In this document: in pieces, positions 1 through 64,000 of the stretch | Layout of the letters: each line of letters opens with the position of its first letter | Numbering within the stretch: the stretch's first letter is position 1 | NCBI GenBank assembly: GCA_037176845.1 | Contig: JAYKXP010000091.1 | Coordinates: forward strand, 143,597-207,596 | Length of the DNA stretch: 64,000 nt | From: Paramarasmius palmivorus | Taxonomy: Eukaryota; Basidiomycota; Agaricomycetes; Agaricales; Marasmiaceae | Reading direction: 5' to 3' | Notes under the pieces: generated by a model | Database searches by the model: none | What the model was told of the DNA's origin: nothing | Seen by the model: only the letters and a program-made list of their open reading frames with translations | Position numbers and translations under genes: made by a program

Positions 1-272
1 GCATTTACTCCGCAGACAGAATATCTCGTTGCTCATGTGCTCAAACGATTCCGAACAGTTCCAGGGCCAAACTCTGATGGCGTAGCCATTCATCGGATGT
101 GAGAGGGTCGCAAAACTCACGTTCAGCCTCTGTGCTCCAACGGAGAGCATGAGATGGAGACCGCAGGCATGACCCGATGCTTGCACAACTTCTTCGCGCA
201 GACAGGCCTTGATGCAGAGTACGCCCCAAGCATATTTCGTGGGTTACTGGCGATGGCAGCTCTGTACTTGCC

Positions 273-2110
273 ATGAAACGTGCGAAGAAGTACCATTCTA
301 TTCGATATCACCGTGACGATCCCTCTTCGGACTTCAAAATCCTTCACAATCTTCTCCCAACACCAGAGATATTTCACATGCAAGCAATCAGTCAGAACAC
401 CATAGGTCAGAATCACTATGGACCATCCCCTACAAAGGATCCCTCTGCACTCTCACGAAGTGCTGACAAAGTTAATATGAAGGTACCCACAGATTGGAAA
501 GACGTCTCGAATTATTACCACCTATCCCGGTCCATGACTCTATTCTGGGAGGCACAGGTACTGGACTGTTGGGTGTAAGTAGTCGTCTCTTGGCTAAATA
601 TTCTGCGAGCTGAACAAACTTTACCAGGAATGAATTAGGTCTTCAGAACTTTAGTGATATTGCACCACACTTCCAACGCCTACAGAACGAGGGGAAAGCA
701 CCATCATTTGATGAGCTGATCGAGAAGAGCGAAAATATCGTCCGTCGCTTCATGTCTTATACAGCATATGATCAAGCACTCGATTTAGATGCAAACAACT
801 CGTCGCCAGCCTCTCTGAAGTTCACTGTGGGAGCACCATTTATTAGACTGGTCTCGCAGGATGAACATGATGATGTAGCACCCGAGACAGAAGAATCACC
901 TGCCGAAGCACAAGTTGATGATGTTGAAAATGTCACATGTGAATCGGAGAAGAGGAATTCAAAGTCTAAACGGTTTGAGGAGGTTCAAGGTTTCAATGGT
1001 GACCGTGTTCTTGCAAACAGTATCCTCTTCAAGACCGAGTATTCATTCTGGATTGAGCTCGCTTATGCGGTTCCAAAGGGGGATTTTGGACGTGTCTGGG
1101 AAATGATGAAGGTATTACACTCCCCATACAACCAGTGCAGCCTCTGACATGTTCTGTTCCAGATATTGATGTACATCTTCCCTGGTGGCGGTAATACCAA
1201 CTACCGTGATCTTTTGCTTGATCTGTGGTGCCTATTCAAGTACGAGACAAGCAAGAACTTGAAGGATGCGTTATGGAATAACATTCTAGTCAATCTCACT
1301 GGTGAGCTTGGCAAATGGATTCCAGCAGATTTGATGCAAGAGCATTATAACCGTTGGCTTGAGGATCTTGTGGACAAGAGCGGCGGCTCATTTGACAGTG
1401 CCTTCATGCGGAAGCTGATTTCACCAAATGTCGACTTCTTTCTTTGGCTCAAGGAAGCTTTTGAAGTTGCTGCTGATCTCCACCAGCGCTCCAAGCTTCA
1501 CACTTCTCCTCACCTGCGAGACGAATACAGAATGCTACTTGTAATGTATGCAGAAGACAAGCTACATACCTTCCGGTCAGGTCGTTCTTATGGGCATGCA
1601 GCTATCAATCTGTTCGCTCGGGGCGAAGAGCGAATTGCTGATGCCCTTGACGACCTACTTCAGAAGCATACTCGCCAGGTTGAGCTCCTCCGCAAAATTG
1701 ATACGTTACGCAAATCACCATCTGTAGCTGAGAATTCAAGAGAACTGAATTATACACTAGCTCCTGCACCATCAGGCAGTACACCCTGCGAGGACTTTAC
1801 AATGAATCTCAGTTCCCCCGTTCCCACTCCTCCCTCATCTCCACCTCCTCCAAGCGAGTCCGGGTCATCCTCCAGTGAGAGCGGCTCTAGTTATGCTGAA
1901 AACGAACCTGAAATGGCCGGTAATACAGGGGTTAACGATGATGATGAGCAGCCTATGGAGAAGGAATACCACTCACGTCTGAAGTCAGGTCCAGAGTTCA
2001 TGCCGTCGATTGATAATACGGGTAGGCTTATTGATTGGCTAGATGACGAAGAGCTCGAGATGTTAGCAGAAGATACAGATGAGGACAGTGAAGACGAACA
2101 GGATGGTTAG
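273..2110 (+). CDS. DUF6589 domain protein (5' end unresolved)
   Basis: This is a DUF6589 protein, a family very common in Agaricomycetes whose biochemical role is not established. My model joins exons 273-574, 628-1111 and 1163-2110 across introns of 53 and 51 nt; both joins keep frame and give 577 aa from the ATG at 273. Family blocks seen are FWIELAYAVPKGDFGRVWEM (split by the second intron just after it), GELGKWIPADLMQEHYNRW and FRSGRSYGHAAINLFARG. The last 120 residues or so are acidic, Ser/Pro-rich and probably disordered. The family is usually longer at the N-terminus, so more exons may lie in 1-272 or left of the window. The 3' end overlaps the convergent helicase gene by 83 bp. The domain call is firm; the start is not. 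Confidence 0.85.
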
Positions 2111-4372
2111 ATATCACTGTAGAAATAGTCAGTTTTGTGAATACAAATTGATTATTCACACACTGTTGTCCTCGAGTAGATGCACGAGTTCTGTATCGGG
2201 AACTTTGCTCTGATGATGTACTCTTTTGAGGTTGAGGAACTGCCTTTCTACGCTTCCGAGGCTCTCCACCAGCTGGCTCGGGATCTTTACGTTTAGCGTG
2301 GGTTTTTGAAAGAGTGGAATGTGTTGCTGTAGCATTTGTGGTGTCGGTAAGAGGCGGTGACGGAGATGGTAGCTCAGGAAGGGGAGAGATGGGCTTGTTT
2401 GGTTCCTTGTGGTTTACGCGAGATTTTGAGGCTTTCTTCTTCTCTAGCTGTTGCTTTTTCTTCAGTTCACGTTTGGACTGGATGCTATGACGAAGAGTAG
2501 AAAGAACACTGAAGAGTTTGACATTCTGACTTGTGTGGAATGGCCAGGAAACTGAGGTGAGAAGTGCGTCAAGGGATTCCTGTGTCTCGAGCATGAGGAG
2601 TTTGTCGATAATAAGGTTAACGAGTGATTTCGGAAGGAAAGATGGCCGGGAACGGTTGTAGTGATCGTCTTTGAGCCGTTCCTCCATCCACAGCTTCTTT
2701 TCATAGACTGCGAGACTTGATCTGGCTTCCTCAATCTCCGGTTTCTTCAGCTGTGACGTTCTGCGTTTCGAAGTTTCGGTAGAAGGAGAGATGAAAGGAA
2801 CGAGGTCGGAATTTGATGACTTGGCAAACTTGTCCTTGTGAACATCATCTGATATCTGATGTCGTTCACAACATAAGCTGCAAGGCAGATCACGTTTAGC
2901 ATCCACGCAATCAAGTGTCAATTCAGTGAGAGGTTCGCATTGATAAACACGATTCTCGCAAGCAACATAGCAGACTTTCTCAGCAAAGAAATAAGCTAGG
3001 GCAGGATCGATGCCGCTTGCCTTTTTGCCCGTATTCGGAAACCCTTGGGATAGGTCAAGGTTGGGAGGAAATGCTAGCTCAAAATTGTTCAATAGTCATG
3101 AGGATCAAGAAAAGCAACTTACTTTCGGCAAGTTTATTAGCCTTGGATAACGTCTGAGTGGGTACCAGTATAATGCGCCGTCCTGAAGTCTCGAGATCAC
3201 GTCCTGCACGACCACCATCCTGTTTCTGTCCATTCAATGTCTCCGCTGCACCGATAGAAAGGCTATCCACTATCGTCTTTGCGTGAATTCCATTCTGGAA
3301 CGCTTTTGTAGCAATGACAACCTGGAGTTCCGGGTCAGATTCCAACAGCATGATTGTCTCTTCGTTATATTCGTCTTTGGCTATTGAATGGTATAGACGG
3401 ATGCGTTTGAGAGGATTGACTGAGGAAGGTAGGCAGTTGAACAGAAAGAGGAAGACACGGAAGCCAAGTTCAATGGTTTGGACATGGATGATTGTTTTAC
3501 GATGCTCGTTGAGATACGGAATGAGTTGCGGAAAGTCAAGACCACCAATCGGAGACGTGAGAGTTTGTACAATAATTTTAGTGTTGGGGCGTTCATTGGA
3601 ACGTCGAATCAGATGAAAGTTGTTTCCGGAGAAGCCCAGAGTAGCACAGACGGAAGCAGTTGATGGGCCTGGCTGCAGGGTAGCTGTCATCCCAAAGATA
3701 GCAGAGTCTGGGAGACGTCCACATAAGAATGAACCAATCAGCCGGAAGGCTGGGCGGAAGGAAAGACCCCATTCATCAATGACATGGGCTTCTTCAGCGC
3801 ATCCAAAGATGACATTCGAACGGAATGCCGGTGAATTGGGAATCTTGTACCAATCCGGCTCGCGTAGATGTTCAGGATCGACGACAACAAGATGGAAAGA
3901 GCACTCGGCAATCTCTTTGACGATATTGATGCGACTAACTCGAGCAGCTGAGATGTTCTGTTGGGTGAATGCAAATGCCTTGATACCGAACTTTGCAGAT
4001 TCCTTCACCTGAGTGCGGTATTCCAGTCAGAGAAGAGTGAAACGCTAGGAATCATACAATGTTATTTGCGAGGCCTTTGGTGGGTGCTATCACAATCCCG
4101 ACTGGCTTCTTCTTGATCGGAACGTTGAACTGAGGGTATTTCCGAGTGTTTTGGCTGATCTCCAGGTGGACAAGGATGGGAACGATGAATAGAGCCGATT
4201 TTCCGTCACCAGTACCAGTAATGTACATCACCTGCATCAGATCAAGAATTTCGGCAATTGGTTCTCTTTGATGCGGCTTCAAACCATCCTTCCATTGAGG
4301 GATATGCTTCTTCACAATCGAGTCGATGACTTTGAGGCCTTCAGAAGATCGGAAATCGAGCTTTACGGTCAT
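2028..4372 (-). CDS. RecQ-like superfamily 2 DNA helicase
   Basis: An ATP-dependent DNA helicase of the RecQ type. The model joins 4372-4058, 4008-3123 and 3073-2028 across two 49-nt introns, all in frame, giving 748 aa. Seen: motif I TGTGDGKS (about residue 53), motif II AEEAHVIDEWG, motif III GMTATLQP, motif VI QDGGRAGRD, then a cysteine cluster (CYVACENRVYQC ... CSLCC) like the RecQ zinc subdomain. The tail is basic and Ser/Pro-rich with KKRRK-like runs that may be nuclear localisation signals. Motif II has Glu where RecQ proteins usually have Asp (EEAH for DEAH); I believe this is common in the Agaricomycete subfamily. The frame is open upstream of 4372 but is hydrophobic and unlike the family, so I start at the Met before KLDFRSSEGL. 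The tail-to-tail partner is the DUF6589 gene. Confidence 0.85.
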
Positions 4373-5759
4373 CGGAAAATGGCAGATGGACGCGGAAGTA
4401 CAAAATTGGATGGTGGCTATACACCCAAAGGCGATACAAACAGGTACATATATTAGGTAAGAAATGGGTGCGCTGCAACCCCCCCGCGACTTGCCTAAGA
4501 CTAATGATATACTGCATACAAGGTTGTGTTGACTGGAGTTCCCGAAAGCTGTTCGACTCCACAGGTAACAGGCATAAGGAAAACGTAAGTAGTTTGATAT
4601 ATGATTAACATCGGACATGTGGTGTCGTTCGTAGGTATCGGAAAGAGATCTTTGACGTCTAGGGATGACCCAGCAGTGGATAATGAATATTTGAATAGTG
4701 GATGATGCGACGAATGGAAATAGTGAGTTCATTTCCATGTTCGGAAGATTTGTTCAACACAGCCCTATGGCGATGGAACCGAATAGAAGCTCCAACCCAA
4801 ACAGGCATCTGCAACGTGAGGGCTGCACGGTGAACGAAGCATTGAGCGGCACAGCTACAAAGATCACGGAGGTGTGAAAGTTTCGAGAAGAAGCGATAAG
4901 AGCAAGTAGGAAGTATGATCCAAGTGAGGGTACAGCTCGCGGTCGAAACATAATCAAGGATACTTTATCCTAGATAAGTGTATTCTTTAGTGGGATACGC
5001 TAGAAGCACGGATCGTACGATGGGATCAGTGCCAATTTGCAACGTGCTGTTCGAGCATGTGGTGGCGCGGTGAATACACTTGACACAATGCCTTCGGGTG
5101 CTGCACGTATTGAATTAGTACCTTCAGTCATAGAGAATATTGCGAACGTACCAATCTGCCGACAGTATCGTATCTGTGTAGTTACTCTAAATGTTCCGTT
5201 GCTTTGGCCCTTCATGATGGAAGTTGTTTCCAATCGTCGGCATCTTGCGATGATCTGGGCACGAAGTCGACCTCCCTGTTATCTTCTAGTCGGCCCGATT
5301 CATCCCTGGAGTAGATGAGCGATGACTGCTAGACCGACGACAATAGGATCGCCACGAGGAGACGGCATGCTCAGAATGGGGCTGTGAGTAAAATTGTATG
5401 CGAATAAAGGGAACGAGTCGTGTTTAAGGACACATTGAAGATCTAGAGACGAGGTTGTGTGAGGGTATAGAAGCTACGAGGGCGTATCACGGAAAGGAGA
5501 TGGGAGGGTCCAAAAGTATCAGAAAAGACTTGGTGAATAAAAAGAATGGGCAGACATTGTGCCCAGACTAGAGTGTGTGCATTGTGCGGCGGAGACAGCC
5601 TTCCGACAGTGGAGGATCAGATCAAGGTTTCTAGAAGTTTAAAAGAAAGATATGTACTGTAAACGAAGTAATTAACCAGGTCACGACGTTCTACTCACCG
5701 GATATCCTATAAAGGTTATTCTGTCCACACGTTTGAACCACCCAATGAGAACCTCCAGA
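4373..5759. other. Intergenic stretch, no supported gene
   Basis: Short open frames exist on both strands (for example 4754-4957 and 5000-5233 minus, 5037-5318 plus). None shows a recognisable family motif and none joins to a neighbour through convincing introns. The upstream control region of the minus-strand RecQ-like gene should lie at the left of this stretch. Confidence 0.4.
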
Positions 5760-6397
5760 ATTTGAGACGAAAGCCATGTCGTCCAGATAGTCACGTTTGT
5801 GGAGGCCCGGAAAGGTTTACCTGGTCGACGTCGCTGGTGAAGAGGTTAATCTTGTTTGGGTATAAACAAATAACGTCATTCGGATCCGGATCTTGCCATT
5901 CCGGTAGTTCTTGTACCGGAATACCCATCTTTTGTGCTTCTATCGTGGTCACATCTACAGCTTTGGAATCCATGTATCAGCGGAGTGCGCTGGTTTCCAG
6001 CATGATGCTGTGAATATCCCTGCGGACATATCAGTTACTGCGTGTATACCTCAAGTATGCCCAGCGCGTTGCGTACAGGGAAAGCTGTTAATAGATGTAG
6101 GTGGTTCTTGGGTGGTTCTCTAACTCATATTCTGAGGTAATGAATGCAGCTGGGTCCATGATTCTTTTTTCAAGCAGGTCCGAGTCATCCCCGCAGTCCA
6201 ATGGTGTTCTCAATGAGGATTTGCAGTGTCTGATTAGCATTGACCGGTGACCAGCTGACCCTTGCCCTTTTTCTTCGACAGGCTAAACAAACGTGTAGTC
6301 ACAGGGCATCCCTTTCAGGCCGTTATGATCGCATTTGATAATGCATAGCTTTCGAGTACATATGGGAGTATGCTGTACTATTCAATCGTTAAATTAC

Positions 6398-7580
6398 GAG
6401 TTCGGAGTTATCCGAATTCGTTCTTTATCTGTCAATGCTTTTTTTGCTCGGTTGAGTTCTGCATTCTGATTGGCTAATAAAAATCCCATTTTCTCACGTC
6501 TGCCCATGTGTCATTGAACTAGTGTCATTGTTTTTAGTCAATCTTGCCTCGTCATCCCTTTTCTTTCCGGGCACGCTGACCTTCATTTTCCCTTTACTGT
6601 ATTTGATTGCTACTCGACACTGTGACTTAGGGTCGTCTTAGAGTGCAAGGGGGAAGGAAGGATATGAATGACTCAGACAGGTACAAGCAGGCCAGGGCAT
6701 ATGGTGCGTAATTGATGCATAACCTACCCATTCAAAGACTCAGATTCTTCCTTGCAGTCCTTCAACTCACTCCAGTGCAACTATCCTCTTTACCCAAAGC
6801 ATTCCAACCCCATTCCATATACAGCTACCCACATGTCCTATGTTGTTGCTTCATATTAATGATATTATGCAACCAATTATCCACTTCATCCGTCTGCGTG
6901 TGTTATTCTCTCCGCCAGTATCCTGGTCTCGGAACTTTTCTTGGGCTTTTGTTGACATCGAAAATGTCCGCTTTGACGACTCTATCTCTAATGTTTTACC
7001 CACCTCCGAGTCCACCATATCAACAGCTCAAACGCATTCTGTGTTCCCTCAAAGTCAAGGCATATCTTCGAGAGGATGATATTGAAGGCAATAGTGTGGA
7101 GGTCAAATGATGTATATTTAAGTTGCCTGCAAGATGAATTTTGATTCTATTTGTGAAATACACTGTGTTTGCAGAGCGACATGGCAGGAGGTCCGACTGA
7201 AGTCACGTATTGCATGGTATATTGTACCCATTATCTTCACCGTCTTTGTCCGTGAATATTGAACACTCAAGCCTCAGACTGGATCATCCCTTGAAGCTTA
7301 AAGCTTGAAGCCTGGTTATCCGAGGGTTTAAATGTTTAAATTTTGCAAGAGCATCCTGAGATTAAAACACGTGACAAGGTGCACAGAACTTGCAACGCAC
7401 GTGTACTCGTGCAATGTCAGTGATTCACTGCTGCCTGGTGCCCATTTATGCGGGAGTTCCACTGACCATGATTCCCATACACCTTCAAATTCTGTGCTGC
7501 AGATAAAAGGCATCTTCAAAGTACAAAAAAAGAGCCGAACTCGAACCAGTGTCGGCCATTGCCGACCCACTCCGCTAGTT
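6398..7580. mobile_element. 1.18-kb insertion present only in duplication copy A
   Basis: In copy B the sequence runs directly from ATGCTGTACTATTCGG into CCAGAGCTTGG. In copy A these are separated by about 1.18 kb. The left edge reads AAATTACGAGTTCGG and the right edge AGTTCAGAGCTTGG, which could be a decayed target duplication. The right edge coincides, within a few bases, with the 5' end of a pol III-promoter-like sequence on the minus strand. A deletion in copy B is the alternative. No transposase is seen; the frames at 6712-7110 match nothing I know. Confidence 0.5.
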
Positions 7581-7583
7581 CAG
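7518..7583 (-). ncRNA. tRNA/SINE-like head with A and B boxes
   Basis: Read on the minus strand, TAGCGGAGTGGG fits the pol III A box. Thirty bases later GGTTCGAGTTC fits the B box, and a run of seven T follows about 8 nt after it. Between them lies the stem GTCGGC-AATG-GCCGAC. The box spacing (30 nt) is too short for a normal tRNA and the T-arm does not pair, so this is not a working tRNA gene. A tRNA-derived SINE head is the likeliest reading. It sits at the right edge of the 1.18-kb insertion. Confidence 0.35.
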
Positions 7584-7629
7584 AGCTTGGTATGCCATAT
7601 TCTCTTCTTGCGCTCCCACTATCATCTCA

Positions 7630-10600
7630 ATGCTGAGAGAGGTCCCAGCAGCCTACTACCCAGGTTCTCAGGACTACGCATTCCTCAGCAGTGGTGACCA
7701 CGTCGCACGACACGCGTCATCTCTGGATGTCAGCCATTCGGACTATTCCCATCAGCGAGTCCCTCCAGCTCTCATTCAGCAGCACTCCGCACACTATAAC
7801 AGTGATTATTCACTCCGCCCTGCTTGTTCGAGGACTGGTGATACACCATCATCCCGTCAACGTTTCCATCCGTATGAGAGGCAATCCAAATCTACAACAG
7901 CTAGTGACCAGCAAAATCTCTCGCTGAACCAGTCATCACGCAATCCATCTACCAATTACTCCCTTGCCATTCCGTCCACAGTAACGTATACAGGTCACCA
8001 ACACGTTCCGTCTAGGAACGAATATCATCTCATTCCTTCATCCACATCAGTTCAGCATTCCCTTTCCTATCACGCCATTCCGAATGCATACACGAACGAG
8101 CTAGCCTCTACATTGATTCCAAATACACCTTCCACCAACCAGGACGACTCCTCTGACTTGATTGAGGTCCATTCCCCCATAGTTGATCCTGCACTCCCAT
8201 ATCCCTCATCCGACGATGCGCTGGCCTTGTCTTCTGACTGCTGGGATTCCATCTCCAGTCATGTATGCGCAAATCAATCATCTACCACAACTCCAGATGG
8301 CTGCACTGGGCCAAGCTCCTCATACCCATCCAGATCCACTGCAATCCTTTCGTCCCTGTCAGCCATTAACACATTATATTCATCACTAGAGGCTCCGACC
8401 ATGTCGCAGTCGAATGACGCATCCCACTCGCAAGTACATACGACAATAAACGGAGGACAGGGGAACACTATTTTCGGAGACCAGGAAAACAACGTGTACT
8501 ATCAAACTGATGATCGTGCGTCTTCTTTTATTCTAGCTGACAATCTAGCTCTGACGGATTTTCAAGCCATCAACAACCTCTGGAGTGAGATAGCAGATAT
8601 TGGAGCGGGGTACGACTCCGGTGTTCGCTCCCCTCCTCCGCGATGCCATGAAGGGACGCGTACCAAAATTCAGGAATCCATTCTTGATTGGGTCCAAAGT
8701 GGCGATCCAAATAACGAGCCCTTGTGCTGGTTATCCGGTCCTGCTGGTGTAGGAAAATCAGCTATTGCGCAAACTATTGCCGAGAAAACCAGCGAAGGAA
8801 ACCTCATCGCTAGCTTTTTCTTTTGGCGTGGCGATTCACAACGAAACAACCCCTCAAAGTTGTTTCTCGTTATTGCTTACGGTTTGGCGCTCAAATATCC
8901 AGAGCTGCGGTGTTTCATTGGACAGGTTATCAAAGAAACGCCAAGTGTCCTAAAGGCCTCCATTGACATCAAGCTCCAGAAGCTGATCATTGAGCCATTA
9001 TTACAGCTCACCACCAACGATCTTGACGGGCTAATTATTATTGACGCGCTTGACGAGTGCTCTGGGGAGAAAGAGCAGCATCATGTGCTTCACCTGATTG
9101 AGTCCATTTTCTCCAAGATCCAGGGACGCCTTCCTCGCATTCTCATATGCAGTAGACCTGAGCCGGCTATCCAGGAGACACTTGGTACCCTGGATAAAGA
9201 CCTTCATGTGCGCCGGCTTACCCTGGATGACAACTCGGAGTCAAGACGGGACATTGAAAAATACCTAAACACGGAGTTCACTCGAATACGAAATTGCGAT
9301 CGATGCAGAAACCTGGATTTTCCAGACCCTTGGCCCTCACCTTCTCAGATAGATGTTATTACCTGGAATGCCTCTGGGCAATTCATCTACGCCACTACCA
9401 TTATCAAGTTCATAGAGAACGAATTTGAGGCCCCATGTAAACAGCTTGAGAAGGTACTTGGGCAATGGAAAAACAAAGGTGGTAGTTCGCCATTTGCGCC
9501 CCTTGACCTTCTCTACTATCAAATCCTTTCCTCTTATCCACAAGTGAAACAAAAGCAGCTACGGGACACCCTCGGCTTTGTGATGTACGGTGCAAGGGGT
9601 AGAGGAGCAAACAATCCATTAACGATGGAGTTACTATATGACTTGTCTGCCGGGGAGGCACAGCTGCTACTTCGTCGAGCACGCTCTGTCATCACAGAAG
9701 CTGACAACGGCTGGCTTCAAATTATTCACAAATCTTTCCGGGATTACCTAGAAGATGAATCCCGCTCCCATGAATTTTTCATCGACAAAGAGGTCTACTC
9801 CAAGACATTCTTCTCACGTCTGATGCTTGAAGCCGTGATCAGGGAGGTGAAGAGCGGCTTGACTTGTATATCATCTGTATGTGTGTTCTTTCCTTATCAT
9901 TCGTCTTCGTTACCCTGACAGCAAACTAGGATCAGAGGTATTGCAATTGCATGATAGCCATTACTCAGGGGGCATTTGAATACATATGGTCCGCGGACAG
10001 CACTCATGAAGCTTTCGACACAGCTGAAGTCTATGACTTTGTGATCAAGATATCACTTTTTTGCCGATGTCCCTTACCACAGATGATGCCACCCTGCACC
10101 CACAATTTACCCGACTCTGACTATGAGCCTGATAAATTTACCAACAGTGTACTTTCTATGCATCTTGGGACAACGAAGAATGCACTTCCCATCTTTGCAC
10201 GCTTGAGATTGCGTATCAGAAGGGAAGGAATGTCACACAAGGACGTTGGCAAACTTATTGATATACTTCAGACGTTGTGGATGACCGAACGGGAAGCCAA
10301 GGAAGCCTTACAGTCATCTGACTTGCATGAGTTTTTAGATACGCACAAGGCGATAATCATTTCGAATCTTCGAGCTTTCGATCCGGAATCTGAAAACTAT
10401 TGCAAGTGTTCGACTTTCTACTGGAATTCTCCTGTGCATCTATGTGGTAATCACTACATTATCTCTCTGATGCCTGTGCTCTTTATGTCAACCTATGCCG
10501 CTATCGAAGATTCGTCCAAGATGTTGGAGCTGATTGGGACGCTCACATGCTGGGAATACGGACTGAGGCATCTTCTCGACGATGGCGAATATCACTTGAA

Positions 10601-11483
10601 GAAAGTACGTCTCTTTTCTGACTGCATCATTTATGTGTCACTCATGCACAATTAGTTCGAGATCATTGAGAAGGTTCTGCCCACAATGGAATGGCAAAAA
10701 TTATATGTTTTATTTGATTGGCTTGTGGTGCGAGATAAGATAACCTTTGATACCACACTGCAACACTGACACTTGTCTCAGTTGTCCCCTATTCGCCTTC
10801 CCGCAATGGGCAATGCATATCACACACGGGTTCTCAAGGTCCATACTTTTCTCCTAGACAGTTTGGCTTTTAATGATGGATCTAGAGAGTGCCTCCCATC
10901 CCATTTTCAAATTGTTACCCGCATATGTGGCGCAGAGCCAGAACTCCTGGACGCTTGCACTCGCTGGTTTGAACAGTTTGATTTCTATGATCTCCATGAC
11001 TGCACGGATTGGTGTCTGGAATGGCTTGAAGTAAGTAGCGAGTCCTAATACCTCACTATGACTTCAAGTCGCTGATATATCTAGCAGTCGTTCCCCGCGA
11101 TCCATGCAAAGAAGAGCGGAGTTGCCATCGCAAAGTTTAATACATTACAGCAGAGGTGGAAAGACCTGAAAGGTGCCGAAGAAGATTTTCTAGGGAAGCG
11201 AAAATCAACCGAAGAGGTCTCCGAGTTGTTGTTTGGAGAGCTAGCGCCCCAGGATCTGGACGCAAATGACATCCACATCATGAAGGAAATTGTACGCGGG
11301 TCCAAGGTCTCCACCAAGCCTAGGTGCCGCAAAACGTATTATGCATGGTCGTGGGGGTGGACTCTGAGGCTCCTAAGACCGCGTACTGGTACATTCAGCT
11401 GTCCCGATCGTTACATTGAGTGGATCAAGCCTGTTGACTGGCCCTATGCAGTCGAGGCAAACCCAACAGCTGGCTGCTTTTGA
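7630..11483 (+). CDS. NACHT-domain NTPase (fungal NLR-like), copy 1
   Basis: A STAND-class NTPase resembling fungal NOD-like receptors, which are thought to act in self/non-self recognition. Exons: 7630-8515, 8567-9876, 9930-10604, 10656-10727, 10782-11030, 11088-11483; introns are 51, 53, 51, 54 and 57 nt and all phases fit (1,195 aa). The first intron could also be retained here, because this copy has no stop in it. Residues 1-290 are Ser/Thr/Pro/His-rich and look disordered. They end in an Asn/Gly/Gln-rich motif, NGGQGNTIFGDQENNVYYQ, just before the NACHT part. Walker A is GPAGVGKS (about residue 353), Walker B LIIIDALDEC, followed by ILICSRPEP. After the NACHT winged-helix part (HKSFRDYLED) there is a C-terminal region of about 450 residues without visible WD40, ankyrin or TPR repeats. 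A paralogue of the same exon structure lies at 39279-43258. Confidence 0.9.
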
Positions 11484-11996
11484 TTTGGCAAGACTTGAAG
11501 GGTGTATTTATAGTAGAACTAGCACTGTGTTACAGGAGTATTGACGCAGGATTGGTATCATGATCTCAAGCTTTGCTTTGTTACTCAAGCTGGACTCTAA
11601 ATACGAGCTTGCAAATTTAGCAAGCTAACACTTCATCATCACACTCATCATGACCGCACTATGTCTGATACTCCACCGTCGTAGAGTTCAAGCCCTGTTT
11701 TCATGCTTCGGAGGATACGGTCGAAGGTTCCGGTAGTTTTGATCTTGACGAGAGGTGACTAGTGGACTTTCATTGTCGAGGATCCTAGACAAATGGCTGT
11801 CGGGCTAACACAAGAAAGATTAAGGACTTCATGATCGCCAGCGCAAATGGGTGTATGATAACGCACCGTGATATCGATCCCATCAACTAGCATAACCGTA
11901 TGCTGCACCGTGTCCATCTAGCGCTCCCAACCAAACCTCTCGAATAGAGAGCGCGAACAGAACCATTAGAGGTGTATATCCCATATAGAAGTGGGT
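11484..11996. other. 3' flank of NACHT gene, no gene seen
   Basis: The first 200 bp belong to the segmental duplication and would hold the 3' untranslated region of the NACHT gene. The rest, up to the inverted-repeat element, has no supportable feature; its last bases (11985-11996) are the left half of the element's insertion site. Confidence 0.5.
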
Positions 11997-14377
11997 TATG
12001 AGTGTTAAAGTGTTCAAAAAATAAATATGGTCCCCGGTAATAACTTTTCAATCCCCCGGTAATAATTTACCTACTTTTGTCACATTCCAGTACATTACTT
12101 CCCCCGTAAATAACATAGTAAATCGCCGGTAATAACACACTTCGACGAAACATTCCCCGGTAATAATCGGCTATTTCGGCAACGGGTTTTCCCACGCACG
12201 TGGCCCATGTCGAACACGTCTTGAACGTATCCTCAGTGCTCAGGCAACATGATCTAAGCTCAACTGAGTATGGGATTTAATTCAGGATATATCCAAGTAC
12301 TTGAATATGTAATATTTAGTAGTCCCTGTGGTGTAGAGCATGGACCATAGCAACGTACTTTTGTATGACTTGCTGACATGGACTTTCCCATGCGTGGACA
12401 AGGTCTTTAGCTTCGTTCGGAAAGCTGGTTCACCTCCTCAGCATAGATTACTGGCATATCTGTGTCGTGTATAGTTGTACTATAGCCATCAAACTTGTAG
12501 TATGTACTCATGTCGCATGTCGATCACACTATTTACTGTACGATGCTCTTGCCATTGCTACAGTAGCTCTAAGGAACGGTGTGCATCTGTTAAGCACTGT
12601 ACAGCATAATTGAATAGGGGAGCAGAAATGATATGGGACTTGAATTTATTAGTCCCACACGACCTTGTTTCTAAGGTGTAGAGCATGGCCCATAGCCATG
12701 TACTTCTGTGTGACTTGCTGAAAGAGGCTCCTTTTCCACGCATAAAGAAGGCTTCAGCATCGTTCGGAAGGCTGGCTCACCTCTTGAACATGATGCAATA
12801 GTAAAAGTATCTCATCTTTATTGTTGAGTACTGTTCAGTCACTAATCAATCAACAGTGTTGACCAAGGTTGCCAAAAATTTGCTCTGACAGTGGCTTTCC
12901 CACCGTGACGCTGTCTGCATATCTTCAGCTACATTTCGATAGCTACCCTGCTGCTCAGGCATGATTCGGTAAGGTATAAATGTAGAAATTAGTAAAGAGT
13001 ATGTATCTATACCTTTATATGACGGATTCGGTATCTCTACCTTCACTAACTACAGTAGAAATGACAGGAGGCATGTGGACAGTGTCATTGGGCTCATTGA
13101 TTATTGTTGAACATTCAAGATCATAATCTCATTAATGCTTTAGTCTTATCTTTAGCCTCAAGCAGGTCCTTGTCCACATTCCATTACCTTTAGGCGCCTG
13201 TACTAGCGCTCATAGCAATTTCACTCTTTACTCATTTGTTACTTGTTTACCACCATGTCACCAGAGTACGCTTAGCTTTCTCTAGCTCTCCCTTTTGTTT
13301 TCCAAATATGCACAGGTCATACGCAGCTCTGTGAGGTAAAGTTGACAGGTGGTAGACAAGTTTACATCTGTGGACGCGCCACCTCTGTTTTCAGATGTCG
13401 ATGGTGGACGTTGCAGCTCAAGGAGAGCTTGCATCTTCGCGTTGAAAACATAAGTGCCCACCATGTCGACTTTTTTTCGAGTTTCCTGAGACGCCTCTGA
13501 TTCTCCGATGAATAGATACATGCTGTGAATGGTTTAGGCACTTCATCGTAGCACCTCCATGAGGTTCTGCGTCGATGACTTTCGGAGACATTGTCACAAT
13601 TGCTTAGACTCGATATCACGTCCAATGAAAACAATTTCATCCGATGGATGCTCTTCCCTTGCTTCTCCAGCATTATGATCGATTTCTGTGATTGGCAGTG
13701 TTCCTCGCTCGCTATCCATCTCCAAAGCTCAGACAGTCATCATCTTGGGTTCTAGATCGTTGAAGGCAACTCCTAGGCTGACTCGAATGGTGACAACAAA
13801 CAAAGTGATACCCTAGATGGCAGATTGTTTTAGATATGGATGATTCATAGCGACGGAAGCCCAAGCGTGTACCAAGAGGATCTGTGCATATGGAATTCAT
13901 GAAGTGAACCACGTTCAAGATGCGAGCTGGCTTTCCAAATGACACTGAAGACTTTGTTCATGCGTGGGAAGGTTCCTTTCGGCAAGTGACACAGAAGTAC
14001 ATGGCTATAGTCCATACTCTACACCTCAGGGACTCCTAAATATTGCATATTTGAGTACTTCTATATACCCAAAATCATATCATATACTCAGTGAAGCTTA
14101 GATCATTTCACCTGACCACTGAGGATGTGTTCAAGATGCACTCGATATAGGCCACGTGCGTGAGAAAAGCTTAGCCGAAATAGCCGATTAGCGGGCGGTA
14201 TTTCGTCGAAGTGTGTTATTACCGGGGGGGATTTTGCGTTATTACCGGAGATTTACTGTGTTATTTACGGGGGGAGTAATGTGGTGGAATGTCACAAAAG
14301 TAGGTAAAATATTACCGGGGGGCTGAAAAATTATTACCGGGGACCTGATTTATTTTTTGAACACTTTAACACTCATA
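11997..14377. mobile_element. Non-autonomous DNA element with long TIRs (~2.38 kb)
   Basis: The ends are inverted copies, TATGAGTGTTAAAGTGTTCA at the left and its complement ending at 14377. Inverted similarity continues inwards for about 240 bp very clearly and about 450 bp more loosely (11997-12450 against 13915-14377). Each TIR carries five or six copies of a CCCCGGTAATAA-like motif at roughly 28-nt spacing. A further partial copy of the inner TIR lies in direct orientation at about 12625-12790. The short internal frames (13282-13945, minus) look decayed and I see no transposase. TA occurs at both outer edges, so a TA target duplication is possible. Confidence 0.75.
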
Positions 14378-14620
14378 TCATCCGCCCAATGAATGCCCAA
14401 CCATCCATATGCCTTGAGAGTTTACACGAGAGTGTTTTGATATCGCATATTTTGGCTGACATAGTTTTCGAGGTATAAGCGTTTGCGTAAAGACTCGTCG
14501 TTGGTGAAGGGTTCGACTTTGTTTGTTGCTGCCAAACACGGCAAGTTGAGGTTAGGGTCAAATTGAGCATCTGTCAATTGACGCCGACCTTTTCATGTCT
14601 TGCCCTATCAACTTGCTCCT
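14378..14620 (-). repeat. Dispersed TNK/FTNDD module, copy at 14.4 kb
   Basis: Homologous to 46850-47075 and more weakly to 50770-51010 and 63060-63310. Read on the minus strand it contains a CCCTAACC box, the stem TTTG..CAAAC, an open stretch reading TNKVEPFTNDESL, and TLKAYGW-type residues. Reading frames are broken, so it is a decayed copy of a coding or structured unit. The inverted-repeat element at 11997-14377 landed inside it. Confidence 0.55.
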
Positions 14621-16716
14621 TACCCCTTCGTCAGGTATCCTTCGGTGCCCCCGTAAACTCATCTTCAATCAATCTGGCAACTCTCGAAAATCAAGGTCAC
14701 TTCTAACTTTCTCTTACAGGTGCAGTCCTCGGCATTAAAAGACAGAGACGCGGTTTCTGGGCTATTGACCGGAATGAAAGAGAGGTATATGGGCATTCAC
14801 TTGAGGTTCTATGGTGCGTTTGCGGCTAACGTCTTTTGTTCTACTTTACTGACTCGATATCTGACAGTTCCATCTTATTGACAGGCTCGTTTTCAGCGGA
14901 AACACCCTTATATTACCCTTCTCTACGCATGTCGAAATCGTTCTCCGTGTAATCATGCCACTGAACACGCCCAATGAAACGATTTCCCATTCTTCTCTTG
15001 TCTCTTACATTCCACGCGGTTCTTCCCTGATCGAACGATCATTCCATCGGACTGAAAAACAGCTAGCATTTGGTAAGGCACACAATAGTCACCATGGAGC
15101 CCGTTCTCGTCAACTCCACCCCTGCATGCTCAGAGGCGTCTGGAAATTCTTGGATCAATCACCTGGTAGCGGATGGTCAGTTCTAAAAGACGCTGTACAA
15201 AGGTGCGGGCGTTCGGTTTCTCCACACTGTTACGCTGAGTCTCTCACGATCCAGACCTTTTGTGTTCTGTTCCGAAGGAGAATACCCAAGACGCGCTGTT
15301 TCATTCCGCCCTTTCCAACCATCCATCTACTACAAGAGTCTACAATACCGGAGTAAGCAGTTCCGAGATCCTGATAGCCTAAGTTGTATTGCCATAGAGT
15401 GGTAGAATGGTTGAATTGGGTCGCCGTCGTCGTTGGTAAAAACCAAAGTTTGTTTGTTCCGCCCAAATAATACCGTTCAAACCGGCTCCACAGTTACTGG
15501 TGTCTCTTGACGTCAAATATCCATCTCATGCAACACTGTCAAGCATCGCATATTGCCTCCATCCTGTTGAAATGTTTTTTGCCTCAAGTTCCCAGGTACT
15601 TTGCGTATCAAAAGTGTTTCTCGGTGGTTTCCGCAACTCCTCGGCGCCTCCAGGTTGTTTTCAGGATACGACTTAAACGCGCCATCAAATTCTCAGGGCG
15701 CTTACTTGTACTTTTGGTCCTCTCATGTTGGGACAATTCTTCCTTGTTTGCAAGTGGTGTTCCGTCCAAATTGACTACATTTTCAAAGCTTGGAATCTCA
15801 CTCGATCTTACTCCTGTTTGCTCGGCGGTCTCACCATAGATGTGATTCACAGTCTTTTGGGTGGTCAAGCTCTCGCTGCCACGTACTTATAGTCATGACT
15901 GGGACCTTTTCTAATCCCAGCATTCGTTCAATTGCTGCAACCTGAACACCTTGAACAAAGTGTGAGATGCTTTGGGGACGACGATTTGGGTTGATATTTC
16001 TCGGGCAGAACGACGACCTGTCCATCTCTCCATCAACAAATGACCGCTTCCGTCATGACGCTTGATTGTATCTAAGGCTGGGGATAGTTGTTTCCGTTGA
16101 CCTTGTCCCTTGCCGTGAAGCAAGATGTTCTTGATGTGACTGGATTTCTGCCGATCATTCCTTGATATTCGCTTCCACTTGTATGTTCTGGTTACATCGA
16201 ATCTATTTGACAAACGATCGTTTCTCTCGACTTCACCACGTCCAAAGATGAGTTGAATCACCGAAATTCTTGTCGAAAATCGAACGTCTTGATGTATCTC
16301 GAAGATTTGTTTGCATTGGCTCCAAAAAGCAGTGTTTTTGATCATCGTGACCCCTTCGAGCCTAATATTCCCAGCAAATGAATTTTTCCTTGTTTTCGGT
16401 TCACTCTACGTCCCCCGACAAGTTTCCTCAACATATATTTAGGCAAGATACCTAATGATATCGACAATGTTGGTCAAATCCATCTCATGCTTGATCTCAA
16501 AGATGATCACTATCAAGGAATAGAACAACCCACTATATGAGGAGACAGGCTCACTGGTGCGCTGTTTGGATCATCATACAGACTGTCACCCTCGAGCCCG
16601 AGAGAAGAAGCACCCACCCAAATTTCTTCTGAGTCTGTCAATTTATGAATCCAAGCCTGGTTTCTCGAGCTATTGGTGGTTCCTGGAAGATTCTCATTTG
16701 TTGTTGACCAACATAC
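14621..16716. other. Intergenic stretch with unassigned open frames
   Basis: Minus-strand frames at 15911-16345 (144 codons, reading through HGKGQGQRKQLSPALDTIKR), 15831-16025 and 15608-15868 lie end to end in different frames. They may be exons of one gene or pieces of a decayed one; I do not recognise the protein. Another decayed TNK/FTNDD module lies at 15400-15470. The missing 5' exons of the interrupted membrane-protein gene should lie in 16400-16716, but I could not model them. Confidence 0.3.
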
Positions 16717-16994
16717 TTGCCGCATCACTACCATCTATCGGTTGGATCCAATCAGGACACTGTTGCTGGCGTACTGTGCTTAAAAGCAGCTGTCACTATT
16801 GACCAAGGAGATGCTCAATCTGTGACTCTACCAAAACCTGGGGTCCATACCGAGTGGTATCAATCACCGCCACTTTCGGATGCCGAGCACACTATACAGT
16901 TTACAGGCCTTGATCTCATCAACATCGGCTACTCGATCATCACAGCTGGGAAGAGCACTTCTTTGTCGCAATTCCCGCCTGTAGTAGTTGATGA
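16717..16994 (+). pseudogene. 5' part of membrane-protein gene split by Helitron
   Basis: Encodes the end of an extracellular domain typical of Agaricomycete single-pass membrane proteins: DAEHTIQFTGLDLINIGYSI, then ITAGKSTSL and FPPVVVDD. The frame then hits the Helitron terminus CTAG, which supplies an immediate stop. Joining base 16994 to base 24165 restores the frame (GA + T = Asp) and continues into the domain half found at 24165. I could not place the start or signal peptide; upstream exons probably lie between 16400 and 16716. Confidence 0.75.
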
Positions 16995-17021
16995 CTAGAA
17001 AGCTACCCGTGCTACGCACGG
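16995..17021 (-). terminator. Helitron 3' end: hairpin plus CTAG
   Basis: A six-base stem with three-base loop (17007-17021) lies eight bases inside the terminal CTAG (16995-16998). In Helitrons this structure is the rolling-circle termination signal. Confidence 0.85.
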
Positions 17022-17083
17022 CACTGAATATACAGAAACAACAGTTCACTGTTCTATTGATTATATATACATCCAATGAGCTT

Positions 17084-18227
17084 TTATCGACCTCCTGTCA
17101 GTTTTTGCCGCTTAGGATTCCGCCTGACATTCTCCAGAGTTCCGTCGTCATCGTCACGAACATCACTTTGAGTAGTTGGAGCTGGGCTAGACTTGCGAGT
17201 GCTGGAGTCAGCATCCGAAAGTGGAGAATACTCGCGTATCTGAGGTTGAGATGTGGATTGTACATCATGCGTGTGTGTGGTAGTTGCGCCAAAGTTGAAG
17301 TTTCCGCGTAATCTACGCCTTCGAGCAGGTAATGGAGCTGGGGCTGTCAATTATAATTAGTTATGATAATTAGTGATTGTAAAAGATCCACATACCTTCT
17401 ACCGTCGGGCGTGTAACTGCCCCCCTACCCAAGAATGGAACCTGCTCCACCACAATGTGAAAACGCTCAGGGAAATGACTCTCGTTCAATGTATAATCCT
17501 TGAGAAATCCTTGGACTTGCACGAATTGATTGGGGATAGTAGGGATAGGTTTTCTGTTGCTCCAGCGATGGTCGTTGGAATCGAAATGAACACGAATGGG
17601 AAATAGACTTTCTGAAGGGCGCTCTAAGGATTTGGAGATGCACCATGTGTACTGGTGAGCATCAACATCGAAGTTCTCAGAAGAGATGTTGATAGCTAGT
17701 CCGGAAACGATGACAAAACATCGTGGATCAAAATCAGTTGGAGGTTCTTCACCGGGAATAGTACAGATCTGTATTTGGGGGTCAGTAAGATGGCTTGGAA
17801 TCAATGAATGATACGCACCCAAACAATGTCACCAACAATCTGATAGCTTGTTTCCTTTAAAGATTCTTCATCCTCCTTGTCTTCAATGATGTTGAATGGT
17901 TGAAAATGACCAGATACACTTCTGGAAACCTATGGGTAGACCGGAGAATCGTCAGCAGCTCTCAATCCAATAACACATTATGGAGAAACCCACCTGAGCA
18001 ATGACTGTGTAATATCCTTTTTCTGGGAAGATAACATTGCCTTGGTTGAAGTAGCGAAGGGATGCAGTGATTGTTTTCCCAGGAGAGATGTAGATGAGCG
18101 CGTCAAAATGAACATTCTGTCCATCATATTCTGGATTTTCGAGACTGCAAAAAGCAATCAGCGTAGCAGAGCCAGAATAATAACTGGAGACTCTTGTTGC
18201 AGAGCTGGAAATCGAGGGTAGAGACAT
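17084..18227 (-). CDS. Helitron-borne protein, candidate OB-fold (RPA-like)
   Basis: A four-exon gene inside the Helitron, downstream of and on the same strand as the Rep/helicase. Exons 18227-17994, 17929-17819, 17768-17396 and 17343-17084 are joined by introns of 64, 50, 52 nt; all phases fit (325 aa). Residues 1-240 or so are compact and beta-rich (FPEKGYYTVIAQVSRS, YQIVGDIVW, CFVIVSGLAINI, FVQVQGFLKDY). This alternation of short beta strands, with QVQGFLKD-like segments, resembles OB-fold single-strand-binding proteins; that is inference from pattern only. The last 85 residues are basic, Ser/Thr-rich and likely disordered, with RRRRLRG and PKRQK. Plant and some animal Helitrons carry RPA-like genes, which makes a strand-binding role during rolling-circle transposition plausible. 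It could instead be a captured host gene. Confidence 0.75.
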
Positions 18228-18270
18228 CAAGTTTGAAGGTTATAGGCCGCTGAGGATGACTGTAGGTGTC

Positions 18271-18294
18271 CTTTATACAGTTCGCTTAGGGTTA
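18271..18294 (-). promoter_or_regulatory. TATA and telo-box-like promoter of the 325-aa gene
   Basis: On the minus strand GTAACCCTAAG (18284-18294) is followed by GTATAAAG (18271-18278), about 45-65 bp before the start codon at 18227. The order, AACCCTAA box then TATA, would suit a pol II promoter. The 189-bp gap to the end of the Rep/helicase gene contains no other obvious signal. Confidence 0.4.
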
Positions 18295-18416
18295 CAGTTC
18301 ATTCGTTTGTGAGAGAAATCTTCGTCAATATTCTAGAAGGCTTCTGCCAGTGTTCAGTACAGTTCTCTCAGTTTTTTGACGTCATTGACGTAGGGAGCTT
18401 GTAGTCGAATCAGAAT

Positions 18417-21400
18417 CTAATTAAACGCTCGAAGTATTTCGGGATAAACTACATTAATAGTTCTACATGGACCCTGATTTGGAGGGAGCAGCACTTTTAT
18501 ACGCTCCTTGCTTGTAGCTCGACTCAAGGCCACATATAACTGACCATGTGAAAATACAGGTATGCGAAGGTCAAGCCCAACAACCTTTACAGACTGTCCC
18601 TGTGCCTTGTTAATTGAAATTGCAAAGGCCAGACGTACCGGGAATTGACAACGGCGTAAACTGAATGCGAAACCCGTAGAAGCTGGTATCAATGCAATCC
18701 TTGGAATGAAAACAATTTCTCCATCATGTTCTCCACCCATGATCTGAGCTTCAATAACCCGTTGGCCAGCCCTGATCACAGTAAGCCTGGTTCCATTGCA
18801 AAGCCCATCTGAAGGTGCCAAATTACGAAGAAGGATGATAGGGCATCCAACTTTCAAGTGGAGTTCACCGGGTGGCAGTCCCGATGCGTCAAGCGAGCGC
18901 AGATATTCCATTGGAATCTCGTCATGAATGCTATCTGCTCCACGCTCAGTGATAACTGAGTCGGCACTGTAGAAAATCAATTCCTCTCCCTCCATACGGC
19001 TGAGGATTTCATTGTTTAGCAGTTCAACATCACAATTGCGGGGAGCAAGGATAATGCGATCAAGGAAATAACCAGGAGATGGAGGAGTCGGTCTGCTGAT
19101 GTCTGGATAGATAGACTCGATAAGTTGATTTGAATCCATGACACGGAGGTCTTCTGGGAGCGCGACAGTCCCGTCTTCTGCAATATTGGTACCGTTTCCG
19201 ATATCCAATAGCCAGCTGGCAAACTCAACTGCGTCAGATGTGCCCTGTTCAAGTCGCATGTTCTGACGCAGCCGAAGCACATGAACATGCTGCCAAAGGT
19301 AGGATTGAAGAAGGGAAGCAGAAATGATGTCTTCACGGGTACCCTTTGGAATGACAGGAAGTGTTTGTTTGGGATCTGCTCCAAGCACGACAGTTTTCCC
19401 GCCAAATGGCCGGGGATCATTACAGATGTCCTGCAAGGTGCGATCCAGAGCTTCGACTGTGTTCCGGTGTTGCATCAGCACCTCGTCCCAGATAATCATC
19501 TTTGTCATGCGAAGAAGATCGGCTCGCTTGCTCTCTTTTGGTATACTGCAAGACGATTGGTCGTTGAGGCCTTCAATGGGTATCTTGAACATAGAATGGG
19601 CTGTCCGGCCCCCCGAAAGTAGTAAAGCTGCTACACCTGAGGAGGCCACACATAAAACAATCCACCCTCGGCTTCGTACTGCATGGGACAACATATTATA
19701 GATGAACGTCTTGCCTGTCCCAGCTGATCCGTCAACAAAGAAGACTGTACCGGTATCTTCAATGACGGAGTTCATGATAGCATCAAAAGCGTCCCGTTGC
19801 TCGGTATTAAAGCATGGGAGATGCTTTCTCAATAGCAGGTGTTCCTGTTCCCGGTTGTAGGCGAGCTGTTCTCGTATGAGAGAATTTTCGGCCTGCGTAG
19901 ACCAATCGTCTTGTGGGAGTGGCATTGGTGGAAAATCTGACAGGCTTGAGCCTGAATGCATGAGGATCTGATTAAGAAGAAACAGCCCATAATCATAGAC
20001 GTCTTCGTCTGTCGGGTTGTTGTAGCCCATCTCTTGGAGTCGAAAATGAAGATCATCGCATATGTAGCTCCGAAACTCTGTCCATAGGGCATCGGGGTGG
20101 GTGGGGCTGCAGAATAGTAGAATAACTGCAAAGAGGTGACGAAGGCGGGAGCCACGTTGCATCTCGCCAGCTTCTCTGAGGCACTGCCTCCATTCGCCAT
20201 CATCAATAAGTAGCCCTCGAGCGATACATGCCTGCCTGAATGTTGGATAGAGCTGGCCATTGAATGTGCGAAGATTATCAAAAGAGGTTGGGCCAGTAAC
20301 CACCGTGAGGAGAGTGCGTAGATAAAAGCGCTCGCCAGCCGTCGGTGATACAAAATACATTCGTCCCAGCGCGAATCCCTCTTTCCTCAGCTTCCACCTC
20401 TTTCGTGCTGGATCCCAGACCATTTTCTGAGGAAACTCCTGGTATGTCAACGTTCGAGCCACATTCCCCAAAGAACCAGTATCTGCATTTGCGTTGAAGA
20501 ACTCTGTCAATGTAGTCCTTTCCGATTGCGCACGTTGTAATACAATGGTCGGATCCTCATTGGGATCAAATACGACCATGTGCTGGCCAGGTAGATGGAC
20601 CTGCAGCCGGACTACATTTGGGACCTGAATTGGATTCTCAGCATGATTATTTATGGTGAACACAGCAGGAAATTACCTGTTCATGAAGAGGAAAATGTAA
20701 ACTTCTCCATATTGCTTCGTGAGGTCCAATATAGCGACCCTGGATGTACTGTGTTATCTCGTCTGTGCCCCACTGTATCGTAGCACGATCGCCTCCCTTG
20801 TGGATGTACTTGAATGGGTATTTAATTGACCTCATCGTTGCGACACACTCAACGTTGATGTGACAATTATACCGAGCAGAAAGATACGGGTTATAGGGAA
20901 CGATCCACCGGTTATCCAACATATGACCCCGAACCTCATAAGCACGGCCGTCATTCCTGCGACGATAGAGGGGGTATCCATCAACGTCCATGCTGGTAAA
21001 TTCCTGGTAGGCTTTAGGGTAGTGTTTGGAACAGTAGCCATCCTGCATGCAAGGAGAATACTGGTTGAGGCGACCACACGGGCCATGAACCATGCATTTC
21101 ATGATGGTTTCAAAGAGGAGTGGTTGAGTATGGGGATCAGGCCATTCAGCACAGATCATTGAGTCGACGTCGGCAGGGGTGAGGAGTTTGTACCCATTCT
21201 TCAACGCAATGAGCAGGTGGTCATGCGGAAGGTTACGTTTCTGAAACTCCGTCTCATAGACGTATGCCTCAGCCTCACCGAAGATCTTGCCATGTTTGAT
21301 TTCATCGAGGAGTTGCAAGAACTTCATGCGAAAAACGCGAGTGACCAGATCAGGTCGGTCATATGATGTTTGACCCGGAAGCAGTTCTCTGGTTATTTCA

Positions 21401-23471
21401 GGCCACTCTGGGTTTGCAGTCATGGTGAGGAAGATATCGATCTTGCGGTAGTAGCGAGCCATTGCCATGGCATCTTGGAATAGCTGCTGCATGTGCCGTG
21501 GGCCCCCAATGTACGATGACGGAAGAACTACACGGCAACCAAGGTCATTGAGACTGATGTTATCATCATGAGACCCAAGTGCATCCTCCAGGCCGCTATA
21601 CAGAGATGCACGCAATGTGCTCTGATTGAAACGTAGGTATGTTAGCCGCGACTGGTCCGCGGCAGCCCACATATCGACGGCGTACTGCTGGAAGAGCTTA
21701 CCACCCCGGAGAATAGTAGACCACTCATCTCGACGGGCATGGAGGCGGAAAGCCGTGTACCGTGTCAGTGACACACGGTGAGGTTGTTGACTATGTGGGT
21801 CCAGCGACTCAAGGTTGTAGTACCAACCATGTTCACCGTATGGAAAGAGTAACACATAGTGAAGAGGGGCATAGGCCGGGTGACCTTCATGGATTCGTTC
21901 CAAGGTGTTATCCTGTCGTCGGAGGATAATATCACGGTGCTCCTCTGCGGTACCGTCACCAGGCAAGATGATTGCGATTTCATTTGCAGTCGGTAGGTTA
22001 TATCGCCGACGGTCTTGGCCAGGCAATACTCGTAGCTTGACCGCATAGTCAGGAACGTGACGATGTTGGGTTAGGATGTCGAAAACCTGTTTGTAGATTG
22101 CTGTATAAGGATGGTATCGGAGGAGCATGTGTTGAAGGCCTTCCATAGTATCGGAGCGCAGATTGCGGTTTCTGTCCATCCGCTCCTTGAGAGCTATGTG
22201 AGGGTCATAGAGATAGAGCTGTGCATATTTTGGGGATTCTCCTGCTGAAGGCAGAAGGGCACCAGAATTGTGGTAAAGTTGCCCTTGGATCCGAAAGACC
22301 CAGCCACTCCGACCATGTCGTCGGGGATCATTGACCTCCGAGTCCACTTTGGCACCAAGAGAAGTGAATGCGAGGGCCATGTTGTATTGACGAATGTTCT
22401 CCCGAAACTCTACACATTGAGCGTCCGAACCTTCTAAAAAGTGTCGAAGTGGTTCTGGTGGTGGTTGAAGTAGTGGGAGCAGAACCTTTCCGCTATCGCA
22501 ACACGTTCCAAAGCGAGGTGATCGTTTAGACGATTTTTGAAGCCGCTCATCCATCCAATGCAGTGCTTTACAGCTCGCACATTCAACGTTCATGTGACCA
22601 AGGTCATGACGTTCATGAGGTTCGTGATATGTGGTTCGGGCAGCATAAAACGTCCTAGCACGTTTGTGGTGACTTCCCAGGTGGGCAGTCAAATCGGTGG
22701 TCTGGCAGGTATCTTGATTATGAGACGTTCGGCAAGCATAGACGTCAGGTTGTTCCCGACGCTGTTGTTGCTGAGAGCCATCGACAATGGGAGATGCAGG
22801 CACTGGGTGTCCCAGTTGTTCGTGGCCCGGAAGCAGTGCCCCTTGTGCGTTAGAGTTCAGTCACCACAAGTCCATAATAAGTCATGATAGCAAACTCACG
22901 ACTTTGTATAACTTGACGTGATTCTCGCTCTCTCCTTCGCCTCTCACGCTGTCCACGTTGTCGCGCACTTAGAACGCCTGTCAAGTAGTATGAGATGATG
23001 TGATACCACGAATAGAGAAACTTGTTACTTGTTGGGTCTTGTGCCGAATGCTGTTGAGTTTGTGTTTTTGCTTGTAATTCCCTTGCACGGCGTGCCTGCT
23101 GGGCAATAGAGCGCGAGCTTTGGGTCGTTGGATGTACTGGCAGCCGAAAGACACTATGGCAAAATATTGGTATATGGCTTGTAAGAGAACAGTGTTACAT
23201 ACTGAAATGAGGATGAATTTGAGGCCAAGTCCCTGTTCGTAAGAGTTTCCAGAGGACTATCAGCAGCAAGCGGCCTATTGAGAAGTTGAGTCGGTAAATA
23301 GGACTGTGTTGTCGAAGGTTGGTTTTGGTCATTGTCAGACGCGGGTGTGGGGAGTAGATATCCTTGAGGGGTTCTTCTACGTCTCTTTGAGGGACTGTCT
23401 TGCAATCCAGAAGTAGTACTGCGCGCTTTAGCGCGAGCATCCTGATAGTAATCTGTAGTAATTTTGTTAAC
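18417..23471 (-). CDS. Helitron Rep/helicase (RepHel)
   Basis: The rolling-circle transposase of the Helitron: an HUH-endonuclease Rep domain fused to a Pif1-family helicase. Exons 23471-23203, 23153-23029, 22977-22900, 22841-20677 and 20624-18417 join in frame (1,614 aa from 23471). The first exon is incomplete and I could not find its ATG. Rep: NLPHDHLLI (HxH, about residue 697) and YPFKY (the two catalytic tyrosines, about 831-835). Helicase: Walker A DGSAGTGKT (about 1176), IIWDEVLMQHR at motif II, LGADPKQTLPV at motif III, and a C-terminal NKAQGQS / YVALSRA pair. The last intron (20625-20676, 52 nt) separates Rep from helicase exactly where two frames would otherwise look frameshifted. 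No inactivating change was seen. Confidence 0.93.
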
Positions 23472-23940
23472 CTATGTATTGGGTATCAGCAACATGAAGA
23501 ATGAACATGTGTATTGTCGCGTACAAAGATGAACCTGAACGATGCCCTGAGCTCTCAGTAGGGTAGTGCTTTAGCAAAACATTGCCGCGACAATGGAACT
23601 GTATCCAGTATCTCGTAGGTATCCACGTGCTCGCGGTAGCCTCAAGCGATGGAAGTTTCGGTCGGCAAAAGTATGACGGGATAAAAAAAAAGTTGGTGTA
23701 TTCGTGTAATTGAGATACTGGATGATCGAGAAGGGCCGAATATGTATTTGTACCATACTATACGCAGGTAATGTAGATGATATTGTGCTATATAGACTCT
23801 GGGGGTGCATCAGCTGAAAAGACTTGAAACCATGTTTATGTTGCATACCATTAGGTACACCCTAAGACAGAATACGATACAAACCCCAGCTGGTCCTCTT
23901 TGATGATGGTAATGCAGAAAGGTGTAGATGTCACGTCACG

Positions 23941-23982
23941 GTCGTTCGGTCAGGAAAGTTTCAACTTTCCAGTCCGAACGAC
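23941..23982. repeat. 42-nt inverted repeat near the Helitron 5' end
   Basis: Outer arms GTCGTTCGG / CCGAACGAC and inner arms GGAAAGTT / AACTTTCC pair perfectly around a two-base loop, with two single mismatches between them. It lies 182 bp inside the Helitron 5' terminus, upstream of the RepHel gene. Confidence 0.75.
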
Positions 23983-24164
23983 GTCACACACGTCACAGGT
24001 CTGAAATGCTGGAAGCGAGGCGGTGCAGGGCGGTGCCAAGGTTTTGACCAGAAAGTTCCCGAAATCACTGGATCTGTTGCATAAAATTCCTTTATTGGAA
24101 ATGTTTATGTCTGAGACAAACGGTCTAGAAATTTCTAAAAGTCCGCCTTTTTTTGTATAGTAGA

Positions 24165-25302
24165 TTCTGCCGAAGATGAGATATGGTACCGTGGGCAATG
24201 GAAGCCAGAGATGAACAGGATAGTTCAAACTGATAAGATTACTGGTGACATCGCCCATTCAATGAATGATACACTACATGTTAGCAGGAATATTGGGGAT
24301 TCCTTGGAATTTCATTTCGCAGGCACGCACTTATGACTTTAGCTCACCCGTCAAGATACCGAATGGTTCATATCAGGGTCTGATATATCGGTCTATGGGA
24401 TACTGGAACTCATCCCCGATGGAAATTTCACCCTGGAATTCAACTTGGATGGGACCACAATAACGCGAAAGGACTATCCGCTAGAAGGGAAATATAAACT
24501 GTTCGGTTATAACACCCTAACCAATTACAAGTTTTATGAAAATCCGGATATCAGTCCCGGAAACCATACTCTTCTTGTCAACGTGACGGCTGTACAAGGC
24601 TCGCAAGGCTTTCAGCTCGACTATCTAGCGTACGCGCCCATGTTTACCTCTGTTAGCCAAAAGCCAGTATTCATCCGAAGCGATCCGGAAATTAAATCGC
24701 GTCTCCCAATCGGCGCTATCGTCGGTGGAACTGTGGGGGGCACCATAGTCCTTTTGATTGTAGGAATCATGGTGTTCTGGCGAAGAAAGAGGTCCAAAAG
24801 AATTGAAGAAGGTATGTTCTCAGTTGGGTCCTTTGATATTGGTAACTTGAGCGATACATCAGAGCAGATGACAAGTGTGGCGGAGCAATTCTCGACAAGA
24901 TTCCCTTTCGACTCGAAGCCAAAAGTCACAAAGAGAAGGCCAATATCTAAAGTCCCAGACTTTCCCGTTCGTCAAAAACCCGATACAGAGTAGATGCTTG
25001 TCCTTGGTGCAGGTTCTTTGTCGTCACCACAACCACAACCGAACTCTAGCTCTGCCGGACTGGGAAATTCGCAATTTCAACAGCTATTAAACGAGATATC
25101 TGCGCTGTCCGCAGAGCTCGAGCAGTCTGAGATGCCTACCCGAGGAGAGCTATATGAGAGGATTGAGGTGTTGAAGAGAGAGAATGAAAGGCTGATGCGA
25201 GACTATGTTTTGCCGCCAGAGTACGATGGGAGTGTTGTTGGTGTCAGGAGAACAGCCTCCCGTTCAGTGACTTTACCATCCTATGATAACCACATCACAT
25301 GA
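24165..25302 (+). pseudogene. 3' part of membrane-protein gene split by Helitron
   Basis: Continues the ectodomain from 16994: SAEDEIWYRGQW, NDTLHVSRNIGDSLEFHFAG, then after an intron SDISVYG. Two repeats of this jelly-roll-like fold are usual in the family. The intron (24323-24376, 54 nt) appears to be GC-AG, donor CAG/GCACGC. A membrane helix (IGAIVGGTVGGTIVLLIVGI) follows, then basic RRKRSK and a cytoplasmic tail with a coiled coil (LLNEISALSAELEQ) and the family ending LPPEY. An in-frame TAG at 24991-24993 interrupts the tail; a 42-nt intron at 24971-25012 with a weak GTCAAA donor would remove it. Because the Helitron separates this from its start, it is probably not expressed as the original protein. 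Confidence 0.8.
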
Positions 25303-25549
25303 CTAGCACCCAACATGATATGATAGTGTCATACGCGTACGGGTTGGTGGGAATAGATAATGAGGAAATGAACGCGCAATGAAGGAACAATTTTATGCGG
25401 CTTGATGATTGCTTCATGTCGCTATCTTATTGAGCCTACAGACCCGAAACTGCTAGAACGCAAGATGTAGATGACTGAGAACCATACCCGTATTAAATAA
25501 CTCCTTTCCCAAGACTCTGAGAAGCCAATAAATCTGCTTTATGGCAGAG
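25303..25549. other. 3' flank of interrupted gene
   Basis: AT-rich non-coding DNA between the stop codon of the membrane-protein gene and the next inverted-repeat element. No further feature is seen. Confidence 0.5.
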
Positions 25550-27052
25550 CCAGCAGTCATCATCAGGAAAAACCTCATTTGTGATTTCGGCTGAGTTCGG
25601 CGGAGTTGTGCTGATTAGTGCTGATCTCGGCTGAAATCTGCTGAATCGTCCTGAAATCCGTATCAGCGGATTTCACCAGATTTCAGCAGTTCCCCTGAAC
25701 CGTTGATAATTTCAGCAGAGTTCAGCAAATTTCAGCGTACTTCAGGGTATTTCAGCGTCTTTCACCAGCTTTCACCACAATGATACCACGAATCTACACT
25801 TTTCATTGCTCATCATAGGCTTCCTGGCATCCAATATTCAAATTACAGTGAAAGAGATTTATTGACGGCTACGTACGCTACTACTATACAAGTCTCGGTA
25901 CTACTAGGTCGCAAACAACACGTCTCTTTTCACTTCTGAGCAAGCCCTCTCGCGATCCTTCAACACTGTTGCGTCTGCACGAAAATACTTCCTGGGAAAG
26001 GCCAAAAGTTGTTAGAGTATGTACAGTACAGGAAATCGCACGTGAAACGTACCACGTCAGGGATTGGGAGCCATTGCACCTCATCGTTGATGGCGCGCCT
26101 GAAAACTTCATTAGATATTAGAAGACTGTTGGGTGCTGAAACATACCTTTGAGGCGAGGCGGCTAACTTGGATGCGTCGTGCAGCTGCTTCAAGGGGCGG
26201 GTTGAGGTTTGTTGAATGGCGTACTTAGCATCTAGAGAAAATATAAGTTCAGAATTACCGACCATAGCAAGAGACCACGTACTGACGTCCACCATCCACA
26301 AAGGGTATGCAGCAGTCACGTCTATTGAGGTTGAAATAAGTGTGAGCCGAAACTAATAATAAACGATAAAAGGAGGACCCACGCTCAAACCGATATTAGT
26401 AGAGCTAACGTCAATCTGCAATGCGAAGCCTGAGCTACATACATGGCTGGTGCCGGAATATTTGGCGTTTGGCAAGTGTCGAGTGTGGGCATTGGAGAGA
26501 TGGACAAGCTGGGACAAGACAGTTTTCTATAAGTCGAACGATTCTTGTGTTGATAGGCTTCGGAGTTTACCGAAGAACTGTACAGTTGAGCAAATAAGGT
26601 TTTGATGACGTGCTCGGCGCGCGGGTATACCGGCGACTCGGACTTGTAGATTTTCTTGTTCTCGCCTCTGCAACGCGTTCTGTCACAACTCGATATCTCT
26701 TTTCTCATGAGGAGTCCATTTAGAGACAAGTCAATGTATTCATTATTCCTGCAAGTATTGACTGAATTTCAAGAGTATTCACACATTGGAGGCAAGATTG
26801 CTCCCTTTGAATTATTCAGCTACCTGCTTGTGATTGCCCGTGAAACTCACGAAGGAATCAGTAAGTTTCACCTTGGTCTCACCAGAAATCAGCGGAATTC
26901 AGCGGTGAAAGGCAACGGGTCGCGGCTCTCAACCAATTTCACCGCAAAACTCACCGGATCAGTGCTGTAAGCACCTTTCAGCCAAATTCAGCCGACATCA
27001 CCGTTTTTCAGGAGAAATCACAGATCAGGTTTTTCCTGATGATGCCGACTGG
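25550..27052. mobile_element. 1.5-kb TIR element enclosing a spliced gene
   Basis: Ends CCAGCAGTCATCATCAGG (left) and CCAGTCGGCATCATCAGG (right, reversed) continue into GAAAAACCT(C/G)AT(T/C)TGTGATTTC, about 45 bp with a handful of mismatches. Just inside each end is a 200-bp zone packed with GCTGA/TTTCAGC/TTTCACC motifs (25580-25785 and about 26850-27030). The interior holds a minus-strand six-exon gene. No target duplication could be identified. No transposase family is recognised, so it is either non-autonomous with captured DNA or an element of unknown type. Confidence 0.65.
25884..26729 (-). CDS. Hypothetical six-exon protein inside TIR element
   Basis: Six short exons join in one frame: 26729-26571, 26526-26391, 26321-26283, 26231-26147, 26098-26053 and 25991-25884, with introns of 44, 69, 51, 48 and 61 nt, all GT-AG. 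The product is 190 aa. Readable parts include TVLSQLVHLSNAHTRHLPNA, SAAYPLW-like and RRAINDEVQWLPIPDVEVF. I recognise no domain. That five introns all keep phase argues that it is, or recently was, a real gene. The first 30 residues are the least certain and the true start may differ. Its enclosure by terminal inverted repeats suggests either an element-encoded protein or a captured host gene fragment. Confidence 0.55.
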
Positions 27053-28228
27053 TGGACGTACACTTACAGTAGTGGATGGTTGGGTCATTGAGACCTTTCA
27101 GCTCAATTTGCCATAAAAATGGTAACTGGATGAGATAGTAGGAAAAACATCCTGATGGGTTTATGGCCAAGGTAAAAGGTTAACGAAGCCGCCGGGTATT
27201 GATCTGAGGTTAGTGTAAGCTAGATCACTGGTTGATCAAGATACGGACCTCGAGTGGACATTGACACCATGAGGCACTCACCGTGTCGGACCATTTTCCT
27301 CTCGCTTTCCTTAACCCGTCTAGCTTTCCCTTGTAAATATGGGATACTTGACTAAGGATGAACAATGAGATGACGTATGCACCGTAGTGATTCGGATAGG
27401 TGAGAATTATAGTTGAGTAATAAATTTGGAACTGACACTGAACCCGGTTCACCCAGCGAATATGAGGCTCAATCAGTATTTTCTCAACAAGAAGACGCGC
27501 AAGACCATATAGCACAAATATCAGTCCTCTCTCCGAAGTATTGGGAGAAGGCGAATAAGCTGACAGGACAGGTTATGGACATCATAGGGCCGAATGACGA
27601 GTTAGCAAAGGAGAAGAAAGAGCCGGAGAAGAATGTTGCAGCTGGGACTAGGCTGAGAACAGAGATGTATAGGGAGAAGGTTGAGTTGGAAAAGTAGGTG
27701 GTGAGATTGGGACTATCCAGGGAGAAGGGTAGGTAGTTTAAAAAGCGGATTGTCTGGACTAGAGCAGCACTTGGACTACTCGGATGAAGTCCCCAGCACC
27801 TCCGAGTAGACGAAGGCTTTTTTGGAGCAATATCTTGAATTTTTCTTTTACTGTGCCAATCAATTAAGGGATAACATTCATAATTGTGGCTAGCTTACAT
27901 AGAGGCAGACTAATTTCACCGTTACACGAAGGCTTGAAAAGCATTGCTCAAATGCTTGTGAGATATTAATTCCCGCTAAGATGTGAAAGACACGTTGCCT
28001 TCTGTTTATAGAGGCGCCCGGCTTCGCTTGCTAGATTGGTCTTCGGATCCAAGCACCCCGGCAATGCAAGGGATCAGTCAGGGTTGAATTATTCGCACAC
28101 TGTGACAGTGAAAAAGACGTTCCTTTTTGATTTCTCTAGACTGTCTCATTCACACCTCGTACCGCCGACTAACTCTCACATTCACACCTCGTACTGCCAA
28201 CTAAACTCTCACATTCTTCTCAAGTTCA
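27053..28228. other. Intergenic, one possible exon at 27413-27697
   Basis: The only notable frame (27413-27697, plus) is charged and helical (KYWEKANKLTGQVMDI, then KEKKEPEKN) but has no ATG and no clear partner exon. Nothing else is supportable. Confidence 0.25.
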
Positions 28229-28867
28229 ATGCCACCCCGTATAAGACCCAGCATAGGACCCAGTGGTGGAGGCAAGGCACCTCGACTCGGAAGGGCACTC
28301 GCAGCTAAGGTTGCTCGAAAAACCCCCAGCTGGGCACAGCCGACTCTCGATTCTGACTCGTCCGACTCGGAGGTCACATCAAAAGAAAAGCAAGGAAGAG
28401 AAAAGGGGACCCACTGCTCGTATAGGTGAGAGACAGTTCCTTGAGTGTGAACAGATACTCACAGTCGTTCGTTTCCATTGAGTAGCTTTGCCTTGGAGGA
28501 TGCCTCTGAAGGCTCTATGGGCTATGTCTCTATCACGGGTCGCCCCGAAAGCGCACTCTCGGAGGTAGCCTCAATAAACCAAAAGTATGCTATGCTACTT
28601 GAGCGTGCATACAACACACTGGACAGGAACAACAACAAAATCAACGAGTTGAAAGCTGAGGTAGCTTGGTTGCGGGAGAAGTGGGATGCGGAGCAGGAGG
28701 CGGTTAACATTGAATCGGAAGTTAGCGAGACCACGCGAGCAAATGATGACACGAGGATGGAGAAGAAGCGAATCGAAGAGAGTTTCGAGGAGCAGCTGAA
28801 AAGGTTGAAGGAGCAGTTGCAGATGTTGGAGTCACGGTTGAGGGAAATTCAGGATCATGCTTGTTGA
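28229..28867 (+). CDS. Small coiled-coil protein, unknown function
   Basis: Two exons, 28229-28425 and 28486-28867, across a 60-nt intron (GTGAGA donor, CTCAC branch point, TAG acceptor) give 192 aa. A shorter 39-nt intron ending at 28464 also keeps frame. Residues 1-60 are basic, Gly/Pro/Ser-rich and disordered; the rest is a long amphipathic helix (NNNKINELKAEVAWLREKWD, later EEQLKRLKEQLQMLESRLRE) predicted as coiled coil. No enzyme motif. It probably acts as a structural or adaptor protein, but no family is recognised. Confidence 0.55.
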
Positions 28868-29389
28868 TATTCTGTTAGATCTACATGTTATAGCGTAATG
28901 TTGACTTGCGATAGACGCTACTGCGCATTTGAGAAGCACAGTACCCATCAAGCAGTTGGAAGAACTATAGAGTATTTAGACCGAACCATGCCCATGCCAA
29001 GTAACAGACACTTCACCAAACTCTCATGTCCAAACAAGGTCCGCACCAATTACCCAAACATACATGTGCTTTCGGAGTTACGTGATACGTTCGACGTCCG
29101 CGCAATGGATTAGATTACTCAAGAACCCAATATATGCAGAAAGGAGCCCATCCCAACGAGATTCCAACATAGTCTTCACCTGTCCACGAGTCCACCCATC
29201 ATGGACAGCGACTCGGAGGCGTAAAGTCTTCAAGAATGCTCATCAACGTTAGATCGGAAAACTCCGAGCCGTTAGCTTACCCGATGGCACTTTAATTTTG
29301 CTGATGGTACCGAATCATCCTGTAGTGAGAATTTCAGAGATCGTAAACACTTCTTTGTGATGATCCTATGGACTGGTCTTCGTCTTCCC
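28868..29389. other. Intergenic, nothing recognised
   Basis: Short plus-strand frames (28898-29113, 29064-29252) lack family features. No repeat or RNA gene is seen. Confidence 0.4.
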
Positions 29390-30396
29390 TCAGCAATGTT
29401 TCGCGAATGTCCACAACGTCAGTGAACGCCCTGAGGCACATTCATCTGACGTCGATGATTTCAATAGTGAGCTTGACGAGATGGGAAAGGCTTTTGGGCT
29501 CGGGCACGCGAAGGGGAGACCAAGTATTACGTGGTGAGTAACGGGGATGTGCTTGATCGTTGGAAGACCAGTCTGAATTGGAAGAGTGGTCATTGTCGGA
29601 TGTTCCGAGGTTGACTGTGATTCCGATCCAATTTCGTCGTCTTCGTACGAACTACTAAGAACTGTCGTCTGACTGGCTGCGGTACCCTTTCCGAGAAGGC
29701 GGCATTGATAAAGTATGCAGACGACGTTCCTGCAGAAAAGGAGCACATCCACAGCGTTATGAACATGATACTGAAGATATAAAGAGGTGATTTGGGTCGA
29801 GGGAAAAGGAGACAGAGGTGTCTTGACAACACTGAGGCATGGATCCAATCACTCTAGGTTTACCCATGCCTCGCATGACACGGAGCGATTGCAAGTAGGG
29901 AAAACTAGTCTCGGATGAAGCAAAACATTGAACAGTGCACCTATCTGAGATTAGGCTGAGGCGACTCGAACACCAATTTCAACCCATCTTGAGCAATAGG
30001 AGTGTCCAGTCTGAACGAAGCGTGAAGGCATAGGGTTTGGATACAGCGTGAGACTTGAAGAAACCTATTCGAGTCTTGGAAAGGCATATACCTGGTAGGA
30101 GCTCTGCCGCCGTCCCCGAAAAGTTTAAGCCTGACGGACAGTGGTGATCGATGTGACAGATCCAGGCATGTGGTGATGTCTGCAGGAAGGTAGGAACATA
30201 CGCGCATGATGTTTGATAGCGTCTTGGTATAATGACGGTCTTTCGACGGACCTTGGTGTGCGTCACAAAAAACATAAAGAAAGATTTCGCCTAATAGCTC
30301 CTTTGGAAGTCGGCGAACGGGGGCAGTAGAGGCAAGCGACTCACTAACGGGTTCGGCTGTCTTCTTCAAACAAGCATCACTCCTAACCCATTCCAT
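29390..30396 (-). pseudogene. F-box protein remnant
   Basis: The start of an F-box is clear: APVRRLPKELLGEIFLYVF followed after a gap by SNIMRVC, as in the large Agaricomycete F-box/LRR family that recruits substrates to SCF ubiquitin ligases. The usual WRxVAxxTPxLW segment is missing; the frame goes straight to LSHRSPLSVRLKLFGDG. Downstream (29848-29390) a second frame keeps the LRR-like part (PFPSTQITSLYLQYHVHNAV). No intron I could find cleanly joins the two frames and the F-box is shortened, so I call it a decayed copy. A functional gene with unusual introns is not excluded. Confidence 0.5.
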
Positions 30397-33300
30397 CTAT
30401 TCCATGTTCGTGTCGATTGAGTTCTGGACATGTTGAATTCAGAGCTGCATGGAGATTGGGGTCCTGGCAAAAGAGAAATTTGATGCCTAGCTCGAGTAAC
30501 TGGCATCGAACTTGATGTTTCTCTGCAAAAAAAACCCTAGTGAGTATACGAGCTTCATCTATACAGAACGTAGAAGAATGGTATTAGCGAGGTGCGATAT
30601 CAAAAAGTCATCTGTGTCGTATACCATCTTATGGCATAATTGATGTTTCTGTCGCATCGTAGCACTACTTTCGCTTGACCTAACGCTGAACAAGGATAAA
30701 ATCGCACCAAGAGGACGCAGAATTTCGGAGAGAAGTAGACTGTAGGCCCCTGTGCCATTGCGTGTCATCACATCTCGCTCCACCAGTACTTGTTGGAAAT
30801 AATGCCATCGTCTTTAAAAGTCACGTCGGGAGGTAACGTGCACCAATAAGATAGCTCGTAGGCAAGGGATTGGCAAGGGATGTAAGTATCGAGCGCTGAA
30901 CATACCGTGAGCTCTGCTTTATATCCCTAGACGGCGGATGCTGACTAGGGAACTATATCAGCTGGTAGAGTTACTCTCAGAGGAATTTATTACAGCACCT
31001 ACCAGGTCTGATTGAGGTCTGAAGAATATTGAAGTCCAGATGAAATGAAAGATCGGTGTTCTGGTTCAAAAGCCTCCGGTAACCCGGGTATCCATTTATC
31101 CGATCGGGCTATTTGGTGAGAACAAACAAACATTTTCTCTTCACCACTGGCGACGACGACAAAATTCATATTCCTTCCGGCCTATTCTCTCTATACAACC
31201 GACTGCTCGACTCTGTGTGCTATGAAAATGCTGCACTGACAGATCCTCGGCTGTTGGCTAGTTAGAACAGTCGGATTAGCGGATATGTCTCCTTAGGTTC
31301 ATCTAGAGGTACGTCTTTCTTCTCTACAGGAAAGGCCAAACTAACCTTCAACGTATAGATGATTTACAACCTACTATCGAACAAACTATTCTTCGAAACC
31401 ATCCTCGTGGATGCTCGACACTAGCTGTGCTCCTCACAGAGCTCGGAGCTCAAATTCCAACGACGACTTCTGATCTATTTCGACCCGCTCAACATACAGA
31501 ACACGCTTATGGTGGCCGCATGCACACTGTTAAGGATTGGGGTGGATGGTACAAGAAGTTGGGACGACTAGAGATTGGGCATGTATCAGCATTATACGAG
31601 CGACGAGTCAGACATCCTAAGCCAAAGGTATGCTGCCTCTTTTCTTCGGCTTACCTTCTCAAATTTCAGCAATATCCTCAGGAAACAAGTGCGTTCAGCG
31701 AACTTGCACTGTATTGCCATCCCGCCGCCTCGTTATCACTATCAAGAATACCGCTATACCTGTTCCTCAAGCACACTCCTTCCTTCCCAGTCTCACATTT
31801 GAAGACTTGGCGACAAAGGCTTCCCTCCTCCCTCCCCTTTTATGTCGGCGATGTTCTATCAGTAGCGGTCTCTATCGGAATCTGTCTGCACTGTGTCATG
31901 TCTGTCACGAAGATACTCTTCCTGCACATTACCCCCAAGCCACAACATTCCTGAAGACCCTAGCTCCGGGAAGCTCCATTCCGCACCCTACGCGCACCCC
32001 TGCACCGACGTCTCCGTGCCCATCAGCACACCCCCCTCCCTCACCCCTTCTGCTACAAATCCGCTCTTTGTGCCAGCTATCATGCTTTGCGCGAAGCGTT
32101 TCTCGCAGTCGGATCCCCACTCGTATGTCAAAGTTAAGCATTCGATGGAAGGCCCAGAGAAGCGGGTGATGGTGTTCAGGGTAGCGTTCTTCGGATGCCA
32201 TACCCCCTCCTCGAAAGCAATTACACGGTTTAGTCTCCGTCTCGCCCTGCATACCCCCATTCATCTATCCGAATACCCATACAAATCTTCCTTCTTCAGC
32301 ATCCTTTGTGTGCTCCTTTCGCAGTTTCGAGCTACATCACCTTGACCAGTGCTGGGGAGAGGAAGTTAGCGATGGGAAATAGCTAAAAGGGAGAGCGAAG
32401 CAGGATACGAATATATTCTGCTGATCCCCACGCAAGGTGCGCTCCTGGTAGAACACTGAACCAAACTAGCATGCTAACGGGTACTTTTACACCAGTTTTG
32501 TGCAATCGCGCCGGCAATTCCACAATCTTCAGGGCCTCAGAACGCATCCTGCCTTACAACTCCTCCGCATTCGCTCTCCCTCTCTCATAATGCTAGGTTG
32601 CGGAATGATTTGGATTCTCGATGTGACGACACTATATTCCCCACATTATGGCCGACGTATGGGACCTCGTTCAATGAACCTTCGCCTAGCCATAAGTCGT
32701 CGCCCGCAAAAGCAGCGTAATCTTGCTCTAACCAACCTCCTAAAATTTCGTTATCATTCATCCCCGTCTGGTTCCGCTAGTGCACGGCGAAGCCTTTATC
32801 GCTCGTTGCGCAGATCCGTCGTTAACCTCCCATGGGAGCGGTATATCGTTTCTCGGACCCATCGGGAAAGGTTTCTTATGATCTCCTCTGTCCGTACCGT
32901 GTTCGGTGAGAAGGATTGTTGAAGGGGTGGCAGTTAGTTCGAAGGTGGTATAGTTGGAGAAGTGGGCGCTAAGGTCGGTCTTCTCGGAGTAGTTGGCGCT
33001 CGAACGCCGATTGACGTTTACCATTAGGTGGCTATTAGGATTGATGATTCAAGTATCATAACGAGACGAGGGTCACAGGATCCGAAGATCAATCCGGGGG
33101 TGGAAGGAACGACTCGTGTCAGCCTGTTGAGATGTACAGCTTTTGGGTATTGAGGCGGAGAAACTTTTCTAGAGGGACTTTGATGCAGGGTTTACTAGGA
33201 CTCATGTATCATTTAGCTATGCAGGTAATGAATCAGACATTGGACACCATGCTAAAGTGCTGCAGTCTGACCAAAACCGCGACTTTACCGGTTGGCGTGG

Positions 33301-34265
33301 TACAATCACTATAGCCGCACTACACGTTCCAACCATTCGATATCATCAGAAGCCTCTCGAATTTGAGATGAAAACCATATCGTTTGGATGGCTGCCTTTG
33401 TGGAAGGGCAGAGGTTCTCGAAGGATTTATCTCATTGTCGGTGTTGCTGGTGAAGCGGGCCTTACCATCTGGATCTCTGTACCCGAAGATCTGTGACCCG
33501 TCTACCGTCTTCTGCTTCTCCAGAAACATCAGAGATGCGCATAACCAGCTCCCGATCACCAGGATATATGACAGCATCAGCATCGACCCGATATCCCTGA
33601 TCCCTTCCCTGCGCAAGTTGCGCTGCTGCTCCGTTCATCAACCACCTGCATCGTACGGCCACTTCTAATATAATACCCGCGCTATGTAGGATTTAGCGTG
33701 ATCGAAATAGGCCATAGTAGGTAGTGTAATTCATCATGACGGTTTTCCTAATTTCTAAACTGATCAATGTTGTAAATTGCAGAATATAATCCATCTCCCG
33801 CGTTTTTTTAGGTTCGATCTCGGAAGCAATGATTGTGATCGACTAAGATCCAGGATTATGAATGTATTTATTACTCGTGCGTGGGCAGGTACTAGGTATA
33901 ACGTTTAGCAGTGTTCAGATTATAGGAGCAGAGCTATTGCTCATTCAGAAGCCAAACCATCAGAACAGCCAGCACTCACGGGCGATATCCGTTTCCTCAA
34001 GAATCATCAGCTCGCGGGAGATGCACGGGCGTGATGACCAACGCCTTATTGATGAAACACTCGTGGAATGATTCATTACCTCTAGCTGGTTACCAGCAAG
34101 ATGGGGATGGCTCATTTATACTGGGACTGCCGGTACCGAAACGTTGTCACTTCTAGAGACGCTTCGCCCACTCGCTACAGATGGTTCGCTTGACAAAATC
34201 GCAGGGATATGTGGTTTACACCGCGGTATGTGTAGCGATACTACCCATGAGCATATAAACTCAGA
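30397..34265. other. Gene-poor stretch with decayed coding fragments
   Basis: 31108-31370 (plus) reads TNKHFLFTTGDDDKIHIP, a member of the dispersed TNK/FTNDD module. Downstream, 31390-31630 is open (AYGGRMHTVKDWGGWYKKLG) and ends at a good GTATGC donor, so a gene may have run through 31.1-32.3 kb; I do not recognise it. 33240-33620 resembles 5700-5880 (shared AATTTGAGA-GAAA-CCAT-TCGT and TTTGTGGA-G blocks). Nothing here is complete enough to annotate as a gene. Confidence 0.3.
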
Positions 34266-35681
34266 ATGTCCATGAGACAGTGGGAGTTCCTAATATACGG
34301 TGAGTATCCATAATGTTAGTTGTATCGAACTATATCTGACTTAGTACCCTGGACAGGTGTCTACGCTGTATTATTTGGAATTTGCATCCGTATCTTGTTT
34401 AGGCGAAAGGGAAAAGCATATAAATACCACCTATTCGCCATCGTTATCCTGTTCCTTCTGGCGTCAGCTGATGTCGCACTCTACATGGTACAAGACCTGA
34501 ATAAGTGCGGGTGATGCATAATCTACTGGATAGCCCATTGGTCACTGACTATCCATCTCGAGCTTACCCGTCTCAAGCTTATCCGAGTCCTTCCGACCAC
34601 ACGAAATAGAATGGGAGCCAATCACAACAATGATTCAAATCACCTTTTTATGCAGGTATGCGCCATGACATCTATCCTACCCTCGTATTCATACTTGAAT
34701 TCTCAGCGCTGTAGCTGATGCTATTCTGGTACGTGATCAAGTAGACTTTTATAACTATCAATACGTTAAACATTACAACCAGCTGTGGCGCTTCTACATG
34801 GTATGGGGAAGGCGCTGGAGGATTGCCATTGTGCCTCTGATATTGGACTTTTGTGTGCATGGTTTGGCGCCCCTTCGTTTCTCTGATCGTTCTCTGATTT
34901 TAGCAGTTGTTTCATTTGTAGTCACTTCAGGGAGTACTCAGTTGGTACCACTACATGTGGCCGCTATTGCAGCAGGAATCGTATCTCTCAACAATATAAT
35001 CCTTTCTACGCTTATAGGTGCGCGACTTGATTTACTCGATTTAACGTCGGAGGACTAATCCGAATCCACGTAGCATTCCAGATTTGCTCGATAGGTCATC
35101 AAATCGAACACTACCTTGGATCAAGATCCCGGAATATGTACAGGACTGCGCTTTCCGCAACGTAAGTTTTGAAGCCGGACTCACTACTCCCAGCTTGATA
35201 CGCTAAAAATGTATACTTCAGGCTTGAATCTGGAGTAGTATACTCGACGTTCCTTATTGGAATTGCTGCAATATACATCGATCTCATTCGAAGAGATCCA
35301 TCTCTGTTGAAGGGCGACGAGGATTACCCTCATATATACGCGTTAGAGTTCCTTTTACGTGCCTGGCCATGTGTTTCGGTGAATTTATCGTGTCCCTATA
35401 GGTGAAGTCACATTAACCCTACTTTCCAGGGCATTACATCAACCATCATCATCGTCCGCGTTGCGCTAGGCATCAGCTTCAACGATGTCGAGAGCGCTAT
35501 TAGCTCATTACGTGCAGATGGAACAATTCCGATGCATGAAGAACAACGATCACCACAACCACTGGGAAATGTTGATCAGCGGATGGAAACACCGGAATTG
35601 CGCGCGTCGGATAGCGTGATCGACATAGGTCGAGGGAAAGGGCATAGCATTGACGCTGAGGATATTGGGATAGCGAAATAG
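34266..35681 (+). CDS. Seven-helix membrane protein (unknown function), A
   Basis: Member of a large Agaricomycete family of seven-helix membrane proteins without known ligand. Nine exons: 34266-34299, 34357-34510, 34563-34655, 34707-34728, 34783-34861, 34904-35017, 35074-35161, 35222-35378, 35430-35681; all phases fit (330 aa). Helices are visible around YGVYAVLFGICIRILF, FAIVILFLLASADVALYMV, ITFLCSAVADAILLWRFYMV, RIAIVPLILDFCVH, AAIAAGIVSLNNIILSTLIG, STFLIGIAAIYIDLI and the last before RVALG. Family signature: DAxLxxRxYMVWGRRW. The cytoplasmic tail (about 70 residues) is hydrophilic. The acceptor at 34562 (CGAG) could instead be CAAG at 34577. The first exon is short and an extra upstream exon is possible. 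It converges on the gene at 35860-37009. Confidence 0.8.
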
Positions 35682-35859
35682 TGCTGCAATATACATGTCT
35701 GAATTGGAAATGATACTGTATTCATAGAGGTGCTGAGTGAGTATGGAAGCTCCAGACAGCCGATTCGCTAAGCGGTCGATTTTATTAGCGTTCCTAGTGA
35801 TAAAACTATCACCAAAGATGGAACTTGGAAAATGACTATCGAGAAATGGAATCCTACAT

Positions 35860-37009
35860 TCAAACTCGAGCCTCATATGCTGGTGGCCGCTCATCTCGCT
35901 CTGGACTCCACATTCTCTGATACAACACCCGTACCATCTCCGCTATCTCACTCGACGGAATACTACCATTGAGATCCGTGGGTGGTCCATGTTCTGGCCG
36001 ATAGGAACGAGAATAAATTGTGGTATCCGGATCACTTCTCGAGCCTTCACGGATACTCGTGTTGTCTACTCCTGCACCCATGCGCAGAGGACTCATTGGC
36101 TCCGGAATCGACTTTGCCCGGGATTTTGAAGTGGCGTGTTTACTTGAACGGTGTTCCGTGAACGGAGTAATTTTGTTACTCCCATAAAGATCCTGGGGAT
36201 TTGTGAGTCGTGTCATTTGTTTCTGCTTTCTTCGACGGCGGAGTAGGTAAAGTCCCACCAACGACAGGAAGAGAGATAAGCACATTCCGCCAATGGCGCC
36301 TCCGACGATAGCGCCCACTGGCTTCCGGTTTGGGGGACTAGAAGGAGAGTTTTGACTTGATGTAGGAGACGGGAGTGCGGATAAAGTTACGCTTGAACTG
36401 CCAGTGGTCGTGACAGACGTTGGAATGAATCGACTGTTGTAATGTGAGATTAAAATCCGTCAGGACTTGTTTCGGCGCACCTTGTTATCTCTCCGGTGGG
36501 AATGACTGCGAGCATTTGAGTACCCGTATAAAAGGTCGACAATCTGGATAAAGCTCAAGAGATAACCACGCCGAAGTCACAGAAATCAACGTACGCATTC
36601 CGATTCCCATCAACCTGAACTGCATCAAGTACGAATGCACTATAAACATTCAAATCTTACATAGTAAAAGATTCTGCTTGAGATATTCCATACTATGTGT
36701 TTGTGGGAAATGAAACTAGAACAGTCCCCTCTGTTTGCCCTGCCGTAGCGGTTACAAGGAAATACCGAGGCGAGGACACAGGAGGAACGCCGACAGCGCT
36801 CTTTATAATCATGATGCTTTGCGTCTCTTCTGGTTCACGGATCCAGGTGATAGTGAATGGAGTTCCCTGTGTGATTGTCGTAGGAAACGGTGCGAAGCTG
36901 AATGCATTCGCAAAAGTAGCGAGGATCATGAATGTTGCGCTGGATGAAATGGTTAGCGAGTGGGGCTACAGGGAGAAAGGCGGATACGTTACCATGAATT
37001 CCAGATCAT
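35860..37009 (-). CDS. Single-pass membrane protein, Kre9/Knh1-like ectodomain
   Basis: Five exons, 37009-36993, 36939-36694, 36639-36595, 36543-36481 and 36433-35860, join in one frame (314 aa). A signal peptide is formed only after splicing (MIWNSCATFM + ILATFANAFSFA). Next comes a beta-sandwich region starting TTITQGTPFTITWIREPEE, like the N-terminal domain of Kre9/Knh1 cell-wall proteins, then a Ser/Thr/Pro stalk. The membrane helix is VGAIVGGAIGGMCLSLFLSL, followed by LLRRRRKQKQ and a cytoplasmic tail with ITPFTEH and the usual ERPPAYE ending. Such proteins are probably cell-surface or wall-associated; the ectodomain assignment is by pattern only. It is intact, unlike the related membrane-protein gene split by the Helitron. 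Confidence 0.8.
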
Positions 37010-38669
37010 GTTGTCGGGGTGACAAGTCAAAGTGGGCGAGAAAGCAAAAACCAGCCATGTCTATTGTATTTCTAGCGAAATGCAGCTCACCTGACTATGC
37101 TGTATATGGTAGACATGAATGTAGGTATCAATCCCAACTGTCAAGCCTTAGTGCTTACTAGTGGTGATAGGAAATGCTACATAGTAGCGAATCAGGATAA
37201 ATTAGCCACTTTGGTATTCCATTACGCTGAATCCCGTGATGAAATGAGACCTAGAAACGGCGCTCGTCAACGTCAAGTTACATCAACCCGATGTTACCAA
37301 CGTTGTACCTGTTCCAAAGCCCATATCAGCTCACTGCCGCGGTTAATCATGAATTCGCGAGCCTCATTTCGCAGAATGTCGACGCGGTGACTGTTGGATC
37401 AGCTATCCCTTTAGTATCCCTCCAAAAATAAATCATGCGATGCGATTTCGAGCATTCAGAGGAAAACTAGTGGTAGTACATTCAACGCTTGGGGATCGTA
37501 TCGCTACAGCTTGCAAGTCCACCGTATCAAAACGCACGAAAGCGACAACCTTTCGGAATTGACGTAACTCCGGTGAGGCGATCAACGTTGATAGCTGGAG
37601 TGGGCTTATGAACGAGCCGACACCCAACACAGATACGGCTGAGATAAGGTACTTGAACGAAGGTGCGGAAGGGATGCAGTGCCTAGGTATGCATCCTAGC
37701 CACCAGACGCTGAAATCTCAGTTCCTTTCCACAACTATTTTTAGATGAACGGAGGTACGATCTTGTCCCAATAGGACACGTAATGGAACCCGTGTACGAG
37801 GGTGATAGGGCGGCATAGGGACGGGAGATAGGTGCAGGCGTGAGCCTGTACATGTGGAAGTGACAATGGGGAGGCAGTTTTCGCGAGTATGCGGTGGAGT
37901 AAGAGCGTAATGTGATGTGACGGAACATGGAGAGTTTAAAGGCAGGTGATGACGAATTTTGGACGGACGAGTGGGGAGATGTGACCGGCAGCCAAGGAAG
38001 ATAAAGAAACATCAGGCCCTCCAACTCTCTGCGGAAGAATCATGGGACGCTGGTCGTGCTATGAAGGGAAGGAGGTGCATGTTTCGGTGCAAGTTGAAGC
38101 TGGATGGAAGCGTTTTGCGGGGGGCATTGGTGACGGGGATAGGGGATCATAATGATCATAATGCGGCAGGATGGGGCGGTGTGCAGTTATCGACTCTGTG
38201 GACCATTTGAGCAAGTAGAGTTGCAGGAATGACGAGCATACCTTCAGCGGGCTCTGCGTAATAACATTGACACCCTTGAGCCTCTTATCGTCCTTGCCCC
38301 TTCCTTCTCAATCATTCCAAGATGAGAGCACGGGGCGTATAGACAGATTCTGGAAATTGCCGCTGTTGGAGGGGCAGAATTCGTGTCGTTGCAACATCGG
38401 TGTTGTGATCGAATCGAAGAGCACAGGGTGTGCGGAGCCCTGGTACAGAGGAGGAGGGTCTAGAGAATACATTGAAGTTGTCTATACACCCAAGTTAGTC
38501 TGACATTTATAGTAGAGAATGACTGAGATATAAAACGTACCTTTGGATGAAGTAAAGGGAAGCTAACCTGAACCTGACCGTTCCAGCCATCCAATGGGCG
38601 CAGAGTTCTACGTATGATCCGTTCCTGGTAGCTATAGTCGGAGTATCGGGTTATGGGAGTGGAATAGGG
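37010..38669. other. Intergenic with decayed repeats
   Basis: Includes the upstream region of the 37009 gene. The frame at 37683-38024 (minus) is unassigned. 38230-38520 shows loose similarity to 45420-45720 (both end in GCATACCTT / CATACCTTT next to pyrimidine-rich DNA). No complete gene is seen. Confidence 0.3.
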
Positions 38670-41600
38670 ACTGAAAAGGTTGAATGTTATCGTCGTCGTC
38701 AGTGAAGGCTTCTGGTTTGTTTGTTCTAAACAAACACACCTAATCAGATTATCCGGATCTTTCCGTTCCCGGAGTTCTTGTACCGGAACACGCTTCGATC
38801 TAAAGCTCTGGAATCGACGTATCGGCGGAGCGTGCTGGCTTCCAGCATTTCCAGAGAATTTACGTGGATCCTGTTACTGTCCATGTGGAAATATCAATGA
38901 CTGGGTGCATGCCAAGTGCATTGCGCATAGGGAAAGCTGTCAAATTGCTGTCAAAAGATGTACGTGGTTCTCAAACTCCTTTCCTGGGGTCATGAACGAG
39001 CATCTTAGATGTGCAATTCTTTCTCAGGTGGGTTGTTCCCTTGCATCCCAATGATACTCTTCATGATGTCTGATTAGCACTGACCAGCTCAAACTGTTTT
39101 CGACAGGTTATACAAATGTGTAGTCACAAGGTACCCCTTCCGTATCGCTCGTTTAACAGCAACGACTTCCATCAAACTTGATGATGCATAGCTTTCAAGT
39201 ACATGCTGTATGCTGTACTATTCGGTCGATAAATCCAGAGCTTGGTACGCCATTTTCTCTTCTTGCGCTCCCACTATCATGATGCTCACGGGCGCCCCAG
39301 CAGCATATCACACTGGTCCTCTGAACCACACAGTCCTCGGCAGTGGTGACCACGTCACACAACCCACGTCATCTCAGCAAGAGGTCAGCTATCTGGACTA
39401 TGCCCATCAGCATGTCCCTGCTGTTCCCATTCAGCAGCACTCCGCACACTATAACATTGATCGTTCACTCCGCCCTATTCCCTCAATGACTGGTAACATG
39501 ACATTGTTTCACCAACGTTTCCATCCATACCAGAGGCAATCCAGGTCTATGACAGCTAGTGACCAGCAAAATCTCTCACTGGCCGCAGTCGTGGATTCCT
39601 TGCCATCCTCTTCGTCAAGTGCATACCCGGTCAACTCTCACATTTCATATCCCAACATATCTCCGTCGATTCGACAGACGAGCTATATGCCGCATCAGTC
39701 ATCACACAATCTGTCTACCAATTACTTCCTTTCCAGTCCATTCAACGCAACGTATCTAGCTCACCAACACTTGCCGTCGAACAATGAAGATCATGTCATG
39801 CCTTCATCCACATCAGTTCAGCGTTCCCTTTCGCATAGTGCTGTCCCTAATGCATACACGAGCGAGCTATCCTCTGCATTGATTCCTTATCCACCTTCTA
39901 CTGATCAGGACTCCTCCTCCAACCTGATTGAGGTCCAATTCCCTATGGTTAACTCTGCAATCCCATATTCCTCGTTCACTGACGATGCGCTGGCATTGCC
40001 TTCTGACCACCGGGATTCCATCCCCAGTCACACATGCGCAAATCAATCATCTACCACAACTCCAGACAATTGCATCTGGCCAAGCTCCTCATACCCATCC
40101 ATCGGCATGGCAATCTCTTCGTACCAGTCACCCATTAACACATTGTATTCATCGTTTGTGGCTCCAAGCGTGTCGCAGTCGAATGACACATCTCATCCAC
40201 AATTACATATGGCAATAAACGGAGGACAGGGGAATACTATTTGCGGAGACCAGGAAAATAACGTATACTATCAAATTGACGATCGTACGTCTCTTTGTAT
40301 CCTAGTTCAATACAAATTCCTGACGGACTGTTAAGCCATTAACAGCCTCTGGAATGAGATAGCGAATGTCGGAGCACGGCACGACTCCGGTGCTCGCTTT
40401 CCTCCTCCACAATGCCATGAAGGCACGCGCACCAAAATTCAGGAATCCATTATTGACTGGGCCAAAAGCAACAATCCAGAGACCAAGCCCTTGTGCTGGT
40501 TATCAGGTCCTGCTGGTGCAGGAAAATCGGCTATCGCACAGACTATTGCCGAGAAAACCAGCAAAGGAAGCCTCATTGCTAGCTTTTTCTTTTGGCGTGG
40601 CGATTCACAACGAAACAACCCCTCAAAGTTGTTTCTTGTTATTGCTTACGGCTTGGCACTCAGATATCCAGAGCTTCGACATGGAATTGGACAGGCCATC
40701 AAACACACGCCAAGTATCTTGAAGGCCTCCATCGACATCCAGCTTCAGAAGCTGATAATCGAGCCATTATTACATTCTACCACCATTGATCTTAACGGGT
40801 TAATCGTAATTGATGCACTTGACGAGTGCTCTACAGGAAAAGAGCAGTGTCATGTTCTGTACATGATTGCGTCTATCTTCTATAAACTCCAACGACCCCT
40901 TCCCCGCATTCTCTTATGCAGTAGACCTGAACCGTCTATCCAGGAGACACTCAGTACCCTGGATAAAGACCTTCCTGTGTGCCTGCTTACCCTCGGTGAT
41001 GACCAGGAGTCATGGAAAGACATTGAAAATTTCCTAAACACAGAGTTCGCTCGAATACGAAACTGTGAACGGTGCAAAAAGTTGGATTTTCCAGACCCTT
41101 GGCCCTCACCTTTGCAGATAGGGCGTCTCTGTTCGAATGCCTGTGGGCAGTTCATCTATGCCACTACCATAATCAGGTTCATAGAGGATAGCGAGTTCTA
41201 CAATCCATGCAAACAACTGGAGAAGGTACTCGGTCAACGGAAGAATGAGGATGCTGGTTCGCCATTTGCGCCGCTTGACGCCCTCTACCATCAAATCCTT
41301 TCCTCCTATCCATATGAGAACCAAAAACAACTACGTGACGCTCTGGGCTTTGTCATGTACTTCGAGGATTACACTGGTATGGGGCCAGATCTCATCACGA
41401 TGGAAATTTTGTATGACCTACCTGCTGGTGAGGCAGAGCTGCTACTCCGTCGAGCACACTCTGTCATCACAGGAGTTGAGGACAGTTACCCTGAGATCAT
41501 TCATAAATCATTCCGCGACTACCTAGAAGACAAATCCCGCTCCCATAAATTTTTCATCGACAAAGAGATCTACTCTGAGACATTCTTCTTACGTCTGATG

Positions 41601-43465
41601 CGTGAAGCCGTGATCCGGGAGGCAAAGAGGGGCTTCACTTGTATATCGTCTGTATGTGTTCTTTCCTTATCCTTTGTATTCATTACCCTGACAGCAAACT
41701 AGGATAAGAGGTATTGTGATTGCATGATAGGCTTTACCCAGGAGACATTTGGATACATATGGTCCACATACAGCACTCATGAAACTTTCGACACAGCTGA
41801 AGTCTATGACTTTGTGATCAAGCTGTCACTTTTTGACCAACATTCCTTACCACAGACATTGTTACCCTTCATCGGTGATTTTCCCGACTTTGAATATAAT
41901 CCTAATGAATATATTAACAGCGTACGTTCTATGCAACTTGGGACACCAAAGAATGCACTTCCCGTCTTCGCACGCTTGAGATTGTGTATCAGAAGGGAGG
42001 GAATGTCAAACGAAGACGTTTGCAAACTCATTGATATACTTCAGGCGTTGTGGGTGAATGGATACAGCAATGCAGAGAAAACCATACGGTCATCTGCCTT
42101 CCGCAAGTTTCTAGATACGCACAAGGCAATAATCATCTCGAATCTTCAAGCTTTCGATCCGGAATCTGAAAACTATTGCAGTCGTTCAATTACATACTGG
42201 GATTCTCCTGTGCATCTATGTGGTGGTCACTACATTATCTCTCCTATGTCTGTCCTCTTCATGTCAGCCTATGCTAACGAGGATCCATCCAAATTGTCGG
42301 ACCTGGTTGACACACTCACATATTGGGAATACGGACTTAGGCATCTTCTCGACGACAGTGAATATCACTTGAAGAAGGTATGTTTCTTTTCTGACTGCAT
42401 CATTTATGTGTCACTCATGCACAATTAGTTCGAGATCATTGAGAAGGCTCTACTTGCGAAGGAATGGGGAACAGTACATGTTTTATTTCCTTGGCTTTTG
42501 GTGCGATATAAGATATAACCATCTTTCATACCACACTGCAACACTGATGCCTGGTTCAGTTGTCCCCTATTCGTCTTCCCGCAATGGGCAATGCTTATCA
42601 CACACAGGTTCTCAAGTTGTATACACACCTCCTAGAGGAGTCGGCTTATAACAACCAGCGGACTACATTCTATTTTGAAATTACTACCCGCATATGGGGT
42701 GCAGAGCCAGAACTCCTGGATGCTTTCACTCGCTGGTTCGAACTGTTTGGCAAGCAAACAGATTGGTGTCTGGAATGGCTTGAAGTAAGTAGCGAGGCCC
42801 AATACCTCGTTATGTTTTCAATTCACTGATATATCTACCAGTCGTTCCCTGCGATCCATGCAAAGAAGAGTGGAGTTGCCGTTGCAAAGTTCAATACATT
42901 ACAGCAGAGGTGGAAAGACCTGGAAGGTGCTAAAGAAGATTTGGAAGAGAAGCGAAAATCAACCAAAGAGGTCTCCGAGTTGTTGTTTGGAGAGCTAGCA
43001 CCCCAGGATCTGGACGCAAATGACGTCCAAATCATGAAGGAAATTGTACGCGGGTCCAAGGTCTCCACCAAGCTCAGGTGCCGCGAAACATGTTATGCAT
43101 GGTCATGGATAAGCACTCTGAAGCTCCTAAGACCGTATAATGGTGCATACTATGTGGAGGGTCATCAGTGGAGGCCTCTCTATCATTACATTGAGTGGAT
43201 TAAGCCCTCCGACTGGCCCTATGAAACTGAGCCAAACTCGACGGTTGGCGCCATTTGATTTGTGAATACTTGTAGGGGTGTATTTAAAGTAAATCTACCA
43301 ACGTGGCATGCAAGCATTTACTCAAGAATTGATATCATGATCCCAAGGTGTACTGTGTTGCGGGACTCTAAACACAAGCTTGCAAGTATAGAAAAAGTGC
43401 TTAGCAAGCTAAACGCTTCATCATCGCGCTCACCGACCACTCCGTGTCTGATACTCGGTCGTCTC
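38670..43465 (+). repeat. Segmental duplication, copy B (partner 5780-11690)
   Basis: Direct-orientation partner of copy A. It starts near a TNK/FTNDD module (38687-38730), includes the upstream region without the 1.18-kb insertion, the whole NACHT gene and about 200 bp of 3' flank. Confidence 0.88.
39279..43258 (+). CDS. NACHT-domain NTPase (fungal NLR-like), copy 2
   Basis: Paralogue of the 7630-11483 gene with the same six-exon structure: 39279-40284, 40336-41651, 41703-42377, 42429-42500, 42560-42784, 42842-43258 (1,236 aa). The TAA at 40332-40334 would end the frame, but it lies inside a 51-nt intron (40285-40335) with donor GTACGT and branch CTGAC; splicing it restores the frame exactly, so this copy looks intact. 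The N-terminal low-complexity region has about 40 extra residues (SLPSSSSSAYPVNSHISYP and following) compared with copy 1. NGGQGNTICGDQENNVYYQ precedes the NACHT part. Walker A is GPAGAGKS (about residue 393), Walker B LIVIDALDEC. No C-terminal repeat domain is seen. The start is the first of two adjacent Met codons; the second (39282) aligns with copy 1. Confidence 0.9.
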
Positions 43466-43832
43466 AAGTGAGACGAAAATAGATTGAGCGCAAACTCTGT
43501 TCAGCGAGATTGAGAAGCAAGGAATCTTCTGCCAACAGCGTCACGGTGTCGACTGATTCTGTGATCGATGATGAACTTCTGTTCCCCGAGTTCAACAGTA
43601 CAAATGGACGCCAGTACTTGGCCATTTGGACGGGTGAGAGAAGACGGAGAAGGTCATTGAGACAATAGAGTAACTTGCGCACAGAATCTTGCGCGTATTT
43701 TTTCACCCAAGCCATCAGCAAACAGACGTCTGAAGATAAACCAACTCTTATAGAAGGTAGATTACATCGAAAGATAATGCCCATGGATATGGATATAGTT
43801 CCTTCTTCGTCCCATAGTCTACCTGTAACCAC
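43464..43832 (-). CDS. Hypothetical ORF, 122 aa
   Basis: A single open frame convergent with the NACHT copy 2 gene, reading LLMAWVKKYAQDSVRKLLYC and then Leu-rich sequence. It is unmatched in copy A beyond the duplication end and shows no known motif. It may be a chance frame. Confidence 0.25.
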   Translation of the reverse strand: MVTGRLWDEEGTISISMGIIFRCNLPSIRVGLSSDVCLLMAWVKKYAQDSVRKLLYCLNDLLRLLSPVQMAKYWRPFVLLNSGNRSSSSITESVDTVTLLAEDSLLLNLAEQSLRSIYFRLT

Positions 43833-44369
43833 TTAGGTCTAACTTGTATCGCGCATCAATCACGATCTCACTGCGGGCAGAGATGCGAAAGCGCCCCAGT
43901 TATGAGAGCCTGGTAACCATCCCTGGTTTTGTGCTATCATAGATAAAATCAATCCATTAGGCATGGGACTACATGTGGATAACTGCGTGCGTTCATCTTA
44001 AGACTTTGGGTTCTCGAGCGCCAAATAGCCCGAGAACATCGGAGTTAGGCGCCCTCGTCTACAACGATACCGCCTTTGAATTAAGCATCAAGCAACGCTC
44101 TCTCCGTCATAAGAAACACGGTACAGATAGATGATACTTTTTGAAACGTATTCCGGTAGGTCCGAGGGTCGATATGTGAGCAAAGTAGGGTGTTATCGAC
44201 CGTTCCGCGTATTGAGCAAAGGAAGGTTCGCCATGAGCTAGCGCAGGGAACTGGGCACAGGTGGGAACGCGGTTCGACGAAGTAGTCGACATTAAGGATA
44301 TTTTGCTATTAAACGCCACGGCTCATGGGAAAGCTCGAGTTTGTTGGACATTGTCCTAGTGTTTGACCA

Positions 44370-44960
44370 GGATGTGAAGGAGCGTTGTCGAGGCCCTGAA
44401 CCCAACCGGTATGTACATTCTGCGCCTCTAAGCGTGAGCAGTGAAGAGAGATATCACGGCGTTTGATAGGGATAGGTAGTCGTAGGAATGTCAGATTTCG
44501 AAGCCTGGAAGAGTGTACCATCGTGAGCGCGTTTAAGCAAAGCTAGCCCGGAAATTGTTAGTATTGAACCAGATAGATTGAGCGGTCGACGAGACACACC
44601 TTGGACCGAGAACATCAAGTGTACACGTCCGTATCTCTTATATCGACAACTTCCTCTCCGGAATGGCATATGCCCATTCTTCCTTTCACTGCATGAGCTG
44701 TGGAACACGTTCCCGGGGGATCCTACGTAGCACCGGAAGCTTGCATCGTGACAAAAAGCCGAGCTCGAGGCTGCGGAGGTTGGTGTAGCTCACCCCCAAG
44801 AGCAAGGGACGTCCAAAAGGGTAAGCTGGGGTGTAGTATGACGGTTCAAGGGCAGATGAGAGTGATAGGTCGGTAGGAGGGCGGCTGAATGCAAGTGAAG
44901 GTAGGCGGAGCTCGGGAAGGTGTCATCTAGAACCTCGAATATTGGATCAAGGTCGTACCG
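44370..44960 (-). repeat. Tandem duplicated block, unit 1
   Basis: Similar to 45960-46440 in direct orientation, offset about 1.57 kb. Shared blocks include CTGAACCCAACCG, CATTCTGCGCCTCT, AACACGTTCCC and GTGTAGCTCAC/GTGTGGCTCAC. Minus-strand frames (44309-44521, 44454-44708, 44790-44981) read like pieces of an F-box/LRR-type protein (LRLPIPIKRRDISLHCSRLE), but no continuous gene remains. Confidence 0.5.
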
Positions 44961-45959
44961 CGGGGGCGGGAGGTGGTACAAAGAGGGAATGTGTGGTAGA
45001 AGGGATGGAGGAGTGCGGATAGGTTGTCAGAGTAAAGGTACGTCTGCATGTAGGTATGAAAGGATGGTTGATAGGTCATCGGGCATCATGGGCCTGAGGA
45101 AACGGGGGGAAGCAGCGCGTAATGACGGAAATGACAGACAAGCTCAGATGGGCCTGCAAATCAGGGACAAGGGAGCAACGACGAACAAGACCAGGATAAA
45201 GCGAGGTTTTGGCTTAAGGGAGGAGGGTGATGATGTTAGAAAGGGAATTCGGAAGGGGAGTGTGCTTGAATGGAGCTGACAATTTCGAGGCTGTTGGTGA
45301 TGGGTATATTGTATCGTGATGCTGCAACCTGGGGGGTACTATGCAGTGTGCGGTGCGTACACTTGGAAGCTGAAGTCAGAGCTATTGAGGATTCAACTGG
45401 TTGAGCTGAGAAAAAAGGATAGACATACCTTTATCTCGCATACCAGCCTCGTATAACCCTGACGTTCCCGAGCTCTCTGCTTATCCTACCCTCTTGCCGT
45501 CGAATGCCCCCTTCAAAACGAGCGTAAGGGCATTGTAAACGCGGTTTGTATAGGCCAAGAAATGGTGTCGTTGGAGTTCCAGTGTCGCATTCAGAGTGTA
45601 GAGAATTGCTCGGGACGAGCTTTTTTGAGGAGGACAGCTTGAGGAGGGGGTCTTGGGGATGTCTATATTCGAGTGAGCCTGAGACTTGCGAGAGGAAACC
45701 TGCCAAAGGTATGCATACCTTTGGATGAAGCGTCGAAAGTATACCGGCTATTCTGGCTGTTCCAACCAGCCGTTAGTCGTAGGAGTTGGTATATAGACTA
45801 GGAACAGCATTTAGGGTCGTCTGGGTTGCTTGCTGAGGAGAAATATGGCCATGGTTGTGACAAGTCGACGTCGTGGTTGACGAGGTCTTTATTTGTTCTT
45901 GCCAAATAGAGCTACGCTTGGCCTGTTTAACCACATCGTTGAGGCCTTGAACCCAACCG

Positions 45960-46440
45960 ATACCATGGAAGTTCCAATCATTCTGCGCCTCTTAGCATGA
46001 GCGACAGAGGAAAAGAGGTATGAAGATGTCGGAATGACTGTGTTCGAAGCGTGGAGAAGATTGTACCAGCGTGAACGGGATTACGCAAAGCTGGCGCGGA
46101 ATTTGTTAGTATAAGACCATATAGATCGAACGATTAATCAGAGGCAGACCTTGGACAGTGATCAAGCGTACATTTCCGTATCCCTTACACCCCCAACTTC
46201 CTCCCCAGGTGCAGGAACGGTACATCAACTGCCCCATTCTTCCTTTCATTCCATCGACGTTAGAACACGTTCCCACTGAACCTATGTGGCAGCGGAGGCT
46301 TTGGAGGCCGGTGTGGCTCACAGCCAAAGAGCAAAGAACATCCGAAGGGGCACGCTGGGGTATAGGTCTAAGGATGATGATCCGAGGGCTGTTGAGAGCG
46401 ATGGGTCAAGAGCAGGGCACCCGAAAGTGAGTAGGCGGAG
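45960..46440 (-). repeat. Tandem duplicated block, unit 2
   Basis: Second unit of the tandem duplication; see unit 1 at 44370-44960. Its reading frames are more broken than those of unit 1. Confidence 0.5.
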
Positions 46441-46849
46441 CTTTTACAATCTACGTGCTCCATCTGTCTTCGAGGGAGTTCGTTGTGCGGTGGGTCTCGA
46501 GTATCGTTGTAGAAGGAGTGAGGAATTGGGACCACTCGCAAAAGAAGCACAACCGTTTTGTCGAGGGAGTGACAGGAAGAGCTATGTTGACGTAGGTGTA
46601 TGGGAGTAGGGATCGAGTTCTTTCTATGCGGTGATGTACGTTGGCTGCGGATGACTGGCGGAGCTGATTGCAATATGTAGCGGGCAGGGGGAGCAGAAGG
46701 GGTATTCAAACGGTTGTTGGATGGAATAGGGCGGTGCGGTTGATCAAAATCTAGAGGGTTTTGCGGCAGCGGCTTCACTGGGGTACATGTATAGAAACAC
46801 TGCCTAGGAGAGTGAACGAGAAACAGAAGAGCAAAAAAGTCGGCTCACC

Positions 46850-47075
46850 GTAGAACGGGTCATCCGCCCAATAAATTTCTATCCATCCATATGACTTGAG
46901 GGTACGCAACATGGGATCTTTCTATTGCAGATTTCGTCTGGTATGGCCTTCGAGGTGTAATCGTTCGCCTAAGGTCAACATTCTTCGAGGTCGTCGTTGG
47001 TAAAGGGACTGAGATTGTTTGCCTTTGCCAAACATCTACTTTGGGTTAGGGTTAACGTGAGCGTCAGCCTATCAC
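46850..47075 (-). repeat. Dispersed TNK/FTNDD module, copy at 46.9 kb
   Basis: Minus strand: AACCCTAACCC box, TTTGGCAAAGGCAAAC stem, ANNLSPFTNDDLEE, then MLRTLKSYGWIEIYWADD. Closest relative of the 14378-14620 copy. It still has the uninterrupted site (GGGT/CATCCGCCC at 46857-46869) into which the 11997-14377 element inserted in the other copy. Confidence 0.55.
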
Positions 47076-49249
47076 TTGTCCCATCACTTCTTCTCTCCCT
47101 CGTGAATTCCGCCTTCGCAAGTTGTTCCTAGACAAACTAGACCTTCCAACCGTAATTTCAGCCACAAAATCTATTTTCTAGCATTTATTTCTTCCAGACT
47201 CGCGACGGTCTTCGACACGGTGCAGAGACGGTATTAGGTTGGCACGCTGGAGTAGATGAAGTGGTGCACAAGGTCACAGGCGCAGGATTTTAGTTCTCTG
47301 GTGCGTCTGAGAAGACTATCTCTCTCCATACCCTACTCTGAACATGATCCTTTCGTTGTCTAGTAACTCTTTCAATCAAATACTTACTTCCGAAGCATAT
47401 CTTACCCTTCCCTTCGCAATGTCACAATCGTTAGCCCCGTACTAACACAGCTGTATATGGCCAATGAAATCACATTCATTTCCTCATTTACAATAGTGAT
47501 CTTACCTAAGGTTTTGCCTCGTCACCTGCACTCAGTCGATCAAATCGCAACCAAAGGAAAAGAATAGTATTGCGGGTCTGATACCCAACTTGAAGGCCCG
47601 CATAATATTTGATTGCAACCGATGATGTACCACGGTGCGGGTTGTTTCGCTCTCGCCAACGTTTCACAGCGTCTCACATATTCGCAGTCTCCAGATATCC
47701 TGTCTCATATCCTGGAGGAGACGCGCCCGATGTCACCTCTTATGGCTCTCACCGAGTCTCCGGTTTCTATGGGACGTGTTCTTGGCTATTCACAGGTACG
47801 TTGCCCATGTATAAAGAGGATATCTCATGATCTTCTCGATCTGTTTCCCTGGTATACATAATTTCTTGCTGCTGCTGTGACTAACCGTTCCGTGCTGATA
47901 CCCGACTCACTTTGCCACAGATGATGAAACATGCAAGCGCAACATATATCCAGCCAGTGCTTTTCGTCGTATTCGCTGGTGTGTACATTCTAACCTGAAC
48001 ATTCCTCGAGCTTCGTCAGGCTGATCGCACCCCTCAGGGGCTTTGAAGGCCGATCTGCGTCCGCAACGAATAAGCAGACTTCCTCATAGATATACGAAAG
48101 CAGAATACGATAGTCCAATCCATCAAATGGCAATGATCAAAGCCTGATATCTATAGGTGTCTACTCGGTCTCCACCTTACGTCTTGACGCGGTTCTCAAT
48201 GTCTTGAAAGATGTCGAATGGAGTTTGAGTGGATTTTCTGACGTCGCAGCAAATTTACTGTACGTCTACATGTTCAATGGACGTTCTATTGTTCATACCT
48301 CTCCGAGCGGCGGAGCTTCTACAATGTTCGATGAGCTTTTGTGCATCCAGTTCTACGCAGTGAAGAGCATTCAACACGTCTGGAACTGTGAGAAACAGTG
48401 TGGCGTCCTCAATCATCAGCAGATCGTGAACCACGGGTTCGTATTCACACTACTTGCCAACAATGTAAGCAATGTCATCTGACTTACCACTCAAATTTTG
48501 CTTCTCCCAACGTCTCAACCCATCTAACAGCCCTCACTACCAGTCCACTCTCAGTTCTGTAAACTTTGAACCTTCGGAATAGTCAGTCGCCCTTCACAAT
48601 CGCATAAACTAACACGCACCACCATTTCACGACATTCCCCACAATGTGAATGATAAGGATCTGGATTTCCGCCAAACGTCAAAGTACATAGTGGTGATGT
48701 TTCCTTGCACGTATCTGAACGTTCAAAGGAGGTGATCAGTGGGAGTGAGCAGGTGGGTAGGCATGGTGTTCGAAGAGGAGAAAGAAGCAACAATGGTTCT
48801 GCCAGTGTCACGCTAAAATCATAATGGTCCCCTGACTCGTCGTCGCCACGTAGACTTCTGACTCGCGGAGGTGTGGCATGGCTTGTCTTGTACTACTACC
48901 GCCACCATCACGATCACTTTTCGCCAACTTGAGCCAGAGTCGTCGCCCATCTACCTTTTGACGAGACAAACGCAGAATCGATCAGAGAGAAGTTACGATG
49001 TTTGATGGATTGTTGATGGATCGCTAGCGACTGTGTCGTGTCATGACATTCTGGATTTAGCTGGGGTGTTGGACCGCTAACGGATGCGCTCAAAGACGCG
49101 TCAAGAATCCAATAGACTCCCAAAACCTTCCGAGCAGTCCACATCTCGAAGAGGCAGATCCCGACACGACACGATGGTCAGCTATACATTGCAACGATCA
49201 AGCAACGATATGAGGCTGAAATGTGCTGACTCGCGTTGCAACTTTGTAG
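47076..49249. other. Gene-poor stretch; possible small gene at 47.6 kb
   Basis: A plus-strand frame starting near 47622 (YHGAGCFALANVSQRLTYSQ) ends at a fair donor GTACGTTGCC at 47801. It may continue at 47922 after TTTGCCACAG (MMKHASATYIQPVLFVVF). Whether this is a gene is unclear. 48204-48482 (plus) and 48551-49144 (minus) are unassigned open frames. Confidence 0.25.
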
Positions 49250-49610
49250 TTTGAGAGGTTTGAACGAGTGGTTTGAACGCGTTGATTTAATGGATTGTTG
49301 GCGAGTGCATGGTGAGTTGTGAAACTTTGGATTTGCCTCGGCCATTAATCTCACTAGACTCGAGCTTAGCATCGAAACGTGCGACAACTTTGCAGGTTTA
49401 AACCCGGAACGCGTTGAAACTTGAGTGTCGAGACGTGTTCAAACGCTTGTTCGCGAGTGCAGGTAGTCTCTGAGGTGGTGGTATTGAAATGCGTTGAGAC
49501 GTGTTGAAACGCGATTTTTAGTATTAGTAGAGTACGTTAAAATGGTGTATATAGTGTATAAGGGGCGTCTAAACGCGTTGGAACCCGCGTTCCAACTCGG
49601 GACCTCCGAT
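49250..49610. repeat. Array of AACGCGTT-like palindromic motifs
   Basis: AACGCGTT or one-base variants (AATGCGTT, GACGTGTT) occur at least six times, often followed by GA/GGAAC, ending in the inverted pair GTTGGAACCCGCGTTCCAAC. This looks like the subterminal region of a DNA element, but no matching opposite end was found. Confidence 0.5.
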
Positions 49611-52525
49611 GGCAAAATTTTTCAACAAATTAGCTGATATTCCTGGACCTCTCCGTGTCCCTAGATTGCACCAAGTCATCCCATCGCTTGGGAGATGATC
49701 GATGATCCTGCTTGATGGCGAAATGCACTGATATTGAGCAGGACACATAGTTAAGCCATGTGCTGCGGTTTTCGAGTGGTTCTAGAATCAGATGGGACAA
49801 TTTTCGACCTGGTCTTGTTGTCGAAGTTATGTGGCTTGAAGAACAATGGAACAGGTGTCATTTCACTAAGACTGAAAGTCCAAGGGAAGAACGGTATACT
49901 CCTATCAGTTAGCGGGATGTCACGAGTGCATTTGAAGACAGGGCGTCGGCTATTGAAAGAGAGTCAAAAATTCACGATTAGCCACCGAGCGAACATAGTA
50001 ACGCACTGTTAGAATGAGAACTCTCAGACCAAGCGAGTCGGCACGCGTACCTAGTCAACCGACGACGTTTCCGTTCTCCATGAGAGTGGAGGTATACCCT
50101 GTGAAGCGGTGAATTAGCAAAGCTCATTGGGTGCAGTAGTAGGGAGTAGTACCTGAGTCAGAACTTGAGGTACATTCCATTGGAGCTGTGTATGATTGAT
50201 CGATGAGTGAGCTATAGATGACATTCGAGGAACACTCCCCAGTTGTTGAGGGACGATGTCATTTGCCCCAAGTCACCAATACCTAGAGTTAATAAGTCAG
50301 ACTTGTTCCTAAGAGGATATCAGTGGTAGAGAGAACCGGTCTGCCCAGCCATGTTCTCGTCTACTAGACCTGGCACCGTGTATCGAGTCTTGCGACAACA
50401 GGGGTTGTGAGTTGAGCAAACATGGAAGATCTTAGAGTTGTGAGAGCAAGCTCTAGCTTTGTGTCGATATAATAGCGCGAGTAAAGGCCGCAACAAATTG
50501 GAAGACAGTGTTGCAAGACTGCTGTATATAATTGGTGGGTACAGTGGCGATAGGGACTGTACAATCGTAGTACATAGAATGCTTAAAGTTGATGATAGGA
50601 TGGTGGAAAGCATTTCCATTGCGTTTCTGTCATCTGAATACGGCTGATGAAGCAGACAATGGAGTTGTGCAGAGTAGCAGGGTGGCAAATAGCTTGTCAT
50701 TCATATAGTAAGGAAGACAGTGATAAATGTTTCCTAGACCATCCGAAATAGTGTGAGTGAAAAGCAAAGTAAACTTGAGCTCGACTCACCGGATAAACGA
50801 TCATCATCTTAAAACTTTTTCAGCCATAGATCCGCTTCAAAAACCCTTCAAAATAGCCCATATCCGTTTTAAATTCCAGCTGGTGACATCTTCGTGGTAT
50901 AATCGAGAGTGAAATGATCAAAATCTTCGAGGTCGTCATTGATGAAGCCTGAGGGAGGTTTGTTTGGTGCTGTCAGACACGAACCGTAGGGTTAGGGTCA
51001 TGCAGGGCCTCAAACTTCCCTTTTTCCATCATCGTGTTCTCTCCGAGTATTCTCTACGTTCCTGGCGCCCCGGAACAGCGCGTTAGCAAGGTGATTTTAG
51101 TATAATTTTATTATCATAAATTGCTTTAGCACACCTTACCTCTCTAGGTGCGACGACAGTATCAACGGCTGCGGGACGAAAAATTGCAGGGAATGCCTGG
51201 AAGCAAAATTGTGTACAAGAATGGTAACTCATAATTAGGATAAAGGAATGGGGCAGGATTTTTTGAATCGTCGAGGAAATTTTCATAAAGCTAAGCATCA
51301 AGGTATGTCTGCTACTTGTGCTCCAAAATTCAGTTTCTCACTTCTGCTCCATATTGAATTTTCGCCTGAATCCTGGGGAATCGATTCATGCCTAGATCTA
51401 AGATTGATTCGACACGTTTGGCATCTGCTCGTATTACTAGATACGCAGCCCATTTACGACCCCGGAATCTCACCAATACCGTCAACCCTTCACCTCTACT
51501 CGGCACTCAGTCTAGTCCAATACCAAGCTGCACTTATCTTCTTTTTTTGGAGGATTGTAGTATCGCAATACTAACAATTCAAAGAGGACGGTGTTGCTTC
51601 GAGAACTCGCTTGACATCGCTACGTTGCTGATATGAACGTCTGACAACCTTTATTCCTTTCTAGTGGTCTATAACTGAGCAGATATTAGCACCACTCATG
51701 TGTGTTCACCAGCTTCTGCATCTGGCGAAGTGGTGCATAGCTTGGAAGGTATGACTCGGAGAAGCTGATTGTCTCGGGGAGACTGGCAAGTACCTTGTAT
51801 TCACTCGACCAATTCTCAAACTCATTTCTCAACGTCAGGCACAATTCCCAGTGCACTACAAGTTGCCTACCTGAACCAAGAGCTTCGGTGTAACCTAATC
51901 AAAGTGATGTTTAGTATGTATAATCTGATAGCGATCCCTTGCCGCATTGGCAATGTCTAGCTGTTCTAAAGCTTTTGATATCATCGTTGAATCAATTCAT
52001 TAGTGTTCCGGAATATTGTACAACTCTCCACAAGCCTCTTTGACGATTCATAATTTCCCGACATCGCATGAGCTACGCTATTCTCGTACAAGTCATATCA
52101 CCTAGAACAGTAGGCTTCATGATCTCTCTCAGGGTGCCATCAATTCATTTTCCAATCATCGCAGGTAAGGCCGATAACTACACACTGCCGTTCGGACACC
52201 AGGAGAGAGAAGTACCCGCTTTACCACATTCTTCGAAGCTACGTACTGAGAGTTATTCGCAGACAATTCGCCATAGTTATTCACAAAGGGTAGTCTCTCA
52301 ATTTTGCATATACCAAGTCAGGCATCAGGCTCCTCGATAAGGCTATTCATCACTCCTTGATTGTTTCATGAGATACTCTAGATTGCGGCGCTGATTTATG
52401 GAGAAAACAGCAATGATATGATTGTTCCTCATCTTCCTTCACAACCAGGAGGCCTATATCGTGTCAGCTGATAAGCCGGGCTACATGAATGCGGGAGTAT
52501 TCTCTGGAGTCGCAGATGTATAAGT
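49611..52525. other. Gene-poor stretch with a decayed module at 50.8-51.0 kb
   Basis: 50770-51010 (minus) is a weaker TNK/FTNDD module (PNKPPSGFINDDLEDFDHFT, GACCCTAACCCTA box). Frames at 49758-50012, 50320-50700, 51248-51636 and 52068-52340 show no family features. The upstream region of the gene at 52526 lies at the right edge. Confidence 0.3.
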
Positions 52526-54088
52526 ATGGCTCGATTGCACAATTTTACTACTGCCAGTTCTCCAATGTCATCTGAACCGCAGGGACCCAGCCTTGAAGAA
52601 CTACTCGGCCCATTTCTAACGGTCGAACAAGTCGTTATACTACCAATCACTACCTTGTCGGTGAGCCTCCTTTGCGCTTATTATATGATAACAATTGATT
52701 ATCCTGCAGGTCATGTATCTGGTGTATGGTAAGGTCCCCTCTGCATCTCCGTGCTGCAGTTCTGACTGTCTACAGGTATCTATATCGTCTTCTCCGGGCA
52801 ATGTATCCATGAACTTGTCGTAAACCGCGATCGTCCCAACCGGAGACTATACCTTGGCTGGACGATATCCCTCTTCGTTATGATAACCATCACCGATGCC
52901 TTCTTCACTGTCAACTATGTGCAGCAAACTATATATGATTTCAACGCCGCAAAAACAGGGGATCTGATACCCTTATTGGATTTCAATCTCCATAATTCCC
53001 TGAAGACAGCAACAAAGTGAGCCATTCAAGTTACTCGTGCTATTTATGCCAAACAACTGACAATCGCCGATAGCGGGATAATTAACCCCTTGACTATACT
53101 CATCAAGTTAGTAACTCTCAGTGGCGTTCAAATCACATCACTAAATTTCGAGCTAGTACGACGGCGGATTCTATGCTGGTAAGATGAAACACTGCTTAGT
53201 TGTTTGGACCTGTGATTGATTGCTAAACCTCTGCGCAGATCCATCGATGCTTTGTTATCTGGGGCGCAAGAAAACGGATTGGTCTTCCGCTCGCTGTTCT
53301 ATCTTTCCTTATCAATGGTATTTATTCACTAACAGTTCCCTGAGCTCCCGAGCTTACGAAATTCTAGGTGTAGGCCTTTCCAAAGTGATCATTGATACGG
53401 TCATCGTATCCGACACCACCAACGAGGCCCACTATGAACTAGCCATGAAGACGAACGGGATGGAAAGCGCGTTCTTCATCTCCAATGCAATTTTTAATTC
53501 AGTCCTCACTCTGATGACTGGTACGCGACACTCCCATTTGTTATTGTGTGATTGATTCCAACAGGAAACAATTTAGCTGGACGTATCTGGTGGATTTCCC
53601 GTCAAGCTAGAGCTCAGATGGGTACGGAAATAAATTCCAAGTATAAGACTATTGTATCAATTCTGTGAGTACGCACTACGCCGAGTGATCTAGTTTCCTC
53701 AATCACGTTTAGGTTAGAGTCCGGCATCCTATATCCGTTGGCCATTATTCTATATCTTGTCGTTGACAATACCATCGATTCCGACGGATTAGGCCTGCTT
53801 CCCTTTAACATTTACGTGGTGGTGCACCAAATAGCGGTATGTGCTTGTCCAGCCACGTTCCTCGAGAATTAATCCTTCACATATCATTTGTAGGGACTTG
53901 CACCTGTTTTGATTATGGTTCGCGCACAGCGAGGTAAAACCACAGAAAGCGTCCAACAGGTAGTGTCAACGATGAATTTTGCCGGCACAAGAATGGGTAC
54001 AAATGATATAATCTCCCGGCTCGAGGCAAGTTCGCAATCCGGAAGTGACCAGGATGCTCGAGTTGAAGAGAAGGTTCACGTTGTTTGA
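52526..54088 (+). CDS. Seven-helix membrane protein (unknown function), B
   Basis: Same broad family as the 34266-35681 gene. Ten exons: 52526-52660, 52710-52728, 52776-53016, 53074-53106, 53157-53178, 53239-53317, 53368-53520, 53565-53664, 53713-53836, 53894-54088; introns are 44-60 nt and all phases fit (366 aa). Helices lie around VMYLVYGIYIVFSG, LGWTISLFVMITITDAFFTV, INPLTILINTTADSMLIHRC, RIGLPLAVLSFLING, ISNAIFNSVLTLMTG, LESGILYPLAIILYLVV and NIYVVVHQIAGLAPVLIMVR. Family signatures: ADSMLIHRCFVIWG and AGRIWWISRQAR. The C-terminal tail of about 50 residues is polar. No catalytic motif; a sensor or transporter role is only a guess. A copia element sits 219 bp downstream. Confidence 0.85.
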
Positions 54089-54307
54089 GATTCGATTCTG
54101 CAGTGCGAAAATGTAATTTATTCTCGTCTCAACGTTTCTATAAAGTTGTAACTTCGGATCTTGACACATCTCGTACCCTAGGGACCTTGGTTCCATTGGG
54201 CATTCTTGTTGAAGTGGCTTCTGTGCCAACTTGTTGTGTTTATTCGCCCGTCCCAAGTCTTCAGTATAGATTAGATGCCCTTACATCGGACGCACAGTTA
54301 TGGTATG

Positions 54308-54579
54308 TGTTGGAAGTTGGTTACGGACTACGTTACGTATACGCACGCTTACGGCCGTCATTGATGTATCCCCGGGCTATGCCCGTACACTCTTTAGTTA
54401 CATCCATTTCCTTATTCGTAGTACAGATAAAATCATGTATATAAACACACTCTTTCCTTCTCAATCTATAATCGCTTCTACCAGCTATTCGCTACACTAA
54501 GCCTTCTAAAGCTCTCTACACAGGTATGTGGTTATTGTTGCCACTATCCACTGCGTAGGTAGTTGCGCCCTGCTCAACA
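54308..54579 (+). repeat. 5' LTR, 272 bp
   Basis: Starts TGTTGGAAGTTGG and ends CTGCTCAACA. TATATAAA at 54438-54445 is a likely promoter TATA box. Confidence 0.93.
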
Positions 54580-54597
54580 GGTTATGGGCCCCGGCAG
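54580..54597 (+). other. Putative primer-binding site
   Basis: GGTTATGGGCCC begins directly after the 5' LTR. It resembles the complement of an initiator-Met tRNA anticodon region (GGTTATGAGCCC) with one difference. Internal half-tRNA priming is known for Drosophila copia; here it is inference. Confidence 0.45.
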
Positions 54598-54639
54598 CGC
54601 CTTTAGCGGCAGCAGCTGGAGTGCCGTCATGATTGCGCC

Positions 54640-54780
54640 TAACTGGGCAGCATTAATTTTCGCGCTCAATAGCTGCATTGATTTGCGCTATGTAGCCGCA
54701 TTTATTTTTGCGCTTGATGGCTGCATCAATTTGCGCCGTAATGGCGGCAATCATAGGCACACTGCCTACCTGTCGGCATC
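54640..54780 (+). repeat. Imperfect tandem repeats in copia leader
   Basis: Units reading GCGCTCAATAGCTGCATTGA / GCGCTTGATGGCTGCATCAA, each next to ATTTGCGC, repeat at about 60-70 nt between LTR and start codon. Confidence 0.55.
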
Positions 54781-54925
54781 GCCGTCATCATTGATGACAA
54801 GGCTGATCCCGGAGACATCTTTGATGTCCTTTATGGGTGTTCCTCATTAAACTTAGCGCCCTGTGGCTGCTCTGTTTTTTCGTTCGGAATGACATGCTGA
54901 TTGTGTTCTCTACACAGATATCGCA

Positions 54926-57900
54926 ATGTCTCCCTCCGCTATCGAACGTCTCGTTCCCATGCTCACTGGCCCCAACTTTTTTGATTGGAAGCCAAAGATG
55001 GAGAATTATCTCCGTGCCGAAGGTCTCTGGCATGTTGTCGGTGGTGGTGTAGAGCGTCCTAGTGACGCTCCCACAGTCATTTCTGTTACAGATGACAGTG
55101 GTAACACCACTTCTATACCTCAGGATGCTCAGGTCTTGCTGGCCAATGTCCGTGCGCAGTTAGACTGGGACAAGGAGAGTGACAAAGCTATTGGCATGAT
55201 CTGCCTTCGCCTAGCTCATTCCCTCCATTATCACAAGGCACCCAAGTCGACTGCTGCAGAGCTCTGGACTGCCCTCCAGGAAGCTTATGACAAGCCTGGT
55301 CCTGGTGTTATCTACGCCGACTTCAGAGAAGCTGTCAACTACAAGGTCTCTGGTGCAACTCACCCCTTGCCCGAGATTACCAAGTTGTGGACACTTCTTG
55401 AGCGCCTTCACACCAGTGGTGTCAAACTGGATGGTCCTGTCCGTGCCATGCTACTGCTGAATGCATTGCCGGAATCGATGTTCAACGTTGTTTCCAACCA
55501 AGTTGCAGACAACGATTTCTCGAACTTGTCTTTTAATGACATTCGGGACAACATCATTGGCGACTTCGAGCATCGCAACCCTCGTTCCTCTCTAGGAGCT
55601 CATCGTCTGAGCGCCGTTCGCCGCAAGGGGGGTAACCCTCGCTGGAAACAGCAGCAGAAGCAGTCGAACCAATCTTTGGGTTCTGGCAATAATGCTTCGC
55701 CTGGCAAAGGCAAGAGAGGGAAGCGTGCTGGAAAGAAGTCTAAGGACAAGGGCTCCTCCAACACCTCTTCATCTCATGACCACCATGGTCACTCTCATCT
55801 TGCGTCCGTCGCTACTGATCCTTTCGTCGCCGCTCCCACTCTCAATAACGAAGCTGCTTTTGCGCTCAGGGAAAAGGGCATGCGCAAGAAGGTTGATCCC
55901 AACCCACTCAGGTACTCTGGTATGACTCCTGGACCTTCAGCTTATGCTGATGTTAATCTTGCTCGCCAACTTTGCAGTGAGATCAATGTTCCCAAAACGG
56001 CGCGGAACATGGAGGTCCTTGAGGCGGTTGCCTCATCGTCGAAGCGTCTTCTTGAAGATGACGCGGGCACTTCTGAGCCCAAGCGTTCCCGTTCCTTGGA
56101 TCCTAACTTGGATTCTGATCAGCCTCTCAACTGGGATGTCATGGACTTTAGTTCCTTTGATGACACTAGTGCTGATGGGATGGACTTGGATCTCGAAGCG
56201 CAGATCGATGAACTTCTTCACCAGAAGTATGTGCCTTGCTCTAATGCATTGAACCACGCTCACTGTCCTTCTCAGCGCATTCTAAATACTGCCGCTTTGT
56301 ATAATATGGACAATAGTGATTTTGTAAAGCTTGTCAATGTAGCTCGTTCAATACAAGATCATTTTGCGTTGTGTTCTTCATGCAAAGGCAAACAACCTGA
56401 GGGTAGCAATTGGATCATGGATTCAGGAGCTTCTCGTCACTTTACATTTGACTTGAACGACTTCACTGAATTCTATGAAATGTCTGATGGACCTGTTGTG
56501 AACACTGCGTCTAAGGATGCACCGTTACAGGTCAAGGGCTATGGAACTGTGTTCATTAGTCATGACATGAAGAAACCCAATGGGGACTTAGAGGAACAAG
56601 TCACTCGACTATTCCCTGTCTACTATATCCCGGGACTGTCTATGCGATTATTATCCATGGGACAGATTCTCAAAGAAGGCAATACTCGCCTCTTAGGTTC
56701 TGCTCAGCGCCTTGACTTTATTCAACGAACCCGTGGTCGTTTACGGTCAGTGCTTCGATGCAAACCACATATGCCTGGTCATACCATTTATTGGGTTAAG
56801 TCGCGTATTACATCCACGCAGACTTTATTGGCCAAATCAACAGTTGACTCTGTTGATTACGACTTGTGGCATAAACGGTATGGACATACCAATAAGGATG
56901 CGCTTCACAAAGCGAAAAAGCATACTCGTAACTTCCCTCAGGATCTCCTGATCCCTAAGAAGACTCCAATATGTCGAGGTTGTGCTGAAGGGAAAATGCA
57001 CTCTAAGTCATTCCCTGAGTCAAAGACGCGTGCGTCTAGACCTTTTGAGCGCATTCACTCTGACTTAAAGAGTTTTCCGGTTGAGTCCTATCACCGTTAC
57101 AAGTACTACATGAATTTCTATGATGACCATACCTCCCATGGCTGGATTATACTGCTACGCGCTAAATCTGATGCAATTAAAGCGCTTAAACAGTTCATCG
57201 CCATGGTCCGTACTCAATTCAATTCAACTATTGTTGAATGGATGTCGGATGAAGGGGGAGAGTTCAAGTCTCATGAATTCGATGATGTACTTAGGGATCA
57301 TGGAATCAAAATCCTTCAAAGCGTACCATATACTCCACAGCAGAATGGACGTGCTGAACGATTCATGAGGACAATTATGGACAAAGCTGAGTCTTTACGA
57401 CTGGATGCTTGCCTTCCTCAGTCCTGGTGGGAATTTGCTGTTATGCATGCACTTCATCTCCACAATCGTACGCCTGCTCGCCGCCTTAATTGGCGCACTC
57501 CGTATGAGATATTACATGGAGACGCACCGAATGTTGCACATTTACGTGTTTTTGGTTGCGGTGCATATGTGTTCATTCCTGAAGAACGTCGCGTCAATAA
57601 GCTATCACCAAAGTCGGAGTTGATGATTTTCATTGGCTACCAAGACGGAATGAAGGGCTACTTGTTCATGAGACCTTCTAATAATTCCATTGTGAAAGCT
57701 ACGACTGCACTCTTTGACGAAACACTTTTTCCTAAGTGTCCTAGCACACAACGTCGTGGTTTTACTCCTGTCGGTGAAACACCTGACAAAAATCCACCTA
57801 ATGACGTTCCTTCGGAAGAGAGTAGTGATGATGAAGATAATTTCACATCGCATAAAACTCCTCCCCTTAATCTTCCATCAAAGAGAGGTCGCACCAACCG

Positions 57901-59980
57901 TGACGACGGTAACTTTGCACCTCCGCCGCCTGCACCTCAGGCTCCTCCATCTCCAGATGACATCGACCCACCACTGGATAACGATAATCATCAGGATGAT
58001 GCTGGAGAACCAGAACATGTCTTACGACGTTCTGCACGCACGCGGAGAGCTATTCATCAACCTGGTTCCACTTATGGAAATGACCCATCTCGAACTCCTG
58101 CACAACTGCAGAAAGAGGCAGATCGTCAATCCTTTTGGAAACAAACTACAGGAGACACAGAACCTTTGAACAAGCCATCGGGTAGCTCCCGAGGACGTTC
58201 ACGTTCAAGAGGCCGCGGACGAGGCAGTAGCCGAGGACGTGGAAAGCAGACATCAGGTCCTGAGCCTAGTTCTGCAATTCCTCCTGTGATCCCAGAAGAG
58301 TCTAGCGACATTGGCGCTTTTGTCTCACCAGATGATGATTTACGACAACTAGCTCAGGAAGGGGGAGTAGCGTTCATGGACTTTCTGCTTTCAAAGTCTA
58401 TTCCATCTAATGATGATGAACCACTTCCGAGTCACTCTAATGTTAGAGAGTGGACTCTCCGAGACATTGCGCGATTACCCACATCGCAGCAGAAGGAATG
58501 GAAGACTGCTTGTCAAGAAGAACTTGAGGCGTTACGCAAGCGCAAAGTCTTCGATCTAGTCGATCTTCCTAAAGGTCGCACCACTGTTAAAAACAGATGG
58601 GTATTCGACGTCAAATCTGACGGACGAAAGAAAGCACGACTCGTTGCCAAAGGTTTCTCACAAGTCGAAGGTATAGACTATGATGAGATTTTTTCCCCAG
58701 TTGTGCGCTTTGAAACAGTGCGACTTATGTTTGCACTAGCTGCACTCCATAACTGGAATATCTCTGCTGTCGACGTCAAGAGCGCCTTCCTATATGGCGA
58801 ACTTGAAGAAGAAATCTATATGGAACAACCCGAAGGGTTTAGAGTCAAGGGACAAGAGCATAAAGTTCTTCGTCTTCGCCGTGCACTCTATGGACTTAAA
58901 CAAGCTGCTTTGGTTTGGTGGAAAGCACTTACTTCGTCCATGAAGGGATTAGGCTTCAAACGCCTCTCTTCAGATGCCGGTATATTCATCTGTCAACAAG
59001 ATGGCTCCTATGTCATTGCTATCATATATGTTGATGATGCCCTATTTCTAGGTCCTAATAAGGATCTTGTCGCCTTGAAAAAGGCTGAATTCATGAAGAA
59101 ATGGGAATGCAGAGACCTTGGTGAAGCTAAGGAATTCCTATGTATGCGCATTCAACGGATAGGTCAGAAGATCCATTTGGATCAGAAAGACTACCTCCAG
59201 AAAGTGCTGCAACGTGTTGGAATGACAAATGCTAAACCAGCAAAGACACCTTTGCCTGCTGGATACATTCCACAGAAATATAATGGTCCTGTTAATCCTG
59301 TTCTTCGATCCAGATTCCAATCGGTTATCGGATCATTGCTGTACATAATGCTGGGTACTCGACCCGATATAGCATTTGCTGTAACTAAGCTATCGCAATT
59401 CTCTGCGAATCCTTCTAAAGAGCACCTAGACAAAGCACTGTATATTTGTCGCTACCTTGTTGGTACAGCTGACTATGCACTTGTCTATGACGGGGCTCAA
59501 GGGGGAGGCTTAATGGCATATACAGACTCTGATTGGGCTTCAGACCCTGATACTCGCCGATCCATTACTGGATACCACTATATGTTAGCCGATGGTGTAT
59601 TCTGTTGGTTATCACGTGCACAGAAGACTGTAGCACTTTCATCCACCGAAGCCGAATATATGGCTATGTCTGACTGTAGTCGACAAGGCGTGTGGATCAG
59701 ATCTTTGTTATCTGAACTCGGAATTGATCTTCAATCCATTCCAATCTGTGGGGATAATCAAGGCTCGATATTTATCGCCTCTAACCCTGTACAAGAACGC
59801 CGCACAAAGCACATTGATATCCGATATCACTTCATTCGCGAACGCGTTGAAGAAGGCATTGTTGAGGTATTCTTTGTTGATGGGAATGATAATCCTGCCG
59901 ACATGTTTACCAAGAATCTTGGCCATGCTAAGTTCTTGAAGTTCAGACAACAACTTGGGCTTGAGTTCTACTCGCCATAA
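54926..59980 (+). CDS. Copia Gag-Pol polyprotein
   Basis: One frame of 1,684 aa. Order: UBN2-type Gag (LTGPNFFDWKPKMENYL, residues about 8-230), basic linker, aspartic protease (MDSGAS, about 497), HHCC zinc finger (LWHKRYGH ... CRGCAEGK, about 647-685), integrase core with catalytic Asp 712, Asp 775 and Glu 811, reverse transcriptase (YVDD about 1368), RNase H (YTDSDWASD about 1533, STEAEYMA). Protease-integrase-RT-RNase H order defines Ty1/copia. I see no CCHC knuckle in Gag. A long Ser/Gly/Arg-rich stretch (RGRSRSRGRGRGSSRGRG) separates integrase from RT. No stops or frameshifts. The start is the first ATG after the leader. Confidence 0.95.
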   Translation: MSPSAIERLVPMLTGPNFFDWKPKMENYLRAEGLWHVVGGGVERPSDAPTVISVTDDSGNTTSIPQDAQVLLANVRAQLDWDKESDKAIGMICLRLAHSLHYHKAPKSTAAELWTALQEAYDKPGPGVIYADFREAVNYKVSGATHPLPEITKLWTLLERLHTSGVKLDGPVRAMLLLNALPESMFNVVSNQVADNDFSNLSFNDIRDNIIGDFEHRNPRSSLGAHRLSAVRRKGGNPRWKQQQKQSNQSLGSGNNASPGKGKRGKRAGKKSKDKGSSNTSSSHDHHGHSHLASVATDPFVAAPTLNNEAAFALREKGMRKKVDPNPLRYSGMTPGPSAYADVNLARQLCSEINVPKTARNMEVLEAVASSSKRLLEDDAGTSEPKRSRSLDPNLDSDQPLNWDVMDFSSFDDTSADGMDLDLEAQIDELLHQKYVPCSNALNHAHCPSQRILNTAALYNMDNSDFVKLVNVARSIQDHFALCSSCKGKQPEGSNWIMDSGASRHFTFDLNDFTEFYEMSDGPVVNTASKDAPLQVKGYGTVFISHDMKKPNGDLEEQVTRLFPVYYIPGLSMRLLSMGQILKEGNTRLLGSAQRLDFIQRTRGRLRSVLRCKPHMPGHTIYWVKSRITSTQTLLAKSTVDSVDYDLWHKRYGHTNKDALHKAKKHTRNFPQDLLIPKKTPICRGCAEGKMHSKSFPESKTRASRPFERIHSDLKSFPVESYHRYKYYMNFYDDHTSHGWIILLRAKSDAIKALKQFIAMVRTQFNSTIVEWMSDEGGEFKSHEFDDVLRDHGIKILQSVPYTPQQNGRAERFMRTIMDKAESLRLDACLPQSWWEFAVMHALHLHNRTPARRLNWRTPYEILHGDAPNVAHLRVFGCGAYVFIPEERRVNKLSPKSELMIFIGYQDGMKGYLFMRPSNNSIVKATTALFDETLFPKCPSTQRRGFTPVGETPDKNPPNDVPSEESSDDEDNFTSHKTPPLNLPSKRGRTNRDDGNFAPPPPAPQAPPSPDDIDPPLDNDNHQDDAGEPEHVLRRSARTRRAIHQPGSTYGNDPSRTPAQLQKEADRQSFWKQTTGDTEPLNKPSGSSRGRSRSRGRGRGSSRGRGKQTSGPEPSSAIPPVIPEESSDIGAFVSPDDDLRQLAQEGGVAFMDFLLSKSIPSNDDEPLPSHSNVREWTLRDIARLPTSQQKEWKTACQEELEALRKRKVFDLVDLPKGRTTVKNRWVFDVKSDGRKKARLVAKGFSQVEGIDYDEIFSPVVRFETVRLMFALAALHNWNISAVDVKSAFLYGELEEEIYMEQPEGFRVKGQEHKVLRLRRALYGLKQAALVWWKALTSSMKGLGFKRLSSDAGIFICQQDGSYVIAIIYVDDALFLGPNKDLVALKKAEFMKKWECRDLGEAKEFLCMRIQRIGQKIHLDQKDYLQKVLQRVGMTNAKPAKTPLPAGYIPQKYNGPVNPVLRSRFQSVIGSLLYIMLGTRPDIAFAVTKLSQFSANPSKEHLDKALYICRYLVGTADYALVYDGAQGGGLMAYTDSDWASDPDTRRSITGYHYMLADGVFCWLSRAQKTVALSSTEAEYMAMSDCSRQGVWIRSLLSELGIDLQSIPICGDNQGSIFIASNPVQERRTKHIDIRYHFIRERVEEGIVEVFFVDGNDNPADMFTKNLGHAKFLKFRQQLGLEFYSP

Positions 59981-60013
59981 ATCATGCTCAGCGCGTTAAG
60001 CCACGCACTTAGC

Positions 60014-60022
60014 AAGGGGGAG
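60014..60022 (+). other. Polypurine tract
   Basis: AAGGGGGAG immediately precedes the 3' LTR, the usual plus-strand primer site. Confidence 0.8.
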
Positions 60023-60294
60023 TGTTGGAAGTTGGTTACGGACTACGTTACGTATACGCACGCTTACGGCCGTCATTGATGTATCCCCGGGCTATGCCCG
60101 TACACTCTTTAGTTACATCCATTTCCTTATTCGTAGTACAGATAAAATCATGTATATAAACACACTCTTTCCTTCTCAATCTATAATCGCTTCTACCAGC
60201 TATTCGCTACACTAAGCCTTCTAAAGCTCTCTACACAGGTATGTGGTTATTGTTGCCACTATCCACTGCGTAGGTAGTTGCGCCCTGCTCAACA
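60023..60294 (+). repeat. 3' LTR, 272 bp
   Basis: Matches the 5' LTR base for base as far as I can compare by eye. Confidence 0.93.
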
Positions 60295-60497
60295 GTATGG
60301 TTTCTAGTGAGTTTGCTCTTTCTTAGCGGATGTGAATGTTGATTATGCCCGCCGAAATTTACATTCTCACCAATTCACGCTTTCAAAGGATCATGATTAT
60401 CTCAAAGTTTAGCCTGAGCCAACACTGGTACTGGTACGTTACAATATGATAATTAAGGCCGCTCGAGTCCAGTGTCGCAGTAGTGTCACTAGTAGTC

Positions 60498-61507
60498 CTA
60501 CGCAGAGAATTGGGTCCAAACAGGGAAGTCCATGATAATTTCCTCGATGATACGCTGTGCCGTTATCAAACCTTGCCTCCCTTCTGTAGATACTAGGCCA
60601 TCCACCCTCAGAGCTCTATCTAGTGTACGTCGAACACTTTCAATAGTCGGTACAACATCCGATTCCAGTTCTGCCCTGAGAACTTTGATAATAATAGAAT
60701 CGTCATCGTATTTTCGTGGGCGAAGGGGATCTCCGTTGTGAATACTCGACATGTTTTGAACGGCGACACTGTAAAAGCGAAATGAACGTTGCCACTCTTC
60801 CCTATATTGGGTCTAGATCTGCGAGGTCAGGAGGATTACTGGTGGAACAGACGTAATAACAGTCACGTACCCAAATGGCATAGACATTCGGATATTCCCT
60901 TGTCTTAGCTACGGCATCCTTCAACGGTAGGCCCATCGAACGTCTTGCAAACTCATCGATTCCGTCATAATTGCAATTGTGAACCTTGTAGCTAACCACA
61001 ACGAGTGCATCACTTGGCGAGCGCCTCCCGAGGTCTCTGTGAAACAAAGACCACGCATGAATTCATGATGCCCGATAACAAAACAAAGTGGCACTCACTC
61101 CATAGCCATACGACAAGCCTGAATTGCCAACATATTTCCGTACTTTTCTGCAACTATTGAGAACGCCATGATGCTATGTATACTCTTCGATCGTAAATCT
61201 GGCTGTTCGGCGTTATGCGAAAACTGAAGGAGCAATTGCAGTGGCTCGGGGCCGTCAGATAGGGATACCTGCGAAGGCTTTCCATCTGGCTCTGGGGCTA
61301 CAATTTCAGAGGGCGGAAATCCTTCATTGAACATCTCGAGTGATCTTTTGTGTGTGCCGAATTGTTTTCCATTGGAGGCGCAGAGGACAATGTCAATAGG
61401 GAGCGTGCAGTCGGGCACTGCCAGTAGATTTAGAGGTCATAAGTATAGACAAAGGCTTTGAAAGAAAGCTGCATACCTTGACAGTGTCTCGTGGTGTCGA
61501 AAGACAT
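60498..61507 (-). CDS. BTB/POZ domain protein
   Basis: Four exons, 61507-61477, 61417-61099, 61036-60871 and 60812-60498, with introns of 59, 62 and 58 nt; all joins keep frame (276 aa). The N-terminal half is a BTB/POZ fold of the Agaricomycete type: LPIDIVLCASNGKQFGTHKR, EMFNEGFPPSE, PLQLLLQFSHNAEQPDL, AEKYGNMLAIQACRMAME. The second half is helical (EEWQRSFRFYSVAVQNM). These proteins are expanded in mushrooms; roles as dimerising adaptors, possibly for ubiquitin ligases, are assumed from other BTB proteins. The frame is open upstream of 61507 but hydrophobic and unlike the family, so I start at the Met of MSFDTTRHC. The gene appears intact. Confidence 0.87.
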
Positions 61508-64000
61508 TGCTCTGGTTTTGACTCCGATTATCCGACAAGCAGCGTTGAAGAAGAATGTCGATATCCCAGATATGTAGAAGCCAAAGGTGCACGAGAGGAG
61601 GTCCAGAAAGAAAGGCGTCTGGTCCATTGGTGACCAGTTCGAAAATTACGGGTACATATATACATGCATCACGGTGATCGCCGAAATGACGAACAAAGGA
61701 ACTTTCAAGTAATCGTCAGCTCGATCTTCTACGTGTGTCCAACGCGTCTGAGCGCTGACCACTGAGTGTCCATGTGAATGGACCTCAGAAAGAATGTAGT
61801 TACCGTAGTAATGATGAAATGAAAAGGGATGAAAGAGTTTGCGAGTACAGAGCTATTTCAAGCCTGTCACATGGTTCCTGTGGTCCTGCTGCGCGTCGGG
61901 ATTTCTAAAGTCTTTCAAACCTACTCAACCTGGCTCCACTGACCCAGCAAAACACGTAAAAGATTCATCGGTATACTTTTCATCATACCATCGAGAACGA
62001 GGCCTTGATTTGCAATACGCGTCTTCTGAACTAACGGGTGTAAGAGATATTTAAGAATACATCTCTCCTTATAAATCGTCTAGTTCTGATAGCTTATGCC
62101 ACTGAAAAGATATTAGAAAGGTGCTCACACAAAGAGAAATGGGATACATACCAAATAATCCACACGACCTATCTACTCCAAGGTCAAAGCTTTCTCCGCC
62201 GCTTTGAATACCTCCTGCTCCCTAACAACTCCTAGTGACAGTGCACAATCTTTGGGCACACTGGGCACGCATAACCATCCGAGGCGGTGGTCCTGGCCGT
62301 GACACAGCTGATTTTGCACTGCGAGAAATCATAATCAACCATTAAGGGAAAAGGTGAACATTCGTCGCATATACAAGGAGGTAAGAACGCACGGCAACAC
62401 TTACTTCGCTAGAACAGCTCCCGCAGAATGCAATCTACCTATCTTATGTTCGCGTTCTTGCATCGAAACATAGACCAGCAAGACAGTGTTGTGGTTTGCA
62501 TTGTACTCCGCCAGCGTAGGTAATAACTTAATATCAAGAGGCAGCATTCATGAGTATGAACGATAAGTGGATCTAAAAATCATGAGCTGCAGGCAATCAA
62601 GACACATACGCGAATGCTCACCTTGAATACCATGTTCGAAGACATCTAAACCCGCTGCAGAAGTCACGAACTTTCATCCCTACAGACTAGCACCAGCTGT
62701 ACGATAGGGATTTTCAGGGAAGAGTCTGCAGTTGGGTAATATTGTTCGGCAGCTTTGTGAGCTGCTCTAAAGAATGTTTTGTGGATGGGACAGGCAGTGG
62801 TATGGCATACGGGAGTGGTCGAGATGTTGTGGCGAGAGTGAGGATGTATGTGCATGCGTGCATTTCCTTGAATTAGGAACGTTCAGCCGATCCTGCAAAG
62901 AATCCCTGTCATCCTGTAATCATACGAGTCTGATGGAACAGTATAGGGTTGGTCTGAGTAGTATTTGGATTGGACCAGATACTGATGGCTTGCTGTAGGT
63001 ATATAAGACACGAATGAGTAACACAATCAAGCAGTAGAGTCGCTGTACTCACAAGATGAACCCGTTTGGAACCCGTCCAAGTTGGTGCTCTTGGCGTTCC
63101 AACCATACATCTCCTTCCAAAAATTCCACGGTGTCTTATTATTAGCCTGCCAGTGCAATAGTATACTCCTTGTGGAGGTATGCTCTTGCAAAACATTGGA
63201 TCCGGATGAGAACGTCGTTGACGAGGGGTTCAGTTTGTTTGTCGGCACTAAATAGAGACAGACACACGGGTTAGGGTTAGACTTGGGCGTTTGCCAATCG
63301 ACGCCGACAAAATTCTTTGCCATCGCCTTCAAAATCTCCAGCTCATACCTCAAGGGACAAGGTCGTCGATCAGGGACAGGCATACAAATTCTACAACGTT
63401 TTGCTGTCTATTTGGCGAAGAGATAGCAAAAATTTCAAGATCTACAGGCATCTACCGGCCAACGGGACACCATCAGTCACCGGGACAAAACACTCTCCTT
63501 AACCCACATCCCATCCCTCCCTCTCCAAAAAATTATCATACGTAGATGAATGTATATAGCATACTGTCTTGCAATATGAAGGCAATAGGATGACTCAAAA
63601 AAATTGTAGAAAATCAATAGTGGTCCGAAAAGGGGTGTTATGCTGCTCGCTTCCCCAACTTGCATATTTTCTTCAAATTTTGATCATCTAGAATATTCTT
63701 GTACACATGGGTTGAATTTTGCGGCTCTCATTTGACGAGAGGTGTAGAGGATAGTGGTACACTGTAGAACACCAGCCAAAGTGAGCCACATTTTTGGCGC
63801 GGAAAGGCCACGTGGTTTTGTCCGGAATACTAGATTTTCATCCAGCGCAGCAAAACTACACCTTCCTCTAACATAAAAAATATTATTTTCCAGTAATGTA
63901 ATGTTGAGCAATCCATGAATGTTATGTACAATTTGTTTCGTGAAAAAGAGCGTTGTAGATCGACCCCTGGACTTTTGTCCCGTTGGCCGGTAGATGCCTG
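61508..64000. other. Right-end stretch, no complete gene recognised
   Basis: Unassigned frames at 61839-62054, 62664-62855 (minus, FRAAHKAAEQYYPTADSSLK) and 63477-63911. 63060-63310 (minus) is another TNK/FTNDD module with a CTAACCCTAACCC box. The minus frame 63027-63383 covers part of it and could be an exon of a gene of that family, but I could not complete it. Confidence 0.3.

What the first reader, a model, noticed from the sequence alone, without database searches (positions are those of the whole stretch)
17084..18227. Second Helitron gene may be an OB-fold strand-binding partner
A four-exon, 325-aa gene lies between the RepHel stop and the 3' hairpin on the same strand, with its own TATA-like promoter. 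Its strand pattern resembles an OB fold. RPA-like genes are known on plant and some animal Helitrons; I do not know of a described fungal equivalent with this sequence. It would be a candidate accessory factor for rolling-circle transposition.
Basis: inference. Interest (0 to 1): 0.75.

Follow-up and report, generated by a model that had tools for sequence, protein, structure and literature searches.

The report
Fungal Helitron's own strand-binding protein gene
A jumping gene of a mushroom-forming fungus carries, beside its transposase, a second gene that selection has kept intact and that is predicted to fold like bacterial single-stranded-DNA-binding proteins, so it may coat the element's DNA strand while it moves.

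Summary
On the minus strand, a 325-aa, four-exon gene (18227-17084) lies between the RepHel stop and the 3' hairpin of a 7,170-bp Helitron (24164-16995), whose ends are fixed by a paralogous empty site. The genome is most likely Paramarasmius palmivorus (Agaricales).

It is no chance ORF and no recent capture. The same four exons sit in the same place in 6 of 6 near-full-length copies of this RepHel clade; a seventh, divergent copy has a decayed version, and a remnant lies beside another Helitron 3' end. Synonymous sites are saturated while the protein is conserved. Homologues occur in Mycena, Dendrothele and Russula. No Pfam family above chance and no PDB sequence match was found.

Best reading: an SSB-like accessory protein of the Helitron. 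It works like plant Helitron RPA without shown kinship, and probably belongs with the 'captured' capA/capB genes of Pleurotus Helitrons (sequences not compared). DNA binding is untested.

The parts
16995..24164 (-). Helitron element, 7,170 bp, 5'-TCTACTA...CTAG-3' on the minus strand, inserted between A and T
   Evidence: 98% copy C45 has the same two ends; the two flanks match side by side, without the element, at C91:92666|92667 (by match coordinates, the letters there were not read)
18417..22860 (-). RepHel: Rep open frame 22860-20677 (start codon not determined), 52-nt intron 20676-20625, helicase 20624-18417
   Evidence: Pfam Helitron_like_N 6e-57 and PIF1 2e-78; HDH and YPFKYIHK motifs; intron read from sequence
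17994..18227 (-). accessory gene exon 1 (78 codons; most of the first OB fold)
   Evidence: family model strands
17819..17929 (-). accessory gene exon 2 (37 codons; end of the first OB fold)
17396..17768 (-). accessory gene exon 3 (second OB fold)
   Evidence: finds the relatives in the genome
17084..17343 (-). accessory gene exon 4 with stop codon (low-complexity tail with RRRRLRGNFNF, an acidic run and a basic C-terminus)
18272..18277 (-). TATAAA, 50 nt upstream of the ATG; possible promoter of the accessory gene
   Evidence: sequence; function not tested
16995..17021 (-). 3' terminal hairpin CCGTGC-GTA-GCACGG and CTAG end
   Evidence: 23 exact matches of the hairpin pattern in the genome against 0 for the reversed pattern

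Best explanation
The gene is a standing component of one clade of agaricomycete Helitrons. It encodes a protein of two tandem OB folds plus a disordered, partly basic tail, which most likely binds the single DNA strand that RepHel nicks and unwinds, protecting it and handing it on during rolling-circle transposition. Shown here: the gene, its place, its co-inheritance with RepHel within this genome, and selection on the protein. Predicted: the two-OB fold, for a 42% identical relative. Inferred: ssDNA binding, nuclear entry through the basic tail, and the role in transposition.
Against: No sequence-level link to any SSB or RPA: Pfam none, PDB sequences none, hhalign against E. coli SSB not significant (E 0.36). 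The model of P0001, 98% like the window protein over 91% of it, is weak (pLDDT 54, no Foldseek hit at E<=0.001). OB folds also bind RNA, sugars and proteins. No such gene was found in 17 loci of a second, larger Helitron lineage of this genome, so RepHel may not universally need it. The single-protein searches missed the decayed C237 copy, so very divergent copies elsewhere are not excluded.
Confidence: 0.72

Rival explanations
1. A captured host gene that hitch-hikes with the Helitron, acquired by read-through past an old 3' end, as Castanera et al. propose for the Pleurotus cap genes; it does nothing for transposition.
For: It lies between RepHel and the 3' end, where read-through capture would put it (PMC4289320 passages); it has introns; the neighbours of the Mycena, Dendrothele and Russula homologues are unknown here.
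Against: Same place in copies whose RepHel differ by about 30% and by 41-53%; kept under selection with saturated synonymous sites; no copy away from Helitrons found by three protein queries, though these are of limited reach.
Confidence: 0.14
2. An OB-fold protein of the Helitron with another job: an adaptor that ties RepHel to host replication factors, an RNA-binding regulator, or a counter to host silencing.
For: OB folds are versatile; besides the SSBs Foldseek lists an editosome protein (4dni, 6.8e-7) and, weaker, POT1 and Teb1; the tail keeps an aromatic position next to basic residues that looks like a binding motif.
Against: The best matches over the whole two-OB arrangement are mostly SSBs, and ssDNA is the expected intermediate of the element.
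Confidence: 0.13
3. Not a functional gene: an artefact of joining exons in a transposon.
For: No transcript data were available here; no Pfam match.
Against: Public gene models (P0001, P0002), conserved introns and purifying selection.
Confidence: 0.01

Closest known systems
capA/capA2/capB genes of Pleurotus ostreatus HELPO1 Helitrons (PMC4289320)
   Same: One gene directly downstream of RepHel in Helitrons of mostly 7.1-7.2 kb; no conserved domain; capB hits beside RepHel in Dendrothele, Fibulorhizoctonia, Schizophyllum and Suillus (Armillaria at a scaffold end); RepHel with introns (section 7; passages).
   Different: Described as captured genes of unknown function; no fold or role proposed in the text seen. 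The paper found capA and capA2 to be Pleurotus-specific and capB to have few relatives.
RPA-like genes of plant Helitrons (PHRPA) and of some animal Helitrons/Helentrons (PMC4683698, passages)
   Same: A single-strand-binding protein carried by the element.
   Different: Those are homologues of RPA recognised by sequence; this family has no RPA signature in Pfam and models as a two-OB, SSB-like chain.
Two-OB SSB of Deinococcus-Thermus (1se8, 3udg, 2cwa, 2fxq, 2ihe, 2ihf)
   Same: Two tandem OB folds in one chain; best fold match over residues 29-243 of P0002.
   Different: About 12% identity, no sequence homology detected; bacterial housekeeping protein (recalled), not on a transposon.

Membership tests
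Canonical Helitron (Helitron1) | RepHel with HUH Rep and PIF1 helicase | tested here: met
   PF14214 6e-57, PF05970 2e-78; HDH and YxxKY motifs
Canonical Helitron (Helitron1) | 5' TC, 3' hairpin and CTRR, insertion between A and T without target duplication | tested here: met
   TCTACTA...CTAG, empty site by coordinates
OB fold | five-stranded barrel, strands 1-2-3, (helix), 4-5 | tested here: met
   Predicted, not solved: two in family member P0002 (the strand order was read by me from the DSSP line); weak for P0001
Bacterial-type SSB (PF00436) | sequence match to the SSB profile | tested here: not met
   0 of 16 members; the own-genome SSB search gives two sub-threshold rows on C3, not this gene
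Bacterial-type SSB (PF00436) | SSB-type OB fold, here two per chain | tested here: met
Bacterial-type SSB (PF00436) | ssDNA binding and assembly of four OB folds | not testable with these tools
   needs purified protein
RPA / plant Helitron RPA | RPA family sequence signature | tested here: not met
   Pfam-A, 0 of 16 members match an RPA family; the only matches are two single-member weak ones to unrelated families
RPA / plant Helitron RPA | RPA-type OB arrangement | tested here: inconclusive
HELPO1 cap gene | gene directly downstream of RepHel inside the Helitron | tested here: met
   position in 6 copies; cap genes per PMC4289320
HELPO1 cap gene | sequence homology to capA/capB | not tested
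Captured host gene | a host-locus copy outside Helitrons | tested here: inconclusive
   none found in the 68.3-Mb genome by three protein queries, but these also missed the decayed C237 copy; host loci in other species not seen

The most novel reading that the evidence does not exclude
Fungal Helitrons acquired an ssDNA-binding partner independently of the RPA of plant and animal Helitrons, in the form of a two-OB, SSB-like chain. The 'captured' cap genes of basidiomycete Helitrons are this component, not cargo. Carrying one's own strand-binding protein would then be a repeated solution in Helitron evolution.
Probability: 0.55. Interest if true: 0.72.

Novelty: new variant of a known kind. Interest (0 to 1): 0.62.

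Why it matters
It would turn a class of fungal transposon genes listed as captured and of unknown function into a defined part of the transposition machinery. It would also show that rolling-circle transposons of different kingdoms recruited unrelated strand-binding proteins. The claim is directly testable with one small protein and a RepHel.

Tried and rejected
Chance ORF or pseudogene: rejected by conserved introns and selection. Recent capture: rejected by presence in divergent copies. RPA homologue by sequence: not supported; not excluded by fold. P0001 as structure template: its first 23 residues are read in another frame than the exon-1 start shared by the window, C45, C34 and C15 models, it lacks the first strand, and its model is weak. 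hhalign of the family against E. coli SSB: not significant. A 3'-end pattern with a wrong spacer found 1 place and was replaced by a variable-spacer pattern. dN/dS of the distant pairs cannot be given because synonymous sites are saturated. In the profile, P0017 and P0018 (fragmentary) were left out; A3 also left them out.

Print record: paper searches were 25 of 751 listed; 4 of 4; 30 of 201; 25 of 2,662; 20 of 42; 4 of 4; 1 of 1; 5 of 6 listed. No listed title or abstract start speaks of an OB-fold or SSB gene of a fungal Helitron; only open-licence PMC papers are held, and most rows of the large searches were not listed. Seen: PMC4289320 section 7 in full and passages; passages of PMC4683698, PMC5148889 (no RPA-like genes in Fusarium FoHelis), PMC6213432 and PMC6431247.

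Full report
What is there. The window is contig C91 (143597-207596) of a 68.3-Mb genome. Two database proteins lie on contigs of exactly the lengths of C45 and C32 and are named Paramarasmius palmivorus (taxonomy), so this is most likely that agaric. On the minus strand a Helitron runs from 24164 (TCTACTA) to 16995 (CTAG), 7,170 bp. The 98% identical copy on C45 has the same ends. The two 200-base flanks of the window copy match side by side, without the element, at C91:92666|92667 (88% and 94% identity). This rests on match coordinates; the letters of the empty site were not read. The insertion is between A and T, without duplication.

Inside the element. RepHel is encoded by two open frames joined by a 52-nt intron (20676-20625), with Helitron_like_N and PIF1 domains and the HDH and YxxKY motifs; its start codon was not determined. 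The gene of the finding begins 189 nt after the RepHel stop and ends 89 nt before the terminus. Its four exons give 325 aa. A TATAAA lies 50 nt upstream of the ATG.

Is it real and is it part of the element? I read the gene in the five other near-full-length copies of this RepHel clade (in C45 the helicase is interrupted by an insertion of about 1.3 kb). C45, C34, C15, C32 and C203 all have four exons, introns in phases 0, 0, 1 and open frames of 325-327 aa. Protein identity to the window is 98% (C45), 63% (C34) and 42% (C15), and C15, C32 and C203 encode the same protein. Their Rep and helicase parts are 70.6% and 72.0% (C34) and 70.6-71.5% and 68.8-69.4% (C15, C32, C203) identical to the window's. 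In C237, whose RepHel is 47-59% identical, the gene is present but decayed behind RepHel (first exon piece 1.7e-11); no 3' hairpin of this type was found there. In C1 a weak remnant (E 7e-5, 0.0045) lies directly upstream of a Helitron 3' hairpin. The relic C69 shows no gene, but its helicase similarity breaks off at residue 571 of 751; the C5 locus holds only short helicase pieces and no gene.

How far co-occurrence goes. PF14214 gives 96 match rows in the genome; the 7 with 197-202 bits are these copies (C91, C45, C34, C15, C32, C203, C237), and the next has 138 bits. A local profile found no relative of the gene in 17 loci of the lower-scoring lineage (L027-L043). These loci reach only about 1.5 kb beyond a helicase match that often ends well before the helicase does, one of them (L036) is cut short, and about 70 further rows were not examined. 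Three single-protein queries of the whole genome found no other copy, but they also missed the decayed C237 copy, so divergent relatives elsewhere are not excluded. Of 23 hairpin ends in the genome, 7 belong to the copies with the gene or its remnant; 16 were not looked at.

Selection. Between window and C34, synonymous differences reach 0.77 per site and nonsynonymous 0.24 over 316 codons (0.19 in residues 1-229, 0.36 in the tail). For window against C15 the values are 0.78 and 0.40 over 301 codons (0.33 and 0.60). Window and C45 differ by 8 synonymous and 7 nonsynonymous changes, dN/dS 0.26. The OB region is conserved, the tail is loose.

Other species. A search with a six-sequence alignment found 16 proteins at E<=0.01: one of Paramarasmius, fourteen from nine other named species (seven Mycena species, Dendrothele bispora, Russula decolorans; all agaricomycetes, recalled) and one from an unnamed JGI contig. 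Mycena vulgaris (P0003) came from the search before. The search sees only relatives that share short exact words. The neighbours of these genes are not known here, so co-occurrence with RepHel outside this genome was not tested.

How it most likely works. RepHel nicks the element and unwinds it, and a long single strand is exposed (established for Helitrons; recalled). A two-OB chain of this kind could coat that strand, as Deinococcus-Thermus SSBs do. Among positions picked for conservation of 85% or more, R58, R183 and K188 are kept in 18 of 18 sequences and F60, Y73, F148 and Y155 are aromatic (F, W, Y or H) in 18 of 18, W184 in 16 of 16 with a letter there (window numbering). They are candidates for strand contact; no contact was modelled. 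The tail keeps an aromatic position next to basic residues (F255, 15 of 17) and in the window copy ends in an acidic run and PKRQK; a nuclear signal or partner motif is inference.

Known relatives. Castanera et al. 2014 (PMC4289320) describe capA, capA2 and capB downstream of RepHel in Pleurotus Helitrons of mostly 7.1-7.2 kb, about 45% similar to each other, without conserved domains, with capB homologues beside RepHel in several basidiomycetes, and read them as captured. A 2019 review labels capA-B captured gene fragments (PMC6431247, passage). Position, element size, introns in RepHel and presence in Dendrothele fit this family. Against it: I could not compare sequences, no Pleurotus protein came up, and the paper found capA and capA2 without relatives outside Pleurotus. 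Plant Helitron RPAs are a separate group, recognised by sequence and reported only from mono- and dicots (PMC4683698, passages).

Verdict. A real, conserved gene of this Helitron clade; two OB folds likely; SSB-like strand binding as a transposition partner is the best explanation but untested.

Noticed in passing
window 11997-14377: Element-like stretch with long terminal inverted repeats: arms 11997-12139 / 14235-14377, 143 nt, 91% complementary, plus two inner pairs. Not identified.
   Followed up: partly
L008 3638-4190 and L008 6126-7386: The C45 Helitron copy carries an insertion of about 550 bp between RepHel and the accessory gene, with CTACAGTCATCCT repeated at both sides, and another of about 1.3 kb inside the helicase.
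   Followed up: partly
P0001 (VNI00_010896), C45 copy: The public gene model starts in another frame for its first 23 residues and lacks the conserved start of the first OB fold.
   Followed up: yes
own genome, PF14214 rows at 138 bits and below: A larger second set of Helitron Rep matches, many in open frames of 2,300-2,800 aa; no accessory gene found in the 17 loci checked.
   Followed up: partly
own genome, 16 of 23 hairpin matches: Helitron 3' ends with the same hairpin at places where the protein searches found no accessory gene; possible non-autonomous elements.
   Followed up: no
C15, C32, C203 copies: The C203 copy shares its 5' flank with C15 and its 3' flank with C32, as if recombined or from different haplotypes.
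   Followed up: no
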